Assembly: GCF_021389935.1 (NCBI RefSeq)
Contig: NZ_CP089979.1
Coordinates: 1,903,001-1,967,000, forward strand
DNA length: 64,000 nucleotides
Reading direction: 5' to 3'
Source: Fulvivirga ligni
Lineage (GTDB): Bacteria > Bacteroidota > Bacteroidia > Cytophagales > Cyclobacteriaceae
Under the pieces are notes generated by a model. That model saw only the letters and a list, made by a program, of their open reading frames with translations. It was not told where the DNA came from and made no database searches. This document shows, piece by piece, positions 1-64,000 of this stretch. A program made the translations under genes and the position numbers. Numbering within the stretch: position 1 is the stretch's first letter; each line of letters opens with the position of its first letter.

Positions 1-1
1 T

Positions 2-439
2 AGATTTATCGATAATCAGGTAACTGGAGAAGTTATAGATATTAGAGGTAAAGATGTAGAGGTGAAAGTGGGCGACCTGAAAACGGTGGTGAAGAAAAAG
101 AGGCTGGAAAAGATCAGTCGTACTAAGGCACGTGAAATAACGCGAGGATATACCAAGCCAAGTTCTAGTATGAACATTAATCAAAAGATGGCTGATTTCA
201 GTGGTACTTTAGATGTAAGAGGTAAAAGGGGAGAAGAAGTGCTCGGGCTGGTAGATAAGTTCATAGATGATGCCTTACTAGCCAATAGCTCGGAGCTTAA
301 AATACTTCACGGTAAAGGAAACGGAATTTTAAAAGACTTAATCAGAAACCACTTGAAAGGCTCTCATATGGTGCAGAGTGTTCAGGATGAACATGTAGAA
401 AGAGGCGGAGCAGGTATAAGTGTGGTGACACTAAAATAA
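2..439 (+). CDS. mutS2: MutS2 endonuclease, C-terminal part (Smr domain), truncated by window edge
   Basis: The reading frame is open from base 2 and ends at a TAA at 437-439, so only the last ~145 residues are present. The first visible residues (VTGEVIDIRGKDVEVKVGDL) match the small beta-rich linker typical of MutS2. The C-terminal ~75 residues form an Smr nuclease domain with the LDVRG and HGKGNG motifs, the latter thought to form the nuclease site. MutS2 proteins are DNA-binding ATPases that act on recombination intermediates and, in some bacteria, on collided ribosomes. The ATPase part lies outside the window. A GTG at 62 could mimic a start but lies inside the conserved frame. A strong hairpin follows directly. 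Confidence 0.93.
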   Translation, partial: RFIDNQVTGEVIDIRGKDVEVKVGDLKTVVKKKRLEKISRTKAREITRGYTKPSSSMNINQKMADFSGTLDVRGKRGEEVLGLVDKFIDDALLANSSELKILHGKGNGILKDLIRNHLKGSHMVQSVQDEHVERGGAGISVVTLK

Positions 440-440
440 A

Positions 441-466
441 AAAGGAGCTCATTGAGCTCCTTTTTT
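441..466. terminator. Bidirectional intrinsic terminator after mutS2
   Basis: A 7-bp perfect stem (GGAGCTC/GAGCTCC) with a 3-nt loop is flanked by A-run on the left and T-run on the right. It therefore works for mutS2 (plus) and for the lipoprotein gene converging from the right (minus). Confidence 0.85.
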
Positions 467-484
467 ATTTATATCTAATTGAAA

Positions 485-925
485 TTAGTTCTTTTCAAAT
501 ACGAATGTCCAATCACCATTAACATTCGCAGTTTTGGCGTTTCCAGGGAAACCATCACCATTGTAAGTGAATGTTATAGTAAGCACATCGTCAACTATGC
601 CATAAGTCATAGGCTGACTAGACAATGAAATGCTACTAGTAACTGGAGTTCCTAAAGACCATGAACCACTATTTTGGAAAGGAAGAGCTTTATCTCCTTC
701 TGGTCCACCTGTAGTAGAATAAGTGCTTTGAGTAAATGTTATGGTAAAGTCATCATAATCATCTCTTACAGTTCCATCATTTACTGTAGTGGCAGTCCAT
801 ACGCCAATTAGTTTAGCAGTCTGCTGCTCCTCTTCAGTGGGGCCACCGTCATCACTACCGCATCCTATAGTAGCTAAAAGCATAAAAAGTATTCCTGCCG
901 AAAGTAAAAAGGTTAATTTTTTCAT
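485..925 (-). CDS. Small lipoprotein, lipocalin-like fold possible
   Basis: 146 residues. The N-terminus is a lipoprotein signal (KK, hydrophobic core, LATIGC lipobox with Cys22) followed by an acidic linker (SDDGG), as is common for Bacteroidota outer-membrane lipoproteins. The mature part is beta-rich and Thr/Ser-rich (GVWTATTVNDGTV near the start, WTFVFEKN at the end), resembling the small lipocalin-like lipoproteins of this phylum. No catalytic motif is visible. It stands alone between two intergenic gaps of ~105 bp (left of the ABC ATPase) and the shared terminator with mutS2. Function unknown; the fold is inference from pattern only. Confidence 0.75.
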   Translation of the reverse strand: MKKLTFLLSAGILFMLLATIGCGSDDGGPTEEEQQTAKLIGVWTATTVNDGTVRDDYDDFTITFTQSTYSTTGGPEGDKALPFQNSGSWSLGTPVTSSISLSSQPMTYGIVDDVLTITFTYNGDGFPGNAKTANVNGDWTFVFEKN

Positions 926-1029
926 TATCTATTAGTAATTTTTCAGGGTTTTAATTTAGTAATTAATAACGTTTTATCTAAGTAAAGATAGGTAAAGTAA
1001 CCATTTTGAAAACAAAATTCAATGTTAAT

Positions 1030-1668
1030 TTAATTCGATGGCTTAATCTCAGTAAGGTTTATTACCTCAGGGCAATATTTTTCGTACTCTTCCAGCTGAT
1101 TGCTGGCTATGATCAAAGTCTTATCTGAACTTGCAATCTTCTCTATTTCTGCATGATACCAATCTATTCCTTGTGCATCTAGATTAGATGTAGGTTCATC
1201 AAGCAATACGTAGTCACTCTTGGTATAAAAGGTAAGGGCTAGCTTTAGCCGTTGCTTCATTCCCGAACTAAAATTCTTAATGTATTTATGAGCAGAGTTT
1301 GAAAGCCATGCTATTTCCATTATCTCTTTTGGGGAGATGTTATCGGTGATCTTCCTGAATTTAAAATGAAAATCAAGGTGTTCGGCCAGAGTGAAATCTT
1401 CAATAAGCTCCATGTAGGGAGTAGCCACTGTGAAATGCTCGAAGACAGAGTCTATAGGAATTTCATTATCCGATTGCTCACTAAAGTAACTTATTTGGCC
1501 TTCAGTAAATAAATGATATCCACTAATGATTTTTAAAAGGGTAGACTTACCGCTACCATTGTGTCCGGTAAGTGCATATCCTTTGCCCTGATAAAAGGTA
1601 TAGTTGAAGTTTCGAAATATCCATTCGTTTTGGTAGCGCTTACCAAGCTTTTCGATGGATATTTTCAT
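1030..1668 (-). CDS. ABC transporter ATP-binding protein, solitary, last gene of the lipid A operon
   Basis: 212 residues, a single nucleotide-binding domain. Walker A is GHNGSGKS (35-42), the signature is SSGMKQR (134-140), and Walker B with catalytic Glu is LLDEP (155-159, Glu158). Two usual features are absent: the H-loop His is replaced (ASNQ where STHD is usual), and no clear Q-loop Gln is seen. It starts 3 bp after the lpxA stop, so it is co-transcribed with lpxA. No permease is encoded nearby; a partner membrane protein elsewhere, or a non-transport role, is possible. The family resembles the short CcmA-like ATPases. Substrate unknown. Confidence 0.85.
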   Translation of the reverse strand: MKISIEKLGKRYQNEWIFRNFNYTFYQGKGYALTGHNGSGKSTLLKIISGYHLFTEGQISYFSEQSDNEIPIDSVFEHFTVATPYMELIEDFTLAEHLDFHFKFRKITDNISPKEIMEIAWLSNSAHKYIKNFSSGMKQRLKLALTFYTKSDYVLLDEPTSNLDAQGIDWYHAEIEKIASSDKTLIIASNQLEEYEKYCPEVINLTEIKPSN

Positions 1669-1671
1669 ATT

Positions 1672-2451
1672 TTAATAGCTGTAACCTTTCATTACTCCTC
1701 TATCTGAGTTTCTGATGAAATTAATAATTTCATCTCTTTCTTTAGAAGGAGGAAGCTCTAATTCTACTAAATCTAATGCTTTAGAGTTATTTAGACCTTT
1801 TAGGAATACATATCTGTAGATCTCCTGTATTTCATTGATTTTTTCCGAAGGAAAGTCTCTTCTTCTTAAACCAATAGAGTTAATACCACAGTATGTAAGA
1901 GGCTCACGAGCTGCTTTAGTGTAAGGAGGTACATCTTTTCTTACCAAAGAACCACCGCCAATATAAGCATGAGATCCTAATCTTGTGAATTGCTGTACAG
2001 CACAAGAGCCACCAAAGATTACAAAGTCATCAATCAAAACATGGCCAGCTAGCTGAGTAGCATTACCAAGTATACAGTTATTTCCAATAATACAGTCATG
2101 ACCGATGTGAACGTATGCCATGATAAGGCAGTTAGCTCCCACTTCAGTCTTGTATTTATCTATAGTTCCTCTATTGATGGTAGCACACTCTCTAATAGTA
2201 GTATTATCACCAATAATAGTAAGCGTCTCCTCACCAGCGAATTTTAAATCCTGTGGTATAGCAGAGATAACGGCTCCAGGGTAAATTTTTACGTTTTTAC
2301 CAATTCTGGCTCCCTCAAAGATGGTAACGTTAGGGCCTATCCATGAGCCTTCTTCTATTACTACATTTTTATGAATAGTAGAGAAGGGTTCAATTACTAC
2401 GTTTCGGGCTATTTTAGCCTGAGGATCTATATATGATAACGGTTGGTTCAT
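1672..2451 (-). CDS. lpxA: Acyl-ACP--UDP-N-acetylglucosamine O-acyltransferase
   Basis: 259 residues, normal length. Catalyses the first step of lipid A synthesis, transfer of a 3-hydroxyacyl chain from ACP to the 3-OH of UDP-GlcNAc, in the cytoplasm. The N-terminal two thirds are a left-handed beta helix of hexapeptide repeats (IGPNVTIFEGARIGKNVKIY). The catalytic region is VHIGHDC, with His118 aligning to the general base His125 of the E. coli enzyme and His115 to His122. The C-terminal helical part contains the family motif GLRRRDF. It lies 72 bp downstream of lpxC-fabZ in the same orientation, the standard Bacteroidota order. Confidence 0.97.
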   Translation of the reverse strand: MNQPLSYIDPQAKIARNVVIEPFSTIHKNVVIEEGSWIGPNVTIFEGARIGKNVKIYPGAVISAIPQDLKFAGEETLTIIGDNTTIRECATINRGTIDKYKTEVGANCLIMAYVHIGHDCIIGNNCILGNATQLAGHVLIDDFVIFGGSCAVQQFTRLGSHAYIGGGSLVRKDVPPYTKAAREPLTYCGINSIGLRRRDFPSEKINEIQEIYRYVFLKGLNNSKALDLVELELPPSKERDEIINFIRNSDRGVMKGYSY

Positions 2452-2523
2452 AAAATTAAATTCAAATAACCAAGTTTTGCAACCTAAGTATGTACCTGAG
2501 ATGCCTCAGGTACTCATTAAAAA

Positions 2524-3918
2524 TTAACTGTCTTTTCTAACTATGCTGGCGGTCATAGTACCTTCACAAACTAAGGTATTACCTACATAACCTCTTCCAG
2601 ACATTTTAGCAATACCTCTCTTAATAGGTGCAAGAAGATCACACTTAATAACTAGTGTGTCACCTGGTAATACCATTTTTCTGAATCTAAAGTTCTCGAT
2701 TCCAAGGAAATAAGTCCAATAGTTTTCAGGATCAGGAACGGTATTTAATACAAGAATACCACCTATTTGAGCCATAGCTTCTACTTGTAATACTCCTGGC
2801 ATTACAGGGTTTCCTGGGAAGTGACCTAGGAAGAAGTGCTCATTTAAAGTGACATTTTTTACTCCAGATACGCTCTCTTCATCTAAATGAATGATCTTAT
2901 CGATCAATAAGAACGGATATCTGTGAGGTAATATATTGGTGATTTGGTTGATGTCCAGTACGGGTGGTAAACTAGGGTTGTACTTAGGGACATTGTTTTT
3001 GTTAGAGCTCTGCATCGCTTTTTTAAGCTTTTTAGCGAAAGCTACGTTAGCCGCGTGGCCAGGACGTGCCGCTAAAATCTGAGCTTTAATAGGTCTACCT
3101 GCTAGTGCAAGGTCTCCCATAATATCTAACAGCTTGTGTCTTGCAGGCTCATTTTTATATCTAAGCTCTACGTTATTTAAGATGCCTTCTTTTTTAACTT
3201 CCACTTTGGGTTTGTTAAACAATCCGGCAATACTTGCTAATTCTTCATCTTTAACAACTCTGTCTACTACTACAATGGCATTGTTTAAATCACCACCTTT
3301 AATCAGGTTGTTTTTATGTAACATTTCAAGTTCATGTAAAAAACAGAAAGTTCTACATGAGGCAATTTCTTTTTCGAACTGGCTGATGTTCGTTAATGAA
3401 GCATGCTGACTACCTAAAACAGGAGAGTTGTAGTCAATCATTACTGTAACTCTATAGTCATCTAAAGGTAAAGCAGCAATTTCTACATCTCTTGATGCAT
3501 CTCTATAGAAAATACTGTCTTGTACTTCATAAAAGTCTCTCAGAGCATTTTGCTCTTCGGTACCAGCTTCTTTAAGGATATCTACAAACTGCTGAGAGCT
3601 ACCGTCCATAATAGGAGGCTCTGGCCCATCTAGCTGTATAAGTACGTTGTCTATTTCTAAACCTACTAACGCGGCAAGGGTGTGCTCTACCGTGTTTACT
3701 CTAGCGCCACTCTGCTCTATGGTGGTACCACGAGATAAGTCTACTACGTTATCTACGTCAGCATCTACTATAGGCTGGCCTTCTAGATCTACTCGTTGAA
3801 ATTTGATTCCATGACCTGGTTTGGCGGGAAGGAATGTCATGTTGGCTTGAACGCCTGTATGTAATCCTACACCAGATAATGTAACCGATTTTTTGATTGT
3901 TTGCTGCTTGATATTCAT
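2524..3918 (-). CDS. lpxC-fabZ: Bifunctional LpxC/FabZ: UDP-3-O-acyl-GlcNAc deacetylase fused to 3-hydroxyacyl-ACP dehydratase
   Basis: 464 residues, a fusion characteristic of Bacteroidota. Residues ~1-305 are LpxC, the zinc deacetylase committing step of lipid A synthesis: zinc ligands His79 (VEHTLAAL), His261 and Asp265 (RHKLLDIMGD), and His288 (GHAANV). Residues ~322-460 are FabZ, which dehydrates 3-hydroxyacyl-ACP in fatty acid synthesis: His366 in GHFPGNP and Glu380 in LQVEAMAQ. Both halves have all key residues. The two enzymes compete for the same 3-hydroxyacyl-ACP pool, so fusing them sets their ratio. The ATG overlaps the lpxD stop by one base (TAATG), implying translational coupling. 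Confidence 0.98.
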   Translation of the reverse strand: MNIKQQTIKKSVTLSGVGLHTGVQANMTFLPAKPGHGIKFQRVDLEGQPIVDADVDNVVDLSRGTTIEQSGARVNTVEHTLAALVGLEIDNVLIQLDGPEPPIMDGSSQQFVDILKEAGTEEQNALRDFYEVQDSIFYRDASRDVEIAALPLDDYRVTVMIDYNSPVLGSQHASLTNISQFEKEIASCRTFCFLHELEMLHKNNLIKGGDLNNAIVVVDRVVKDEELASIAGLFNKPKVEVKKEGILNNVELRYKNEPARHKLLDIMGDLALAGRPIKAQILAARPGHAANVAFAKKLKKAMQSSNKNNVPKYNPSLPPVLDINQITNILPHRYPFLLIDKIIHLDEESVSGVKNVTLNEHFFLGHFPGNPVMPGVLQVEAMAQIGGILVLNTVPDPENYWTYFLGIENFRFRKMVLPGDTLVIKCDLLAPIKRGIAKMSGRGYVGNTLVCEGTMTASIVRKDS

Positions 3919-4973
3919 TATTTTTCTTGAAATGTCGGCAAATTTAGTACTTTTTCTTCAAGTTGCTTTAATCTGACATTTAAATCCGGGAGATTTTTAA
4001 AAATTGCGTAGGTCTTGTAATAGTCTTTGTAGTTAAAAGCGGGGCTACCCATGAGTTGAGCGCCTTCATCCTTGATATTCTTTCCTAATCCTGCCTGTGC
4101 TCCTATAGATGTTTTATTGGCTAAAGAGATGTGTCCGGCTATACCTACCTGGCCAGCTATCACACAGTTTTCTCCCACTTTGGTAGATCCGCTTACACCA
4201 GTTTGTGCCGCGATCACGGTATTATTGCCAATCTCTACGTTATGAGCTATTTGAATAAGGTTATCTAATTTTACTCCATCTCCAATTTTGGTGGCATCGC
4301 CATAGAAGGTAGCACAGTCAATAACTGTATTTGCACCAATATCTACATGATTGCCTATTTTAACATTACCCATTTGAGGGATGGTCTTATAAGTGCCATC
4401 TTTTTGAGGGGCAAATCCAAAACCGTCACTTCCTATTACGGTGCCGGAGTGGATAACACAGTTGTAACCTACCTTCGTATGAGGGTAGAGCTTTACGCCT
4501 GCGTTAATAATGGTGTTGTCACCAATTTCTACGTTATCTCCAATGTAAGCATGAGGGTAGATTTTAACATTATTTCCTATTTTAACATTGCTGCCAATAT
4601 ATGAAAATGCTCCTCTGTATAAATCTTCTCCGGCGGTGCTGTTCTCACCTATAAAAGAAGGTTGCTCTATGCCTGATTTTTGGAAACTTATAAACTTGTG
4701 ATATTCTTCGAGTAGAACTGTAAAACAGCTGTATGGATCTTCTACCAAAATAAGGGCGGCATTCACCTCTTTCTTTGGCACAAAACCTTTTTTAAGTATT
4801 ACTGCACTAGCCTCAGTAGTGTATAGGTAGTTTTCGTATTTGGGATTGGAAATAAAAGATATATCGCCCTGCTTTGCATTCTCAATTTTAGCCAACATAC
4901 CTATCTCCACACTACCATTTCCTACTACTTCGCCTTCTAAAAGTGATGCAATCTGATCAACCGTAAACTTCAT
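3918..4973 (-). CDS. lpxD: UDP-3-O-(3-hydroxyacyl)glucosamine N-acyltransferase
   Basis: 351 residues, normal length. Adds the second 3-hydroxyacyl chain to the 2-amino group of UDP-3-O-acyl-GlcN. N-terminal uridine-binding domain (~1-105), then a long hexapeptide left-handed beta helix (~110-310) and a C-terminal helix. The catalytic motif QIAHNVEIG is present. It overlaps lpxC-fabZ by 1 nt. A TATCTTTG element on the minus strand (5013-5006), 33 bp upstream of the start and inside the end of the preceding gene, fits the Bacteroidota -7 consensus, but no clear -33 TTG accompanies it, so an internal promoter is only possible. Confidence 0.97.
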   Translation of the reverse strand: MKFTVDQIASLLEGEVVGNGSVEIGMLAKIENAKQGDISFISNPKYENYLYTTEASAVILKKGFVPKKEVNAALILVEDPYSCFTVLLEEYHKFISFQKSGIEQPSFIGENSTAGEDLYRGAFSYIGSNVKIGNNVKIYPHAYIGDNVEIGDNTIINAGVKLYPHTKVGYNCVIHSGTVIGSDGFGFAPQKDGTYKTIPQMGNVKIGNHVDIGANTVIDCATFYGDATKIGDGVKLDNLIQIAHNVEIGNNTVIAAQTGVSGSTKVGENCVIAGQVGIAGHISLANKTSIGAQAGLGKNIKDEGAQLMGSPAFNYKDYYKTYAIFKNLPDLNVRLKQLEEKVLNLPTFQEK

Positions 4974-5002
4974 TTAAATGGGATAGAATGGTTAATTTCT
5001 TT

Positions 5003-6232
5003 TCACAAAGATACATTTTTAGGGCAGCATAGATAGTATTTTTTGACAATTTTACTCATGGCCTTAATATTAGGTAAGTCGGCTGCCTCTGCAATGTCTA
5101 TTACCTTTCCTTTTTTAGTGAGTATGTTTATGGTTTGTCCTCCCGCTATGTAAGCTTTATTGGTTACTTCACCATGTGCGAAGAAGTATCTGCTGTCTGT
5201 TCTTAGTACATTATAGCTCTCTGCTATCTTGTTCCTCAATGACTTTAGCTCTTCTTTACTAAGGGGCTCATTGGTAAGCTTAATCTTGAATAATTTCCTG
5301 TTAAGCAAAAACTTGCTGAGCTGGCTAAGGATCTTATCTTCATGATGTTGCCATACTTTTATGGCACCCCAAATATCATAATCATCCAGCTGACCAAACA
5401 TGATGAGAAGATCGTCATTTTGCTGAAAATCGTCTAATGTGTATTGGTGCGTTAGAAAATGTTTGAGCGCAGGAGTTGCAAATACATCATGGCCGCTCAT
5501 GGCTAAATCTTTAGCCCTGATGATCAGGTTAATGAGCATTTTTTCGGCGCTGACAGAAGCTTTGTGAAGATAAACCTGCCAATACATCAAACGCCTGGCA
5601 TTAAGGAAGTTCTCTATGCTGTAAATTCCCTTTTCTTCCACTACAATGTTGTCATTCACCACATTGAGCATGCTAATGATTCTCTCCAAACCAATGGCTC
5701 CCTCAGACACTCCGGTAAAGAAACTGTCTCTTTTCAGGTAATCCAATCGGTCCATATCCAGCTGGCTGGACACAAGCTGGTGGAGGAATTTCTTGTGGTA
5801 AGTGTTTTGAAATATTTTGATGGCCAAAGACAGCTGGTTGTCAAACTGTTCATTTAAATATTTCATAAAGAGGAACGAGATACTTTCGTGCTGAATACCG
5901 TGCAGAAGACTGTATTCTAAAGCATGCGAAAATGGCCCGTGACCCATATCATGAAGTAGAATAGCTATTTGTACGGCTTCACTTTCTTCATCTGTGATTT
6001 CTACACCTTTGCTTTTTAGGCTCTCTAAAGCCTGAGACATCAGGTGCATGGCGCCCACAGCATGATGAAATCTGGTATGTAGGGCTCCGGGATATACTAA
6101 ATCAGTTAACCCGAGCTGCTTAATCCTTCTTAACCTCTGAAAAACAGGGTGTTCAATAATATCGAACACCAGCTCACTTTTTATGTTAATAAATCCGTAA
6201 ACAGGATCGTTGAAAATTTTCTTTTTATTCAA
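5003..6232 (-). CDS. HD-domain phosphohydrolase (dNTPase/SAMHD1-like)
   Basis: 409 residues. Contains the metal-binding HD signature: RFHHAVG (His56/57), LLHDMGHGP (His94-Asp95) and a downstream Asp in LDMDRLDYLKRD. This is the arrangement of dGTPase/SAMHD1-like hydrolases; the usual call is HD superfamily phosphohydrolase, substrate not determinable. The only plausible initiator is TTG at 6232, because a TAG lies three codons upstream in frame. It heads the lpxD-lpxC-lpxA run with a 29-bp gap, and is divergent from porX with ~65 bp between them. Confidence 0.88.
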   Translation of the reverse strand: MNKKKIFNDPVYGFINIKSELVFDIIEHPVFQRLRRIKQLGLTDLVYPGALHTRFHHAVGAMHLMSQALESLKSKGVEITDEESEAVQIAILLHDMGHGPFSHALEYSLLHGIQHESISFLFMKYLNEQFDNQLSLAIKIFQNTYHKKFLHQLVSSQLDMDRLDYLKRDSFFTGVSEGAIGLERIISMLNVVNDNIVVEEKGIYSIENFLNARRLMYWQVYLHKASVSAEKMLINLIIRAKDLAMSGHDVFATPALKHFLTHQYTLDDFQQNDDLLIMFGQLDDYDIWGAIKVWQHHEDKILSQLSKFLLNRKLFKIKLTNEPLSKEELKSLRNKIAESYNVLRTDSRYFFAHGEVTNKAYIAGGQTINILTKKGKVIDIAEAADLPNIKAMSKIVKKYYLCCPKNVSL

Positions 6233-6297
6233 TCTAATCTATGATTATTGCGTTACGATTGTAAAAGAAGTTTTTAATTTGAGTAAAAAACCAATGT

Positions 6298-7863
6298 ATG
6301 CAAAGATATAATATTTTGTGGGCCGACGACGAGATTGACCTATTAAAGCCCCATATACTTTTTTTAGAGAATAAAGGATACGATATAACCCCGGTAAATA
6401 GTGGCGCAGATGCCATGGAAAAATGCGAGCAACAGCATTATGATGTAGTGTTTCTAGATGAAAACATGCCTGGTATGACAGGACTTGAGACATTAACGCA
6501 GATAAAAAGTATGAAGCCTAACCTACCCGTGGTAATGATTACCAAAAGTGAGGAGGAGCTGATTATGGAGGAGGCTATCGGGGCTAAAATTGCTGACTAC
6601 CTTATTAAACCTCTAAATCCAAGTCAAATATTATTGTCTGTAAAGAAGATATTGGATAACAAGAGGCTGATTACTGAGAAAACGAACCTTAGCTATCAGC
6701 AGGAATTCCGAAATATCAGCATGGCATTTGGTGACAATCTTGATCATGAAGAATGGGCAGAGATTTATAAAAAGCTTGTATACTGGGAGTTAGAAATAGA
6801 TAAGACTGAAAATAAGAGCATGGCCGATGTTCTCTTTATGCAGAAAGATGAGGCTAACAGTCAGTTTACTAAATTTATAAAAGAGGAATATGAAGACTGG
6901 CTCAATGATGCTGATGTTGAAAAGCCTTTATTGTCTCATATGCTTATGAAGAAAAAGGTATTCCCTCACCTCAGTGACGAGAGGCCTGTTTTCTTTTTAG
7001 TGATTGACAACCTTAGATATGACCAATGGAAGGTGATAGAACCCGCCATAATGGAATATTTTACTGTAGAGGAAGAAGATAGTTATTATTCTATACTGCC
7101 AACTACTACCGCATACTCTCGTAATGCCATATTTTCTGGAATGCTACCTGAGGAGATGGCTAAGAAGCATAAGGACCTTTGGGTGGGTGAAGATGTAGAA
7201 GAAGGAAAAAATAACAATGAGGACCAATTCTTAGAGCGCCAGCTGAAAAGAAATAATCTTGATATAAAATTTAGCTATCATAAAATTAAGCAGATAAGCG
7301 AAGGTAAGCAGCTGGTAGATAACATTAGAAATCTGGCTAGTAATCAGCTTAATGTGATTGTTTATAATTTCGTAGATATGCTTTCTCATGCCAGAACAGA
7401 TATGGCTATGATCAGAGAGCTGGCACCCGATGAATCCGCTTACCGATCTATCACCAAATCCTGGATAGAGCATTCTCCACTTATTGAAGCCATCAGAAAT
7501 ATTGCCGACGCTGGTGGTAAACTTATTATTACTACTGATCATGGTACTATCAGAGTAAAAAGACCTTTTAAAATTGTTGGTGACAGAAATACTAATACCA
7601 ACTTAAGGTATAAACAAGGTAAAAATCTTGGGTATGATGGGGGTGATAAAATTATGGAAGCCCTTAAGCCTGAGAGACTTCACTTACCTAAAATCAATGT
7701 TTCTTCGACGTACGTGTTTGCCACAGAAGATCAGTTTTTCGCTTATCCTAATAACTATAATTATTACGTGAATTACTATAGGGATACCTTTCAGCATGGA
7801 GGAGTTTCCATGGAGGAAATGATTATTCCAATTATTTCACTAAATTCGAAATATGGTGGATAA
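6298..7863 (+). CDS. porX: Type IX secretion response regulator PorX (receiver + PglZ-like domain)
   Basis: 521 residues, matching the family length. Residues 1-120 are a receiver domain with acidic pair Asp10-Asp11, phospho-acceptor Asp54 (VVFLDENMPG), Thr82 and Lys104 (LIKPL). Residues ~200-520 are an alkaline-phosphatase-fold PglZ-like domain, with VIDNLRYDQW and the metal-site-like TTDHGTI. In Porphyromonas and Flavobacterium PorX with its kinase PorY controls type IX secretion genes, partly with an ECF sigma factor; the effector domain has been reported to hydrolyse cyclic and linear oligonucleotides. No PorY is in the window. Its stop overlaps tsaE by 11 nt. Confidence 0.95.
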   Translation: MQRYNILWADDEIDLLKPHILFLENKGYDITPVNSGADAMEKCEQQHYDVVFLDENMPGMTGLETLTQIKSMKPNLPVVMITKSEEELIMEEAIGAKIADYLIKPLNPSQILLSVKKILDNKRLITEKTNLSYQQEFRNISMAFGDNLDHEEWAEIYKKLVYWELEIDKTENKSMADVLFMQKDEANSQFTKFIKEEYEDWLNDADVEKPLLSHMLMKKKVFPHLSDERPVFFLVIDNLRYDQWKVIEPAIMEYFTVEEEDSYYSILPTTTAYSRNAIFSGMLPEEMAKKHKDLWVGEDVEEGKNNNEDQFLERQLKRNNLDIKFSYHKIKQISEGKQLVDNIRNLASNQLNVIVYNFVDMLSHARTDMAMIRELAPDESAYRSITKSWIEHSPLIEAIRNIADAGGKLIITTDHGTIRVKRPFKIVGDRNTNTNLRYKQGKNLGYDGGDKIMEALKPERLHLPKINVSSTYVFATEDQFFAYPNNYNYYVNYYRDTFQHGGVSMEEMIIPIISLNSKYGG

Positions 7864-8299
7864 AGCTTCTGCAGATTTAAGCATAACTTATGCTAATCTG
7901 GAGGAAATTGAGAAGGTTGCTCAGCAGATAATTTCATTTGCTGATCAGGATAAAGTGTGGATTTTTGAAGGCGAAATGGGAGCTGGAAAAACCACGCTTA
8001 TTAAGGTTATATGCGAGCAGTTAGGTGTGGAAGATGTAGTGAATAGTCCTACATATGCCATAGTTAATGAGTATCAAAATGGTGAGGGCGAAGTGTTCTA
8101 TCATTTTGATTTTTATCGACTAAATAGCCTGGAAGAAGCAATGGAAATTGGCACTACGGAGTATTTCGATTCTGGTGATTATTGTTTCATTGAGTGGCCT
8201 TCTAAAGTAGCGGAGCTTTTGCCTGATGACATTTTAAAAATTCAGATAAGTATAACTGAAGATAATAAGCGGTTAATTGAAATAACCAGGTATGAGTAA
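7853..8299 (+). CDS. tsaE: tRNA threonylcarbamoyladenosine biosynthesis ATPase TsaE
   Basis: 148 residues, full length. A small P-loop ATPase needed with TsaB, TsaC and TsaD to make t6A at position 37 of ANN-decoding tRNAs. Walker A is GEMGAGKTT (~41-49); family motifs SPTYAIVNEY and HFDFYRL follow, and the C-terminal FIEWPSK is typical. The ATG lies inside the porX 3' end (11-nt overlap) and its own end overlaps ald by 8 nt, so the three genes are translated from one message. Confidence 0.95.
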   Translation: MVDKASADLSITYANLEEIEKVAQQIISFADQDKVWIFEGEMGAGKTTLIKVICEQLGVEDVVNSPTYAIVNEYQNGEGEVFYHFDFYRLNSLEEAMEIGTTEYFDSGDYCFIEWPSKVAELLPDDILKIQISITEDNKRLIEITRYE

Positions 8300-9518
8300 G
8301 AAAGAACATAGAGGGTTTGCGGAGTTGGTAAAGGAATCCAGCTTATCCCCACAGGAAAAATTGATGCCTGTAAAAAACGGTACACATTCTTTTTTTCTAG
8401 GCCTACCTAATGAAATATCATTACAAGAACGTAGGATAACACTAACCCCTGACTCTGTGGCCCTTTTGGTAAACAATGGCCATGAAGTGTGGGTAGAAAC
8501 TAAGGCCGGTCTGGGCTCCAAGTTTACTGATAAGGACTATAGCGATGCCGGCGCAAAGATCGTTTATTCGGCAGAGGAAGTTTATAAGGCGGAAGCTATT
8601 TTAAAAATAGAACCACCTACAATAGAGGAAATTCAGCTCATGAAGCCAAAGCAGATATTGATATCTGCCTTGCAAATGGGAAGTCAGTCACCTGAGTATA
8701 TCAAAGCCTTAAATCAAAAGCAGATCACCGCTTTAGCCTTCGAATATATAGAGGATAAAGTAGGAGGGATGCCTATTATTCGTGCCATGAGTGAAATTGC
8801 TGGTAATACAGTAATGTCAATAGCCGCTGAATACTTAAGCAGTAGCAATGGCGGCCGTGGAGTGATAATGGGTGGAGTTACAGGGGTACCGCCGACCAAG
8901 GTTGTCATCCTGGGAGCTGGTACTGTCGCTGAATATGCTGCTAGAGCCACCATAGGACTAGGAGCAGATGTGGAGATATTCGATAATCATATTTATAAAC
9001 TCAGAAGGATAAAACAGGCGTTAGGACGCCAGTTATATACTTCTACTATTGATTCGGCTACTTTAGCCAGAAGCCTTAAGCAGGCAGATGTAGTGATAGG
9101 AGCCTTAAGACCGGAAAAAGGAAGAAATAGATACGTAGTTACTGAAGAAATGGTGGCTGAAATGAAGCCGGATTCGGTGATCATCGATTTATCTATAGAT
9201 CAGGGTGGCTGCTTTGAAACTTCTGAACAAACGAGCTTAAAAGACCCTGTTTTCAGAAAGTTCGATGTAATACATTATTGTGTTCCTAACATCGCTTCAA
9301 GAGTAGCGCACACAGCTACGAATGCTTTGAGTAATATTTTTACTCCAACTATATTACGAGCTGCCGAAGAAGGAGGAATGGAAGATATGATTTTCACTCA
9401 TAAATGGTTCATGAGAGGGGTGTATACCTATAAAGGTTCCCTAACTAATGAACACATAGCCAGAAAATTCCATATGAAACATAAAGACTTGGGCTTGCTG
9501 ATGGCAGCCAGGTTCTAA
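8292..9518 (+). CDS. ald: Alanine dehydrogenase / transhydrogenase-family oxidoreductase
   Basis: 408 residues. N-terminal AlaDH/PNT substrate domain (LPNEISLQERRITLTPDSV) then a Rossmann domain with VVILGAGTVAEYAAR binding NAD and HYCVPNIASRVAHTAT near the end. Such enzymes interconvert L-alanine and pyruvate plus ammonia. It carries about 30 residues before the usual start of the domain, a length common in Bacteroidota homologues. Eight-base overlap with tsaE places it in the porX operon; a 20-bp-stem terminator follows. Substrate is inferred from family. Confidence 0.88.
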   Translation: MSKKEHRGFAELVKESSLSPQEKLMPVKNGTHSFFLGLPNEISLQERRITLTPDSVALLVNNGHEVWVETKAGLGSKFTDKDYSDAGAKIVYSAEEVYKAEAILKIEPPTIEEIQLMKPKQILISALQMGSQSPEYIKALNQKQITALAFEYIEDKVGGMPIIRAMSEIAGNTVMSIAAEYLSSSNGGRGVIMGGVTGVPPTKVVILGAGTVAEYAARATIGLGADVEIFDNHIYKLRRIKQALGRQLYTSTIDSATLARSLKQADVVIGALRPEKGRNRYVVTEEMVAEMKPDSVIIDLSIDQGGCFETSEQTSLKDPVFRKFDVIHYCVPNIASRVAHTATNALSNIFTPTILRAAEEGGMEDMIFTHKWFMRGVYTYKGSLTNEHIARKFHMKHKDLGLLMAARF

Positions 9519-9524
9519 AAATAT

Positions 9525-9586
9525 AAAAGGGCTGTATCAAAAGCGGGTTTTCCTTGATTTCAGGAAGCTTTTGATACAGCCCTTTT
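9525..9586. terminator. Strong bidirectional terminator between ald and valS
   Basis: Perfect 20-bp inverted repeat (9525-9544 with 9567-9586), beginning AAAAGGGCTGTATC and ending with its complement, loop of 22 nt. A/T tracts at both ends fit termination of ald (plus) and valS (minus). Confidence 0.88.
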
Positions 9587-9605
9587 AATGCTGAAAGTGT
9601 TGTGA

Positions 9606-12227
9606 TTATCCTAAGTTAGCCAAGCTTTCTTCTAAAACTTTGATTTTAGCTTCAGCATCAGCTTTCTTCTTTTGCTCCGCAGCCACTACTTGCTCAGGTG
9701 CGTTATTTACGAACCTTTCGTTGCTCAGTTTTTTGTCTACTGATTTTAAGAATCCTTGAGTGTATTCTAACTCTTTCTGGAGCTCTTCTTTTTCTTTTTC
9801 AATATCAATTGATCCTGACACTGGAATAAAGAATTCATCAGCATTTACTACAAAAGTCAGAGCACTCTCAACGTTGTCAGATACAGCCTCTAAAGAGCTA
9901 ATATTTGCCAGCTTCTTAATGATAAACTGGAAGTTGTTGAAGGTGTCAAACTGTTCTGATTTTACCTTTAACTCTAAAGCTTCTTTAAAAGATATCTGTT
10001 TGGTTGTTCTGATATTTCGAACGTTAGTCACTACTTCAAAAGCCAATGCTGCATCAGCTAAAAGTTGCTCATCTATAGCTTCAGGCTTTGGCCATTCTGC
10101 TATAATTAGACAATCTTCTTCACTTCTTTCTCTCAGTTCATGCCACAATTCTTCTGATAAGAATGGCATAAACGGATGAAGGAGCTTCATTAATTGCTCG
10201 TTAAAATCGATAGTTTGTTCTAGTGTTTGAGCATCTATCGGTTGACCATACTCTGGTTTAATCATTTCCAAATACCAAGAGCAGTAGTCATCCCAAATCA
10301 GTTTATAGATGCTCATTAAGGCATCAGAAATTCTGAATTTGGTGAAATGGTCTTCTACCTCAGCTAGTGTTTGCTTAAATCTTGATTTAAACCAAGCAAT
10401 AGCGGTAGCATTATAACTTCCATCCAGATTTTTGTCTACTTCCCAGCCTTGAACCAGTCGGAAAGCATTCCATATCTTATTAGAGAAGTTTCTACCTTGC
10501 TCACAAAGTTTTTCATCAAACAACAAGTCGTTTCCGGCAGGTGAGCTGAAAAGCATTCCAGTCCTCACACCGTCTGCTCCATATTGTTTAATCAGGTCTA
10601 AAGGATCAGGCGAGTTGCCTAATGATTTAGACATTTTTCTTCTTTGTTTATCTCTAACTATACCAGTGAGGTATACGTTTTTGAAAGGTTTTTCTCCTCT
10701 GTATTCATATCCGGCAATGATCATTCGAGCTACCCAGAAGAATAAAATCTCTGGCGCTGTTACTAGGTCATTAGTAGGATAATAATAGTTAATATCTTCA
10801 TTATCAGGATTGTTCAAGCCATCAAATACTGATATTGGCCACAACCATGATGAGAACCAGGTATCTAGTACATCTTCATCTTGAGTAAGCTGATCTATAG
10901 TGATGCTGCTATCCTTTTCCAGTGCTTTTACTAAGGCTTCTTCTTTAGTTTTAGCTACTACAAATGTGCCGTTTGGTAAATAAAACGCAGGAATTTGATG
11001 TCCCCACCAAAGCTGTCTTGAAATACACCAGTCATGAACATTCTCCATCCAATGCCTGTAAGTGTTTTTGAACTTAGGCGGGATCAGCTGGATTTCATCA
11101 TTCATTACATTTTCTAAAGCTGGTTTAGTAATATCTTCCATCTTTAGAAACCACTGAGTAGAAAGCTTAGGCTCTATCACGGCATCAGTTCTCTCAGAAA
11201 ATCCTACCTTGTTAGGATAATCCTCTACTTTATTAAGCTGGCCTAGTGCATCAAGCTCTTTGGCTATTTTCTTTCTCACCACGAAGCGATCTTCACCCAC
11301 ATACATCTGAGCAGTTTCATTCAGAGTTCCATCGTCATTCAAAATGTCGAAAGACTCTAAATTATGCTTCATGCCTAATTCATAGTCATTAATATCATGA
11401 GCAGGAGTCACTTTCAGACAACCCGTACCGAATTCCATAGTAACATACTCATCCTCTATAATAGGAATAGATCTGTTAATCAATGGCACTAGCGCTCTCT
11501 TGCCTTTTAGATGAGTGTATCTTTCATCATTCGGGTTAATACAGATTGCAGAATCACCTAAAATGGTTTCAGGTCTAGTAGTAGCTATAGTTACGAAAGT
11601 GTCTTCACCTTCAATTTTATAGTTTACATGGTACAGCTTAGATTGTACCTCCTTATGTATTACTTCATCATCAGAAAGAGCAGTTTTACCCTGAGGATCC
11701 CAGTTTACCATTCTCACACCTCTGTATATAAGGCCTTTGTTGTAAAGGTCTATAAATACATCGATTACAGATTCTGATAAAGATTCTTCCATGGTGAATC
11801 TGGTTCTATCCCAGTCGCATGATGCCCCTAGCTTTTTAAGCTGTTCCAGGATGATGCCACCATATTTCTCTTTCCATTCCCAGGCATGTTTCAAGAATTC
11901 TTCACGAGTGATGTCCTTCTTTTCAATGCCTTGTTCTTTCAACATGGCCACAACTTTGGCCTCAGTAGCAATAGATGCGTGGTCCGTTCCTGGTACCCAG
12001 CAAGCTTCTTTGCCTTCCATTCGGGCCTTTCTTATCAGTACATCCTGAATGGTGTTGTTTAGCATGTGCCCCATGTGCAATACACCAGTGACGTTAGGAG
12101 GTGGTATTACAATAGTGTAAGGCTCCTTGTCAGGGTTTGGCTCTGAGTGAAAAAAACCATGGTCCATCCAATACTGGTACCATTTTTCTTCTACTGCCGA
12201 TGGATCATACTTTGTTGAAAGCGACAT
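9606..12227 (-). CDS. valS: Valyl-tRNA synthetase
   Basis: 873 residues, normal size. Class I synthetase charging tRNA-Val. Visible: the HIGH-type motif HMGHMLNN (~51), the CP1 editing domain ([13 protein letters not shown] region and [11 protein letters not shown]), the KMSKS loop ([10 protein letters not shown], ~537), the anticodon-binding helical domain, and the C-terminal coiled coil (residues ~800-873). Single transcription unit, divergent from fahA with 181 bp between the two starts. Confidence 0.98.
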
Positions 12228-12352
12228 TCTAAATTTTGGATTTTTGGTTAAGACCGCAAAAATAGGAAAATGCCTCCGCTTTTTTAATATAAAATGTAAG
12301 GTTAAACATCAGCCTGTTTTTTAAGGTTATTCTGTGACTTGAAAAATGATTT

Positions 12353-12380
12353 TTGGTTTCACCTAGTTGCTTTAACTTTG
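12353..12380 (+). promoter_or_regulatory. Bacteroidota-type promoter upstream of fahA
   Basis: TTG at 12353-12355, then a 17-nt spacer and TAACTTTG at 12373-12380, agreeing with the phylum consensus TAnnTTTG at -7. The fahA ATG is 28 bp downstream. The spacer is at the short end of the usual range. Confidence 0.6.
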
Positions 12381-12408
12381 GTAGAACCTCATGAATGAAT
12401 AATGAACT

Positions 12409-13695
12409 ATGAATATAAAGGCAAATGACCCATCGTTAAAAAGTTGGGTAGAGATTCCATCTGATTCTGATTTTCCGATTCAGAATTTACCATTTGGTAT
12501 TTTTAGTACTGATTACCTGGAAGCTGGCGCTGGTGTAGCTATTGGTAATCATATTTTAGATCTTACCTATTTGCATGAAAATGGCTTTTTAGATGGATTA
12601 GGATTGCCGGCAGGAGTCTTTAATCAGAAGTATTTAAATGATTTTATCGGTTTAGGTAAGCAAGTAGCGCGGGAGGTAAGAGGCAGAATATCTGAGCTTT
12701 TGAATGTAGAAAATGATGAGCTTCAAAGTCAGGTGGCCGCTAGAGAGCTATCCCTGATCCCTATGGATGAAGCACAGATGCACATGCCGATAAGGGTTCC
12801 GAATTATACTGATTTTTATAGTAGTGAGTATCATGCAGCTAATGTTGGCACTATGTTTAGAGATGAGGAAAATGCCTTGTTTCCTAACTGGAAGCATCTT
12901 CCGGTAGGTTATCATGGTAGGGCATCTTCTATTGTGGCCTCAGGAGTAGATATTCATAGACCATATGGACAGTTAAAGCCAGCTGAGGTTGAAAAGCCAT
13001 TCTTTGGAGCTTCAAAAAGGCTTGATTTTGAATTGGAAATGGCCTTTATTACTTGTAAAGAAAACGGACTTGGAAATCCGGTATCTCTTTCTGAATCAGA
13101 TGATTACATATTTGGTTTTGTCTTATTTAATGATTGGTCTGCTCGTGATGTGCAGGTGTGGGAATATGTGCCATTAGGACCATTTTTAGCTAAGAGTTTT
13201 GCCTCATCCATGTCTCCCTGGATAGTAACGGCCGATGCTCTGGAACCATTTAAAGTGAATGGCCCTAAACAGGATCCCGAGGTGTTACCTTATCTTCAAT
13301 ATGAAGGAAGTAAGAATTATGATATTGATCTTCAGGTGTTTATTCAACCTGATAATGATGTGGCCAATTTAGTGTGTTCTACCAATTTCAAGCATATGTA
13401 TTGGAATGTAAATCAGCAGCTGGCACATCAAACCATGAATGGCTGTAATTTGCAGGTCGGAGATATGTATGCTTCCGGCACCATTAGCGGACCAGATGAA
13501 GGTAGCTTTGGTTCTATGCTGGAGTTAGCCTGGAAAGGTACTAAGCCTATTCAACTCAAGAATGGTCAAAAGAGATCATTTTTGGAAGATGGAGATACCG
13601 TGATAATGAAAGGTCAATGTGAAAGAAATGGTGTAAAAATTGGCTTTGGAGAGTTGAAAAATAAAGTTTTACCCTCAAAAAATAAAGACTCATGA
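12409..13695 (+). CDS. fahA: Fumarylacetoacetase
   Basis: 428 residues. Final enzyme of tyrosine/homogentisate degradation, cleaving fumarylacetoacetate to fumarate and acetoacetate. N-terminal SH3-like domain (~1-115), then the FAH catalytic domain with active-site signature YTDFYSSEYHAANVGTMF, HLPVGYHGRASSI and the metal-binding ELEMAF and VLFNDWSARD segments. It overlaps the flavin reductase gene by 4 nt (ATGA). The remaining pathway genes (homogentisate dioxygenase, HPPD) are not in this window. Confidence 0.96.
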   Translation: MNIKANDPSLKSWVEIPSDSDFPIQNLPFGIFSTDYLEAGAGVAIGNHILDLTYLHENGFLDGLGLPAGVFNQKYLNDFIGLGKQVAREVRGRISELLNVENDELQSQVAARELSLIPMDEAQMHMPIRVPNYTDFYSSEYHAANVGTMFRDEENALFPNWKHLPVGYHGRASSIVASGVDIHRPYGQLKPAEVEKPFFGASKRLDFELEMAFITCKENGLGNPVSLSESDDYIFGFVLFNDWSARDVQVWEYVPLGPFLAKSFASSMSPWIVTADALEPFKVNGPKQDPEVLPYLQYEGSKNYDIDLQVFIQPDNDVANLVCSTNFKHMYWNVNQQLAHQTMNGCNLQVGDMYASGTISGPDEGSFGSMLELAWKGTKPIQLKNGQKRSFLEDGDTVIMKGQCERNGVKIGFGELKNKVLPSKNKDS

Positions 13696-14555
13696 TTATA
13701 GATCCGAGTACCGAAGCTTTAAATAAGCTACATGGCATATTAGTAGGTGCAGTGGCTCCCAGGCCCATTGCATTTGCTAGCACAATAGATGCTAAGGGAA
13801 ATGTAAACCTGAGCCCTTTTAGCTATTTCAATGTATTCAGTGTTAATCCGCCTATTCTTGTGTTTTCTCCTTCCAGGCGAGGAAGAGATAATACTACTAA
13901 AGATACTCAGGATAATGTGCTCGAGGTGCCGGAGGTGGTAATCAGCACGGTGAATTATTCTATAGTGGAGCAAATGTCATTATCAAGCACGGAATATGAC
14001 AAGGGTGTAAATGAGTTCGTGAAATCGGGTTTAACACCGATTCCCTCTACCAAAATAAAGCCACCAAGAGTAGCTGAAGCTCCGGTTTCTTTTGAATGTA
14101 AAGTGATAGATGTACAACCTTTAGGTGAAAACGGTGGCGCTGGTAATCTCGTACTTTGTGAGGTACTCCTGGTTCATATTAATGATGATATCCTGGATGA
14201 AAATGAAGTAATTGATCCATACAAACTAGATGCTGTGGCCAGAATGGGAGCCAACTGGTATTGCAGAGCTCAGGGAGATGCTATTTTCGAGATACCTAAG
14301 CCACTACGCAGACTAGGGGTTGGCGTGGATCAAATTCCTGAGTCTATCAGAAATAGTGATGTGCTAACGGGTAATAACTTAGGCAGATTGGGCAATGTAG
14401 AAGTGCTTCCTACTCAAGATGAAATAAATGCCTATATCGAAAATAATGTGCTAGTGGAGGATGTGAAGGAATTACATATACAGGCGAAGCAACACCTCGA
14501 TAATGGAGATGTGCTTACCGCCTGGAAAGTGCTCTTATATGCAGATAGTTTATAA
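13692..14555 (+). CDS. Flavin reductase family (FMN-binding split barrel) protein
   Basis: 287 residues. N-terminal GAVAPRPIAFASTID and VNLSPFSYFN are the flavin reductase-like FMN-binding motif; the first ~190 residues form the domain and ~90 further residues are helical. Co-translated with fahA through an ATGA overlap, so a role in aromatic amino acid catabolism is likely, but its substrate is unknown. Its 3' end overlaps the convergent usp gene by 6 bp, with no terminator between them. Confidence 0.85.
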   Translation: MIIDPSTEALNKLHGILVGAVAPRPIAFASTIDAKGNVNLSPFSYFNVFSVNPPILVFSPSRRGRDNTTKDTQDNVLEVPEVVISTVNYSIVEQMSLSSTEYDKGVNEFVKSGLTPIPSTKIKPPRVAEAPVSFECKVIDVQPLGENGGAGNLVLCEVLLVHINDDILDENEVIDPYKLDAVARMGANWYCRAQGDAIFEIPKPLRRLGVGVDQIPESIRNSDVLTGNNLGRLGNVEVLPTQDEINAYIENNVLVEDVKELHIQAKQHLDNGDVLTAWKVLLYADSL

Positions 14556-15365
14556 TACTACCACAGGTATTTTGGTTGTAGAAACTATCTTTTTACTCAT
14601 GCTTTTGTGAAACAAGTCAGAAATAAAGTTTCTGTCCTTGTGAATAACGAAAAGGGTATCAATGTTATTGTGGGACGTATATTCATTAATAGCATTGTCA
14701 ACGTCGCCATCTAATCTAACAAAGGTGGCTTCTTTGCCAATGGATGTCTTTAATTGATGAATCCCACTTACATCTTTTTCAGCCACATAGATTACAGAAA
14801 TGTTAATGTCAAAAGCATTATCCATCAGTTCCATAAACCTTAATTTTTCCTTCTCTGGAATGTGATCAGGGTCAATGGCTATCGCTATATTTTGTGGATT
14901 ACGGTAAAGAGCATTTTCAGGAATTACCCATAAAGGGCTGTCAATACTTCCAACCATGTTGGCAGTAGTTGAACCACCTAAAAATTGCTCCCAACCTGAC
15001 GCGCCGTGTGTCCCCATGATTATCAAGTCAACGGGATATTCTTCGGAATAGATGTTCAATGCTTGTGCCAGCATTCCCGGAGAGGTGGTTGTGAAATAAT
15101 CAATTTCATGCAGTTCAGTAAATTCTGAGGACAGTTGATTGAGTTCATCTTCAGTGGCCTCTTTAAAGTCTGTTAGTGAAATAGGATACACACCTGTAGC
15201 GGCATCTGTGGTGGTTGTTTCTACAGGTACATTGTAACTTTTAAGTATAGTGAGTTTTCCGTGGAGGATTTTTGTTAATGCTATAGCGTAGTTTAATGCA
15301 TTTCTAGAGGGTTTTGAGCCATCGTAAGCAATTAATATGTTATTTATGGGGCTTAAGGTTTTCAT
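14550..15365 (-). CDS. Universal stress protein, tandem UspA domains
   Basis: 271 residues made of two Usp domains, residues ~5-145 and ~155-271. The first starts NNILIAYDGSKPSRNALNYA and contains IIMGTHGASGWEQFLGGST, the G-2x-G-9x-G-S/T ATP-binding pattern; the second repeat lacks an equally clear one (VIHKDRNFISDLFHKS). Cytoplasmic stress/ATP-binding protein. Single gene, convergent with the flavin reductase. Confidence 0.9.
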   Translation of the reverse strand: MKTLSPINNILIAYDGSKPSRNALNYAIALTKILHGKLTILKSYNVPVETTTTDAATGVYPISLTDFKEATEDELNQLSSEFTELHEIDYFTTTSPGMLAQALNIYSEEYPVDLIIMGTHGASGWEQFLGGSTTANMVGSIDSPLWVIPENALYRNPQNIAIAIDPDHIPEKEKLRFMELMDNAFDINISVIYVAEKDVSGIHQLKTSIGKEATFVRLDGDVDNAINEYTSHNNIDTLFVIHKDRNFISDLFHKSMSKKIVSTTKIPVVVL

Positions 15366-15463
15366 AGCTGGTTATCTTTTTTATAAATAATATTGAAAAT
15401 ATAATGCCACATTTAAATATGTTTCACTTTTAAAAATCATGTTGATTAGCCTAATTCGCCTTT

Positions 15464-17815
15464 GTGAAGCAATTATTATTGAAGTATAGGTATTATTGGT
15501 TGGGGCTGGTCGGAGTTTTACTGTTAGTATATATTTTCATATTGCCTTCTAGTTTATTTAATGACCCATACTCCACCGTCATCACCTCGTCAGAAAGACA
15601 ACTGCTTTCCGCATCTGTTGCTGAAGATGGGCAATGGCGTTTTCCCGCTTTAGATTCTGTGCCCGAAAAATATGCCACGGCTGTTACCTATTTTGAGGAT
15701 GAGTCTTTTTATTGGCATCCTGGTGTTAATCCATTTTCTCTGGTCAGAGCCACTGTTCAAAACGTTAGAAAGGGCCATGTGGTAAGTGGAGGAAGTACCA
15801 TCACTATGCAGGTGGTGCGCATGAGTAGAAAAGATAAACCACGAACTTTTTGGCAAAAGTGCATCGAAATTGTGTTGGCCACTCGTTTAGAATGGAGTTA
15901 TTCAAAGGAAGAAATTCTTTCTACTTATGCATCTCATGCACCTTTCGGAGGTAACGTAGTGGGATTAAGGGCAGCTACCTGGCGTTACTTTAACAGAAAT
16001 CCTGATGACTTAAGCTGGGGCGAAGCCGCTTTACTTGCGGTACTTCCTAATAGTCCGGCGCTCATTCACCCGGGTAGAAATCGGGATGAATTGCAGGCTA
16101 AAAGAGATAGGCTGCTGCGAAAATTGAGAGATAATGAGGTGATCGACAGCTTAACCGCTGAGTTAGCTATGGCTGAAACCATTCCTTCTGAGCCTCTGCC
16201 TTTGCCTCAAAGAGCACCACACCTCCTTACGAGAGCCATTAATGATGGTAAGGCTCAGCAAAACCTGCAGACCACTATCAGGGCAGGCCTTCAAGATAGA
16301 GTTACACAAATCTTAGAAACTCATCACCGACATTTAAAAGCCAATGAAGTGCACAATGCGGCGGCTATAGTAGCTGATGTAAAAACTGGGGAAGTGCTGG
16401 CGTATGTTGGGAATGTAGTTCTGGCTGGGAAGGAGTATGATAGTCAGGTAGATGTAATAACGGCACCTCGAAGTACCGGAAGCATTCTTAAGCCTTTTTT
16501 ATACGCTGCCATGATGGATGAAGGGCAGCTACTTCCCAAAATGTTAATTCCAGATATTCCAGTATTTATAAACGGCTTCGCTCCAAAAAATTTCTCAAAA
16601 ACATATGATGGAGCCGTTCCGGCAGATAGGGCTTTAGCGCGGTCTCTAAATGTGCCGGCGGTTCAGTTATTAAGACAGTACAGGTATGAAAAATTTCATT
16701 CCCTGTTAAAAGAGTTAGGCATGACCACACTAACTAACTCCGCAGATCATTACGGTTTATCACTGGTCCTTGGCGGTGCAGAAGGATCTTTGTGGGACAT
16801 CTCCGGAATGTATGCAGGCATGGCCAGATCTCTTAATTTTTATTCCGAGCATACAGATCGTTTCAAATATAATCAGCAGAACTATAAGCCCTTGACCTAT
16901 CTGACTCGAGAGGATACTGCTGAAAAACGCAGTAAAAATGGACTTTTAAGTGCCCCTTCCATATATCACACATTCACTTCTATGCTTGAAGTTTATCGAC
17001 CAATAGAAGAATCAGCATGGAAAATCTTTGAATCATCACAAAAAATTGCATGGAAAACCGGCACTAGCTTCGGTTACAGAGATGGCTGGGCGGTGGGTGT
17101 TACGTCAGATTATGTGGTGGGTGTATGGGTAGGTAATGCTGATGGCGAAGGCCGACCTGGTCTTACCGGAGTAGAGGCTGCAGCCCCAATAATGTTCGAT
17201 ATTTTTGATTTAATGCCTAAATCATCCTGGTTTAAGGAGCCTTTGCAAGAAATGATTAGTTTGCCTATTTGCGCTGTTAGTGGATATCAGGCAAATGAAT
17301 ATTGCACAGAAGTGGATACAGTAAATGTGATAAAATATGGGCAAACCTTACATCAATGTCCCTACCACAAATTGGTACATTTAGATCAGAGCGGTTACCG
17401 AGTAACTTCTGACTGTGAGTCGGTAAATAACATGGATCATGTGAGTTGGTTTGTATTGCCTCCTGTGCAGGAGTTTTATTACCGATCTAAGCATCCTTCA
17501 TACAAGAAAATGCCTTCATTAAGATCTGATTGTCAGTTGATTAATGCTGAAATAATGGAGCTTATTTACCCCAAGCCGAATGCTGAAATATTCATCCCTA
17601 GAGAACTGGATGGGACACCGGGTAGGGCCGTGTTTGAAGTAGCCCACCGCAGGCCTGAAACTACCATTTATTGGCATTTAAATGATGTTTATATTGGTGA
17701 AACAAAGAGGATCCATCAGATGTCCGTTAACCCTGGGGGAGGTGACTATGAGTTGACCCTGGTAGATGAAAATGGTATGAGTATAAAGCAGAGTTTTACC
17801 ATTATTTCTAAGTAA
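15464..17815 (+). CDS. pbpC: Penicillin-binding protein 1C
   Basis: 783 residues. One N-terminal membrane helix (~10-27), glycosyltransferase-51 domain with catalytic Glu78 (YFEDESFYWHPG) and GGSTITMQ, then a transpeptidase domain with Ser340 in GSILKP, and AWKTGTSFGYRDGWAVG as the KTG motif. The C-terminal ~90 residues match the PBP1C-specific beta domain (GTPGRAVFEVAHRRPETTIYW). It polymerises and crosslinks periplasmic peptidoglycan. Start is GTG at 15464, directly before the hydrophobic helix. The next gene begins 104 bp downstream. Confidence 0.95.
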   Translation: MKQLLLKYRYYWLGLVGVLLLVYIFILPSSLFNDPYSTVITSSERQLLSASVAEDGQWRFPALDSVPEKYATAVTYFEDESFYWHPGVNPFSLVRATVQNVRKGHVVSGGSTITMQVVRMSRKDKPRTFWQKCIEIVLATRLEWSYSKEEILSTYASHAPFGGNVVGLRAATWRYFNRNPDDLSWGEAALLAVLPNSPALIHPGRNRDELQAKRDRLLRKLRDNEVIDSLTAELAMAETIPSEPLPLPQRAPHLLTRAINDGKAQQNLQTTIRAGLQDRVTQILETHHRHLKANEVHNAAAIVADVKTGEVLAYVGNVVLAGKEYDSQVDVITAPRSTGSILKPFLYAAMMDEGQLLPKMLIPDIPVFINGFAPKNFSKTYDGAVPADRALARSLNVPAVQLLRQYRYEKFHSLLKELGMTTLTNSADHYGLSLVLGGAEGSLWDISGMYAGMARSLNFYSEHTDRFKYNQQNYKPLTYLTREDTAEKRSKNGLLSAPSIYHTFTSMLEVYRPIEESAWKIFESSQKIAWKTGTSFGYRDGWAVGVTSDYVVGVWVGNADGEGRPGLTGVEAAAPIMFDIFDLMPKSSWFKEPLQEMISLPICAVSGYQANEYCTEVDTVNVIKYGQTLHQCPYHKLVHLDQSGYRVTSDCESVNNMDHVSWFVLPPVQEFYYRSKHPSYKKMPSLRSDCQLINAEIMELIYPKPNAEIFIPRELDGTPGRAVFEVAHRRPETTIYWHLNDVYIGETKRIHQMSVNPGGGDYELTLVDENGMSIKQSFTIISK

Positions 17816-17919
17816 CTTCGCGAAATTCTTGAAAAGAATGAGGTAATAACTTACCTGAGATGTTTTAATTTGAAAATTAAAACTATTATATTTATTAAAT
17901 ATTTTTTTAAGCTTTTGCA

Positions 17920-19218
17920 ATGTTGCTAATAAAAATTTTTAAGAGGTTAAGGTTCACCCCTCTGATAATCTGTGTATTATCAATTGTATTGACATCAACC
18001 GCGCACAGTAATAGTTACGCTAAATTTGAGCCAAATCCCGAGAAGAGTTATGTTGTAATTGGTGCTTTTAGCTACCATAAAAATGCATTGAAATTTGTGA
18101 GCTTCGCTCAGAGAAAATCTCTTCATGCGTTCTACGAGAAAAATTTAGACAGAGGTTTATATTACGTTTATGTATACTCTTCAGATGATAAGCAAAAGGC
18201 AATTGATGAGGCCTCTCGCGTAAGGGATGAATATGGCTTTTATGATGCCTGGGTATACACCGGTAATTTTGGAAAGGCCAGTGGGTATGTTGCTGCTGTA
18301 GATACTGTTTCGGGAGTAGTAGAATCTCCTTCTATGCAAGAGGAATATGAGGATATGCAAGAGGCTCCTGAAGAAATTGAGGAAGAGCAGATGGAAGAGG
18401 TGAGTGAGGAGCCTGAAATGGTGTCAGAAGTGGAGGAAAAAGGACAGAACCTTGTTCAGGAAAAGGCCGCAGAAGATATCAGCGAAATGGACAGTGAGGA
18501 GGGGTACTTCAATTTATATCTTAACGCTATAAACACTAAGAACTATCAAGAAGTAAAGGGGAAAGTTAAAGTGATAGACCCTGAGCGGGTAAAAGAGCTT
18601 GATGAAGTTAAAACTCATAAGTTGGTTAAGCTTAAGGATCCTCACAATGGTACCGAAAAAGTGCAGTTGATTACTAATATATTCGGGTTCAAAGAAGTGC
18701 AACACACCATAGATCTGGATGATCCGGTTAATGATTCTACAGAAGCTTTTGTAGATGTTATGGGTGATTCAATAATAGTGCATTTCGATTTGGAGAGATT
18801 CAAAAAGGGAGATGTTCTGGTTATGTACAATGTATATTTCTACAAGGACGCCGCCATTATGAAGCCTGAGTCAATCTTTGAGCTAAATAGTCTATTAGAT
18901 ATGCTCAATGAGAATAAAAAGTATAAAGTAGCCATTCATGGTCATACAAATGGTAATTCCACCGGTAAAATCATCCATTTAGATGATAAGGATAAGAATT
19001 ATTTTAGCCTACATGAGCAGCATAAAGAAACGGTAGGGAGCGCCAAAAAGCTTTCGCAGTACCGAGCATACACTATTCAGCAATGGTTAATAGAGCAGGG
19101 AGTTGATCCAGCTCGAATGGAAATTAAAGGCTGGGGCGGTAAAAAAATGCTTTATGATAAGTTTGATGCTCAAGCCCAAAAAAACGTTCGAGTTGAAATA
19201 GAAATTACAGACGAGTAA
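17920..19218 (+). CDS. SPOR-like/OmpA-family cell-wall protein, paralogue 1
   Basis: 432 residues. Signal peptide (~1-35); SPOR-like domain (~40-125; YVVIGAFSYHKNAL...YYVYVYSSDDKQKA); strongly acidic Glu-rich linker (~135-195); a beta domain (~200-285); C-terminal OmpA-like domain (~290-432) with VAIHGHTNGNS, the helix SQYRAYTIQQWLIEQG and VRVEIEITDE. It could hold peptidoglycan at two sites, denuded glycan by SPOR and peptide by OmpA. Departures: the diaminopimelate-contact Asp of GHTD is Asn, and ~35 residues separate GHTN from the conserved Arg. It is the first of a tandem pair. Exact role unknown. Confidence 0.85.
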   Translation: MLLIKIFKRLRFTPLIICVLSIVLTSTAHSNSYAKFEPNPEKSYVVIGAFSYHKNALKFVSFAQRKSLHAFYEKNLDRGLYYVYVYSSDDKQKAIDEASRVRDEYGFYDAWVYTGNFGKASGYVAAVDTVSGVVESPSMQEEYEDMQEAPEEIEEEQMEEVSEEPEMVSEVEEKGQNLVQEKAAEDISEMDSEEGYFNLYLNAINTKNYQEVKGKVKVIDPERVKELDEVKTHKLVKLKDPHNGTEKVQLITNIFGFKEVQHTIDLDDPVNDSTEAFVDVMGDSIIVHFDLERFKKGDVLVMYNVYFYKDAAIMKPESIFELNSLLDMLNENKKYKVAIHGHTNGNSTGKIIHLDDKDKNYFSLHEQHKETVGSAKKLSQYRAYTIQQWLIEQGVDPARMEIKGWGGKKMLYDKFDAQAQKNVRVEIEITDE

Positions 19219-19290
19219 TTTTTTTTGAAATTAACTGGAACTTCACTTACTTACATTTTATTTTACAATTTTTATTAACCTCAACCTGTA

Positions 19291-20592
19291 ATGAAAGCCT
19301 TTTCATATTTCTTCATTGTCTTACTATGTCTGTTGGTTTCGTCTACTGGCTTTGGACAAACCAACTCATCTGATAAAGAGATGCTTCAGGGCTATTATGT
19401 AGTAGTTGGAGCTTATTCACCCAGAAAGGAAAGCTATGCTCAGAGATATGTGGATGTAATAAAAAAGATGGGTTATGAGGCTGACTATGGTTTCAATACC
19501 AAGAAAGACCTTTATTTTGTTTTTGTGGACTATACTGAGAATTATAGAGCATCTATAACCAGTATGAGTGAAACCAGAACTATCGAGAAGTTTCATGATG
19601 CCTGGGTTTTCGTGTGTCTTGGTGGTCCGGTAAGAGTGCCATTGGCACAAGCTGATACTGAAGCTGGTAAAGAAGAAGAGGCGGATGTGGTGGAAGCCAA
19701 AAGGGATGAAAAGCCTGCTGAAGTAGCGCAAGAAAAAGTTTCTGATGTGGCTGTAACTGCACCAGTTACGGAATCGGTTAAAGAGGAGGAGGTTGAAGAT
19801 TCATCTGCAGTGGCTGTAGAGGAAATCTTAATTGATGAAAATGCTGAGGAGAAACCAATAGTCAAAAATGGCAACCTGTCAGATTATTCTGTTTTCTTTA
19901 ATCTGGTAAATGCCAGAAATAATTCTGATGTAAAAGGTGAGGTTCAAATAGTTGATGCCGAGCGCTCTAAGTTGATAGCTGTTAAGGACGGAGGTGATTA
20001 TATCGAATTGCCTGATCCACATAACGGTACTGGAAATCTTACTCTGCTTTGTGATGTGTTTGGGTTTAGGAAGACTCAAATGGAGATTAACTATTACCAT
20101 CCATTAAAAGATACAATATCTGAAGATGTAGATCTTTTAGCAGATGTTTATCTGGTGAATTTTGACCTGGTAAGATACCATGCGGGTGATATTGTAACTA
20201 TGTATAATGTTTACTTTTTTAATGATGCAGCGCTTATGAGGCCTGAATCTAAATACGAAGTAAATAGTCTGTTAAGTATGCTTCAGGAAAATCCAGGTTA
20301 TGCTATAAGAATTCATGGACATACTAACGGTAATGGCGTAGGTAAAATCATTTCCAAAGGTGATGCTAGCTCATATTTTGCTCTCGATAATGGTAATAAA
20401 GAGGGTGCTGGTAGTGCTAAAGAACTTTCCAAGCAAAGAGCTGAGCTTATCAGAGATTATCTAATAGAACAAGGTATAGAGCCTGAAAGAATAGAAGTAA
20501 AAGCATGGGGAGGAAAGCGCATGCTTTATGATAAATACAGCACAAAAGCTAAACAGAACGTGAGGGTAGAAGTAGAGATTCTTAGCGAATAA
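19291..20592 (+). CDS. SPOR-like/OmpA-family cell-wall protein, paralogue 2
   Basis: 433 residues, same architecture as the preceding gene: signal peptide ending near TGFGQ, SPOR-like segment (YYVVVGAYSPRKESYAQRY), acidic/Val-rich linker (~120-195), beta domain containing LPDPHNGTGNLTLLCDVFGF (compare LKDPHNGTEKVQLITNIFGF in paralogue 1), and OmpA-like domain with IRIHGHTNGNGVGKII and KAWGGKRMLYDK. The linker sequence has diverged freely while both folded ends are conserved, so this is a tandem duplication kept under constraint. 72 bp after paralogue 1, likely co-transcribed. Its stop is 1 bp from the convergent asnB stop. Confidence 0.85.
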   Translation: MKAFSYFFIVLLCLLVSSTGFGQTNSSDKEMLQGYYVVVGAYSPRKESYAQRYVDVIKKMGYEADYGFNTKKDLYFVFVDYTENYRASITSMSETRTIEKFHDAWVFVCLGGPVRVPLAQADTEAGKEEEADVVEAKRDEKPAEVAQEKVSDVAVTAPVTESVKEEEVEDSSAVAVEEILIDENAEEKPIVKNGNLSDYSVFFNLVNARNNSDVKGEVQIVDAERSKLIAVKDGGDYIELPDPHNGTGNLTLLCDVFGFRKTQMEINYYHPLKDTISEDVDLLADVYLVNFDLVRYHAGDIVTMYNVYFFNDAALMRPESKYEVNSLLSMLQENPGYAIRIHGHTNGNGVGKIISKGDASSYFALDNGNKEGAGSAKELSKQRAELIRDYLIEQGIEPERIEVKAWGGKRMLYDKYSTKAKQNVRVEVEILSE

Positions 20593-20593
20593 T

Positions 20594-22489
20594 TTACATA
20601 TACCTTTTATACCACCACTGAAATACTATCAAAGACCAGATCCGGGCGTGTACATCGCCTGGATTATTAGAAAATAGTTTCTTCTTAAGTTTCTGAACTG
20701 TTTTCAAATCAAAAATTCCTTGATCTTTAATAAAGTTGTCTTCAAGAAGGTCTTGAGTAATCAATGACTTCATGTCATTTCTAAGCCACTTGAGTAATGG
20801 TACTTCAAAACCTTTTTTAGGTCTGTTATAAAGCTCCTTAGGAAGTATATCTTTGAAGGTGTCTTGCAGTATTCTTTTTCTTATCTGACTGTTAATTTTA
20901 GATGAGTCAGGTAGATTAAAGGCAAACTCCACCACCTCATGATCCAGGAATGGTACCCTTACCTCCAGACTATTTGCCATTGACATTCGGTCAACTTTAG
21001 TTAGCATGTCATCGGGTAGTACCATATTCATGTCAGTCATTAATATGTCATTAATGCTTTCATTATCAGGAAGATGTTTCAATAGTTCTTGTTTGGCTTC
21101 CAGATATTTTTCTCTATCTACAGCATTTTGAGATTCGTTAGTGAGTAAATCATTCACCTCATTTTCAGAGGCATATCCAGCCCATTGCCAATAGCGCTCA
21201 CTACTGCTTAGTTTCATTCCTGTGCTGAACCTGTCTAGCTGTCTGAATAGGTTGGTGAGAGAGTTGCTGCGCGATTTCGGAAGCGCCTTCCATACTGGCC
21301 CTAGTTTTTTCACTAAATCTGCCTTAGAGCCACCTTGAAGGATTTTATAAAATGCGGCGTGCTTATTATATCCAGCGAATAGCTCATCGGCACCATCGCC
21401 TGACAATGCTACTGTGGCATGTTTTCGGGTTTCCTTTGAGAGTACATAAACAGCTATGGCAGAGCTATCCGCAAAAGGCTCATCTATATAATCAAGAATA
21501 TCATTTAGGTGAGAATACATTTCTTCATTGGTTAATGAAAAAATAGTGTGCTCAGTGCCGATTTTTTTTGCTACCAGGCTAGCATAAGAAGACTCGTCAA
21601 AGAACTTCTCATCTTTGTAACCTATTGAGAATGTGTGTAAATCTGGCTTATGTTTTGCGGCCAGGCTTGCTATAACTGATGAATCAATTCCTCCACTAAG
21701 AAACGAACCAAGCGGCACATCAGCGACCAGCCTTTTTTGAACGGACTTTTCCAGAATCTCTCCCAGTTCTTTCCTTTGCGAATCATAATCCTTTTTAGTA
21801 AAGTTATTTTTGTTATAAGGAATAGAGTAGAAAGGCGTTATATTAATTACCTCGCTGTTTAATTCAATATAATGTCCTGGCTTAAGCTTTTTCACATCCT
21901 TAAGTATAGTCTGTGGGGCAGGTATGTAATTGAGTTGCAGGTATGTGTATAACGCCGAGTAGTCTATCTTCTTCTCTATTCCATAAGCCTCTATAGATTT
22001 CATTTCAGAAGCGAATAGAAACCGATCATTGTCCAAAAGATAATAGAGAGGCTTTATGCCCATTCTGTCTCTTGCTATAAACAGTGATTTTTCTTCTATA
22101 TCATAAATAGCAAAGGCGAAAAAGCCATTTAATTGAGAGAGGCAATCTTTACCCTTTTTAATGAAAAGCTGTAAAAGAACTTCAGTATCAGTATTGGATT
22201 TGAACTGGACCCCGGTGTTAATTAATTCTTCTCGTAGCTCTCTGTAGTTGAAAATTTCGCCGTTGAAAATGATAACATACCTGCCGGAAGCATCATACAT
22301 GGGTTGGTTGCCTTCAGGAGAAGGGTCTATGATGGAAAGTCTGCGGTGGCCCAGTGCAACATGGCTGTCATTATAGAGATTTTGAATGTCCGGACCTCTA
22401 TTAGATAAGCATTCTGTAGCCTTGGCTACATTGATCATGCTCACCTTTCCTACAAGGTTAAAGGCGTAAATTCCACTGATGCCACACAT
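20594..22489 (-). CDS. asnB: Asparagine synthase, glutamine-hydrolysing
   Basis: 631 residues. Class II glutamine amidotransferase (Cys2 nucleophile after Met removal, MCGISGI; LGHRRLSIID; FNGEIFNYREL) followed by the synthetase domain with the PP-loop SFLSGGIDSSVIASLA and ALSGDGADELFAGY. Makes asparagine from aspartate, ATP and glutamine; members also amidate cell-surface sugars or peptides, so a non-asparagine product cannot be excluded. It starts 3 bp downstream of the sensor kinase gene stop, so they form one operon. Confidence 0.92.
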   Translation of the reverse strand: MCGISGIYAFNLVGKVSMINVAKATECLSNRGPDIQNLYNDSHVALGHRRLSIIDPSPEGNQPMYDASGRYVIIFNGEIFNYRELREELINTGVQFKSNTDTEVLLQLFIKKGKDCLSQLNGFFAFAIYDIEEKSLFIARDRMGIKPLYYLLDNDRFLFASEMKSIEAYGIEKKIDYSALYTYLQLNYIPAPQTILKDVKKLKPGHYIELNSEVINITPFYSIPYNKNNFTKKDYDSQRKELGEILEKSVQKRLVADVPLGSFLSGGIDSSVIASLAAKHKPDLHTFSIGYKDEKFFDESSYASLVAKKIGTEHTIFSLTNEEMYSHLNDILDYIDEPFADSSAIAVYVLSKETRKHATVALSGDGADELFAGYNKHAAFYKILQGGSKADLVKKLGPVWKALPKSRSNSLTNLFRQLDRFSTGMKLSSSERYWQWAGYASENEVNDLLTNESQNAVDREKYLEAKQELLKHLPDNESINDILMTDMNMVLPDDMLTKVDRMSMANSLEVRVPFLDHEVVEFAFNLPDSSKINSQIRKRILQDTFKDILPKELYNRPKKGFEVPLLKWLRNDMKSLITQDLLEDNFIKDQGIFDLKTVQKLKKKLFSNNPGDVHARIWSLIVFQWWYKRYM

Positions 22490-22492
22490 GTG

Positions 22493-24595
22493 TTAATCTT
22501 TTGGGATGAAAATACTAAATGTAGTGCCTTTCTCAGCTGATGAATCTACCTGAAGGTCAATATCAAGGAGGTCAGCAGCCTTGGCGGCCAGGTATAAACC
22601 AAGACCATTGCCCTTTGACTTTGTACTCGCTTTATAAAAGGCCTTGTAAATTTCAGATTTTTGTCTCGGATTAATGCCATTTCCATTGTCATAAATCTTA
22701 ACTAAATAGCTTTTAGCGGTCTCCTCAGTTGTAATGATCACCTTAGGCGTGTCCTCATCGCTAAAGTAAATGGCATTTTCGATGATATTTCGAATGATTA
22801 TCCTTATCAGTTCGGGGGAAGTGACCAGGCTAATTGCGCCAATATTTGCTTGAATATCAATATTATACTTCTGAATGTGCTCTTCGTATAGCTTGAGTAT
22901 AACAGTGATTAAGGGCTGAAGCTCAAGCTCTGTTTTATGAGTGTGATCATGATTCAGTAAGTAGCTCATCTGCAGCTTCCAAAGCATGTTGTCCATGTTT
23001 AAAGCTGTTTCCTTAATCTTTATAAGCACCTCAGCAAGATTGGGATCAGAAGTGTAATTCCTGGCTAGATTTTCCAGACCCAGTATTGTAGCTATGGGCT
23101 GGCGGATGTCATGTGAAGATCTGTAAATGAAGGTGTCGAGCTCTTCATTGAGCTTCTTTAACTTCAGTGTTCTTTTCTCTACTTCTTCTTCCAGATTGGT
23201 GTTAATGTGCTGAATTACCTTGTTTTGCTCACTGAGTTGCTCACTTTGGGCTTCCAGCTCCATGTTCTGAGCTTCTATTTGGTTTTTGTTCTTCTCCAGA
23301 ATGACATGCTCACGCTTTTTCAGCCTTAGCTGTCGATAGAAAAGAAAAGCTATGATCATAATTAAGATTATGGCCACGATGGAGCCTATAATTATTAGGT
23401 TCTGATTCTTAATCTGTTGCTGCTGAATCTGACTGTTTTTGGTGAGGAGGTCAATCTCCGTAACCTTAGTTTCAAAGTCATGAAGTGCCTTTATCTCAGT
23501 TAGTTTTATTCTAAGTTGTTCTTCCTTAAGTGAGTCAGATTGCTGCTGAAACAGCTGCTGATAAGCATAAGCATTTTCAAATTGCTTCTGAGCTCCAAAC
23601 CAGGAAGATAAATGCTGAGAGTATTTCATCCTGATTTTTAATGGGCTTCTTCCAATATTATCAATAAGGACAGCAACGGTGTCATAGTAAAGTTTTGCTG
23701 TAGAGAAATCATTGTCCTGCTGGTAGATTTCACCAAGGGAGAAGGCTGCATTAATTGCGCTCAAAGTTTGCTTATGCTTTCGGCTGATGAGGTAATCTTT
23801 CTTCAGTAGGGGGATGGCTTTTTCCGGTTCTCCAAGGCTTTTATAAATTAAACCCAAATTACCAGCGGTAAGCGCCTCCCAAAATTCAAAACCGTTATTG
23901 TTGGCTAATGATCGGGATTTATTGAGATAGTGGATGGCACTGTCGTAATTCCCAATGTCTCTATGGCTAATGCCAATACTGTTCAGCGTATTTATGCTGT
24001 TTTCTATCTTTCGTTTGTTATCCGGTAATGCGTTAAGGATTTTAATGGCTTTATTGCCATAAATTATGGCCTCTCTAAAGTTTTTAGATCTGTATTCCAG
24101 ATTAGTGATGTGGTTTACGCTTTTATAAGAATAGGCGGAATCTGTTTTGATAAAGATAGAGTAGGCCTCCAATTCTGCCTTTAAAGCCTCAGGTTTCTTG
24201 TCAATAGCATCATAAACCCGAGCAATGTTAAACAGCATAACAGCATAAGTGAAGTCATATTGATGCTTCTGGCTAATGGAGGCAGCTATTCGGTAGTTTC
24301 GGATGGCTTCTACAAAATTGTCTTTACTGTGAAAATAGTCTCCTTTGGCTTTTAGAATGTTACAATGCAGAAGGGGCCAGTTTTTAGCGCTTCTATGCTG
24401 TTGGATGTCATTGTAAATAGAAAAAGCGGCAGCAGAATCCAGGTTGTGCTGTATTGAGTCAAAATAGTTGAACACTAATTTTTCCTCAATATCACCACCT
24501 AAAAAGGCTGAATAGGGCAGTTTAGAGCTGTCCTGAGCCTTAACAAATGATAACGAAATAAAGATTAAAAAATACAGACTAAACTGCGATTTCAT
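22493..24595 (-). CDS. TPR-containing sensor histidine kinase
   Basis: 700 residues. Signal peptide (~1-20), periplasmic tetratricopeptide repeats (~60-330), a coiled coil, a membrane helix near 400-420 (LIIIGSIVAIILIMIIAFLF), a second coiled coil, then HisKA with His495 (RSSHDIRQPIATI) and HATPase with the N box (IRNIIENAIYFS), G1 (IYDNGNGINP) and G2 (GNGLGLYLAA). This is a common Bacteroidota class with TPR sensing. No response regulator or receiver domain is adjacent; the nearest single-domain regulator is ~6 kb away (30515-30931), with no proof of pairing. Co-transcribed with asnB. Confidence 0.93.
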   Translation of the reverse strand: MKSQFSLYFLIFISLSFVKAQDSSKLPYSAFLGGDIEEKLVFNYFDSIQHNLDSAAAFSIYNDIQQHRSAKNWPLLHCNILKAKGDYFHSKDNFVEAIRNYRIAASISQKHQYDFTYAVMLFNIARVYDAIDKKPEALKAELEAYSIFIKTDSAYSYKSVNHITNLEYRSKNFREAIIYGNKAIKILNALPDNKRKIENSINTLNSIGISHRDIGNYDSAIHYLNKSRSLANNNGFEFWEALTAGNLGLIYKSLGEPEKAIPLLKKDYLISRKHKQTLSAINAAFSLGEIYQQDNDFSTAKLYYDTVAVLIDNIGRSPLKIRMKYSQHLSSWFGAQKQFENAYAYQQLFQQQSDSLKEEQLRIKLTEIKALHDFETKVTEIDLLTKNSQIQQQQIKNQNLIIIGSIVAIILIMIIAFLFYRQLRLKKREHVILEKNKNQIEAQNMELEAQSEQLSEQNKVIQHINTNLEEEVEKRTLKLKKLNEELDTFIYRSSHDIRQPIATILGLENLARNYTSDPNLAEVLIKIKETALNMDNMLWKLQMSYLLNHDHTHKTELELQPLITVILKLYEEHIQKYNIDIQANIGAISLVTSPELIRIIIRNIIENAIYFSDEDTPKVIITTEETAKSYLVKIYDNGNGINPRQKSEIYKAFYKASTKSKGNGLGLYLAAKAADLLDIDLQVDSSAEKGTTFSIFIPKD

Positions 24596-24630
24596 ACCGA
24601 AAATTTCTCCAATATAAAAAAATACCTTGT

Positions 24631-27555
24631 TTATATTAAAGCATCATACATAATTTCGACCAGGTGAAGGGCCTTTCTGCTGGTGCCATCTTTTATCTGG
24701 TGCCTGCAGCTGGTCCCGTTTGCAGCTATTATAACATCATCTGCCTGTTTTCTCACCGTTGGAAATAATACGAGCTCACCAATTTTCATGGAAACTTCAT
24801 AATGCTCTTTCTCATATCCAAAGCTGCCAGCCATACCACAGCAACCGCTAGGTATTAGCTGAACCTCATAATTGGCTGGTAAAGAAAGTACTTTTTTTGT
24901 TGGCACTAAGGATGAAAGTGCCTTTTGGTGACAATGACCATGTAATTTTATGAGCCTTTTTTCACTAGTAAATTGACTAGCCGTAATATGGCCTTCTTTT
25001 ACTTCTCTTTCCAGGAACTCATCTATAAGTAATACATTACTAGCGAGTTCCATGGCTTTTGCTCTATCATTAGCTTTCACCAAATCAGGATATTCATCCC
25101 TAAAAGATAGAATTGCAGAGGGTTCTATACCTATTAAAGGGGTGTTTTTGCTAATGATATTTTCGAAGATTTTAAAGTTTTTTTGAGCCACATTTGCTGC
25201 CTGATCGAGCATTCCTTTGGATAAAAAGGTTCTTCCACTCTCTTCATGGTCTACCGTTTGCACTTTATAGCCTAGCTTATCTAGTAATAAAACTGACTTA
25301 ATGCCAAGCTCAACATCATTGTAGTTTGTGAACTCATCCATGAATAGATAAACTGTGCCTTTCACGTTATCTTTTGATGGATTAAACTTCTTCTTAAACC
25401 AGTGCTTTAACGTGTATTTATGGAGTAATGGCATAGATCTTTCATTAGCAAAGCCAGTGAGTGATTTAGCCAATTTAGAAGTAACAGCATTAGTAAATGT
25501 GAAATTGTACAAGCCAGGAACGAGGGAGGCTACCTTATTTAATGTGGTAAAGCTTGATATTAACTTCGTTCTCAAAGGCACGCCATTACTCTTGTAATAT
25601 TGGTGAAGGAACTCTGTTTTTAGTTTACCCACGTCCACATTAGAAGGGCATTCTGACTTACATCCTTTACATGATAAGCAAAGATCCATTACATCTTTTA
25701 TCTCCTCGCTGTCAAAAGGATTCTCTTTGGTGGAGTTGGTAAGTACTTCTCTTAATATGTTAGCTCTTGCTCTTGTCGTGTCCTTTTCATTTTTTGTGGC
25801 CATATAAGAAGGACACATAGTACCTCCTGATAAGTGTGTTTTTCTACAGTCTCCAGAGCCGTTACACTGTTCTGCAGCTCTTAAATAGCCTTGAAATTGA
25901 TCAAAATTAAGTGCAGTTTTAAATTGCCTGGTTTCTTGTCCCGGTGTGTACCTCAGCATGGTGTTCATGGCGGGTGTGTCTACAATTTTGCCAGGATTAA
26001 AAATGGCATGAGGATCCCAAACCGCTTTTAGCTCTTTCAGTAGTTGGTAGTTTTTGTCACCAATCATATAAGGAATAAACTCTCCTCGAAGTCGGCCATC
26101 ACCGTGTTCACCACTTAATGAGCCATTATATTTTTTAACAAGCTTCGCAATCTCATCAAGGATGGTTCTGAAAAGCTCATTACCTTCCTGAGTCTTTAAA
26201 TTTAATATTGGGCGAAGGTGCAGTTCTCCAGTGCCCGCATGAGCATAGTGAACGCAGAATAGGTTGTGTTTCTTTAAAACAGCGTTGAAATCATTAATAT
26301 ATTCTGGTAAGTCATTTACATCTACCGCTGTGTCTTCTATTACAGGTGCAGGCTTAGCATCTCCTGGCAAGTTGCTTAAAAGCCCAAGGCCAGCTTTTCT
26401 TAAATCCCATACCTTTTTCGTATCCTCTCCTGTTACCAATGGAAAGTGGTAGCCTAGTCCTTCAGCTTTTAATTCTTCTGTTAGCTCAAAGGCCTTTCTT
26501 TCCATTTCTTCTTGGCTGTCCTCTCTGAGCTCAACCACTAGAATGGCCTGTGGGTCTCCCTGCACAAAGAATCGGTTCTGGCGATAATGAATATTTTCTT
26601 TAGTGCACTCCAGAATATAATTATCCATAAGCTCACAGGCGGTCGGCGCATATTTTAATGCCACCAAATTTCCTTTCAGCGAGTCATAAACAGATTCGAA
26701 ATGAATACATAACAAGCCTTGGTGAACTTTTGGTAAAGGCTGTAGTGCAAGCTTAGCTTCGGTTAGAAAAGCAAGTGTGCCTTCTGATCCTGCTATCAGT
26801 TTGCAGAAGTTAAAAGGTTCTTGGCTATCCGTGAAAGGAGCCAAGTCCTTTAATAAGTCAATGGCATAGCCAGTATTCCTTCTTTGGATAGACTTTTTAG
26901 GGAAATTCTTTTCTATTTCCTCCCTGTTATCCGCTTGAGAGAGTACATCGTATGCATGCTTATATAGTTGTCCTTCCAGGTTATTCTGTTCTCTTTTTGA
27001 GTGAAACTCTTCGTTAGATAATGACTTGAATTCCACCTCAGAGCCGTCAGAAAGATACCCTTTAGTAGAAATAAGATGATCTCTGGTGCTGCCATAAACG
27101 AGTGAGTTTGATCCACATGAGTTGTTACCAATCATGCCACCAACCATAGCTCTATTGGCGGTAGAAGTCTCAGGACCGAAGTATAAACCGAAAGGTTTTA
27201 GATGCATATTCAGTTCATCACGAATAACACCTGGCTGAACTCTTACCCACTTCTCGTTTTCATTCACTTCCAGAATTTGAGTGAAGTGCTTGGAAACATC
27301 TACAATAATTCCTGCACCAACCACTTGCCCTGCCAGTGAAGTGCCGGCCGTCCTTGGGATCAAAGGAACCTTATGCTCATTTGCAAAACTTATTAAGGGC
27401 TTAATATCTGCTTCATTATGAGGAATGGCTACTGCTAATGGCATCTCTCTATACGCGGAAGCATCCGTGGCATACAGAGTTCTTAAGGTGTCATCAGTAT
27501 AAAAGTCGCCTTTTAATTGAGCGCGTAGATTGTTCAGGTCTTGTTCGGTATACAA
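24631..27555 (-). CDS. FAD-linked oxidase / Fe-S dehydrogenase fusion (D-lactate or D-2-hydroxyacid dehydrogenase type)
   Basis: 974 residues. The N-terminal FAD_binding_4 domain has PRTAGTSLAGQVVG and NNSCGSNSLVYGSTRD; the FAD-oxidase C-terminal domain follows with GSLSGEHGDGRLRGEF. Ferredoxin-like Fe-S segments are GDCRKTHLSGGTMCP and CLSCKGCKSECPSNVDVGKL. The C-terminal part has the CCG heterodisulfide-reductase-like motif PSGCCGMAGSFG preceded by HGHCHQKAL. The order GlcD plus GlcF/GlpC-like is typical of membrane-linked D-lactate or D-2-hydroxyglutarate dehydrogenases feeding quinone. Initiation appears to be TTG at 27555. Substrate unproven. Confidence 0.88.
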   Translation of the reverse strand: MYTEQDLNNLRAQLKGDFYTDDTLRTLYATDASAYREMPLAVAIPHNEADIKPLISFANEHKVPLIPRTAGTSLAGQVVGAGIIVDVSKHFTQILEVNENEKWVRVQPGVIRDELNMHLKPFGLYFGPETSTANRAMVGGMIGNNSCGSNSLVYGSTRDHLISTKGYLSDGSEVEFKSLSNEEFHSKREQNNLEGQLYKHAYDVLSQADNREEIEKNFPKKSIQRRNTGYAIDLLKDLAPFTDSQEPFNFCKLIAGSEGTLAFLTEAKLALQPLPKVHQGLLCIHFESVYDSLKGNLVALKYAPTACELMDNYILECTKENIHYRQNRFFVQGDPQAILVVELREDSQEEMERKAFELTEELKAEGLGYHFPLVTGEDTKKVWDLRKAGLGLLSNLPGDAKPAPVIEDTAVDVNDLPEYINDFNAVLKKHNLFCVHYAHAGTGELHLRPILNLKTQEGNELFRTILDEIAKLVKKYNGSLSGEHGDGRLRGEFIPYMIGDKNYQLLKELKAVWDPHAIFNPGKIVDTPAMNTMLRYTPGQETRQFKTALNFDQFQGYLRAAEQCNGSGDCRKTHLSGGTMCPSYMATKNEKDTTRARANILREVLTNSTKENPFDSEEIKDVMDLCLSCKGCKSECPSNVDVGKLKTEFLHQYYKSNGVPLRTKLISSFTTLNKVASLVPGLYNFTFTNAVTSKLAKSLTGFANERSMPLLHKYTLKHWFKKKFNPSKDNVKGTVYLFMDEFTNYNDVELGIKSVLLLDKLGYKVQTVDHEESGRTFLSKGMLDQAANVAQKNFKIFENIISKNTPLIGIEPSAILSFRDEYPDLVKANDRAKAMELASNVLLIDEFLEREVKEGHITASQFTSEKRLIKLHGHCHQKALSSLVPTKKVLSLPANYEVQLIPSGCCGMAGSFGYEKEHYEVSMKIGELVLFPTVRKQADDVIIAANGTSCRHQIKDGTSRKALHLVEIMYDALI

Positions 27556-27663
27556 CTTCTATCGGAGATTTATTTTTTCGAAAAATATAACCTTTTTGTT
27601 TTTGTAAAAAGATCTTAACCGTTAAGTTACGGGAGGAAAATTTTTTTAACTACATTTTTTAAG

Positions 27664-28134
27664 ATGAGACACTATCGCCTCTTCGTCTGGTTGGTTCTAA
27701 TTTCTTCATTATTTTCATGTGCTTCTGCTAAGAAGGCTAAAGTTAGACAGGATAAGATTCAGACTGTCATAAAAACAGCAAAAAGTTATATAGGTACTCC
27801 GTACAAATGGGGTGGTACTACAAGAGCGGGGATGGATTGCTCCGGATTGTTGTACAATAGTTACACTTCTATAGGTTTTGCTATGCCACGAACTTCTGAT
27901 GCTCAGAGTAAATTAGGCAAAAAGGTAAAGATAGGGCAGTTAGAAGAAGGGGATTTGGTCTTTTTTGCCACAGGAAAGAAGAAACGCAAAGTAACTCACG
28001 TAGGTTTGGTCACATATTCTCGCAAAGGAAATGTGAGGTTCATCCATAGTTCTTCCTCATTAGGGGTGGTAGAAAGTAGCCTGGAGAGTAAATATTATAA
28101 AAAAAGATTCAGAACTGCTCGAAGACCCTTTTAG
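27664..28134 (+). CDS. NlpC/P60 family lipoprotein, peptidoglycan endopeptidase
   Basis: 156 residues. Lipobox SLFSC puts the lipidated Cys at 19. The NlpC/P60 papain-like domain spans ~35-156 with catalytic Cys59 ([12 protein letters not shown]), His112 (THVGLV) and His128 (FIHSS). Such enzymes cut the D-gamma-Glu-diaminopimelate bond in the wall stem peptide. Length is typical for single-domain members (Spr/MepS type). Single gene, upstream of tRNA-Ala. Confidence 0.93.
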
Positions 28135-28151
28135 TATTTCCATAATTAGAT

Positions 28152-28159
28152 TATATTTG
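28152..28159 (+). promoter_or_regulatory. -7 element for tRNA-Ala
   Basis: TATATTTG fits TAnnTTTG exactly and lies 20 bp before the tRNA 5' end. No clear TTG is visible at -33. Confidence 0.45.
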
Positions 28160-28179
28160 CCGTCCCTTACAAGGAAAAT

Positions 28180-28253
28180 GGGGAATTAGCTCAGTTGGCT
28201 AGAGCGCTACACTGGCAGTGTAGAGGCCACCGGTTCGAATCCGGTATTCTCCA
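28180..28253 (+). tRNA. tRNA-Ala(GGC)
   Basis: 74 nt cloverleaf. Acceptor GGGGAAT/ATTCTCC with G3-U70 wobble, the alanine identity pair; D-loop AGTTGGCTAGA; anticodon loop CTGGCAG giving anticodon GGC at 28214-28216; T-arm CCGGTTCGAATCCGG; discriminator A. Encoded 3' CCA is not complete. It stands alone. Confidence 0.96.
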
Positions 28254-28465
28254 CATTTTTCTTACTTATCTGAATATCAATTCATTATCATTTAATTTTT
28301 CTTTTTTATCTCTTCTGGGGAATTCATTCACAGCCGTGAATTCGTTCTTGTTTATGAGTGGATATGGTCTGTTTGAAGTAAATCTTGCTTGTAATAGAAT
28401 GAGTATGTTATGGTGAATTCACACCTAATTTTTTCAAATTTTCATTATTCTGAAGAAAATAAATT

Positions 28466-28526
28466 ATTGTAATGAAATGAATGAATTGTAATATTCAATT
28501 TATCGCTTAAGAATTTATATTACAAT
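28466..28526. repeat. ATTGTAAT repeats with a 10-bp inverted repeat
   Basis: ATTGTAAT occurs at 28466-28473 and as ATTGTAATAT at 28485-28494; the latter has a perfect inverted partner ATATTACAAT at 28517-28526, with 22 bp between the arms. This could be a regulator binding site or a weak RNA hairpin. There is no T-run, so it is not a terminator. Confidence 0.45.
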
Positions 28527-28923
28527 GTCTGATACCAGTCTTCCTTTTTGAATACTTTAGTTTAGTTAGTTAATATTTTTCGTAAGATCGTTAATATTTA
28601 GGTGAATTTACCAGTGAAGCAGGTGGGTGATTTTGTTACATTGTAGGTTTTTTGCTTTGTGTAAACTAAATTCTGTATTAGACTAATAATATTGTGTCAA
28701 ATTGCGTTTTAAACAAGTGTTCTGTAGTATTAAAAGTTTAATGATTGATTTTCATTTTATAGTTAGTTTGATTTTTTGACCTGGTTTTCAATTAATTTGC
28801 TGATAAATATTACATATTGAGTTGCTAAATATTGGTTTATTTAGTGTTACCATGAGCTTAAAAGACTAATTTCTCTGAGGCTCATAATGTATGTAAAAAA
28901 TATATTTAGTAACTTTTTCATAT

Positions 28924-28941
28924 GTAAGTTGTAAGACTTAC
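28924..28941. promoter_or_regulatory. Palindromic operator-like site upstream of the 28987 gene
   Basis: GTAAGTT followed by the palindrome GTAAGACTTAC (28931-28941), ending 45 bp before the ATG. The core TTGTAAGWCTTA recurs upstream of the response regulator gene (31060-31070 region). Function inferred. Confidence 0.4.
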
Positions 28942-28986
28942 CTATTGATTTATAAGAATTAAAATTTTTTTGAATTTAGAAAGTCT

Positions 28987-30435
28987 ATGGCTAAGCTGAA
29001 GAACATAATAAAACAACTTTCGAATAGAGACTATCGAGCAATACATGATTCACTGATTGAGAGTAATGCCGATAAATCAGCTTATCTAATACAGGCTATG
29101 CGAGAGCGTCAGCTATCTGATACTAAAATCATGATGGAGCTGGAGGTGAATACTAATGCGTATTACACCTTACGTTCCAGGCTTAATCAGAAAATTGAAG
29201 AATATTTGCTGCAGCAGATGGAGAGTCCTAGAACGGACATCCTGAAGAAGGTGGCTAATATTAATGAAATAATCTTTACAAAAAAGAAGGCTATTGCGGT
29301 AGCTACTTTAAAGAAGCTCGAGAAGGAGCTCTTAGACTATGACTTATCAAACGAGTTAACCATAGTTTATAAGTCTTTAAAGAAGCTTCATATAAACTCA
29401 CCTGATTATTTTAATTACTCGCAGTTGTATAACCGCCATGTAGCATATATGCTAGCGGTAGATAAGTCAGAAGATCTGTTGGCTGAATACTTTAAGAAGT
29501 TTGGAAATTATTCATTGTCAGGAGACGAAACGGATAAGTTGGGTCTAACCCTCTTGCTGAAGGAGATGTACAACGTGAGTGCCCTCTATGAGTCTCACAG
29601 GCTGTATGTTTATTACAGCTGTATGGTTATATTCCATAGGTTGTTTGTCGATCAGGAAGATTCCATGGATGAAGACATGGAGCCGATCGAAGATATACTG
29701 GAAAATGTACAGAAAATTTTCAATCAGTATCAACTAGACTCTATATACTATCACCTTAATCTGGTGTTCGAGTTTTTGAAATTTGAATATTATACACATT
29801 ATAAGGTGTTCAGAAAGGCGGAAAGATTTTACGAGGAAGTAAATGATGCTGCCAGTAATCTCCTTACGAATTATACATTATACACTTACCCTGCACAGTT
29901 TCTGGTGACGAAAATGGAACGTCATATAAGAATTGGAAATGTGAGAAAGGTGTATGAAGAGAATGATGGAATTTTTCATGACTTTGAGGTCGATAAGCAG
30001 GACATTCCTACTTACGTGACCTATACTATGTACAGAGCCATATCATGCTATTATGTTGAGAAATACGATGAAGCCAGTAAGTGGATTAATAATTTGTTGA
30101 ATGAGGTGAGCTTGAAAAAATATCCCTTCATGCAGCTGGAGATTAAAATCGTATTGGCACTGCAGTATTGTTTAATGAATGACTATGATCTGTTTAATCA
30201 ACTTATTAATAGTATTCAGAGGCAGATACGTTTATTAGGCAAGGAGAATTGCGAACACATTCTATTCTTGTCCAAGATCATGAAGGTATCAATCAGTGAT
30301 ATAAAGAGAAATAAAGTAGATAAAATCAGAGCACTAATTGAAAAAGCTGAAAGTGTAAAAACTGAGCATTTTTCTCCTACTGCTCTTATTAGATTAGACG
30401 AAGATTTTATCAGTAGATTAAGTACTCAGCTCTAG
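28987..30435 (+). CDS. Unrecognised helical protein, TPR-like
   Basis: 482 residues, no signal peptide or membrane helix, so cytoplasmic. I do not recognise the family. The whole sequence looks alpha-helical with many Tyr, Leu, Glu and Lys residues, and segments such as YKSLKKLHINSPDYFNYSQL and AISCYYVEKYDEASKWINNL have the spacing of degenerate TPR or solenoid helices. The first ~75 residues (LSDTKIMMELEVNTNAYYTL) could form a winged-helix-like module, which is only a guess. It sits alone behind 730 bp of non-coding DNA, with a palindrome 45 bp upstream, and converges on a single-domain response regulator across a shared terminator. A role in a signalling or regulatory pathway is inference from this context. 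Confidence 0.8.
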   Translation: MAKLKNIIKQLSNRDYRAIHDSLIESNADKSAYLIQAMRERQLSDTKIMMELEVNTNAYYTLRSRLNQKIEEYLLQQMESPRTDILKKVANINEIIFTKKKAIAVATLKKLEKELLDYDLSNELTIVYKSLKKLHINSPDYFNYSQLYNRHVAYMLAVDKSEDLLAEYFKKFGNYSLSGDETDKLGLTLLLKEMYNVSALYESHRLYVYYSCMVIFHRLFVDQEDSMDEDMEPIEDILENVQKIFNQYQLDSIYYHLNLVFEFLKFEYYTHYKVFRKAERFYEEVNDAASNLLTNYTLYTYPAQFLVTKMERHIRIGNVRKVYEENDGIFHDFEVDKQDIPTYVTYTMYRAISCYYVEKYDEASKWINNLLNEVSLKKYPFMQLEIKIVLALQYCLMNDYDLFNQLINSIQRQIRLLGKENCEHILFLSKIMKVSISDIKRNKVDKIRALIEKAESVKTEHFSPTALIRLDEDFISRLSTQL

Positions 30436-30454
30436 GCTGATTACTGATAAGGAT

Positions 30455-30495
30455 AAAAAGAAAGGGCTGCTTTGAAAAAGCAGCCCTTTCTTTTT
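30455..30495. terminator. Bidirectional terminator between the unknown gene and the response regulator
   Basis: 19-bp inverted repeat (30455-30473 with 30477-30495), core AAAGGGCTGC, 3-nt loop, A-run and T-run at the ends. Suits both converging genes. Confidence 0.88.
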
Positions 30496-30514
30496 ATATC
30501 CAGTTATGACGATA

Positions 30515-30931
30515 CTAAACGTTCAACTTCTCCAGATTCTCCTGAGAAAGTGGTTTGTTGATGTATTGTTTTACATAACTATATTTCTTCGATTTATTAA
30601 CATCTTGAGGGTTAATTGAGGAAGTAAGCATTACAATCTTACATTTCTCTCTTGTTTCCTCAGATAGCTTTTCAAATTCGTCTAAGAATTGAAAGCCATC
30701 CATGAGCGGCATATCTATATCAAGAAAAATGACATCAGGTAATACGCTGGCAGATATTTCATCTACTTTCTCAATATTCTTAAGAAACTCAATAGCGCTC
30801 TTAGCTCCAGTGTGAGTATAAATATATCTGGATATATCTGCGGCCTCGATCATTTTCTGATTAATGAGATTATCTATCTCATTGTCGTCGATTAGCATTA
30901 CTGATATATATTTTTTTTGAGTATCAGACAT
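30515..30931 (-). CDS. Single-domain response regulator
   Basis: 138 residues, receiver domain only. Acidic pair Asp15-Asp16 (LIDDNEIDN), phospho-acceptor Asp71 (VIFLDIDMP), Thr103 (VMLTSS) and Lys126 (INKPL). The DDNEIDN start is typical of the Bacteroidota single-domain class. No output domain, so it acts by protein contact. Candidate -7 element TAATTTTG (minus strand, 30987-30980) lies 49 bp upstream; a 20-bp palindromic site is further up at 31051-31070. Partner kinase not identified. Confidence 0.93.
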   Translation of the reverse strand: MSDTQKKYISVMLIDDNEIDNLINQKMIEAADISRYIYTHTGAKSAIEFLKNIEKVDEISASVLPDVIFLDIDMPLMDGFQFLDEFEKLSEETREKCKIVMLTSSINPQDVNKSKKYSYVKQYINKPLSQENLEKLNV

Positions 30932-31050
30932 AAGTTGATTTATTGTATAAGTTAAATATAAATCATACAGAAGTAATTACAAAATTATCAATAAAAGATA
31001 AAAACAGTGCGATGTTCACCTCATTGAGTTACCTGTAATTTGCCTCAAAA

Positions 31051-31070
31051 ACTTACAATTGTAAGTCTTA
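31051..31070. promoter_or_regulatory. Palindromic operator-like site upstream of the response regulator
   Basis: ACTTACAATTGTAAGT (31051-31066) is a perfect 16-bp palindrome, overlapping TAAGTCTTA (31062-31070). It shares the core TTGTAAGWCTTA with the site at 28924-28941. It lies ~120 bp before the response regulator start and just downstream of the ALDH stop. Confidence 0.45.
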
Positions 31071-31082
31071 TAATTTTTTAAA

Positions 31083-32630
31083 CTAAATGTCGAACTTGAT
31101 GCCTTGAGCTAATGGTAAGTCTTTACCATAGTTGATGGTGTTGGTCTGTCTTCTCATGTATATTTTCCATGCATCAGATCCAGATTCTCTACCACCTCCG
31201 GTTTCCTTCTCACCTCCAAAGGCACCTCCAATTTCAGCTCCTGAAGTTCCAATGTTAACATTGGCAATTCCGCAGTCTGAACCATCATGAGATAGGAACT
31301 TCTCTGCTTCTAATAAGTTCGAAGTCATAATGGCAGAAGAGAGCCCTTGAGCCACGCTGTTCTGTAGGGTAATGGCCTCTTCGATAGAGCTATACTTCAT
31401 CAAATATAAGATAGGAGCAAAGGTCTCAGTCTGAACTATTTCCATTTCATTATTGGCCTCAGCAACTACAGGTTTTACATAGCAGCCAGATGCGTAATCA
31501 TCACCTTCAAGCACGCCACCTTCTACTAATATTTTACCTCCTTGAGCCTTGATTTTTTCCAAAGCACTGCTATACATTTCTACAGCCTGAGTATCAATTA
31601 AAGGACCTACGTGATTCGACTCATCTAATGGATTACCTATCTTAAGTTGACCGTAGGCATTCTTTAGTTGCTCTTTTACCTTATCGTAAATGCTGTCATG
31701 AATTATGAGTCTTCTGGTAGATGTACATCTTTGACCGCAAGTACCTACTGCACCAAATAATGCTCCTGTTACTGCTATCTTAAGATTAGCATCTTCACTG
31801 ATAATTATAGCATTATTTCCACCTAATTCTAACAAAGCTTTACCTAACCTTGCACCTACTGCTGCACCTACCTTTTTACCCATTCTGGTAGATCCAGTGG
31901 CAGAAACTAATGGAATTCTACTGTCGTTAGAGATCAACTCTCCGATTTTATAATCACCATTTACTAAGCATGAAACACCTTCTGGTACATCATTAGCTTT
32001 AAATACTTCTGAGATAATATTTTGACAAGCTACGGCACAAAGAGGAGTTTTTTCAGAGGGCTTCCAAATACAAACGTCACCACAAACCCACGCCAACATG
32101 GTATTCCATGACCATACCGCTACAGGGAAGTTAAAGGCTGAAATTATGCCTACAACCCCAATCGGGTGATATTGTTCATACATTCTATGGTGAGCTCTTT
32201 CAGAGTGCATAGTGAGTCCGTGCAGCTGACGACTTAAGCCAACGGCAAAGTCACATATGTCGATCATTTCCTGAACTTCTCCCAGACCTTCCTGGTAGGA
32301 TTTACCCATTTCGTATGAAACGAGCTTACCAAGTTCAGTTTTATATTCGCGGAGTTTATCTCCTATTTGTCTAACTATTTCACCTCTTTTAGGAGCAGGC
32401 AATAGTCTCCAGCTTTTAAAGGCTTCAGTAGCTTTAGTAATTGCTTTTTCGTAGTCTTCTGAAGTAGAAACACCAACTTCAGCAATAAGCTGCCCATCTG
32501 CCGGTGAATATGATTTTAGATAGTCGCTACTGTCTCCAAACCATTCACTTCCAGTGGAGGAGCCTTGGTTTTTGTCTTTTATGCGTAGCGTTTCTAGCGT
32601 TTTTTTAATTCCGAAACTATTAATATCCAT
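31083..32630 (-). CDS. amaB: Aldehyde dehydrogenase, ALDH7A1/AmaB type (L-aminoadipate-semialdehyde dehydrogenase)
   Basis: 515 residues. NAD-binding and catalytic aldehyde dehydrogenase fold with [24 protein letters not shown] (catalytic Glu) and [12 protein letters not shown], catalytic Cys302. The [20 protein letters not shown] segment and long N-terminus match the antiquitin/ALDH7 branch, which oxidises alpha-aminoadipic semialdehyde (piperideine-6-carboxylate) in lysine degradation; a different aldehyde remains possible. Single gene, followed closely by the palindromic site above. The preceding gene in the same orientation is htrA, 73 bp away. Confidence 0.87.
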
Positions 32631-32703
32631 GAGCGTTTTTTGTTTGCAAATCTATAAAAATGTGTGATTCATTGCAGGGAAACTTGGTCAAATTGGTAAA
32701 GGG

Positions 32704-34140
32704 CTACCAATCAATGCCATATAGACCTTCTGATCCATCGGGTTTAATGCCTTCGATCAAAATCCCCCCACTTTTGTTTTTCAGAGTGCGAGTAAGCTCA
32801 TCAATAGATGTAATTTCAATTTTATCAACTTTCGTGATAATAAATCCAGTTTCAATGCCGGCATCTTTCCACTTGCCATCATTTAGCTCTTTGATCAATA
32901 CGCCTTTTTCTACAGGAGATTCCTTATCATCTGATGACTCGAAATTTTCTAATGTAGCACCTTCTAAAACATTATCTACATCTGACTTGAGAATATCCAC
33001 TGTGCCTTGGGTGTTCTGTAAAGTGGCTTCTGTAGTTTGCTTTTCGCCATCTCGTATGAAAGTTACATTCACTTCATCTCCAGGTCTATTTCTGGCAATC
33101 ATTTCTTGTAGCTCAGATACATTGTGGATAGTCATTTCATCTATGGCAATGATAATGTCTCCAGCCATAATGCCAGCCTTATCAGCGGAGCTGTTTTCAT
33201 ATACATCACTTACAAAAACGCCACTAAAAATGTTTAATCCTTCTGCTGCTGCTATTCGTGAGTTCATATCGCCTATTCTGATGCCTAAAAGGGCTCTTTG
33301 CACCTCTCCAAACTCTAAAAGGTCATCAATGACTTTCTTCACCAGGGAAACGGGAACGGCAAATGAATAACCAGCATAATTACCAGTAGGTGTAGCAATT
33401 GCCGTGTTAATACCCACTAATTTACCTTTAAGATTAACCAGAGCGCCACCGCTATTTCCTGGGTTTACAGCTGCATCTGTTTGTATGAAAGCTTCTATTT
33501 GAAGGTTGTTCTTATCTCTTAAAATGCCAATGTTTCTGGCTTTTGCACTCACAATGCCCGCAGTCACCGTAGATGTGAGGTCAAAGGGATTTCCTATTGC
33601 TAATACCCATTCCCCTGTTTTTATGAAGTCAGAGTTTCCATACTCTACGTAAGATAGGTTTTGCTCCTCAATTTTAAGTAATGCGAGGTCAGTGGTAGGG
33701 TCGACGCCGATGGTTTTAGCCAGATAAGTTCTGTTATCATTGAGTACTACCTCTATGTTGCTGGCATTTTCAATCACATGATTGTTGGTTACTATAAATC
33801 CATCATCAGATACGATAACGCCTGAGCCGGATGATTGAGTAGGACTTCTAAAGTAGCCTTCTAAAGGATTAATGCTATACTTTCCAGAAGAATATAGAGA
33901 CCTAATATGAACCACTCCTGGGATTACTTTTTGAGCAGCATTTACAAAGTTCAAACCTTCTGGGACCACATATGAGGTGTCCATAGATGAGTTTTTGGTC
34001 AAGTTCAGCTGATGCTTGGCTATTGAGTTGTAGCTACTTGATGGTTGGCTACTGAGGTATAGATAAACTACTACGCATGAAATCAGGCCACTTAAAATAG
34101 AGGAAAGTATAATGCCTATAAAAAATGTGCTTTTATTCAT
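32704..34140 (-). CDS. degP: HtrA/Deg-family periplasmic serine protease
   Basis: 478 residues. N-terminal membrane anchor (~6-28), then a trypsin-like domain with catalytic His121 (VTNNHVIENA), Asp151 (TTDLALLKI) and Ser230 (NPGNSGGAL), followed by PDZ1 (~270-360, GDIIIAIDEMTIHNV) and PDZ2 (~400-478). Degrades or refolds misfolded envelope proteins. Being anchored rather than freely secreted, it resembles DegS/DegQ-like members. Ends about 70 bp before the ALDH start and begins 7 bp after the uvrB stop, so a uvrB-htrA operon is likely. Which Deg paralogue it is cannot be told. Confidence 0.9.
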   Translation of the reverse strand: MNKSTFFIGIILSSILSGLISCVVVYLYLSSQPSSSYNSIAKHQLNLTKNSSMDTSYVVPEGLNFVNAAQKVIPGVVHIRSLYSSGKYSINPLEGYFRSPTQSSGSGVIVSDDGFIVTNNHVIENASNIEVVLNDNRTYLAKTIGVDPTTDLALLKIEEQNLSYVEYGNSDFIKTGEWVLAIGNPFDLTSTVTAGIVSAKARNIGILRDKNNLQIEAFIQTDAAVNPGNSGGALVNLKGKLVGINTAIATPTGNYAGYSFAVPVSLVKKVIDDLLEFGEVQRALLGIRIGDMNSRIAAAEGLNIFSGVFVSDVYENSSADKAGIMAGDIIIAIDEMTIHNVSELQEMIARNRPGDEVNVTFIRDGEKQTTEATLQNTQGTVDILKSDVDNVLEGATLENFESSDDKESPVEKGVLIKELNDGKWKDAGIETGFIITKVDKIEITSIDELTRTLKNKSGGILIEGIKPDGSEGLYGIDW

Positions 34141-34147
34141 TGCTGTA

Positions 34148-36175
34148 TTAGTTTTCTTTCTCTTGAGCTAGCTTTTGTAATTCCAGTAGTTCATCCCTAA
34201 GCTTGGCAGCCTCCATGAAATCAAGCTCTTTGGCTGCTTTTTCCATGTTTTTCTGAGTGGTGTTAATAAGCTTTTGAAGTTGATCTTTGCCCATATATTC
34301 TACCACCGGATCCGCGGCTACTGATGGAGCCTCATCACCACTGTAGTACTTCTTGCCAGACTTCTTCTTATCAGCTACGTTAGTTTGCTGTAGAATGGAA
34401 TCTTTTGATCTGAGAATGGTGGTTGGTGTTATTCCATGCTCTTCATTGTACTCCATTTGAATACTACGTCTTCTATTGGTTTCATCAATGGCCGTTTGCA
34501 TTGATGGGGTAGTTTTATCAGCGTACATGATTACCATTCCGTTAGCATTTCTCGCAGCTCTCCCAATAGTCTGGATTAAAGATCTCTGATTTCTCAAGAA
34601 ACCTTCTTTGTCAGCATCCAGAATGGCTACCAGAGATACCTCAGGGAGGTCTAGTCCTTCTCTTAAGAGGTTAACTCCTACCAGCACGTCGAAAATTCCT
34701 AGTCGGAGCTCGCGAAGGATCTCAACGCGATCTAATGTATCCACCTCGCTATGTATGTAACGACACTTTACACCTGCTCGTTCCAAAAACTTGGTCAATT
34801 CCTCTGCCATTCGCTTGGTTAAGGTGGTAACAAGCACACGCTCCTCTTTCTTTATTCTTTCATCCACTTCTTCAAGCAGGTCATCAATTTGATTAAGGCT
34901 AGGCCTTACATCAATTTTCGGATCTAATAGTCCCGTAGGTCTAATAATCTGCTCTACCACCACTCCCTCTGATTTTCTCAGTTCATACTCGGCGGGTGTA
35001 GCGCTAACATATACCACCTGATTGAGCATGGCTTCAAATTCATTGAAGGTAAGGGGTCTGTTGTCTAATGCAGCTGGTAGCCTGAAACCAAAGTCCACCA
35101 GATTTACTTTTCTGGCTCTGTCTCCACCCCACATAGCTCTTACCTGAGGAATGGTAACGTGACTCTCATCAATGAACATTAAATAATCATCAGGGAAATA
35201 ATCCAAGAGACAGAAAGGTCTGGCGCCAGGTATTCTTCTATCGAAGTATCGAGAGTAATTTTCTATTCCAGAACAGTAGCCTAGCTCCCGCATCATTTCC
35301 ATGTCGAACTCAGTACGTTCCTTCAGTCTTTTTGCTTCAAGGTGCCTTTGTTCTACTTCGAAATGATTAATCTGAGCCACTAAATCATCTTGTATTTCAT
35401 GGATTGCCTGATGTAAAGAATCTTTACCAGTTACAAATAAGTTTGCGGGGAAAATGGTAATTATCTTTTCATCAGAAAGAGTTTTACCGCTGAATGGATC
35501 AACTCTTTGAATAGACTCAATTTCATCGCCCCAAAACATGATACGGTAAGCAAAATCTCCATAGGCAACGAATATATCAACCGTATCACCTTTAACTCGG
35601 AAATTACCTCTTTTAAACTCTCCTTCAGATCTGCTGTAAAGTATGTCTACCAGCGCGAACAGGAGCTTGTTCCTAGGGATGGTTTCCCCAACTTTTAGCT
35701 TAACGATATTCCTTCCAAACTCCTCAGGGTTACCAATACCGTAGATGCATGAAACCGAGGCCACTACAATGATGTCTCTTCTACCTGTAAGTAGAGAAGA
35801 GGTGGAACTCAATCTTAATTTTTCAATTTCTTCATTAATGGAAAGGTCCTTTTCAATATAAAGATTGGAAGATGGAATAAATGCTTCTGGTTGATAATAG
35901 TCGTAATAGGATATGAAGTATTCAACAGCATTTTCAGGGAAGAACCTTTTAAATTCACCATACAGCTGGGCAGCCAGAGTTTTGTTATGGCAAAGCACCA
36001 GAGTGGGTCTGTTTGCTTTAGCTATTACATTGGCCATGGTAAATGTTTTACCTGTTCCGGTTGCTCCCAAAAGGGTTTGAAAGCTCTCTCCATTTTCTAT
36101 ACTGGCCGATAATTCTTCTATGGCTCTTGGCTGATCACCTGTAGGTTCGTACTCGCTGGATATATTAAACTGCAT
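34148..36175 (-). CDS. uvrB: Excinuclease ABC subunit B
   Basis: 675 residues, normal length. Nucleotide excision repair helicase that opens DNA at the lesion and hands it to UvrC. Walker A GATGTGKT (37-44), the beta-hairpin region [21 protein letters not shown]-like segment (~95), helicase motifs VSATPAEYE and [12 protein letters not shown], and the C-terminal UVR domain ([15 protein letters not shown]) that binds UvrC. Initiates at ATG 36175; upstream is the terminator of the STAS-like gene. Confidence 0.98.
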
Positions 36176-36275
36176 AAGCTATTGGTTCTATTCAAATCTA
36201 AAGAACTAATATCTTATAATACGGGATGGGTGGAAAATGTTGTAGATGAAGGCATACTTAATTCCTGTAAAAAAT

Positions 36276-36309
36276 AAATCCGATGAATGGAGGGGCATGC
36301 ATCGGATTT
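36276..36309 (-). terminator. Terminator of the STAS-like gene
   Basis: 10-bp stem AAATCCGATG/CATCGGATTT with a 14-nt loop; on the minus strand it is followed by ATTTTTTACAGG, a T-rich tail. It closes the 36334-36738 transcript before uvrB. Confidence 0.72.
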
Positions 36310-36333
36310 TAGTTCTAATGGAGAGGTAACTTA

Positions 36334-36738
36334 CTAGTTATAAGCTACCTCTTTGCTCTTTAGCCATTGTTCCGCATCATATACTGAATGAAACGTGGTA
36401 ACAACGTCTGAATCTGGCTTGGCCTTTTGCGCAGATAGTTCTGCGAAAATGTTAGGAGAAAACACCCATGCAAAGTGCTTTAATCCTGCACTCTCCATTC
36501 TGGGAAACCAATTTTTAGCAGTCCACTCGGCTGCGTCTTGCCATGGGCCTGATACGCTGGTGTTGTCATTAAGGACTTTAGCGCACCGTTTACTCTTCAG
36601 TAGCTCGAGGATTTTCTCCCCGCTGTTCATGATTTTTTCCTTGTTTTGAAAGCCAAGCCATACACAATAGAGTATTTGTTCATCCTTGTCGTAGCTTACT
36701 TCCAAATTTGATTGTTTTAATAAAATTTCCCTATCCAT
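36334..36738 (-). CDS. STAS/SpoIIAA-like small protein
   Basis: 134 residues from the ATG at 36738 (a TTG three codons earlier is less likely). No signal or membrane helix. Pattern of alternating strands and helices, with VLNDNTSVSGPWQDAAEW in the middle and FHSVYDAEQWLKSKE at the end, resembles the SpoIIAA-like/STAS family seen in Bacteroidota, whose members are thought to act in protein-protein regulation. No Ser phospho-site can be assigned with confidence. It lies between the polyketide locus and uvrB, with its own terminator, so a link to the polyketide synthase is unproven. Confidence 0.68.
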   Translation of the reverse strand: MDREILLKQSNLEVSYDKDEQILYCVWLGFQNKEKIMNSGEKILELLKSKRCAKVLNDNTSVSGPWQDAAEWTAKNWFPRMESAGLKHFAWVFSPNIFAELSAQKAKPDSDVVTTFHSVYDAEQWLKSKEVAYN

Positions 36739-36983
36739 TTCCTTCAAGTTTTAAACATTATTAGAATTACTAAGATTGAAATTTTTCATATGAAAAAAGA
36801 ATCAATTTTTGGTATTAAACCATCTCTATAAAAAAATAATAAAATTTCTTCGATCTGTCGTTATAAACATCTTGTTAATGTCTTTTAACTGGTTGCAACG
36901 CTTTAAATGTTGTAATTGATATAATTTTTATTGATTTATTTCACTGAGCTTTTAAAAACTTAGCCGTTATTCTTTTATTTTGA

Positions 36984-37436
36984 TTATTCCTTACATCGCT
37001 CCCATACAACATAAAAGACAATGTCACCATTTTCTGTAGGAATAGGAGGAGTGTAGATAATGAGCTGATTGTCTTCAATTTTGGCATACCTTTTTTCAAC
37101 ATTTCCTTCCCAATTAGGAAAGAGTCCGCCTTCAACAATGTGGGTCATAGTGCCTTCATCATCTTGATAATATTTGCCGTAATAGGCAAAATAGCTTTTA
37201 AAAGCAGATTCGATCTCTTCAGGCGTACCTTCATACATTCCATCCGTTTTAAATTTGGTTCTCGAATTTTTCATGATGTGAACACTCATATAGCCCGCGT
37301 TATCATAGATTAAAATGCCTTGCGGATTACGACCAAAGTAATCTACTCTATTGCCATCTTCATCCTGATAATACCATGAAACAAGCTTCCATGTACCTAC
37401 TATCTTTTTAGTTAGATTATTTACTGTTGTTTCCAT
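36984..37436 (-). CDS. Lipocalin-like domain protein, coupled to the polyketide synthase
   Basis: 150 residues. A beta-barrel pattern with GTWKLVSWYYQDEDGNRV at the start and EDNQLIIYTPP near the end matches the lipocalin-like family that recurs in secondary-metabolite loci. No signal peptide, so cytoplasmic. Its ATG overlaps the stop of the 2036-residue polyketide synthase by one base (TAATG), making it a dedicated partner. Fungal and bacterial lipocalin-fold enzymes can fold or cyclise a nascent polyketide (for example Diels-Alderases), so a product-shaping or product-binding role is a fair inference, not shown here. Confidence 0.82.
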   Translation of the reverse strand: METTVNNLTKKIVGTWKLVSWYYQDEDGNRVDYFGRNPQGILIYDNAGYMSVHIMKNSRTKFKTDGMYEGTPEEIESAFKSYFAYYGKYYQDDEGTMTHIVEGGLFPNWEGNVEKRYAKIEDNQLIIYTPPIPTENGDIVFYVVWERCKE

Positions 37437-40400
37437 TATTTATTGATTAAAATGGTTTTGTCTATCTCTGAATTGATTAAATGAGTAATGAATTCACGGT
37501 CATTCCTTAAATAGTGATGTCCACCTTTTCGTTGAATTAATTTGAATGTAGTGGTGGTTTCATTCTTCCAATTTTCAATCTGTCCGTGTGATACGGTATT
37601 ATCATCGACACCATGTATTGCGATAATGGGCAGATCAAATGGTGGCTGAAATTCATATTTAAAGCTATCAATCAGGGCAAGGTCATTTCTAAGAAGAGTA
37701 ATCAGTACTTTTCTTAGTTCAGGATCAGGTGTGTTTTCAGGTTTCAAATGAGGGAAGGAATCCATGAGTTGCTGGTTGTCTAACCTTGGGTCCAGGTGCG
37801 CGCGCTCATAAGAGGCCAACTGTGGGGTACTGCTAATAAAGAGCTGCTGAGGCTGACGTAAATTATTTGTTCTGATGAGCCTTAATAGTTCAAAAGCAAT
37901 TAATCCACCCATGCTATGACCAAATAGGAAGTATGGTTTATCCAGATGATTTTTGAGATCTTTTAAAATTTTATTGGTAGCAAATTTTATGTCTTGAAAA
38001 GGCTTTGCCGATAGCTGTTTACCTCTACCGGGTAATTCCAATATTATAAGCTCAATATCGGCATCTAACATAGTTTCCCACATGTCATATAGAGAAGAAC
38101 TGCCACCGGCATCATGAAAACAAATCATCCTGAAACTAGCCTCTGGATTTGGTTTTGGAATGACAAGACTTTGAACAACCTTACCGTTTCTTTTGGGAGT
38201 GGTTAGTAAATCACCTTCTTCGCTATTCACCAGCCTTCCCATTAGAAATGAGGAATATTCCCCAATGGTGGGGTACTCCCAAATATTGGTCACTGATAAT
38301 TTAAGTGATAAATCTTTTTCCAGCTTGTTTCTTAACTGAACTGCCATTATAGAATCTATTCCCAGGTTTTTAAATCGCATCTCGGAGTTGAGCTTTCCTG
38401 GTGTGCTTTTGATGATTTTAGCGGTAAGTAATTTAACATGGTTTTCTAATGCCAATTGCTTCTCCTCTTTGTTCGGTAATAATTCCAACGTTTGAAGTAA
38501 ACTTTGATTCTCATTGGATTTTTCTTCTTTAAGTAAGAGGTTTCCAAAGTAGTTGCTGGCACCTAGTGAAGGGAAAAAGTCTGCTGTTTGATCAGGGCTA
38601 ATTTTGAATATCCCAATATTTACAGGTTGCTGAAAGATTATATGATCTAGTGCATCTACTGCCTCTTTCATGGTAGTAGGAATGAAACCCTCAGCTTTAG
38701 CATATTTAGCCATTTCTTCGGCATTAGCCACCATACCTGCATCTGTCATGACGCCCCAGTTTACTGCCGTGGCTGTAAGGCCCAGAGAATGACGGTACTG
38801 TGCTAGCGAATCTAAGAATGCATTAGCGGCTACATAACTACCTTGTCCGCTGAGGCCAATCATTGAGGAGGCAGATGAGAAAAGGAGAAATGTATCTAAA
38901 TCATATTCTTTGGATAAAAGGTGGAGGTTCCAGCCACCTTTTACTTTCGGTGCTAAAATATTAGAATAGTTGTCCGAAGTTAATTCATTGATTGGTGTAG
39001 CTTGTATAAGACCAGCAGCGTGAATTATTCCTTTTAAATTGATGCTAAATTCTTGATCTTCAAAAACTTGCTTCAGTCCAAAGTAATCAGAAACGTCGCA
39101 TGGTATGATTTCAAATGATGCGCCACCTTTCTGAAACTCCTGTATTTTACTGCTTGTGTATTCATCTGTATTTCCACTTCTGCTGAGTAGAATGAAATTT
39201 CTTGCCCCCTTGGCAAACATCCACTCCACCAGTCTAAATGCAATGCCGTTATAGCCAGTGACCAGGTAGCTGCCTACAGGTGAGAAAGTCTTATTTTGAA
39301 TGCCGAAAATGTCTGGTTTTACCTTGTTTAATCTGGAGACATAAACATCCTTATTTCTTATGGCAATCTCTTTTTCTTTACTTAACCTGCTTGATAGTAA
39401 TTGCGTGAAGATTTCCAATTCCGAATTATTAGGTAGATAACTCAGGTCTATTTGCAAAGTTTCATACTGAGGAAGTTCATTGGCAATAACCCTTGCTAAC
39501 CCATTTAATGGCCCATGTTCAATATTAATCATGGTGTTTTCAATAGGTTTACTTCCATTAGTTACTACGTTAAGTTTTGGATAGCGCTTCAGTTTTAATG
39601 CATTTATAGCTTGCATTACATTAACTAGATAATACGCGGAAGCGGTTTTGAGTTGAAGCTTGTCATGATGTAGCTCCTTGGTAAAGAAGAAAATGACATC
39701 GTCTTGAGAGTTTAGATTAATCTCCCTTAACGTCTGCTGTACTGACGCAAGGTCATCATAATTGGTCTTGTAGATTTTAACGTTTTCTGAATTCGGGCTC
39801 TCTAGTTTATTTATTAAAACTGATACGGTATGACCTTGCTTGCTTAGTTTGCTAACTAGCTGTTGAACAGCGATATAAGAATTGCTAATCAGAAGGTAGT
39901 TTTTCAAACCAGCAGAGGCTGATTTCTTATTAATTTCTGTTTTAAGCCACTGCACCTGATGAAACCATTCATTGTCAGCCTGATGGTAATCTGACACTGA
40001 CATAATTTTTGCTCCAACCTGTTCTACTTTTAAAAGTGGATTACCTTGTTCATCATAAATGACTAAATCTGCCAGCAAGTCAGTGAAGTGCTCATTTTCC
40101 TGTTTGGCTTTAATTTTTATATTCACCTGTAGGTCTGAGTTCTTAGGAATATTGCCGAAGACTTCCAATCTACCTACTCTGGTTAAATAGGTGGTTCGGT
40201 AATTACTATCTTCTCCATTTAACGCAGGGACAAAAAGTGCCTGAAAACAACTGTCTAATACAGCAGGATGAAAGTGATATTTGTTTATGTTCCCTGAGAT
40301 TTTGGAGTCAATCTTTACATTGGCCTTAATGTCATTTTGATCTATAGTTAGTTGTGAGATACCTTGAAAGTACGGTCCATAATTGAGCCCGATACTTTCC

Positions 40401-43400
40401 AGTTGCTTGTAGTAGTCTTCACCTGAAATGATATCTCCGGCTAGAGTTTTAAATGGACTCACATTGTAAGAATGAACTTCGTCCTTAAAGTGATATTCTC
40501 CTTCAGCGGTTAGTAGCCATTTATCCTGGTTTTGCTGATAAAATTTAAATCCAGACAGCCCATCATCTTCTTCATGTAGTTTCAATTGCACCTTTATGGA
40601 CTCATTATCTTCGAAAGTGATAGCTTTTTTGAATGATAAATTAACTATTTCACAATGTTGGGATCCTGAGAGTTCGTTTAATGCGGCCAATATCATTTCT
40701 ACATATGCAGTTCCTGGCAGTACAGTAATGTTATTTACTTGGTGATCTTTTATATAAGGAAACTGATTTAAATTAATGTGCGCTTCCCAAAAATGTATTT
40801 CAGGAAGGTTGGCCAATTTTATTTCTCTACCAATCCATGGGTGTCCAGATTTGTTTTTATCGAGAGATAGCCGTTCATTGAGCTTGTACTCTTCCCTTTG
40901 GAATGGATAGGAGGGAAGGAATGTATGGTAGGTATTAACATTTTTATAAAACTGATTCCAATTGATACTAACGCCGTTTTCATATAATGTAGATACGTTA
41001 TCATACAGTTCGCATAATTCTTCTTTGTCTCTGTGTAAGGTGCTTGTAACAACGGCTTTACAGTTGTTGGCATCCAAACATTCGTTAATAGAAGTGATTA
41101 ATACAGGGTGAGGACTTACCTCAATGAATACCTTATGTCCATCTTCGACAAGCTTATCCATTACAGCGGCAAATTGAACCCCATGCCTTAGGTTATCTAC
41201 CCAATATTCACTTGTCAAATCTTCACCTTCTACTATTTGATTTCTTACGGTAGAATAAAGAGTAATGTCTTGATGTTTGGGATTGAGTTGGAGGCTATTA
41301 CCAAGCTCTTCTTTAATTGGATCCATTTGTTTAGAATGCGATGCCACATCTACTTTTACTCTTCTGGTGAAACGCCCCTGCTTATCTAGTTCTGCAATAA
41401 TTTCTTCAATCGCTTGTTCAGCTCCCGCTAATACTGTTGATTTTGGACTATTATTTACTGCAATAGATAATTCTGGATATCTCTTAACCACCCTTTCTGC
41501 TTGCTCAAGTGTTAATTCTGTAACAGCCATGGCACCGCCTTTGCCACTCATAGTTTTCATTAACTTACTTCTGTTGCATATGATCTGGGCGGCTTCATTA
41601 ATAGAAATACTGCCTGAGATATAGGCAGCAGCTACTTCACCCATGCTATGCCCGACTACGGAGTCTGGTTTTAAACCGATTGACATCCATAATTTTCCTA
41701 GTGCAATTTGAACTGCGGAAAGCATAGGTTGTATCACATCAATCTCATCAAGCCTGGATTCTCCTTCTGCTGCATGAAGTTGATCTATCAGAGACCAGTC
41801 TGTATACTTATTCCATTCTTTATCGCAAGCAATAATGGTTTCTTTAAAAACGGGCTCGTATTGAAATAGAGCTTTACCCATTCCTATCCATTGAGAGCCT
41901 TGTCCGGGAAAGATAAAAACAACTTTATCATTGACGGCATGTAGAGGCGTAGAAGCAGTCCATTCTTTGTGATCGCTGAGAAAGGAGCTTATTGACTCTA
42001 TCATATTCTCCTTGCTATTGGCTTTGAAAAGTTTTCTGAACTCAAATGATGATTTCGTAGTTGCGGCCAGTTTACAGGCATTTTCAAACTGATGTGCTAC
42101 TCCGTTAATTTGAGTACGATAGTAATGGAGATAATTATATATTGATTGAAACAAAGCCCCTTCAGATTTGGCAGATAACGGTAATAAGTAGCAGCCGTGC
42201 TGATGATCTCCAATATTAACATTGCATTCTTTTGGTACGTACTCTTCGAGAATGGTGTGAGCATTTGTTCCTCCCCAGCCGAAAGAATTCACGCCAGCTC
42301 GTAGGGGTTCACCGGGCTTGGCAGGCCAATCACTGAGTGAATCCTGCACTTTTAATTTTAAATTTTCAAAGTCGATGTCAGGGTTGGGTGTTTTAAAGTG
42401 CAAGTTTTTAGGCAGCTTTCTTTTATTCATGGCTAGCACCACTTTAATAAGCCCTGCAATGCCAGCTGCCCCTTCCAAATGACCTATATTTGTTTTGACC
42501 GAACCCACATGCAGCGGCCTGGTCCGGTTAGTGCTGAAGAACTGACCTAGTGCTCTACTTTCTGTAGGATCACCCAGTTTAGTGCCGGTGCCATGGGCTT
42601 CCACATAATGTACGTCAGCTGGTGCAATGTCAGACCTTTCATAAGCAGATTGTAAAACGTCCAATTGTCCATTAGTACTGGTGGCAGGTAGGTTTACATT
42701 GAAGCCATTGTTATTCATGGCACTACCTTTAATAAGTGCGAAGATTTTATCTCCATCTCTTTCAGCGTCTTCTAAGCGCTTTAGAAGAATTATACCACCA
42801 CCTTCACCACGCACAAAACCATCAGCAGCTATATCAAAAGTACTACAGCTACCCTTAGCGGAAAGTCCTCCAAATTTGGAGAGCAATATGTTTTGATCCG
42901 GATCAAGTGTGTGATTTACGCCACCTACCAGACCGTAGCTGGTGCTTCCGTCCCAGAGACTTTGGCAGGCTAAATGAAGTGCCACTAAAGAAGAGGAGCA
43001 ACCTGTATCTACCACTAAACTAGGGCCGGAAAAGCCATAGAAGTAAGAGATGCGATTGGCTATAATATTAGCCGACTGCCCCATGGCGGAATGAGAAGTG
43101 ACTACTGCATTCTTATGTTTCCTCAGGTGCTCAAAATCACTCCATATATTGCCTACATAAACACCCACTTTTTTACCAGCTATCTGCTGATATGGAATGT
43201 TGCCACTTTCGAGACATTCCCAGGTGAGTTCCATCATAAGCTTTTGTGATGGAGTCATTTCAGCGGCTTCTGCAGGAGATATATTAAAGAAGAAAGGGTC
43301 AAATTTGTCAATGTTATCAAGCATGGCTGCATGTCGCTGATGAGTTTTGTCGGCCGCACTTTTATCGGCATCGTAATATTCATCGATGTCCCATCTGCTG

Positions 43401-43546
43401 GCAGGAATTTTCTCAACGGCATCAATACCGTTCTCCAACATTTTCCAGAATTCCTGTAAATTTTCAGCCTTAGGGAAACGACATGAAAGTCCAACTATAG
43501 CAATAGGGTTGATTTTGTTTTCAGCATTCTTATTAGTTTCTAACAT
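37436..43546 (-). CDS. Type I polyketide synthase, KS-AT-DH-KR-ACP-TE
   Basis: 2036 residues, one partially reducing module. KS (~10-440) has Cys183 in DTGCSSSLVA (usually DTACSSS), EAHGTGT and NIGHLEGAAG. AT (~545-850) has Ser634 in GHSMGE and VASHS where extender specificity is read; the loading unit cannot be assigned. DH (~915-1190) has His935 in DHQVNNITVLPG, with Asn for the usual Gly, and Asp1098 (HPAVLDSCFQ). KR (~1220-1650) keeps Ser1558 and Tyr1571 but its nucleotide loop is TGYNGIAF (1430-1437). No enoylreductase or methyltransferase. ACP Ser1732 (GIDSI); C-terminal thioesterase with Ser1878 (GHSMGG) and GGHHYL. The domain order and lone module suggest iterative use. Product unknown. 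Confidence 0.95.
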   Translation of the reverse strand: MLETNKNAENKINPIAIVGLSCRFPKAENLQEFWKMLENGIDAVEKIPASRWDIDEYYDADKSAADKTHQRHAAMLDNIDKFDPFFFNISPAEAAEMTPSQKLMMELTWECLESGNIPYQQIAGKKVGVYVGNIWSDFEHLRKHKNAVVTSHSAMGQSANIIANRISYFYGFSGPSLVVDTGCSSSLVALHLACQSLWDGSTSYGLVGGVNHTLDPDQNILLSKFGGLSAKGSCSTFDIAADGFVRGEGGGIILLKRLEDAERDGDKIFALIKGSAMNNNGFNVNLPATSTNGQLDVLQSAYERSDIAPADVHYVEAHGTGTKLGDPTESRALGQFFSTNRTRPLHVGSVKTNIGHLEGAAGIAGLIKVVLAMNKRKLPKNLHFKTPNPDIDFENLKLKVQDSLSDWPAKPGEPLRAGVNSFGWGGTNAHTILEEYVPKECNVNIGDHQHGCYLLPLSAKSEGALFQSIYNYLHYYRTQINGVAHQFENACKLAATTKSSFEFRKLFKANSKENMIESISSFLSDHKEWTASTPLHAVNDKVVFIFPGQGSQWIGMGKALFQYEPVFKETIIACDKEWNKYTDWSLIDQLHAAEGESRLDEIDVIQPMLSAVQIALGKLWMSIGLKPDSVVGHSMGEVAAAYISGSISINEAAQIICNRSKLMKTMSGKGGAMAVTELTLEQAERVVKRYPELSIAVNNSPKSTVLAGAEQAIEEIIAELDKQGRFTRRVKVDVASHSKQMDPIKEELGNSLQLNPKHQDITLYSTVRNQIVEGEDLTSEYWVDNLRHGVQFAAVMDKLVEDGHKVFIEVSPHPVLITSINECLDANNCKAVVTSTLHRDKEELCELYDNVSTLYENGVSINWNQFYKNVNTYHTFLPSYPFQREEYKLNERLSLDKNKSGHPWIGREIKLANLPEIHFWEAHINLNQFPYIKDHQVNNITVLPGTAYVEMILAALNELSGSQHCEIVNLSFKKAITFEDNESIKVQLKLHEEDDGLSGFKFYQQNQDKWLLTAEGEYHFKDEVHSYNVSPFKTLAGDIISGEDYYKQLESIGLNYGPYFQGISQLTIDQNDIKANVKIDSKISGNINKYHFHPAVLDSCFQALFVPALNGEDSNYRTTYLTRVGRLEVFGNIPKNSDLQVNIKIKAKQENEHFTDLLADLVIYDEQGNPLLKVEQVGAKIMSVSDYHQADNEWFHQVQWLKTEINKKSASAGLKNYLLISNSYIAVQQLVSKLSKQGHTVSVLINKLESPNSENVKIYKTNYDDLASVQQTLREINLNSQDDVIFFFTKELHHDKLQLKTASAYYLVNVMQAINALKLKRYPKLNVVTNGSKPIENTMINIEHGPLNGLARVIANELPQYETLQIDLSYLPNNSELEIFTQLLSSRLSKEKEIAIRNKDVYVSRLNKVKPDIFGIQNKTFSPVGSYLVTGYNGIAFRLVEWMFAKGARNFILLSRSGNTDEYTSSKIQEFQKGGASFEIIPCDVSDYFGLKQVFEDQEFSINLKGIIHAAGLIQATPINELTSDNYSNILAPKVKGGWNLHLLSKEYDLDTFLLFSSASSMIGLSGQGSYVAANAFLDSLAQYRHSLGLTATAVNWGVMTDAGMVANAEEMAKYAKAEGFIPTTMKEAVDALDHIIFQQPVNIGIFKISPDQTADFFPSLGASNYFGNLLLKEEKSNENQSLLQTLELLPNKEEKQLALENHVKLLTAKIIKSTPGKLNSEMRFKNLGIDSIMAVQLRNKLEKDLSLKLSVTNIWEYPTIGEYSSFLMGRLVNSEEGDLLTTPKRNGKVVQSLVIPKPNPEASFRMICFHDAGGSSSLYDMWETMLDADIELIILELPGRGKQLSAKPFQDIKFATNKILKDLKNHLDKPYFLFGHSMGGLIAFELLRLIRTNNLRQPQQLFISSTPQLASYERAHLDPRLDNQQLMDSFPHLKPENTPDPELRKVLITLLRNDLALIDSFKYEFQPPFDLPIIAIHGVDDNTVSHGQIENWKNETTTTFKLIQRKGGHHYLRNDREFITHLINSEIDKTILINK

Positions 43547-43849
43547 TGTTATAAATGGTTAGTTTTTAGCTTCTTGCATCTATGAAATTAAGAGGAAGGC
43601 CACTAATAATCGCTGTTATGTATAGCTAGAGTCTACTTAAGTAATAAATAAGTATTTTTAGTTGGAATAGTATTGAAATAATAATTATATAAATATTTTA
43701 TAATCAGATAGTTGAATATGTCTATTCTAACGAATGGTTGGGGTGATGATAGGAGATATACCCATGTAAGTAGTAATGTTTTGAGAATGAATAGGGGGTA
43801 TTAGTCTGTATATCTGATGATTATAAGACTGTGGCGGTTACCAGTGAAA
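43547..43849. other. Intergenic region upstream of the polyketide synthase
   Basis: 303 bp, very AT-rich (ATAATTATATAAATATTTTA around 43680-43700). No TAnnTTTG element on the minus strand was found, nor a terminator for aroE on the right. Likely contains the polyketide promoter, possibly one needing an activator. Confidence 0.5.
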
Positions 43850-44590
43850 TTAAGAATTCCAGATCTCCCAGGACTTTTCTGCCTGAAGATGAAGCATTTC
43901 GAGACCGTTTTTAACTTGGCAATTTTGAGCCTTACCTAAACTCAAAAATTTCGTTTCTGTAGGATTATATACCAAATCGTATAAAAAGTGATCAGAGGTT
44001 AAATGCGCATAGGGTAACTCTGGCATACTTTCTGTATTGGGAGCCATTCCTAGTGGAGTTGTGTTGATAATTAGTGGGTACTCAAGTATGAGTTCGGGTG
44101 AATCAACAAAGTTGTTATACGTAAGCGAAGCTTTTTGGTTGTCTCTTGAAACATATTTAAACTCTATGTTTAAAGCTCCTAAAGCTGCGGCTACAGCCTT
44201 ACTAGCTCCGCCTGTGCCTAACACCAGGGCTTTGTTGTTTTTTGTTGGCTTATACCAGTTTTCTAAAGAAGATTTAAAACCGAAGAAGTCCGAATTATAG
44301 CCTGTCAGTTTGTTGTTTTTTATTTTAACAACATTGAAAGCACCAATCTCTTTAGCATTCTCCTCCATGCTATCAAGGTATGGGATGATTTCTTCTTTAT
44401 AGGGAATGGTGATATTAAAACCTTGAAGTTCTGGATTGGCCTTTATCAGATCAACTATTTGACTAATGTTTTCTAAAGGAAATAAATCGTAGGAGTAGTC
44501 AGTTAGACCTAGATCCATAAACTTTTTAGAAAAATAGTCTTTTGAGAAAGAGTGAGACAGCTTCTTTCCGATAAGGCCATACTTTTTCAT
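43850..44590 (-). CDS. aroE: Shikimate dehydrogenase
   Basis: 246 residues. NADP-dependent reduction of 3-dehydroshikimate in aromatic amino acid synthesis. KLSHSFSKDYF binds substrate, Lys65 (ITIPYKEEI) is the catalytic lysine and Asp101 (GYNSDFFGF) its partner; NADP site is VLGTGGASKAV. C-terminal GLEMLHLQAEKSWEIW is typical. Its ATG overlaps the stop of the DUF368 gene by 1 nt (TAATG). Confidence 0.96.
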   Translation of the reverse strand: MKKYGLIGKKLSHSFSKDYFSKKFMDLGLTDYSYDLFPLENISQIVDLIKANPELQGFNITIPYKEEIIPYLDSMEENAKEIGAFNVVKIKNNKLTGYNSDFFGFKSSLENWYKPTKNNKALVLGTGGASKAVAAALGALNIEFKYVSRDNQKASLTYNNFVDSPELILEYPLIINTTPLGMAPNTESMPELPYAHLTSDHFLYDLVYNPTETKFLSLGKAQNCQVKNGLEMLHLQAEKSWEIWNS

Positions 44591-45531
44591 TACTGAGTAG
44601 GTTTTATCTTGTAGTTAGCCACCTTTTCTATTCCTACTACCAGAAGAATTCCTATTGCAAGGAAAAGAATGGCTGTAAAGAGCTGAGGATCAGTCTTAAA
44701 GTGCTCGGTGTACTCATTGGGCATAACGTTCTTGGCTGCAGCTACCACTTGCTCTCCGTGTCTATCAACTCTAAAAGCTGTTGGTATCTTCCATGGCCAT
44801 ACTTTATTTAGCGAGCCCAACATAAAGCCAGCAAGTAATGCTATAGTAAGGTCATGAAATTTCTTGAACAGATAAGATACTACCCTAACGAAAGAAAGTA
44901 GACCTGTAACACAACCAGCCATAAAAACCAGAATAGTCACTACATCTAAATTACTTAGCGCTTTGAAAATATATTCGTACTTGCCTAAAACCAAAAGTAT
45001 GAACGAACCCGAGATACCTGGTAGAATCATAGCACAAATGGCAATGGCTCCTGACAGAAATATAAACCAAAGGTCAGTGGGCGTTTCAGAAGTAGTAGCA
45101 GAAGTAATTAAATAGGCAATGGCAATACCGGCTAGCAAAGTTATTACTACGCCTACATTCCATTTTTTAATAGGTCTTAAAACTAGAATAGCCGAGATTA
45201 TAATCAGCCCAAAGAAAAATGACCACACAGGTATTGGATGCTCATCTAATAGATATAAAATGAGCTTAGAAAGCGTTAGGAGACTCACTGCTATGCCTAG
45301 AAATAGTGGAAGCAGGAAGTTGCCGTTTATCTTTCTCCAAAATTCTGGAAGTTTAAATGAAATTAGAAGCTTAAATGCTTCCAAGTCAACCGCCTTAATA
45401 GAGTCAAGAAGTTCTTCGTAGATTCCTGTGATAAAAGCGATGGTACCTCCAGAAACTCCTGGAACTACATCAGCACCGCCCATACCAATTCCTTTTAAGA
45501 ATATGAGCAGGTGCTCTTTAAATTTACCCAT
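44590..45531 (-). CDS. popT: DUF368 membrane protein, probable polyprenyl-phosphate (C55-P) transporter
   Basis: 313 residues, about 8 membrane segments. The family signature GMGGADVVPGVSGGTIAFITGIY is at 16-38, with a related ILPGISGSFILLVLGKYE in the second half, giving an inverted-repeat architecture. DUF368 proteins (PopT) have been implicated as flippases returning undecaprenyl phosphate to the inner face, which both peptidoglycan and polysaccharide assembly need. It fits the neighbouring exopolysaccharide and cell-wall genes. TAATG coupling to aroE; 14 bp after comA. Confidence 0.85.
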   Translation of the reverse strand: MGKFKEHLLIFLKGIGMGGADVVPGVSGGTIAFITGIYEELLDSIKAVDLEAFKLLISFKLPEFWRKINGNFLLPLFLGIAVSLLTLSKLILYLLDEHPIPVWSFFFGLIIISAILVLRPIKKWNVGVVITLLAGIAIAYLITSATTSETPTDLWFIFLSGAIAICAMILPGISGSFILLVLGKYEYIFKALSNLDVVTILVFMAGCVTGLLSFVRVVSYLFKKFHDLTIALLAGFMLGSLNKVWPWKIPTAFRVDRHGEQVVAAAKNVMPNEYTEHFKTDPQLFTAILFLAIGILLVVGIEKVANYKIKPTQ

Positions 45532-45545
45532 GTGGTAGTGATTGT

Positions 45546-46319
45546 TTAAAGGTTGTTCTGTAAAGAAAGAAAATGATTGAATGTATCTCCCCTCAACCCT
45601 AAACGAATAGTCTCTAATGGTATTATTTCATTGGGTGCAATATTGCCCAGGTTTACATTAGAACCTAATAATTTGATGAACCATACTTGCTGCGCCTTTT
45701 GTGGTGCCTCCCAAATGATTTTCTCAAATGGAATTTTGGTCAAGATCTCTTGAACCAAGCCTGATCTTACTTCACCTGTAGATCTGAAAAGTCCTACGTT
45801 TCCGCTTTCCCTAGCTTCACCGATTACTTTCCATGCTCCTGCATCTAATTCTGCCTGCATGAGTTTGATCCACTGATAAGGAGGAATAATTTTTTCCTCA
45901 TCTTTAGATCCTACTTCAGAAAGTACAGTTACCTGCTCGGAAAGTTTGCTGATATAGTCACACTTTTTATCGTGATCCAGTTCAATTGAACCATCAGACA
46001 CCTCAGCGTACTGAAGATCATACTTATCAAGTACCTTTCTATAATCGTCAAACTGATTTCTAATAATAAAAGCTTCGAAAAGCGTTCCTCCAAAATATAC
46101 AGGAATACCAGCGTCGTGGTACACTTTTATCTTTTCTTTAAGATTTGGAGTAACGAAGGATGTAGCCCATCCAAATTTTACAATGTCAACGTAATCACCG
46201 CAGATACTAATAAAATCTTCTACTTCTCTAATACTAAGACCTTTGTCCATAGCCATAGTAAAACCATACTGCCTGGGCTTTACTGTGCGCTCAGGAACGT
46301 TATTCAAAGTATAATTCAT
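45546..46319 (-). CDS. comA: Phosphosulfolactate synthase (ComA family)
   Basis: 257 residues, a TIM-barrel. RQYGFTMAMDKGLS, VDIVKFGWATSF, IPVYFGGTLFEAF, EVSDGSIEL and VIGEARESGNVGLF match the family that joins phosphoenolpyruvate and sulfite to (R)-phosphosulfolactate, first studied in coenzyme M synthesis. Bacteroidota do not make coenzyme M; here the sulfonate product could lead to sulfonolipid head groups, an inference. Its ATG overlaps the stop of the TPR gene by 1 nt. Confidence 0.88.
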   Translation of the reverse strand: MNYTLNNVPERTVKPRQYGFTMAMDKGLSIREVEDFISICGDYVDIVKFGWATSFVTPNLKEKIKVYHDAGIPVYFGGTLFEAFIIRNQFDDYRKVLDKYDLQYAEVSDGSIELDHDKKCDYISKLSEQVTVLSEVGSKDEEKIIPPYQWIKLMQAELDAGAWKVIGEARESGNVGLFRSTGEVRSGLVQEILTKIPFEKIIWEAPQKAQQVWFIKLLGSNVNLGNIAPNEIIPLETIRLGLRGDTFNHFLSLQNNL

Positions 46320-47722
46320 TATGAATTTTCTTTTCTAAATTGATTAATGATTTTATACAATGCTTTTTGAGTCTCAAGCTGTGGAAAAAACTCAAGGAGA
46401 ACCTCATGCATATCAAAGTCCAAAATTAAGGCATTTTCAAGATAATTAAATGCTTCTTTATATTTTCCTGCACTAATAAGATATGCGGTTAGCCTGTAAA
46501 AATATTCAGGATCATCAGGGATTTCCTCTAAACCGGATAAAATCAGCTCTATTGCCTTATCATATTCACCTTGTTCAAAGTAAATATATGACCAGTCCAT
46601 CCATATTTCTTTGTCTTCAGGGGCTAGCATACTAGCCTCTTCATAAGCATCTATGCTGGACACAATATTTCCAATATTACACTCCGTTTGAGCTACAGCT
46701 TTCCAATACTCTGCATTTTCGTGGTCAAGTTTCAGTGCTTTATTGTAGAAATGCAAGGATTGATACCATTTTTGTTGCTGAAACAAGCATTTACCCGCAC
46801 CATACCAGGCTTCATCATAAAGATTATCCAATTTTGCAGCCTTTTGGTAATATTTTAGTCCAAGTTCATACTGTTCCATGTTTTCGTAAACAATGGCAAT
46901 CTGACAATAAACTTCTGGACTAGGTCCTTCAATGTCAAGAGTTTTCGTGTACGCATCAAGTGATTTAGAAAACAGTTCCATTTGAAGGTAAGTGTTCCCC
47001 ATGTTAAAGTATGCGGAGGAAAAATTATCTTCAATCACTACGGCAAATTCATAAGCTTCAATGGCTTTTTCAAATTCACCTATTTTATTATACACTATAC
47101 CTAAATTATACCACGCAGCCTGTGAATACGGGTCTGCATCTATAAACTTTTTGTAATAAGTGATGCTGCTTTCTAGTTCTCCACAAAGGTCTAAACAATA
47201 AGCTAGTTCGTACAAAGCTCCATCATGAAGAATATTTTCTTCAATAGCCTGCTTATAAAGCTCAATAGCCTTTTGATAATCTTCTTTGCTTTGATAGGCC
47301 AGCCCGATACTGTAGAATAATTCGTCTTTATCTTCAGTATAAGGTAGCGCCTTATAATATACTTCAATGGCACCATCATAATCCGCTCTTAGGGATAAGA
47401 TTGATCCCTGCAGAAAGTAAATTTCTGAATCGTTGGGTTGAAAAGATTCAGCCTTGCTTAGCAGTTCTAGTGCCTCATTATATTGCTCAAGATTAGATAA
47501 AATTTGTGCCTTAGTTACCAGAAGCTCGGTGGAGAAAGGATATTGATCTGAAGCCATATTCACAGCTTTCAGAGCTTTCCTATATTGCCCTCTGTCTATG
47601 TAGAGACCAACTATTTGTTCAAAGCTGTCTAACTCGAAGAAGTAGTTAGCCTTGTTTTTTATATGATCTTCGAACCTTTTTAGAAGTTCGTTTTCTTCTT
47701 TTTTCTTGAAATTCTCAGCCAT
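46319..47722 (-). CDS. Tetratricopeptide repeat protein
   Basis: 467 residues, about 11 TPR units across the protein (for example GDYQKAIELYKQAIEE-type repeats, AWYNLGIVYNKIGEFEKAIE). No signal peptide, so cytoplasmic scaffold. It is followed without gap by comA (TAATG) and lies 69 bp after the epimerase gene. Partner proteins are unknown; this TPR protein is common upstream of comA-like genes only as a guess. Confidence 0.9.
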   Translation of the reverse strand: MAENFKKKEENELLKRFEDHIKNKANYFFELDSFEQIVGLYIDRGQYRKALKAVNMASDQYPFSTELLVTKAQILSNLEQYNEALELLSKAESFQPNDSEIYFLQGSILSLRADYDGAIEVYYKALPYTEDKDELFYSIGLAYQSKEDYQKAIELYKQAIEENILHDGALYELAYCLDLCGELESSITYYKKFIDADPYSQAAWYNLGIVYNKIGEFEKAIEAYEFAVVIEDNFSSAYFNMGNTYLQMELFSKSLDAYTKTLDIEGPSPEVYCQIAIVYENMEQYELGLKYYQKAAKLDNLYDEAWYGAGKCLFQQQKWYQSLHFYNKALKLDHENAEYWKAVAQTECNIGNIVSSIDAYEEASMLAPEDKEIWMDWSYIYFEQGEYDKAIELILSGLEEIPDDPEYFYRLTAYLISAGKYKEAFNYLENALILDFDMHEVLLEFFPQLETQKALYKIINQFRKENS

Positions 47723-47791
47723 TCAGTCCCTCTAATAGTTTAAACAATTTAAAGAAATTAATCTTATTTTTAATAAGGTTAATAGTGAATT

Positions 47792-48772
47792 TTAATTTGT
47801 TTCTTGTTCTAAATAATACTTACAGGTCCAGTCTATAGTATCTTCAATTGGTGTAAATGTATAGCCTAGTTCATTCTTAACCTTAGCATTATCAAAGTAA
47901 ATTTTATTTTTACTTACTCTTGCTGTTTCTTTTGTGATAATTGGCTCTTTATCAGTGAATAATGATTTAACTTTTTGTGATGCCAATGCAAACCTTGTAA
48001 GCCACTTGCCAGCTTCGATGTGAGGTGCTTTTTTGTTTAGTTTGGTCGCAACTTGCTCGAAAAACTCTTTATAGCTTAAAGTACCACCATTAAGGATAAA
48101 TCTACTATTGGTTAAACGCTTATTCAACATTAATATTATAACCTTTACAACATCTCGAAGGTCTACATAGTTTAAAAGTCCTTTGGTATAGAACGGCTTT
48201 TCGTCCCATACATATTTAATAAGCTTAGAGCTACTTTTTTCCCAGTCTCCTGGCCCTATAATTAATGATGGATTAAGAACTACTGCATTCAATCCTTCGG
48301 CCATGCCACGCCATACTTCTAGTTCTGATAGATGCTTTGATTCGGCATAAGCTGTGGTTTTAACTTCATTTTGCCACTTTTCCGTTTCATTAATGGTGCC
48401 TTCAGCTTTGTTTCTACCTATGGCAGCAACAGAGCTGATGTGGATGAAGTAATCTATCTGGTGAGTAATGGCAAGATTAACTAAGTTGGCTGTGCCTTCT
48501 ACATTAACGTTAAACAGCCTTTCTTTTTGGGAAGGATCATAAGAAACTATTGCAGCGCAATGTATAATGACGCTACATTCTTTGATAATGCTTTCAATAT
48601 CCTCTACATGCCTGATATCTCCATATCTTAGATCTATCTGATCTTTGATGTCTTTCAATAGGCTTAAGTCACTATTTTCCCTTATCAGACCAATAAATGG
48701 TTGGTTGCTTTGTAATAGCGTTCTACAGACATAGCTACCCAACAATCCATTTGCACCTGTTACCAATATCAT
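47792..48772 (-). CDS. NAD-dependent epimerase/dehydratase (extended SDR)
   Basis: 326 residues. Rossmann motif MILVTGANGLLGSYV at the N-terminus, then YAESKHLSELE, the YxxxK active site. Extended SDR fold related to sugar epimerases and dihydroflavonol-reductase-like enzymes; substrate not predictable. Starts with 1-nt overlap (TAATG) after cpsB, so it belongs to the exopolysaccharide operon. Confidence 0.88.
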   Translation of the reverse strand: MILVTGANGLLGSYVCRTLLQSNQPFIGLIRENSDLSLLKDIKDQIDLRYGDIRHVEDIESIIKECSVIIHCAAIVSYDPSQKERLFNVNVEGTANLVNLAITHQIDYFIHISSVAAIGRNKAEGTINETEKWQNEVKTTAYAESKHLSELEVWRGMAEGLNAVVLNPSLIIGPGDWEKSSSKLIKYVWDEKPFYTKGLLNYVDLRDVVKVIILMLNKRLTNSRFILNGGTLSYKEFFEQVATKLNKKAPHIEAGKWLTRFALASQKVKSLFTDKEPIITKETARVSKNKIYFDNAKVKNELGYTFTPIEDTIDWTCKYYLEQETN

Positions 48773-49503
48773 TATAGGCTATCGTTTAGTAAGGGCAAAT
48801 CTAAGGCCTTTTTATAATATTTCTCTTGTCTGGATTTTTTCATTACGCCAAAGTGACGAATATTATGGCAATCACTTCCGATCAAATGGACCTGTTTTGC
48901 ATCGATCAGCTTCTCCGCAGTTTTTTTAATTCTTTTAGAGTAATACCCTGATAGCGAGTTTATATTTAGCTGCATTAATACGCCTCTATTGATCAGGTCT
49001 TCAACCTTACTAAGGTCTTCTTGTAGATAGACATATCTTTCTGGATGGGCTAAAATAGGGTTTAAGCCTTTGGATTTTGCTTCGAAGATGAACTCTTTCA
49101 TATACAGCGGCTCTGTCATAAAAGAGGTTTCGAAAAGAAAATAGTTGTCACCGAAAGTCAACAGTTCTTTTGGTTTTTCTGCTACGATATTAATAAGCTG
49201 TTCATCCAAATAATATTCCGCACTGGCCTTTACCTCTACGTCTATATTTTGCTCTTTTAATAATTGCTTCAGTTGCTCTAATTTGTGAAGGATATCTTCT
49301 GACGAGTTATTATAAAAGTCATGCATTACATGAGGTGTGGTAATTATCTTACTGTAACCAAGACTTTTAAGGCCATTGATGATCTCTAGGCTTTCTTCAA
49401 AACTTTCAACACCGTCATCTAACCCGGGAAGCAGGTGAGAGTGTAGATCGCAATTGACAGCTTTTACTGGGGCACTATTTTTTTTAGAGAATATTTTAAA
49501 CAC
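48772..49503 (-). CDS. cpsB: PHP-type tyrosine-protein phosphatase (CpsB/YwqE)
   Basis: 243 residues. Starts with GTG at 49503, overlapping the wzc end by 8 nt. DLHSHLLPGLDDGVESFE is the PHP metal-binding start, TPHVMHDFY the second His cluster, ILAHPERY and LIGSDCHNIRHF the later ones. Dephosphorylates the autokinase Wzc, cycling capsule or exopolysaccharide chain assembly. Manganese-dependent in homologues. Confidence 0.92.
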   Translation of the reverse strand: MFKIFSKKNSAPVKAVNCDLHSHLLPGLDDGVESFEESLEIINGLKSLGYSKIITTPHVMHDFYNNSSEDILHKLEQLKQLLKEQNIDVEVKASAEYYLDEQLINIVAEKPKELLTFGDNYFLFETSFMTEPLYMKEFIFEAKSKGLNPILAHPERYVYLQEDLSKVEDLINRGVLMQLNINSLSGYYSKRIKKTAEKLIDAKQVHLIGSDCHNIRHFGVMKKSRQEKYYKKALDLPLLNDSL

Positions 49504-51826
49504 CTCTTACAAAAGCGTATCGTATTTTATTAATTAGTCCTTTGGGCTTTTCTTCATAGTAGCCATAGCCATAGCTTTTAGCACCTACAATAGAGGCTGC
49601 ATTAAGTATAACTGCGAGGTTTTTAAAATTATTAACCTCTCTTAATTTATTTAATGTGTTGAGGAATATCTTTTTCGAATAATTAGATCTTACTATGTAT
49701 AAGGCCAAATCTGCCTTTTTCATCGCCAGCACACCATCAGTGACCAGACCTACCGGAGGAGTATCCAAAATGATAATATCATAGATTTTCTTCAAGTCCT
49801 CTAAAAGTTGATCAAATTCACCGTTTAACAAAAGTTCTGAAGGGTTAGGCGGAGTAGGACCTGCAGAAATGAAATCAAGGTTTTCTATCTCAGTCTTTTG
49901 GATACATTCTTCAAGTGTATGCCTTTGAATGAGTATTGTACTAACACCCTTAGGTGATTCCGGAGTGCTAAAAGCGGTGTGAACACGAGGTTTACGCATG
50001 TCAAGGTCAAGCACCACCACCTTCTTCTTTGAAAGCGCAATTATACCACTCAGGTTAACTGAAATGAAGGTCTTTCCTTCTCCACTTATGGTGGAGGTGA
50101 TGGAGATAATCTTCTTTTTATCGTTGGGAATAATAAATTCAATATTAGTTCGAATGGTCCTAAGGGCCTCACTTACAGCAGATTTCGGTCTTCTATTGAT
50201 GGTTAATTGAGTCTCAGATATTCTTTCCTGGCTCTTAGGAACACTACCTAAAATAGGTGCGGAGGTAAGTTTTTCAAGTTCAGCTATGCCATTAATTTTA
50301 TTGTGAAGTAAATATCTGCCACCGACAAATAATAAACTTAATATAAGGCCTGCTACCATGCCAATACCCTGAATGATTACTTTATTAGGTGATATTGGCA
50401 TCCAAGGTGTAGTTGCTGGAGATAGAATTTTGAAATCGGTAGTTGTTCCTGCCTGAGCAATTTGAAACTGTGCCTTGCTTTGCATTAATGAAAGATAGAA
50501 CTCTTCATACAAGCTAAAGAATCTTTGATTTTTCTTGTACTCCGTACTCTTGCCTGGTAATCTCACGAAACTTGCCTCAAGTTCATTTTTTCGTTTATTT
50601 AGACTCACTCTGTCTTTGAAATAGCCCTCTTGTAGCGTATTAATTTGTTGTTTTAGCTCTGCCGTTGCCTGGTCTATTTCCTTATCTAGTCTCTTAACCG
50701 CAAAAGTGTTTTCGCTGTAGGACAGATTTACTTTTTTTCTGAGTTTAATATTTTCCTGAAGCTCTTTGAGTGATTGAGTGACGTAATCTGGAAGATAGTA
50801 CAGATTGGCACTTATTATATCATCTTCAGATCCTAGACTTGATAATAGATTTTCGGCGGCTTGTATTTTTTTAGAGACATGATACCTCTGAGAATCAATT
50901 TCATTAATGGCTGTTACTGTTTTTCTTAGGTCTTCATCAAGGTTATTAGTTCTATTCTGAATGGTAAAGTTTTCAAAGAAGTCCTCGTATCCTTCAAGTT
51001 GTGCCTCAATCTCTTTTAACTCCTGATTTAACCAGTTGATCTTCTGACTATTCTCAAGGTTTTTTTCTTGTTCCGTATAATTTAAATACAGCGTATCAAT
51101 GGCGTTTACTAGATCCCTGGCCTTATATGGGTTGTAATCTCTAAAGGCAACTTTAATAGTGTTAGCATTGAAATTCAAAGGCTCGACGGTCAGGTGACTC
51201 GCTATATATGCAATCTGAGCTTCTTCGCTATTAAGGGTGAAAAAGAAGTTCTTATCACCATTGGGCTCGTAATTTTTGGTTAAGTAAACTGTGAATTCTA
51301 TTTGACTAGTAACAACCTTTTCCCCAAACCTGTATTCTACAGCATTATCATTGTCTTCAGAGCCACTGAAGTTGATATTATATACTTTATCATTTAAGAT
51401 GGTGATGTAGATTCTTCTGTCGTAAAGACTAGGATTTAATAGTTTGTAACTAACTATAAAGGGAGAGGTTTTAAACTTTTCGTCCACCAAAACATTACCA
51501 GCTGTATAATAGCTGATGTTCAGATCAACGGCATCAATTACCTTATTAAAGAAAAGTCTTGATTTAAGAAGCTCTATTTCCCCTGAAATCATATTGATAT
51601 TAGGAGATTCATTAATTCCAGCTATACCGAGTTCTGATGCTTCTGACTTTACATCTATTTTTAACTCTGATTGAGATTCGAAAAGTGGCTTGGTCCACCG
51701 GACATATAGATAGGCTATGCTATTAGTTAAAAGAAAAATGAGGATAACCCAGATAATACTTTTCTTGAAAACAGCATAAACTTTTTCAAAATCGATTGTT
51801 TCTATGGTTTTTCCCTGCTTTTCCAA
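49496..51826 (-). CDS. wzc: Polysaccharide co-polymerase / tyrosine autokinase (Wzc-like)
   Basis: 776 residues. Two membrane helices (~27-47 and ~500-520) enclose a Wzz-type periplasmic chain-length region rich in coiled coil. The cytoplasmic BY-kinase has Walker A ISGEGKT, A' LDLDMRKPR and B IIILDTPPVG. The C-terminal tail holds a tyrosine cluster (SYGYGYYEEK), the expected autophosphorylation site. Start is TTG at 51826, one base after the wza stop. Controls polymerisation and export of the polysaccharide with Wza. Confidence 0.94.
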   Translation of the reverse strand: MEKQGKTIETIDFEKVYAVFKKSIIWVILIFLLTNSIAYLYVRWTKPLFESQSELKIDVKSEASELGIAGINESPNINMISGEIELLKSRLFFNKVIDAVDLNISYYTAGNVLVDEKFKTSPFIVSYKLLNPSLYDRRIYITILNDKVYNINFSGSEDNDNAVEYRFGEKVVTSQIEFTVYLTKNYEPNGDKNFFFTLNSEEAQIAYIASHLTVEPLNFNANTIKVAFRDYNPYKARDLVNAIDTLYLNYTEQEKNLENSQKINWLNQELKEIEAQLEGYEDFFENFTIQNRTNNLDEDLRKTVTAINEIDSQRYHVSKKIQAAENLLSSLGSEDDIISANLYYLPDYVTQSLKELQENIKLRKKVNLSYSENTFAVKRLDKEIDQATAELKQQINTLQEGYFKDRVSLNKRKNELEASFVRLPGKSTEYKKNQRFFSLYEEFYLSLMQSKAQFQIAQAGTTTDFKILSPATTPWMPISPNKVIIQGIGMVAGLILSLLFVGGRYLLHNKINGIAELEKLTSAPILGSVPKSQERISETQLTINRRPKSAVSEALRTIRTNIEFIIPNDKKKIISITSTISGEGKTFISVNLSGIIALSKKKVVVLDLDMRKPRVHTAFSTPESPKGVSTILIQRHTLEECIQKTEIENLDFISAGPTPPNPSELLLNGEFDQLLEDLKKIYDIIILDTPPVGLVTDGVLAMKKADLALYIVRSNYSKKIFLNTLNKLREVNNFKNLAVILNAASIVGAKSYGYGYYEEKPKGLINKIRYAFVRGV

Positions 51827-52582
51827 TTAATTCAAACTAATAATTATCACCACCAATGAGACAACGCTGCTGAGCATACTGACTACAGGGCCATTATCCC
51901 TTATGAATTCAGAAAAAGGCTTTTTCACAGGCTCTACATATATGATGTCACCATTTTGTACTGTCATGTTATCGGTAAGGTATCCATTGAGCGTGGAAAA
52001 ATCAATCATGTACATTTCTTCCCCTCTTAACAAACGAATATTGTTCACTTTATTAGTGCTTTCCATATTAGATGAAAGAGCTAAAACCTCTGTCACTTTC
52101 ATGTTTTCATTCTCAAGAGGAATAACCTGTCCACCGCCACTGGCTCCTAGTAAAACTACTCGTTTATTTAAGTATCTTAATTTAACGAAGGGCTCTTCAT
52201 AAAACTCCTTAAACTTCTCTTCTAGAATATCTTCTGCATCAGAAATGGAATGGCCCTCTAGTTTAATTAAGCCTACCATTGGGAAGTCAACAAAACCATC
52301 AATATTAACTAGATATTGATTTTTTTCTTCTGAAGTAGTTTGAGTAGTATTAGAGATTTCTTTGAGATGATTTTCAGGATCTATAAGCTGCTCCCCGTTA
52401 TGAGTGTAAACTTCTATGGATAAATAGTCATTTTTCTCAATAAGGTAGTTGCTTTCAGCTGATCTGACCTCTTCAGAAATTTTTAAACTCCTGTTGCTTT
52501 CATTCTTAAACATGATCGTGTTTTTATACGAGCCACATGAACATAGCAACAATATGGAGCACAGGTAAAATAAATTTTTCAA
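51827..52582 (-). CDS. wza: Polysaccharide export lipoprotein (Wza-like)
   Basis: 251 residues. Lipobox LLLCSC, Poly_export domain (IEKNDYLSIEVYTHNGEQLI) and SLBB segment (LLGASGGGQVIPLENENMKV), and a C-terminal hydrophobic helix (VSMLSSVVSLVVIIISLN). Forms the outer-membrane pore for the polymer. Starts at TTG 52582; 15 bp after rfbC. Confidence 0.92.
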   Translation of the reverse strand: MKNLFYLCSILLLCSCGSYKNTIMFKNESNRSLKISEEVRSAESNYLIEKNDYLSIEVYTHNGEQLIDPENHLKEISNTTQTTSEEKNQYLVNIDGFVDFPMVGLIKLEGHSISDAEDILEEKFKEFYEEPFVKLRYLNKRVVLLGASGGGQVIPLENENMKVTEVLALSSNMESTNKVNNIRLLRGEEMYMIDFSTLNGYLTDNMTVQNGDIIYVEPVKKPFSEFIRDNGPVVSMLSSVVSLVVIIISLN

Positions 52583-52597
52583 TTTTAACCTATCAAT

Positions 52598-53143
52598 TTA
52601 GTTTAAAAAATTACGTTCAAACTCTTCTAAGGTAGGTAGCTCTAAATCTTTATCAGAAATAATAGGGTTAGAAACACCCCAGTCTATATTTAAGGTTTTA
52701 TCATCAAACCTAATTCCACCTTCAGAGTTCTTGTGGTATAAATTACTGCATTTATATTGAAAAATACTATCTTCTAGAGCGGCAAATCCATGAGCAAACC
52801 CTTCAGGAATAAGGACGGCATTATTTTTAACTGCGTCTAACTCAAAGTAATATACCTGTTTAAAAGTTTCAGAGTCGGGTCTTAAGTCTACCGCTACATC
52901 TAGAACCCTACCTGAAGTAACTCGCACTAGTTTGGCCTGAGCATATGGAGCGAATTGTAAGTGTAAACCTCTCACAACACCCTTTTTCGAAAACGACTGG
53001 TTGTCCTGAACGAAATCGTAATTAATTCCTTTTTCCGTGAGCCTTTCCTGATTAAAAGATTCAAAGAAGAAACCTCTGTCATCTTCAAAAATATTTGGGG
53101 TTAATTCATAAAGCCCTCTTACACCTGTCTCTTTTACGTTCAT
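52598..53143 (-). CDS. rfbC: dTDP-4-dehydrorhamnose 3,5-epimerase
   Basis: 181 residues, normal. A cupin: general base His61 in VRGLHLQ, with KLVRVTSGRVLDVAVDLR and PEGFAHGF. Makes the precursor of dTDP-L-rhamnose or of related sugars. The partner enzymes RfbA, RfbB and RfbD are not in this window. Confidence 0.95.
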   Translation of the reverse strand: MNVKETGVRGLYELTPNIFEDDRGFFFESFNQERLTEKGINYDFVQDNQSFSKKGVVRGLHLQFAPYAQAKLVRVTSGRVLDVAVDLRPDSETFKQVYYFELDAVKNNAVLIPEGFAHGFAALEDSIFQYKCSNLYHKNSEGGIRFDDKTLNIDWGVSNPIISDKDLELPTLEEFERNFLN

Positions 53144-53203
53144 TGAGTTGATAGTTATTCTATAGAAAATACTAAGATAACACTAGTAAGAGACAAATAC
53201 AGA

Positions 53204-54310
53204 TTATTGATTAAATTCTGCTATAGTTTTGATGTATGAGTCAATAACCAGAACTTCATTGAATTCCTCTTCCACCTTTTTACGACCATTGAGGCCAAAG
53301 TTTTTGATATCTGAATCTGGCAAAAGGCACATGTTATTCATTTTTAGAGCCAGATCTTCTGAACTCTTTAATTCACAGAGATAACCATTGAAGTTATTGG
53401 TAACTACATTGTTGCAACCTGGTACATCGGTAGCAATAATCGGTTTTGCAGAGCTAGCAGCCTCCAGTAATGTTCTTGGAGTGCCCTCTCGGTATGACGG
53501 CAGAACTATACAATCTGCATTTTCTATGAAATTTCTTACATCACTTGTGGTGCCTAAATACTCAATTACGTTGCTGTTAATCCAGTCGTTAATAAGATCT
53601 TCTTGAATACCTCTCTTATGTTCTGGGTCTTTTGCTCCGAGAATTTGGAACCTGGCATTGATGCCACTTTCCTTTAATTTCTTCACTGCATCAATGTATT
53701 CAATGACACCTTTATCATATATAAGTCTGGATATTAAAAGGAAGGTGAATGGGTTATTTCGCTTAAAGGCCATAGGAGGGAAATGATTCAAATCAATTCC
53801 TGATCCAGGTATCACTTCGCAGAGTTCCTCTTTGATAAGTTTTTCCTTTATAAAAAGGTCATTGTCATGATGGTTTTGGAAGAAGACTTTCTTTGGAAAT
53901 TTAAATGCAACTTTATACATTAAAAGTGCTATAGTGGAGACGATGCCTTTTTGCAAAAACACTGTTCCTAGCCCACATACATTATTTATGCAAGGAATTT
54001 TTAATGAAGCTGCCGCTAATGTACCGTAAATATTGGGTTTAATAGTGAAATGAAGAATGATGTCTGGCTGTACCTTTTTATAGATAGATCTAAGCTCAAA
54101 AAATAGAGCCATATCTTTTATAGGATTTGCGCCTCTGCTATCCATCTTTACAGGATGAAATTCGCAATTACTCTCCTTTATTTTTTGCGTATAATCGTCT
54201 GCCGGGGCGATAACGTGTATAGCATGATTCTCATTTTGTAAAGCCTTTATCAGGCTCATTCTGAAATTATATACATTCCAGGATGTATTAAGTACAATCG
54301 CAACCTTCAT
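53204..54310 (-). CDS. Glycosyltransferase family 4
   Basis: About 368 residues from the ATG at 54310, preferred over the TTG 39 bp earlier because the Rossmann strand begins MKVAIVLNTSWNVYNFR. GT-B fold; the C-terminal donor site is visible as LISRLIYDKGVIEYIDA and PSYREGTPRTLLEAASSAKPIIATD, with the EGTPRTLLE nucleotide-sugar motif. Adds a sugar to the lipid-linked repeat of the exopolysaccharide. First gene of the minus-strand polysaccharide run; 60 bp separate it from rfbC. Confidence 0.9.
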   Translation of the reverse strand: MKVAIVLNTSWNVYNFRMSLIKALQNENHAIHVIAPADDYTQKIKESNCEFHPVKMDSRGANPIKDMALFFELRSIYKKVQPDIILHFTIKPNIYGTLAAASLKIPCINNVCGLGTVFLQKGIVSTIALLMYKVAFKFPKKVFFQNHHDNDLFIKEKLIKEELCEVIPGSGIDLNHFPPMAFKRNNPFTFLLISRLIYDKGVIEYIDAVKKLKESGINARFQILGAKDPEHKRGIQEDLINDWINSNVIEYLGTTSDVRNFIENADCIVLPSYREGTPRTLLEAASSAKPIIATDVPGCNNVVTNNFNGYLCELKSSEDLALKMNNMCLLPDSDIKNFGLNGRKKVEEEFNEVLVIDSYIKTIAEFNQ

Positions 54311-54547
54311 TCCACCAACTAGTAATTCTTTTCTATGCTGAACAAGCAATGATATCGTTATTTTTTAACTTTGTAAACAATATAAGCCTGTTTCTGGCTA
54401 TATATTTTTTTTGACATAAAAGTAACCAATTCTTACATGACAGCAAGAACTTGTAATGTTCATATAAGTTACACATTCTGGCTAACATTATAAATTAAAT
54501 TATCGTTAATAAATTTAATTGGTAAGAATTAAGGAGAGAGAAATTAT

Positions 54548-55681
54548 ATGGATAAATGTGTATTAGTAACGGTAGCTGATAAAGGCGCTGACGATAATGT
54601 TATTAATGAGCATCTGGACGAGCTGGCATTTCTAGCATCTACTGCTCATATAGAAACCGAAAAGATTTTTATTCAGAAACTTGAAAAGCCTGATATAAGA
54701 AGTTTTGTAGGTAAAGGTAAGCTCGAAGAGATTAAGCAGTATATGATTAGCCGAGATATAGAAATTATCATTTTTGATGATGACTTATCTCCAAGTCAAC
54801 TTCGAAATCTTGAGCGTGAACTGAAGTGTAAAATATACGATAGAAGTTTACTTATCTTGGATATCTTTCTTGAGCGTGCCCAAACTGCCCAAGCCAAAAC
54901 TCAGGTGGAGCTAGCCAGATACCAGTATCTTATGCCAAGGCTTACAAGAATGTGGACTCACTTGGAGAGACAAAGAGGTGGGACAGGAACTCGTGGTGGA
55001 GCAGGAGAGAAGGAAATTGAGACTGATAGAAGAAATATTCGAAACCAGATCACTGTTTTACAGAAAAAGCTGGAGAAGATAGAGAAGCAAAATGCAGTAC
55101 AACGTAAATCTAGAACTGGCATAGTGAGAATGGCACTGGTTGGATATACTAACGTAGGTAAGTCTACGCTGATGACCATGCTGTCTAAAAGTGACGTTAA
55201 AGCAGAGGATAAGCTTTTTGCTACGGTTGATTCTACGGTGAGGAAGGTTGTTTTTGAGAATATTCCATTTCTGCTTTCAGATACGGTAGGATTTATTAGA
55301 AAGCTACCTCACCACTTAATAGAGTCTTTTAAATCTACGTTAGCGGAGGTGAAGGAAGCTGATGTGCTTATTCATGTTGTAGATATTTCGCATCCGGCCT
55401 ATGAGGATCATATTAGGGTAGTAAAAGAAACACTTAAGGAATTAGATGCGGTGGATAAACCGACTATATACGTTTTTAATAAAATTGACCTTTTAGAAGA
55501 GGAGGAAATGGAAGACCTTCAAGATAGAAGAATAGCAAATATTGAAACGGATGATAAAAGGGTATTTGTTTCGGCGGCTAGTAAAATTAATATAGATGAA
55601 TTAAGGCAAGCTATATTGGAGGCTGCAAAGATTAGACATTATCAGATATACCCTAACTCACTGAGTGATGTAACCTGGTAA
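54548..55681 (+). CDS. hflX: GTPase HflX
   Basis: 377 residues. N-terminal HflX domain (VGKGKLEEI, KIYDRSLLILDIFLERAQT), glycine-rich linker RQRGGTGTRGGAGEKEIE, then G domain: G1 GYTNVGKST, G3 DTVGF, G4 NKID, G5 SAASK. Splits stalled 70S ribosomes in stress. Unlike most genes here it has a clear Shine-Dalgarno (AAGGAG at 54531-54536) 11 bp before the ATG. A TAACTTTG at 54366-54373 could be its -7 element but lacks a -33 TTG. Confidence 0.96.
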   Translation: MDKCVLVTVADKGADDNVINEHLDELAFLASTAHIETEKIFIQKLEKPDIRSFVGKGKLEEIKQYMISRDIEIIIFDDDLSPSQLRNLERELKCKIYDRSLLILDIFLERAQTAQAKTQVELARYQYLMPRLTRMWTHLERQRGGTGTRGGAGEKEIETDRRNIRNQITVLQKKLEKIEKQNAVQRKSRTGIVRMALVGYTNVGKSTLMTMLSKSDVKAEDKLFATVDSTVRKVVFENIPFLLSDTVGFIRKLPHHLIESFKSTLAEVKEADVLIHVVDISHPAYEDHIRVVKETLKELDAVDKPTIYVFNKIDLLEEEEMEDLQDRRIANIETDDKRVFVSAASKINIDELRQAILEAAKIRHYQIYPNSLSDVTW

Positions 55682-55684
55682 ATC

Positions 55685-56125
55685 TTAAAGTCTCATAATT
55701 TCTCTAACAGCCTTTAATTGAGTGATAACTTTTTCATGTTGGTTAACTACATCGTTTAAGTTATCAAGTATTTCCTCAGCAAGCTCTCTTAGATTCATGA
55801 ATGCCTCAGGTTCACTACCTGAGTCAAATTCACTTTGAATTTCGTTGAGAGCTTTCTTATATAATAGGATGTCTTTTATAGAGGTGACGTAGCTCGCTTC
55901 AGAATTATTCTGTTTTTCGTATAATTCGTCTACGTTTACCTCTAAGATGCTGGCGAGTACGTTAAGTACATCCATATCAGGAGCCGTCTTCCCGTTTTCC
56001 CAAGAAGAGATGGTTCCTTGTCTGAATTTCTTACCTATCCTTTTATACACTTCATTACGCAAGTCATGTTGGGTTAATCCCTTCTTTTTGCGAAAAAAAG
56101 CTATTTTATTTCCTGTTGTTATCAA
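55685..56125 (-). CDS. XRE-family transcriptional regulator
   Basis: 146 residues. HTH_3/Cro-C1 domain at ~5-70 (AFFRKKKGLTQHDLR... GTISSWENGKTAPDMDVLNVLA), then a coiled-coil tail (~75-146) for dimerisation. Starts at TTG 56125. Divergent from the 93-residue gene across 280 bp with repeated AATACG motifs, which might be operators. Convergent with hflX: 3 bp between stops. Confidence 0.87.
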   Translation of the reverse strand: MITTGNKIAFFRKKKGLTQHDLRNEVYKRIGKKFRQGTISSWENGKTAPDMDVLNVLASILEVNVDELYEKQNNSEASYVTSIKDILLYKKALNEIQSEFDSGSEPEAFMNLRELAEEILDNLNDVVNQHEKVITQLKAVREIMRL

Positions 56126-56405
56126 TGTTATAACAATGTATTAGAATAACGAGTAGCGCAAATTTCTAAAAATAAACTTTTTAGAATCTTAAATATAGTA
56201 AAAAAATATGTTGTTCTGTTTTTGATACAATTTAAAAATAGAAATACGGCTACAGAAAAAATTTTACGAAAAAATACGTTTATGTTTTGAGTAATACGTA
56301 TAAAAACTTACATTTGGTTGAATAAAAATTCTATATATCGTTTATTTGAAATATATCTAATCTAAAAACCGTATATTTTATCAACTAAACCTTATATACA
56401 ACGTT
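56126..56405. other. Divergent promoter region between the XRE gene and a small unknown gene
   Basis: 280 bp, AT-rich. AATACG occurs at 56243, 56273 and 56293, the last within the palindrome TACGTA. These repeats are candidate operators for the XRE regulator. No clear TAnnTTTG promoter seen. Confidence 0.45.
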
Positions 56406-56687
56406 ATGATATCAATTGAGAACTATCCGCGTTTAGAATTTTTCATTCACTCATCAGCAGAAGAGCTGATAGATAAGTCGTATAGACATGTTGAGAAGTT
56501 GCCTATTTGTTGGGTTGCGCACGAGGAAATGGAGCTTGAGTATGGAAAAGCTTTAAGTGAGCATGGTGTAGAGATAGAGATGAATGAAGGTCAGCTTTTA
56601 TATAAAGATAAACTAAGCGATACTGTAGTAGCTAGAATACTATTTAGTAAGAAGCTTGTAGAGATGGATTTACGAATAACCGCATAA
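56406..56687 (+). CDS. Unrecognised small acidic protein
   Basis: 93 residues, no signal peptide or membrane helix, no recognised family. Acidic with alternating helix and strand; notable WVAHEEMELEYGKALSEHG and the C-terminal RILFSKKLVEMDLRITA. Divergent partner of the XRE regulator, followed by its own terminator at 56734-56781, which supports its being a real gene. Confidence 0.65.
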   Translation: MISIENYPRLEFFIHSSAEELIDKSYRHVEKLPICWVAHEEMELEYGKALSEHGVEIEMNEGQLLYKDKLSDTVVARILFSKKLVEMDLRITA

Positions 56688-56733
56688 AGGTTATTTGAAA
56701 AATATTTAAGATACCCACCTGGGTTTAGGTTGA

Positions 56734-56781
56734 ACGTCATCACGAGGAGGTAAAACGTTATCTCCTCCGATGACATTTTTT
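56734..56781 (+). terminator. Terminator of the 93-residue gene
   Basis: Stem GTCATC-GAGGAG with CTCCTC-GATGAC, small bulges, loop ~12 nt, then ATTTTTTG. Arms 56736-56749 and 56762-56774. Confidence 0.75.
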
Positions 56782-56814
56782 GTTTATACCCCTTCCGAAC
56801 TTGATACCCGTAAA

Positions 56815-57065
56815 TTATTTTTTCTTTCCCGGTCCTTTAATATTCTGAAAAGTAATTTTAAACAGCATATAAAGTAAAAATATCCATGGAGCTCCGTGTA
56901 AAAATAAATCGAAGTAATCCATAGGTTTCATGCCTATACCTCCACCAAATACTCATTTTAATTTCCCCCAAATATGAGGTTCGGGTGCAAATGGTGCTAA
57001 TCCAAGTGAAAGTGATGCTAATAATGCCAAGAAAAGCTAGGATTTAGTCCCTTACTCACATTCAT
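56815..57065 (-). pseudogene. Decayed small membrane-protein gene (frameshift plus in-frame TGA)
   Basis: On the minus strand one frame reads ALLASLSLGLAPFAPEPHIW then GKLK, then TGA (56955-56953), then VFGGGIGMKPMDYFDLFLHG and APWIFLLYMLFK, ending at TAA 56815-56817. The two sides look like one small protein with a leading hydrophobic segment and a second helix; the TGA occupies a site where Trp (TGG) would read through. A TAG at 57039-57037 precedes this frame, while the only upstream ATG (57065) is in another frame, so one indel in the TTTT run (57032-57035) is also needed. A 38-residue protein could start at ATG 56931, behind GGAGG. Pseudogene is favoured. Confidence 0.5.
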
Positions 57066-57392
57066 AAGTTGAAAATTTTACGTGTATAAAATATATGTTA
57101 AAGTACATGTGTGTAGAAGTGTTCATTATTTCTAATTTATAGTATGCAATGGTTGCTTCAAAGCAGTGAATTGTAATGAATATCAATTCCTTTACAGATA
57201 TACTTACTAATCATAAAAAGGGTTCGTGATAAATATTACACAGTATGAGACATATAGAATGCGCCTATATAAAATAAGATAGAGCTTAAAAGGCGGTAAT
57301 TCATTGGGTGAAATGTAGCTTTTTTATACCTTTGATCCTTTCGAATTGTCAGACATCAGAGCAAATCATACTTTTCTTTTGCTCCAATACAA
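57066..57392. other. Non-coding region before tRNA-Arg
   Basis: No coding frame or strong repeat seen except the promoter at 57304-57334. Confidence 0.5.
57304..57334 (+). promoter_or_regulatory. Bacteroidota-type promoter for tRNA-Arg
   Basis: TTG at 57304-57306, 20-nt spacer, TACCTTTG at 57327-57334, a good match to the phylum consensus. The tRNA begins ~58 bp downstream, implying a 5' leader. Confidence 0.6.
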
Positions 57393-57464
57393 GGCCCCGT
57401 AGTTCAATGGATAGAATAAGAGTTTCCTAAACTCCAGATACAGGTTCGATTCCTGTCGGGGCTA
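57393..57464 (+). tRNA. tRNA-Arg(CCT)
   Basis: 72 nt. Acceptor GGCCCCG/CGGGGCT (G1-U72 wobble); D-arm GTTC AATGGATA GAAT; anticodon loop TTCCTAA, anticodon CCT reading AGG; T-arm ACAGG TTCGATT CCTGT; discriminator A. The top pair of the anticodon stem (27-43) is A-C, a mismatch. Confidence 0.93.
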
Positions 57465-57470
57465 CTACAT

Positions 57471-57512
57471 AAACAAAAGGCCACCTAGATTATTCCAGGT
57501 GGCCTTTTGTTT
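57471..57512. terminator. Bidirectional terminator after tRNA-Arg
   Basis: Perfect 16-bp inverted repeat (57471-57486 with 57497-57512), core AAAAGGCCACCT, 10-nt loop, A and T runs outside. Serves the tRNA and the converging 57528 gene. Confidence 0.88.
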
Positions 57513-57527
57513 TAATAAACGAATTTC

Positions 57528-58208
57528 TTATAAAGTATTGTAGTGATTAAAAATTTGAATTAAATCTTCTTCTTTTCTGGTGTTTAACTTATTTGCAGAA
57601 ATAAAATTTTTCATTTGTGAAGATTTGTTGCCAAACAGACTCAATGTTTCTTTTTTTGAAGGCTTGAATTCTATTAAAGAAGAATTCTCTGAATTACGAT
57701 AAAAATAGCTTTCCTTTTGAACGTATTTATCAGGAGTGGCTTGAATAATTCCATTAGAAGCCTTTCCTGGCTGTATTGAAATATTGAAGCCCTTCAAGAG
57801 ATCAATTCCTGATTCTGACTCTACCAATACTTGAAATGCTTCTTTTTTATTGTTGTATATTATCTTTTCGAATTTTTTAAGTCCAAGCGTGAATTGATGC
57901 ACTATGAGAGTAGGTTGTGGGGTTAGTTCTTTACCATTCTCTTTAAATGTCAATATCTGTCGAGCTATGTGATAATTTAATTGGTCAACACTAATTTCTA
58001 AGCCAGTACTGGTGATTATTTTTCCTGGGAGCCATTCCTTGTTAATATATGGGCTTCCTTCCATGTCAGTATCACCATCATTAAAAAGACGATATTCAAT
58101 GCTTGCGCCAGCATTATTGTCTCCTCTTGTTGTTAAATACGTCTGTGCGTAAGAGATGTTAATCCATAGGGCAAATAGGGGTAGAGTTAAAAGCTTCCTC
58201 ATAGTCAT
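57528..58208 (-). CDS. Unrecognised exported protein
   Basis: 226 residues from the ATG at 58208; an upstream TTG at 58226 would add six residues before the signal. Signal peptide MRKLLTLPLFALWINISYAQ with cleavage after the Ala. The rest is beta-rich with basic stretches (FKPSKKETLSLFGNKSSQM, NKLNTRKEEDLIQIFNHY). No lipobox, membrane helix or family recognised. Probably periplasmic or outer-membrane associated. Transcribed away from the susC gene. Confidence 0.72.
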   Translation of the reverse strand: MTMRKLLTLPLFALWINISYAQTYLTTRGDNNAGASIEYRLFNDGDTDMEGSPYINKEWLPGKIITSTGLEISVDQLNYHIARQILTFKENGKELTPQPTLIVHQFTLGLKKFEKIIYNNKKEAFQVLVESESGIDLLKGFNISIQPGKASNGIIQATPDKYVQKESYFYRNSENSSLIEFKPSKKETLSLFGNKSSQMKNFISANKLNTRKEEDLIQIFNHYNTL

Positions 58209-58489
58209 AAATTTACGTTTCCTCAATGGTATAAAAAAAACAGAAATAATTCTATTTCTAAAGATTTCTTTTTCGCAATCAGTTGTTTCAATTTTATGTT
58301 ATTACTCCAATTTATTTGCTAATTATAAGTTTAGTGAATATAATTTTTTACACAACCGATTGCGTAAATCTAAAATCTTTTCTAATTTGTGCCAATGAAA
58401 TCATAATCAGTCGATTCTGACTCGCTTAAAGCGGTCTCTTGATATTCTGAATCGTCTATTATCCCATTTTGAAAACTAATAAACCTACT

Positions 58490-61400
58490 ATGCAAAAAAC
58501 ATTACTATTTTACACGGCAGGAATCGTTTGCAAGAATCGATTTTTGGCCTTGATCACAGTTTTACTACTGTGCTCCATAGCTTCATACGGTCAGCGTAAG
58601 GCGGTGACTGGGAAAGTGGTGGGAGGAGACACGAATGAACCTTTGCCGGGTGTGGCGGTGATGGTTAAGGGTACCAATGAAGGTACAGTTACTGATGTGG
58701 ATGGAGCTTTTAGCGTCCAGGCGAATGCCAATGACATGCTTATTTTCTCTTTTGTTGGTTTTGCTACGGAGGAAGTGGCAGTGGGTTCACAAACTACAAT
58801 AAATGTTACCCTCACCGAAGATATTACTGCTTTAGATGAAGTAGTAGTGGTCGGTTATGGTGTGAAGCAAAGAAAAGAAGCCGTTACAGGTTCCGTGGCT
58901 TCTATTGGTGGCGATGCTGTTCGGGAGGTGCCGTCTGCGAATATCACGCAATCACTGCAAGGACGCTTGCCTGGAGTTGAATTCACCCAGACATCATCAA
59001 GGCCAGGCGCTACCAGGCAGATACGTATTAGAGGTACACGATCATTAACCGCAAGTAATGATCCTCTGGTGGTTCTAGACGGTATTCCATTCGCAGGTTC
59101 CATTAGCGACATTGATCCAAATAGTATCAAAAGCATTGATATTCTGAAAGATGCATCAGCTACAGCTATTTATGGATCCAGAGGTGCTAACGGGGTAATA
59201 TTGGTTACAACGAATAGAGGCCAAATGGGGCAAGCAGCTAGAATATCATATAATGCCTTTTATGGTGTAAATGATGTTTTCTCTAAATATCCGATGATGG
59301 ATGGACCAGAGTTCGCCAGACTTAGAGCTGAGGCTGCGCGCACTGTTGATGACCTGGGTAGGGGTCCGGTTTTCTCCAACTCATCTGATGAAATGAATGA
59401 TATTAACACAGATTGGCAGGATCTACTCTATAGAAAGGGTAAAATAATGAGTCATGACATTAATATTACCAAAGGATCTGATAATGGAAATTACTCTTTC
59501 GGTTTTGGATACTTTGAAGATGAAGGAGTATTGCCAACCAACCAATACACACGTTATTCATTAAGAGCAGCTATTGATCAGGAGGTAGGTGAATATTTCC
59601 GCTTTGGCTTAACTTCTAATAATAGTTACGGACTCACTGAAGGAAATCAGGTGGGGGTTGGAGATGCTCTGGCAGCCTCGCCATTGGCCAGTCCTTATGA
59701 TGATGAGGGAAATCTGAAGAGAGCCACTTTTGCTTCTCAGGATGTTTACAAAGTATGGACAGCCGAAACAGTTGAAGATGTTAAGGACTTGTGGCTCAGC
59801 GAAACAAAAACTTACGGAACTTATAATAATATATATGGTGAAGTAGAGGCTCCCTGGGTGAAAGGTTTGAAATATCGCTTGAATTTAGGTCTTAACTTAA
59901 GAACCACTGAGGGTGGAAGTTTTACCGGAATAGGAGTTACAAATCCCACAGATCCTAATGCACTATCTTCAGCTTCTATAAGTCATTCACGTACAACAAG
60001 TTGGGTTATAGAGAACTTGCTATCTTATGATAAAACTTTCGCAGGGAAGCACGAAGTCAATGTAGTGGCCTTGTATTCTTCACAGGAAGAGAAATATAAT
60101 AGCTCAAGAATTGCTGCCTTGGATTTACCGGCGGATCACTTTCAATACTATAATCTAGGATATGCGGAGGGGGAAATCACCATAAATCCAAATGAGCAAA
60201 ATTATTCGGTTTGGGGTCTGAAATCATGGATGGGGCGTGTTATGTACTCCTATGATGATCGCTATATGCTTAGTGCCACAGTAAGATCAGATGGTTCTTC
60301 CAGATTGGCGCCAGGCCATAAATGGCATACTTACCCTGCCGTATCTGCCGGCTGGAATATTGCCAAAGAAAACTTTATGCAAGGAGTTTCTCCACTGAAC
60401 CTATTGAAGCTAAGAGTGGGTTATGGCGAAACTTCTAATCAGGCCATTTCACCATATGCTACTCTTGGTCGACTGTCTACCAGGTTTTATAATTTCGGAG
60501 ATGATGGTGAAGACAGTTATTCCACTGGTTATATTATTTCAGAGCTTCCAAATCAGGAATTAGGGTGGGAATATACTCAGACCTGGAACTTTGGTTTAGA
60601 CTTTGGTCTGTTTGGGAATCGTCTCACTGGTACGGTGGAGTACTATAAGCAGCATACCAAAGATATACTTTTAAGTGTTGATCTTCCTCAAACTGCTGGT
60701 GTGAATAGCTATGTGGCCAATATTGGTGAAACAGAAAACAAAGGGGTGGAGATTTCACTCAATGGTATTATCATAGAAAATCCTGATGGTTTTACCTGGG
60801 AGGCTGGTTTTAATATTTATGCGAATAGAAACAAGCTTTTAGCACTTACATCTGGCCAGGAAAGAAATGAAGGTAACTGGTGGTTTGTTGGGCATCCTAT
60901 CAATGTGATCTATGATTATGAGAAAGAAGGGCTTTGGCAGGAAGAAGATCCTTATCTTGATATACTCGAGCCTGGAGGAAACCCGGGAATGATTAAAGTG
61001 AAGTATACGGGGGAATACAATGCTGATGGTACTCCTGTAAGAGAGATTAATGAAGATGACCGACAAATACTGGATTTCAACCCAGATTTCCAGGGAGGAT
61101 TCAATACTCGATTTGCTTACAAGGGACTAGAATTAAGTGTAGTGGGCGCTTTTAGGAAGGGTGGAACTTTGATCTCTACGCTCTATGGCGGCAGTAGCTA
61201 TTTAAATCTTATGAGTGCCCGTCATAATAATGTATCAGTAGATTATTGGACACCTGAGAATACTGGTGCAGATTACCCTAGACCCGGTGGTGCTTCAGCC
61301 GGAGATAATCCTACTTATGCCAGCACTCTGGCCTATTTCGATGCTTCCTACCTGAAGATCAGAACTATGACTTTAGGCTATAAATTCAAAAAATCTAATT

Positions 61401-61627
61401 GGATGTCTTTGGCAGGCATTGAGCAACTGAGGCTTTATGTAACAGCTCAAAATCCATTTGTTATGTTCTCGCCATATAAAAGAGAGTCTGGAATGGATCC
61501 TGAAACCAATTCATATGGTAATCAAAATCAGGCAGTTACCACTCAGATACAGAGTCGTTTGCCAGTGCTCGCCGTTAACGCACCATCTACGCGCAGCTAT
61601 CTAATCGGAATTAATTTGACTTTTTAA
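58490..61627 (+). CDS. susC: SusC/RagA-family TonB-linked outer-membrane protein
   Basis: 1045 residues from ATG 58490 (a TTG at 58469 is less likely). Signal peptide ending SYGQ, carboxypeptidase-D-regulatory-like domain (~40-120, VTGKVVGGDTNEPLPGVAVM), TonB box-like DEVVVVGYG, plug domain (ANITQSLQGRLPGVEF, TAIYGSRGANGVILVTT) and a long beta barrel ending in Phe (LIGINLTF). Paired with SusD downstream, imports glycans or peptides with TonB energy. No glycoside hydrolase is visible nearby, so the substrate cannot be predicted. Confidence 0.95.
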   Translation: MQKTLLFYTAGIVCKNRFLALITVLLLCSIASYGQRKAVTGKVVGGDTNEPLPGVAVMVKGTNEGTVTDVDGAFSVQANANDMLIFSFVGFATEEVAVGSQTTINVTLTEDITALDEVVVVGYGVKQRKEAVTGSVASIGGDAVREVPSANITQSLQGRLPGVEFTQTSSRPGATRQIRIRGTRSLTASNDPLVVLDGIPFAGSISDIDPNSIKSIDILKDASATAIYGSRGANGVILVTTNRGQMGQAARISYNAFYGVNDVFSKYPMMDGPEFARLRAEAARTVDDLGRGPVFSNSSDEMNDINTDWQDLLYRKGKIMSHDINITKGSDNGNYSFGFGYFEDEGVLPTNQYTRYSLRAAIDQEVGEYFRFGLTSNNSYGLTEGNQVGVGDALAASPLASPYDDEGNLKRATFASQDVYKVWTAETVEDVKDLWLSETKTYGTYNNIYGEVEAPWVKGLKYRLNLGLNLRTTEGGSFTGIGVTNPTDPNALSSASISHSRTTSWVIENLLSYDKTFAGKHEVNVVALYSSQEEKYNSSRIAALDLPADHFQYYNLGYAEGEITINPNEQNYSVWGLKSWMGRVMYSYDDRYMLSATVRSDGSSRLAPGHKWHTYPAVSAGWNIAKENFMQGVSPLNLLKLRVGYGETSNQAISPYATLGRLSTRFYNFGDDGEDSYSTGYIISELPNQELGWEYTQTWNFGLDFGLFGNRLTGTVEYYKQHTKDILLSVDLPQTAGVNSYVANIGETENKGVEISLNGIIIENPDGFTWEAGFNIYANRNKLLALTSGQERNEGNWWFVGHPINVIYDYEKEGLWQEEDPYLDILEPGGNPGMIKVKYTGEYNADGTPVREINEDDRQILDFNPDFQGGFNTRFAYKGLELSVVGAFRKGGTLISTLYGGSSYLNLMSARHNNVSVDYWTPENTGADYPRPGGASAGDNPTYASTLAYFDASYLKIRTMTLGYKFKKSNWMSLAGIEQLRLYVTAQNPFVMFSPYKRESGMDPETNSYGNQNQAVTTQIQSRLPVLAVNAPSTRSYLIGINLTF

Positions 61628-61689
61628 AAGTAGAAATCATGCAGAAATTATATAAGAAAATAGTATTAATGATTGCCGCGTAATTTCTG

Positions 61690-63582
61690 ATGGCTGGCTG
61701 TCATGATATCCTGGAAGAAACCACAAGGGAAAGATTTGAGCCAGGCTTCTTTAAAACAGAGGAAGGAGTTGTAGGTGGGCTTACCGCACTATACGCTAAT
61801 TTAAGAAGGGTATACGGTCAGCCTTATTATTATAATGCTACTGAAACAGGTACCGATGAATATACTTATGGTGCTCAGGCGGATGGAAACTTTCAAGCAG
61901 CAGATCTGTCGGGTTTAGGTATTCCTGATGCACAAACTAGTAGGTTTGATGTGCTATGGAATGCTTCATATGCAGCTATTAATTCCTCCAGTGGGATAAT
62001 TGCTAATGCCACGGAGGCAGAAATGCCTGCTGCGCTTATTGCCGAGGCTCGATTCTTTAGAGCATTTGGATATTTTCAGCTAGTACAAGCCTTTGGTGGT
62101 GTGCCTTTAGATTTAGGTGGTGGAATTTTAGAATTTAACACAGCTCCTACACTAGTTTCTTCTCGAAATACTGTTCCTGAAGTGTATTCATTAGCAATTT
62201 TTCCTGATCTGGTGCAGGCAGTGGCTGATTTGGAAGACAACCCTCGAGTAAACGGTGGAGTCACTAAAAACGTAGCAAGACTGATATTAGCCAAGGCATA
62301 TCTTACTTATGGTTGGTGGTTAGAAAATCCTAATAATATTCCCACATACCCTGAGGCGAGTAGAACTGACCCGGATGGGCATGATGCACAATGGTATTTT
62401 CAAGCGGCCTATGATGTTGCGACAAATGCTATTGATAACCCTGGACCATACATGCTTCAGGAAACATTTTATGATGTGAATCTAGCTCAAAACGATCGTA
62501 ACAGTGAAATTATGCTATGGGCAGATCATACTGAATACAGTGCCAAGTATAGCGAAAGCAATGTTACTGGCTGGGACGGAGGTGATGCTCAAAATCAAGC
62601 TGTTTGGATGGTGACATGGTATTTTCATACTATAAAAGCCAGTGCTGATCCCGCCACCTGGTCACCAGTAGATGCCATGTTTAGAACAGTGCAGGCAGGG
62701 CAGTCTTATAGCAGAATGTGGTCAAGAATGGCTCCACCAATTGGTGTTTTTACCAATACTTTTGCAGATAAAACCAATGATTCCCGTTTTAATGGCACTT
62801 TCACCACGGCATATCGAGCTACATGGCACTACAATCCGGGACGAGCTGAAAATACGCTTTATGGTGCCAACTTTATGCCTGTAGGGCCAAATGACAGAAT
62901 TCTCTCGTTTTTACCAAGTGATCCTGGAGGTATTGATTATTCTAATACTACATTCAATAGCGGCACGGAAGCTGGCTACTTGCCTGGAAGACAAGATTAT
63001 GTGGTTCCATTAACCAAAATATCTAGAGCTGATTATCCTGGACTTTGGAAGCTGGGGGTTTATCGTCAGGGTAGCGATTATAATGATGATAAGGTGGCAA
63101 GCTCAAGACCATATAATATTCTTAAATTCTCAGAACTGTATTTCATTGCTGCCGAAGCAGCTGTTAAGGGGGCGAACGGCTCAAGAACTGCCCGAGATCT
63201 TATCAATGTAATCAGATCAAGAGCTGGTAAGTGGAGGTTTGATGTGGCTGAAAATCAAGAGAAACTAGAAGATTACAGTGCGGAAATGACCAACGCAACA
63301 CCAGTTACCATAGATATTAATTATATTCTTGATGAACGCTCAAGGGAATATTTTGGTGAGGGCTACCGGTGGTATGATCTTGCTCGTACGCAAAAATGGG
63401 AAGAATATGCCGGAACCTATCAGATATCTCCGAAAGCTGGACAAGATCCCGTGACTGTAGAAAGAGAAATTGAGCCATATCTTTATCTACGCCCTGTACC
63501 TGTAGGACAGCTAGATCGAATGGATGGTGATGAGGCTTATAAAACTAACTATCAAAATCCTGGCTACAGAGGTGGTGAATAA
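61690..63582 (+). pseudogene. susD: SusD/RagB-family lipoprotein with a stop codon in its signal peptide
   Basis: The 630-residue body (61690-63582) is intact: SusD TPR-like helices with ARFFRAFGYFQLVQAFGGVP, KILKFSELYFIAAEAA-like segment and YFGEGYRWYDLARTQKW at the C-terminus. However its true start is ATG 61639: MQKLYKKIVLMIAA, then TAA (61681-61683), then FLMAGCHDILEE in the same frame. That is a lipoprotein signal (KK, hydrophobic core, LMAGC) split by a stop at codon 15. Starting at ATG 61690 leaves no signal, so the protein could not reach the outer membrane. Either a real nonsense mutation or a base error; TTA to TAA would suffice. Confidence 0.85.
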
Positions 63583-63610
63583 AGTCTTGTAGGCAGTTTT
63601 CTGTAAAAAT

Positions 63611-63643
63611 AAAAGGGTTAACAGATTCGCTGTTAACCCTTTT
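63611..63643. terminator. Bidirectional terminator after susD
   Basis: 14-bp perfect stem (63611-63624 with 63630-63643), core AAAAGGGTTAACAG, 5-nt loop, T-tract at the end. Serves susD and the converging gene. Confidence 0.85.
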
Positions 63644-63663
63644 ATTATTCTTAAGACCTGATT

Positions 63664-64000
63664 TTATTCCTTTACAAACTTCGAGTTGATTGTTCCATTA
63701 GGTGTGATGAATTCAAGGATATAATGTCCCTTTTTTAGGTTGCTCACATCTATTTTTTGATCTTCCCCGGAGAATGTTTCCTGCAATACTCTTTTACCTG
63801 ATGTGTTGTATATACTAACCTCTTGAGCGCTGCGTCCCTCTGGTAGCTTTATGTGCAAAAAGCTTTGCACAGGATTTGGGTAAATTAATGCATTTTGTTC
63901 GTAAATATTTAAGTCATTCTCTGCCGGACTGTGCCTCGCAGAAGAACTTGACGATACACTAATTAATTGCCACTGAGCATTTTGATTAGTCGTATTGGCA
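63664..64000 (-). CDS. Type IX secreted protein, C-terminal sorting domain, truncated by window edge
   Basis: Frame is open from the window edge to TAA at 63664-63666, ~111 residues visible. The last ~80 are a type A sorting domain: IYPNPVQSFLHIKLPEG, VSIYNTSGKRVLQETF, LKKGHYILEFITPNGTINSKF, ending KFVKE. Upstream, TNQNAQWQLISVSSSS resembles the end of a ricin-type lectin domain, a guess. The protein is exported by the type IX system, the pathway PorX regulates. Only its tail is seen. Confidence 0.88.
   Translation of the reverse strand, partial: ANTTNQNAQWQLISVSSSSSARHSPAENDLNIYEQNALIYPNPVQSFLHIKLPEGRSAQEVSIYNTSGKRVLQETFSGEDQKIDVSNLKKGHYILEFITPNGTINSKFVKE

What the first reader, a model, noticed from the sequence alone, without database searches (positions are those of the whole stretch)
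36984..43546. Stand-alone type I polyketide synthase translationally coupled to a lipocalin-like protein
One 2036-residue module (KS-AT-DH-KR-ACP-TE) is joined by a 1-nt TAATG overlap to a lipocalin-like barrel protein, with no other biosynthetic gene adjacent, no enoylreductase and no phosphopantetheinyl transferase in the window. The fused thioesterase suggests that the synthase releases its own product, so the coupled lipocalin may fold, cyclise or bind it, as lipocalin-fold Diels-Alderases do elsewhere. The lone-module layout suggests iterative use, resembling partially reducing iterative synthases with an added thioesterase. I know no described product for this arrangement in Bacteroidota.
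Basis: partly seen in the sequence, partly recalled or inferred. Interest (0 to 1): 0.75.

Follow-up and report, generated by a model that had tools for sequence, protein, structure and literature searches.

The report
Orphan polyketide synthase with lipocalin partner
A marine bacterium carries a compact one-protein polyketide factory that travels with a small barrel-shaped binding protein across a group of related bacteria, even where the factory has lost its chemical-reduction parts, which suggests an undescribed natural product pathway.

Summary
Window 37436-43546(-) encodes a 2036-aa KS-AT-DH-KR-ACP-TE synthase, joined by TAATG to a Lipocalin_5 protein (PF13924) at 36984-37436(-). The genus is Fulvivirga. 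The pair is not a chance neighbourhood: in 27 of 27 loci found with a close lipocalin (44-100% identical; Fulvivirga, Chryseolinea, Ohtaekwangia, Chitinophaga and others) the synthase lies next upstream on the same strand. These 27 lipocalins form one clade (98/94). Among 57 more distant ones no synthase was found adjacent, though 3 have under 500 bases upstream to judge by. In 8 of 26 synthases DH and KR are mutated or deleted (three changes on the tree, two forced), while KS, AT, ACP, TE and lipocalin remain. The lipocalin thus serves the KS-AT-ACP-TE core and not a polyene, so the Diels-Alderase analogy is weak. Best model: an iterative, partly or non-reducing synthase releases a short polyketide that the lipocalin binds or helps to cyclise. 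The product is unknown; the papers searched describe no such pairing. A new variant of a known kind.

The parts
37436..43546 (-). 2036-aa type I polyketide synthase, KS-AT-DH-KR-ACP-TE
42395..43510 (-). ketosynthase domain (residues 13-384), Cys-His-His present
41018..41920 (-). acyltransferase domain (residues 543-843), GHSMGE and VASH motifs
40016..40843 (-). dehydratase domain (residues 902-1177), His and Asp present
38744..39274 (-). ketoreductase domain (residues 1425-1601), tetrad present, short nucleotide loop TGYNGIAF at about 39236-39262
38246..38422 (-). acyl carrier domain (residues 1709-1767), GIDS
37490..38131 (-). thioesterase domain (residues 1806-2019), nearest solved sequences are free-standing thioesterases (3qmw, RifR 3fla)
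36984..37436 (-). Lipocalin_5 protein, 150 aa, start overlaps the synthase stop by 1 nt (TAATG); no obvious signal peptide (by eye, no tool run)
36334..36747 (-). SpoIIAA/STAS-fold protein of 137 aa (probable ATG start at 36738, 134 aa); conserved third gene, no Pfam match

Best explanation
A conserved biosynthetic module, found so far in Bacteroidota (mostly Cytophagales, plus a Chitinophaga isolate): an iterative type I synthase whose constant core is KS-AT-ACP-TE, plus a cytosolic Lipocalin_5 protein encoded directly behind it. Proposed mechanism: a PPTase (adjacent in many relatives, elsewhere in this genome) loads the ACP. The single KS-AT-ACP builds a short chain from malonyl-type units in repeated rounds. 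In the window type, KR and DH partly reduce it. The fused RifR-like TE releases it. The lipocalin takes up the released or nearly released polyketide in its barrel and protects it or guides its ring closure (for example to a pyrone or small aromatic ring). The SpoIIAA-fold protein is an accessory partner, perhaps regulatory. Shown: the domains and catalytic residues, the conserved linkage, common descent of the linked lipocalins, and DH/KR inactive or missing in 8 of 26 with the core kept. Inferred: iteration, chain length, substrate, localisation, the lipocalin's action, the direction of the DH/KR changes (loss) and the product.
For: Linkage: 27 of 27 loci with a close lipocalin (44-100% identical) have the synthase, or in L064 its end, next upstream on the same strand. 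Of 57 more distant lipocalins none has a synthase adjacent in the DNA held; 47 of 57 have at least 5 kb upstream, 7 under 1.5 kb and 3 of these under 0.5 kb. Reverse test among 58 relatives: 14 hold a KS at least 64% identical; 13 of these have the lipocalin, and in the 14th (G017) the contig ends inside the TE, so it cannot be tested. Of 15 Fulvivirga genomes 11 have both, 4 neither. Linked lipocalins are one clade, 98/94. The set lies in different surroundings in G014, G002, G008 and G027. Core residues are kept in 26 of 26 aligned synthases; DH/KR are inactive or absent in 8 of 26, three changes on the KS-AT tree, at least 2 forced by well-supported branches. TE nearest to RifR-like enzymes. 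Adjacent PPTase in 13 of 27; 10 of the 13 checked by Pfam, 10 of 10 match PF01648.
Against: No product, expression or biochemistry is available. Iteration is not shown; one condensation on a supplied acyl chain is possible. I found no assigned function for Lipocalin_5, and no solved relative by sequence. The short KR loop could mean weak or no reduction even in the window. Tight coupling is not universal: 18 of 27 gaps are 28 nt or less, and one is about 390 nt (with L060). The SpoIIAA-like proteins beside the synthases are not shown to be one clade (their label needs 4 changes), those of L058-L061 and L065 are only 37-38% identical, and L051 lacks the gene. Several of the 27 loci are near copies (L059/L061; L063/L064 from one MAG), so independent cases are fewer. 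The named scan used two peptide patterns taken from linked lipocalins, so it may favour the linked kind. The agreement of synthase and lipocalin distances (r 0.87) is also what plain vertical descent would give. MIBiG could not be searched.
Confidence: 0.5

Rival explanations
1. A single-round synthase: it takes an acyl chain from fatty acid metabolism, adds one unit (as Pks13 does for mycolic acids; recalled), optionally reduces it, and the TE frees a beta-keto, hydroxy or enoyl acid. The lipocalin is a fatty acid carrier.
For: No loading or cyclase domain; the L051 form is just KS-AT-ACP-TE. NCBIfam Pks13 and Pks2 models match strongly, though below their cut-offs. The TE type and the barrel would suit a lipid substrate.
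Against: In the shared-neighbour survey the groups found in at least 8 of 27 loci were the synthase, lipocalin, SpoIIAA-like protein, PPTase and one of histidine kinases (4 of its 9 ORFs checked); no acyl-AMP ligase or lipid gene among them. Pfam shows one carrier domain only, where Pks13 has a second N-terminal one (recalled).
Confidence: 0.25
2. The synthase makes one building block for a pathway encoded elsewhere, so the locus is only part of a dispersed cluster.
For: The genome has another PKS/NRPS region at C1:2500801 onwards; no transporter or tailoring gene is widely shared here (a TonB receptor group is in 5 of 27).
Against: The module persists across genera and in different surroundings; the fused TE suggests release of a free product.
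Confidence: 0.15
3. The lipocalin is a Diels-Alderase acting on a polyene, as fungal CghA, Fsa2 and Phm7 do.
For: Same broad fold class; some fungal lipocalin-type proteins catalyse such cycloadditions (PMC9055775, passages read).
Against: 8 of 26 synthases lack working DH/KR, and all 8 keep the lipocalin. No fungal Diels-Alderase among the 50 fold matches shown and none by sequence profile. It is a single 150-aa protein. Lower-ranked fold matches were not seen.
Confidence: 0.06
4. The lipocalin is an unrelated neighbour kept by chance or by operon structure.
For: Short overlaps are common in bacteria (recalled); the gap is wide in some loci.
Against: 27 of 27 linkage, joint absence in 4 of 4 Fulvivirga genomes without the synthase, one clade, different surroundings.
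Confidence: 0.03

Closest known systems
Bacterial iterative aromatic type I PKS (6-MSA/orsellinate type, e.g. ChlB1, AviM; recalled)
   Same: One module of KS-AT-DH-KR-ACP, with relatives lacking KR function
   Different: Those have no fused TE, by recall; here a TE and a lipocalin are constant. KS clade not tested against them.
Polycyclic tetramate macrolactam synthase (KS-AT-DH-KR-ACP-C-A-PCP-TE; passages of PMC10308959)
   Same: Same PKS half, single module, iterative
   Different: No C-A-PCP here
NCBIfam NF045894 PKS_plus_SDR, the best-scoring NCBIfam model
   Same: KS-AT region aligns over residues 13-892
   Different: 1225 of the 1740 bits required
Pks13-type condensing synthase
   Same: KS-AT-ACP-TE core, one module
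   Different: 774 of the 2100 bits required; has DH-KR and a lipocalin partner
Fungal lipocalin-type Diels-Alderases (CghA, Fsa2, Phm7)
   Same: Lipocalin-type protein in a polyketide pathway
   Different: Small single Lipocalin_5 protein, linked also to non-reducing synthases
Lipocalin_5 (PF13924) proteins of other bacteria
   Same: Same Pfam family; G14, W16 and R59 in all 84 aligned, R116 in all linked and 98% of unlinked
   Different: 57 sampled relatives show no adjacent PKS; the linked clade has residues rare elsewhere (T15, W21, F34, L42, G103, F106, T129, P130, F141)
SpoIIAA-like proteins of the DUF3478 type (2q3l)
   Same: Predicted fold of the third gene
   Different: No Pfam match; fold E-value only 1e-3

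Membership tests
Type I cis-AT polyketide synthase | KS, AT and ACP in one protein with catalytic residues | tested here: met
Iterative type I PKS | one module used for several rounds | not testable with these tools
   single module only; no assay, no KS reference set
Polycyclic tetramate macrolactam synthase | C-A-PCP after the PKS module | tested here: not met
Enediyne PKS | KS-AT-ACP-KR-DH order (recalled) | tested here: not met
Bacterial iterative aromatic PKS | KS groups with aromatic iterative KS domains | not tested
   no reference set at hand
Mycolic Pks13 | NCBIfam NF040607 cut-off 2100 bits | tested here: not met
   774 bits
Lipocalin_5 (PF13924) | score over Pfam cut-off 25 | tested here: met
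   119.6 bits
Fungal lipocalin-type Diels-Alderase | sequence or fold match to CghA/Fsa2/Phm7 | tested here: inconclusive
   none among the 50 fold matches shown of 1179 and none by sequence profile; lower-ranked fold matches not seen
Fungal lipocalin-type Diels-Alderase | catalyses [4+2] addition | not testable with these tools
   needs assay
Type II thioesterase (RifR type) | nearest solved sequences are free-standing thioesterases such as RifR; Ser, Asp, His present | tested here: met
   that 3qmw is RedJ and that these are type II is recalled
Type II thioesterase (RifR type) | free-standing protein | tested here: not met
   fused to the synthase
SpoIIAA-like (STAS) fold | fold match | tested here: inconclusive
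   10 of the top 12 matches bear SpoIIAA-like or anti-sigma antagonist titles, best E 1e-3; no Pfam match

The most novel reading that the evidence does not exclude
A bacterial lipocalin acts as the standing off-loading and folding partner of a TE-fused iterative PKS: it receives reactive unreduced or partly reduced chains and sets their cyclisation. The reductive domains drop out again and again by lineage to give different products from one conserved core. That would be a first catalytic or chaperone role for Lipocalin_5 as far as my searches show, in a product class not described for Bacteroidota in the papers I searched.
Probability: 0.25. Interest if true: 0.75.

Novelty: new variant of a known kind. 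Interest (0 to 1): 0.52.

Why it matters
It gives a compact orphan pathway (synthase, lipocalin, SpoIIAA-fold protein, in many relatives a PPTase) in culturable bacteria that can be expressed whole, and it offers a natural series of reducing and non-reducing versions of one synthase. That makes two questions testable: what Lipocalin_5 proteins do, and how a polyketide synthase keeps its release partner while losing its reductive loop. The 2025 antiSMASH survey of F. kasyanovii 48LL lists one type I PKS cluster among those away from its large NRPS/PKS island. It found close MIBiG homologues only for its arylpolyene and siderophore clusters (PMC12565237, passages read). Strain JCM 16186 of that species carries this module (L067), so that cluster may be this one (inference).

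Tried and rejected
Diels-Alderase role: rejected as the family-wide role because DH/KR-less members keep the lipocalin. Chance adjacency: rejected. Part of a known cluster: papers searched by terms (listings only, except PMC12565237, PMC10308959, PMC9860996 and PMC9055775, of which I read found passages); none that I saw described this pairing. MIBiG is not on hand. Plasmid search for the lipocalin: 95 records, all under 60% identity; neighbours not examined. Class-level sample of 395 genomes: KS at E<=1e-140 only in the window's genome (1 of 395); lipocalin at E<=1e-15 in 5 of 395, the other four 31-38% identical, neighbours not examined. Promoter/terminator scan: no clear excess over shuffles (28 against a mean of 24.8; 4 against 5.3). 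PPTase remnant in the window and 12 of the 13 other PPTase-less loci, L064 left out: one match at E 0.01 in the window, about 27 kb away, taken as chance. C. vietnamensis L051 has an acetolactate decarboxylase and a short-chain dehydrogenase upstream; in no widely shared group, so not used.

Rows dropped: L064 was left out of the synthase alignment and tree because its contig starts inside the gene (26 of 27 used). SpoIIAA-like fragments under 90 aa (L053) were left out of its tree. L060 escaped the start-codon script; its gap was taken. The shared-neighbour survey counted ORF hits, so its totals (24 lipocalin, 22 SpoIIAA-like) are lower than those of tblastn, which I use. Only its 25 largest groups were printed.
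Full report
WHAT IS THERE. On the minus strand, 37436-43546 encodes a 2036-aa protein and 36984-37436 a 150-aa protein; the stop and start overlap by one base. Pfam reads the large protein as KS-AT-DH-KR-ACP-TE and the small one as Lipocalin_5, PF13924. The expected catalytic residues are present. One oddity is the KR nucleotide loop: TG-YNGIAF where a KR of the genome's other PKS has TGGTNGLGL, one residue shorter with the last glycine replaced. The thioesterase is closest by sequence to free-standing thioesterases (3qmw/3qmv, RedJ by recall, and RifR 3fla). The window lies at C1:1903001-1967000 of a 6.52-Mb one-contig genome. Genus-mates of the window's genome have the same contigs, by length, as named Fulvivirga records. 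Neighbours are uvrB, a Trypsin_2/PDZ protease and an aldehyde dehydrogenase on one side and, on the other, a protein matching only the shikimate dehydrogenase N-domain, a translocase, ComA, a TPR protein and polysaccharide genes. The genome has two other type I PKS KS domains in another region, and two PPTase-family genes, both outside the window.

DOES THE PAIR TRAVEL? Among 58 relatives (window's genome included) the lipocalin was found in 14. The 13 strong matches (44-100% identity) all have the ACP-TE end of the synthase directly upstream; the two weak matches (37% and 26%) do not. In the reverse direction, 14 of 58 genomes hold a KS at least 64% identical: 13 have the lipocalin, and in the 14th the contig ends inside the TE. 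Of 15 Fulvivirga genomes, 11 have both and 4 neither. A scan of the named species genomes with the lipocalin alignment, by two peptide patterns, kept 80 loci (of 101 confirmed). 23 of 80 (45-69% identity, all Bacteroidota) have the synthase upstream on the same strand; in 57 of 80 (41% or less) none is adjacent in the DNA held. Of those 57, 47 have at least 5 kb upstream, 7 under 1.5 kb and 3 of these under 0.5 kb, and one (L068) has KS/AT matches about 5 kb away on the other strand. Adding the window and three unnamed relatives gives 27 loci, 27 of 27 linked. Some are near copies (L059/L061) or from one MAG (L063/L064). The gap is 28 nt or less in 18 of 27 and about 390 nt in L066; the exact TAATG is seen in the window and L032. 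The 27 linked lipocalins form one clade, 98/94. Their distances follow those of the KS-AT region (26 loci, r 0.87, 0 of 2000 permutations as high), as plain vertical descent would also give. In G014, G002, G008 and G027 the set lies in other surroundings, so synteny of the Fulvivirga chromosome does not explain it.

MISSED PARTNERS. The protein at window 36334-36747 has a homologue beside 24 of the 27 loci. It lies downstream on the same strand in 17, downstream on the other strand in 5 (L058-L061, L065; only 37-38% identical) and upstream on the other strand in 2 (L050, L054). Two loci cannot be tested because the contig ends (L049, L067), and L051 lacks it. It has no Pfam match, and its predicted structure (pLDDT 92) best resembles SpoIIAA-like proteins (2q3l, E 1e-3). 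The genomes hold several paralogues, and the tree does not show that the linked ones are a clade. Fulvivirga G012 has a copy (49% identical) at the matching site without synthase or lipocalin. A PPTase gene lies beside 13 of 27 loci: divergent upstream of the synthase in 8, and downstream in 5 (10 of 13 checked, all PF01648). The window and its nearest kin (L032, L046) lack it.

REDUCTION IS LOST, THE CORE STAYS. In 26 aligned synthases (L064 left out as truncated) the KS, AT, ACP and TE residues named above are kept in all. In L055 and L062 DH and KR residues are mutated. In L058-L061 and L065 KR is gone and the DH dyad is broken (L058 keeps His but not Asp; the other four lack both). In L051 both domains are gone, leaving KS-AT-ACP-TE, 1260 aa. 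On a KS-AT tree these 8 need three changes, and well-supported branches force at least two. The place of L051 is weakly supported, and reading the changes as losses is an inference. All 8 keep the lipocalin. Whatever the lipocalin does cannot, across the family, depend on a diene or on reduced carbons. That argues against the Diels-Alderase idea and for a role tied to chain release.

MECHANISM. I think the single module works iteratively on malonyl-type units (inferred from the lone module without a loading domain; the AT motif VASH does not settle the unit). The window form partly reduces the chain, the RifR-like TE releases it, and the lipocalin binds or cyclises it in the cytosol (no signal peptide by eye, unlike the long N-termini of the unlinked L044 and L045). 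The AlphaFold2 model of the lipocalin (pLDDT 84) matches lipocalins only weakly (nitrophorin 4, E 5.9e-4). Linked lipocalins share residues rare in unlinked ones (T15, W21, F34, L42, G103, F106, T129, P130, F141), which may line the pocket (inference). The main rival is a one-step Pks13-like condensation on a fatty acyl chain.

KNOWN OR NEW. Single-module iterative PKSs are known, and a monomodular KS clade without MIBiG members has been reported from metagenomes, classed there as tetramate-macrolactam-like (PMC10308959, passages). F. kasyanovii 48LL was reported to carry one type I PKS cluster among those away from its NRPS/PKS island; only its arylpolyene and siderophore clusters had close MIBiG homologues (PMC12565237, passages). 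No paper that I saw in my searches describes a PKS with a Lipocalin_5 partner in Bacteroidota; most subscription papers and MIBiG were not available. I rate it a new variant of a known kind.

Noticed in passing
window 36334-36747: SpoIIAA-fold protein without a Pfam match, third gene of the module; many genomes of the order hold several paralogues (31 of 58 genomes have a match).
   Followed up: partly
L049 2176-2796, L050 1879-2520, L059 10185-10820 and ten others: PPTase gene beside the synthase in 13 of 27 loci, divergent upstream or downstream; absent in the window.
   Followed up: yes
L127 9302-9757 (G012): A Fulvivirga that lacks synthase and lipocalin but has a SpoIIAA-like gene at the matching site, like a scar of loss.
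   Followed up: partly
L051 3269-4834: In Chitinophaga vietnamensis an acetolactate decarboxylase and a short-chain dehydrogenase lie just upstream of the minimal KS-AT-ACP-TE synthase.
   Followed up: no
window 39236-39262: KR nucleotide loop TGYNGIAF, one residue short against one other KR; a TGxxG-type loop is shared by all 18 reducing-type members.
   Followed up: partly
L131 and L132 (G000:C1:2495000-2530000): A larger PKS/NRPS region elsewhere in the window's genome.
   Followed up: no
G000:C1:1555847-1562839: Four KS-family matches close together, resembling an aryl polyene/flexirubin locus (naming recalled).
   Followed up: no
L053 9761-10164: SpoIIAA-like gene split in two reading frames (gene decay or sequencing error).
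   Followed up: no
L061: A MAG titled uncultured Bacteroides carries a module nearly identical to that of Ohtaekwangia koreensis; the title is probably wrong.
   Followed up: no
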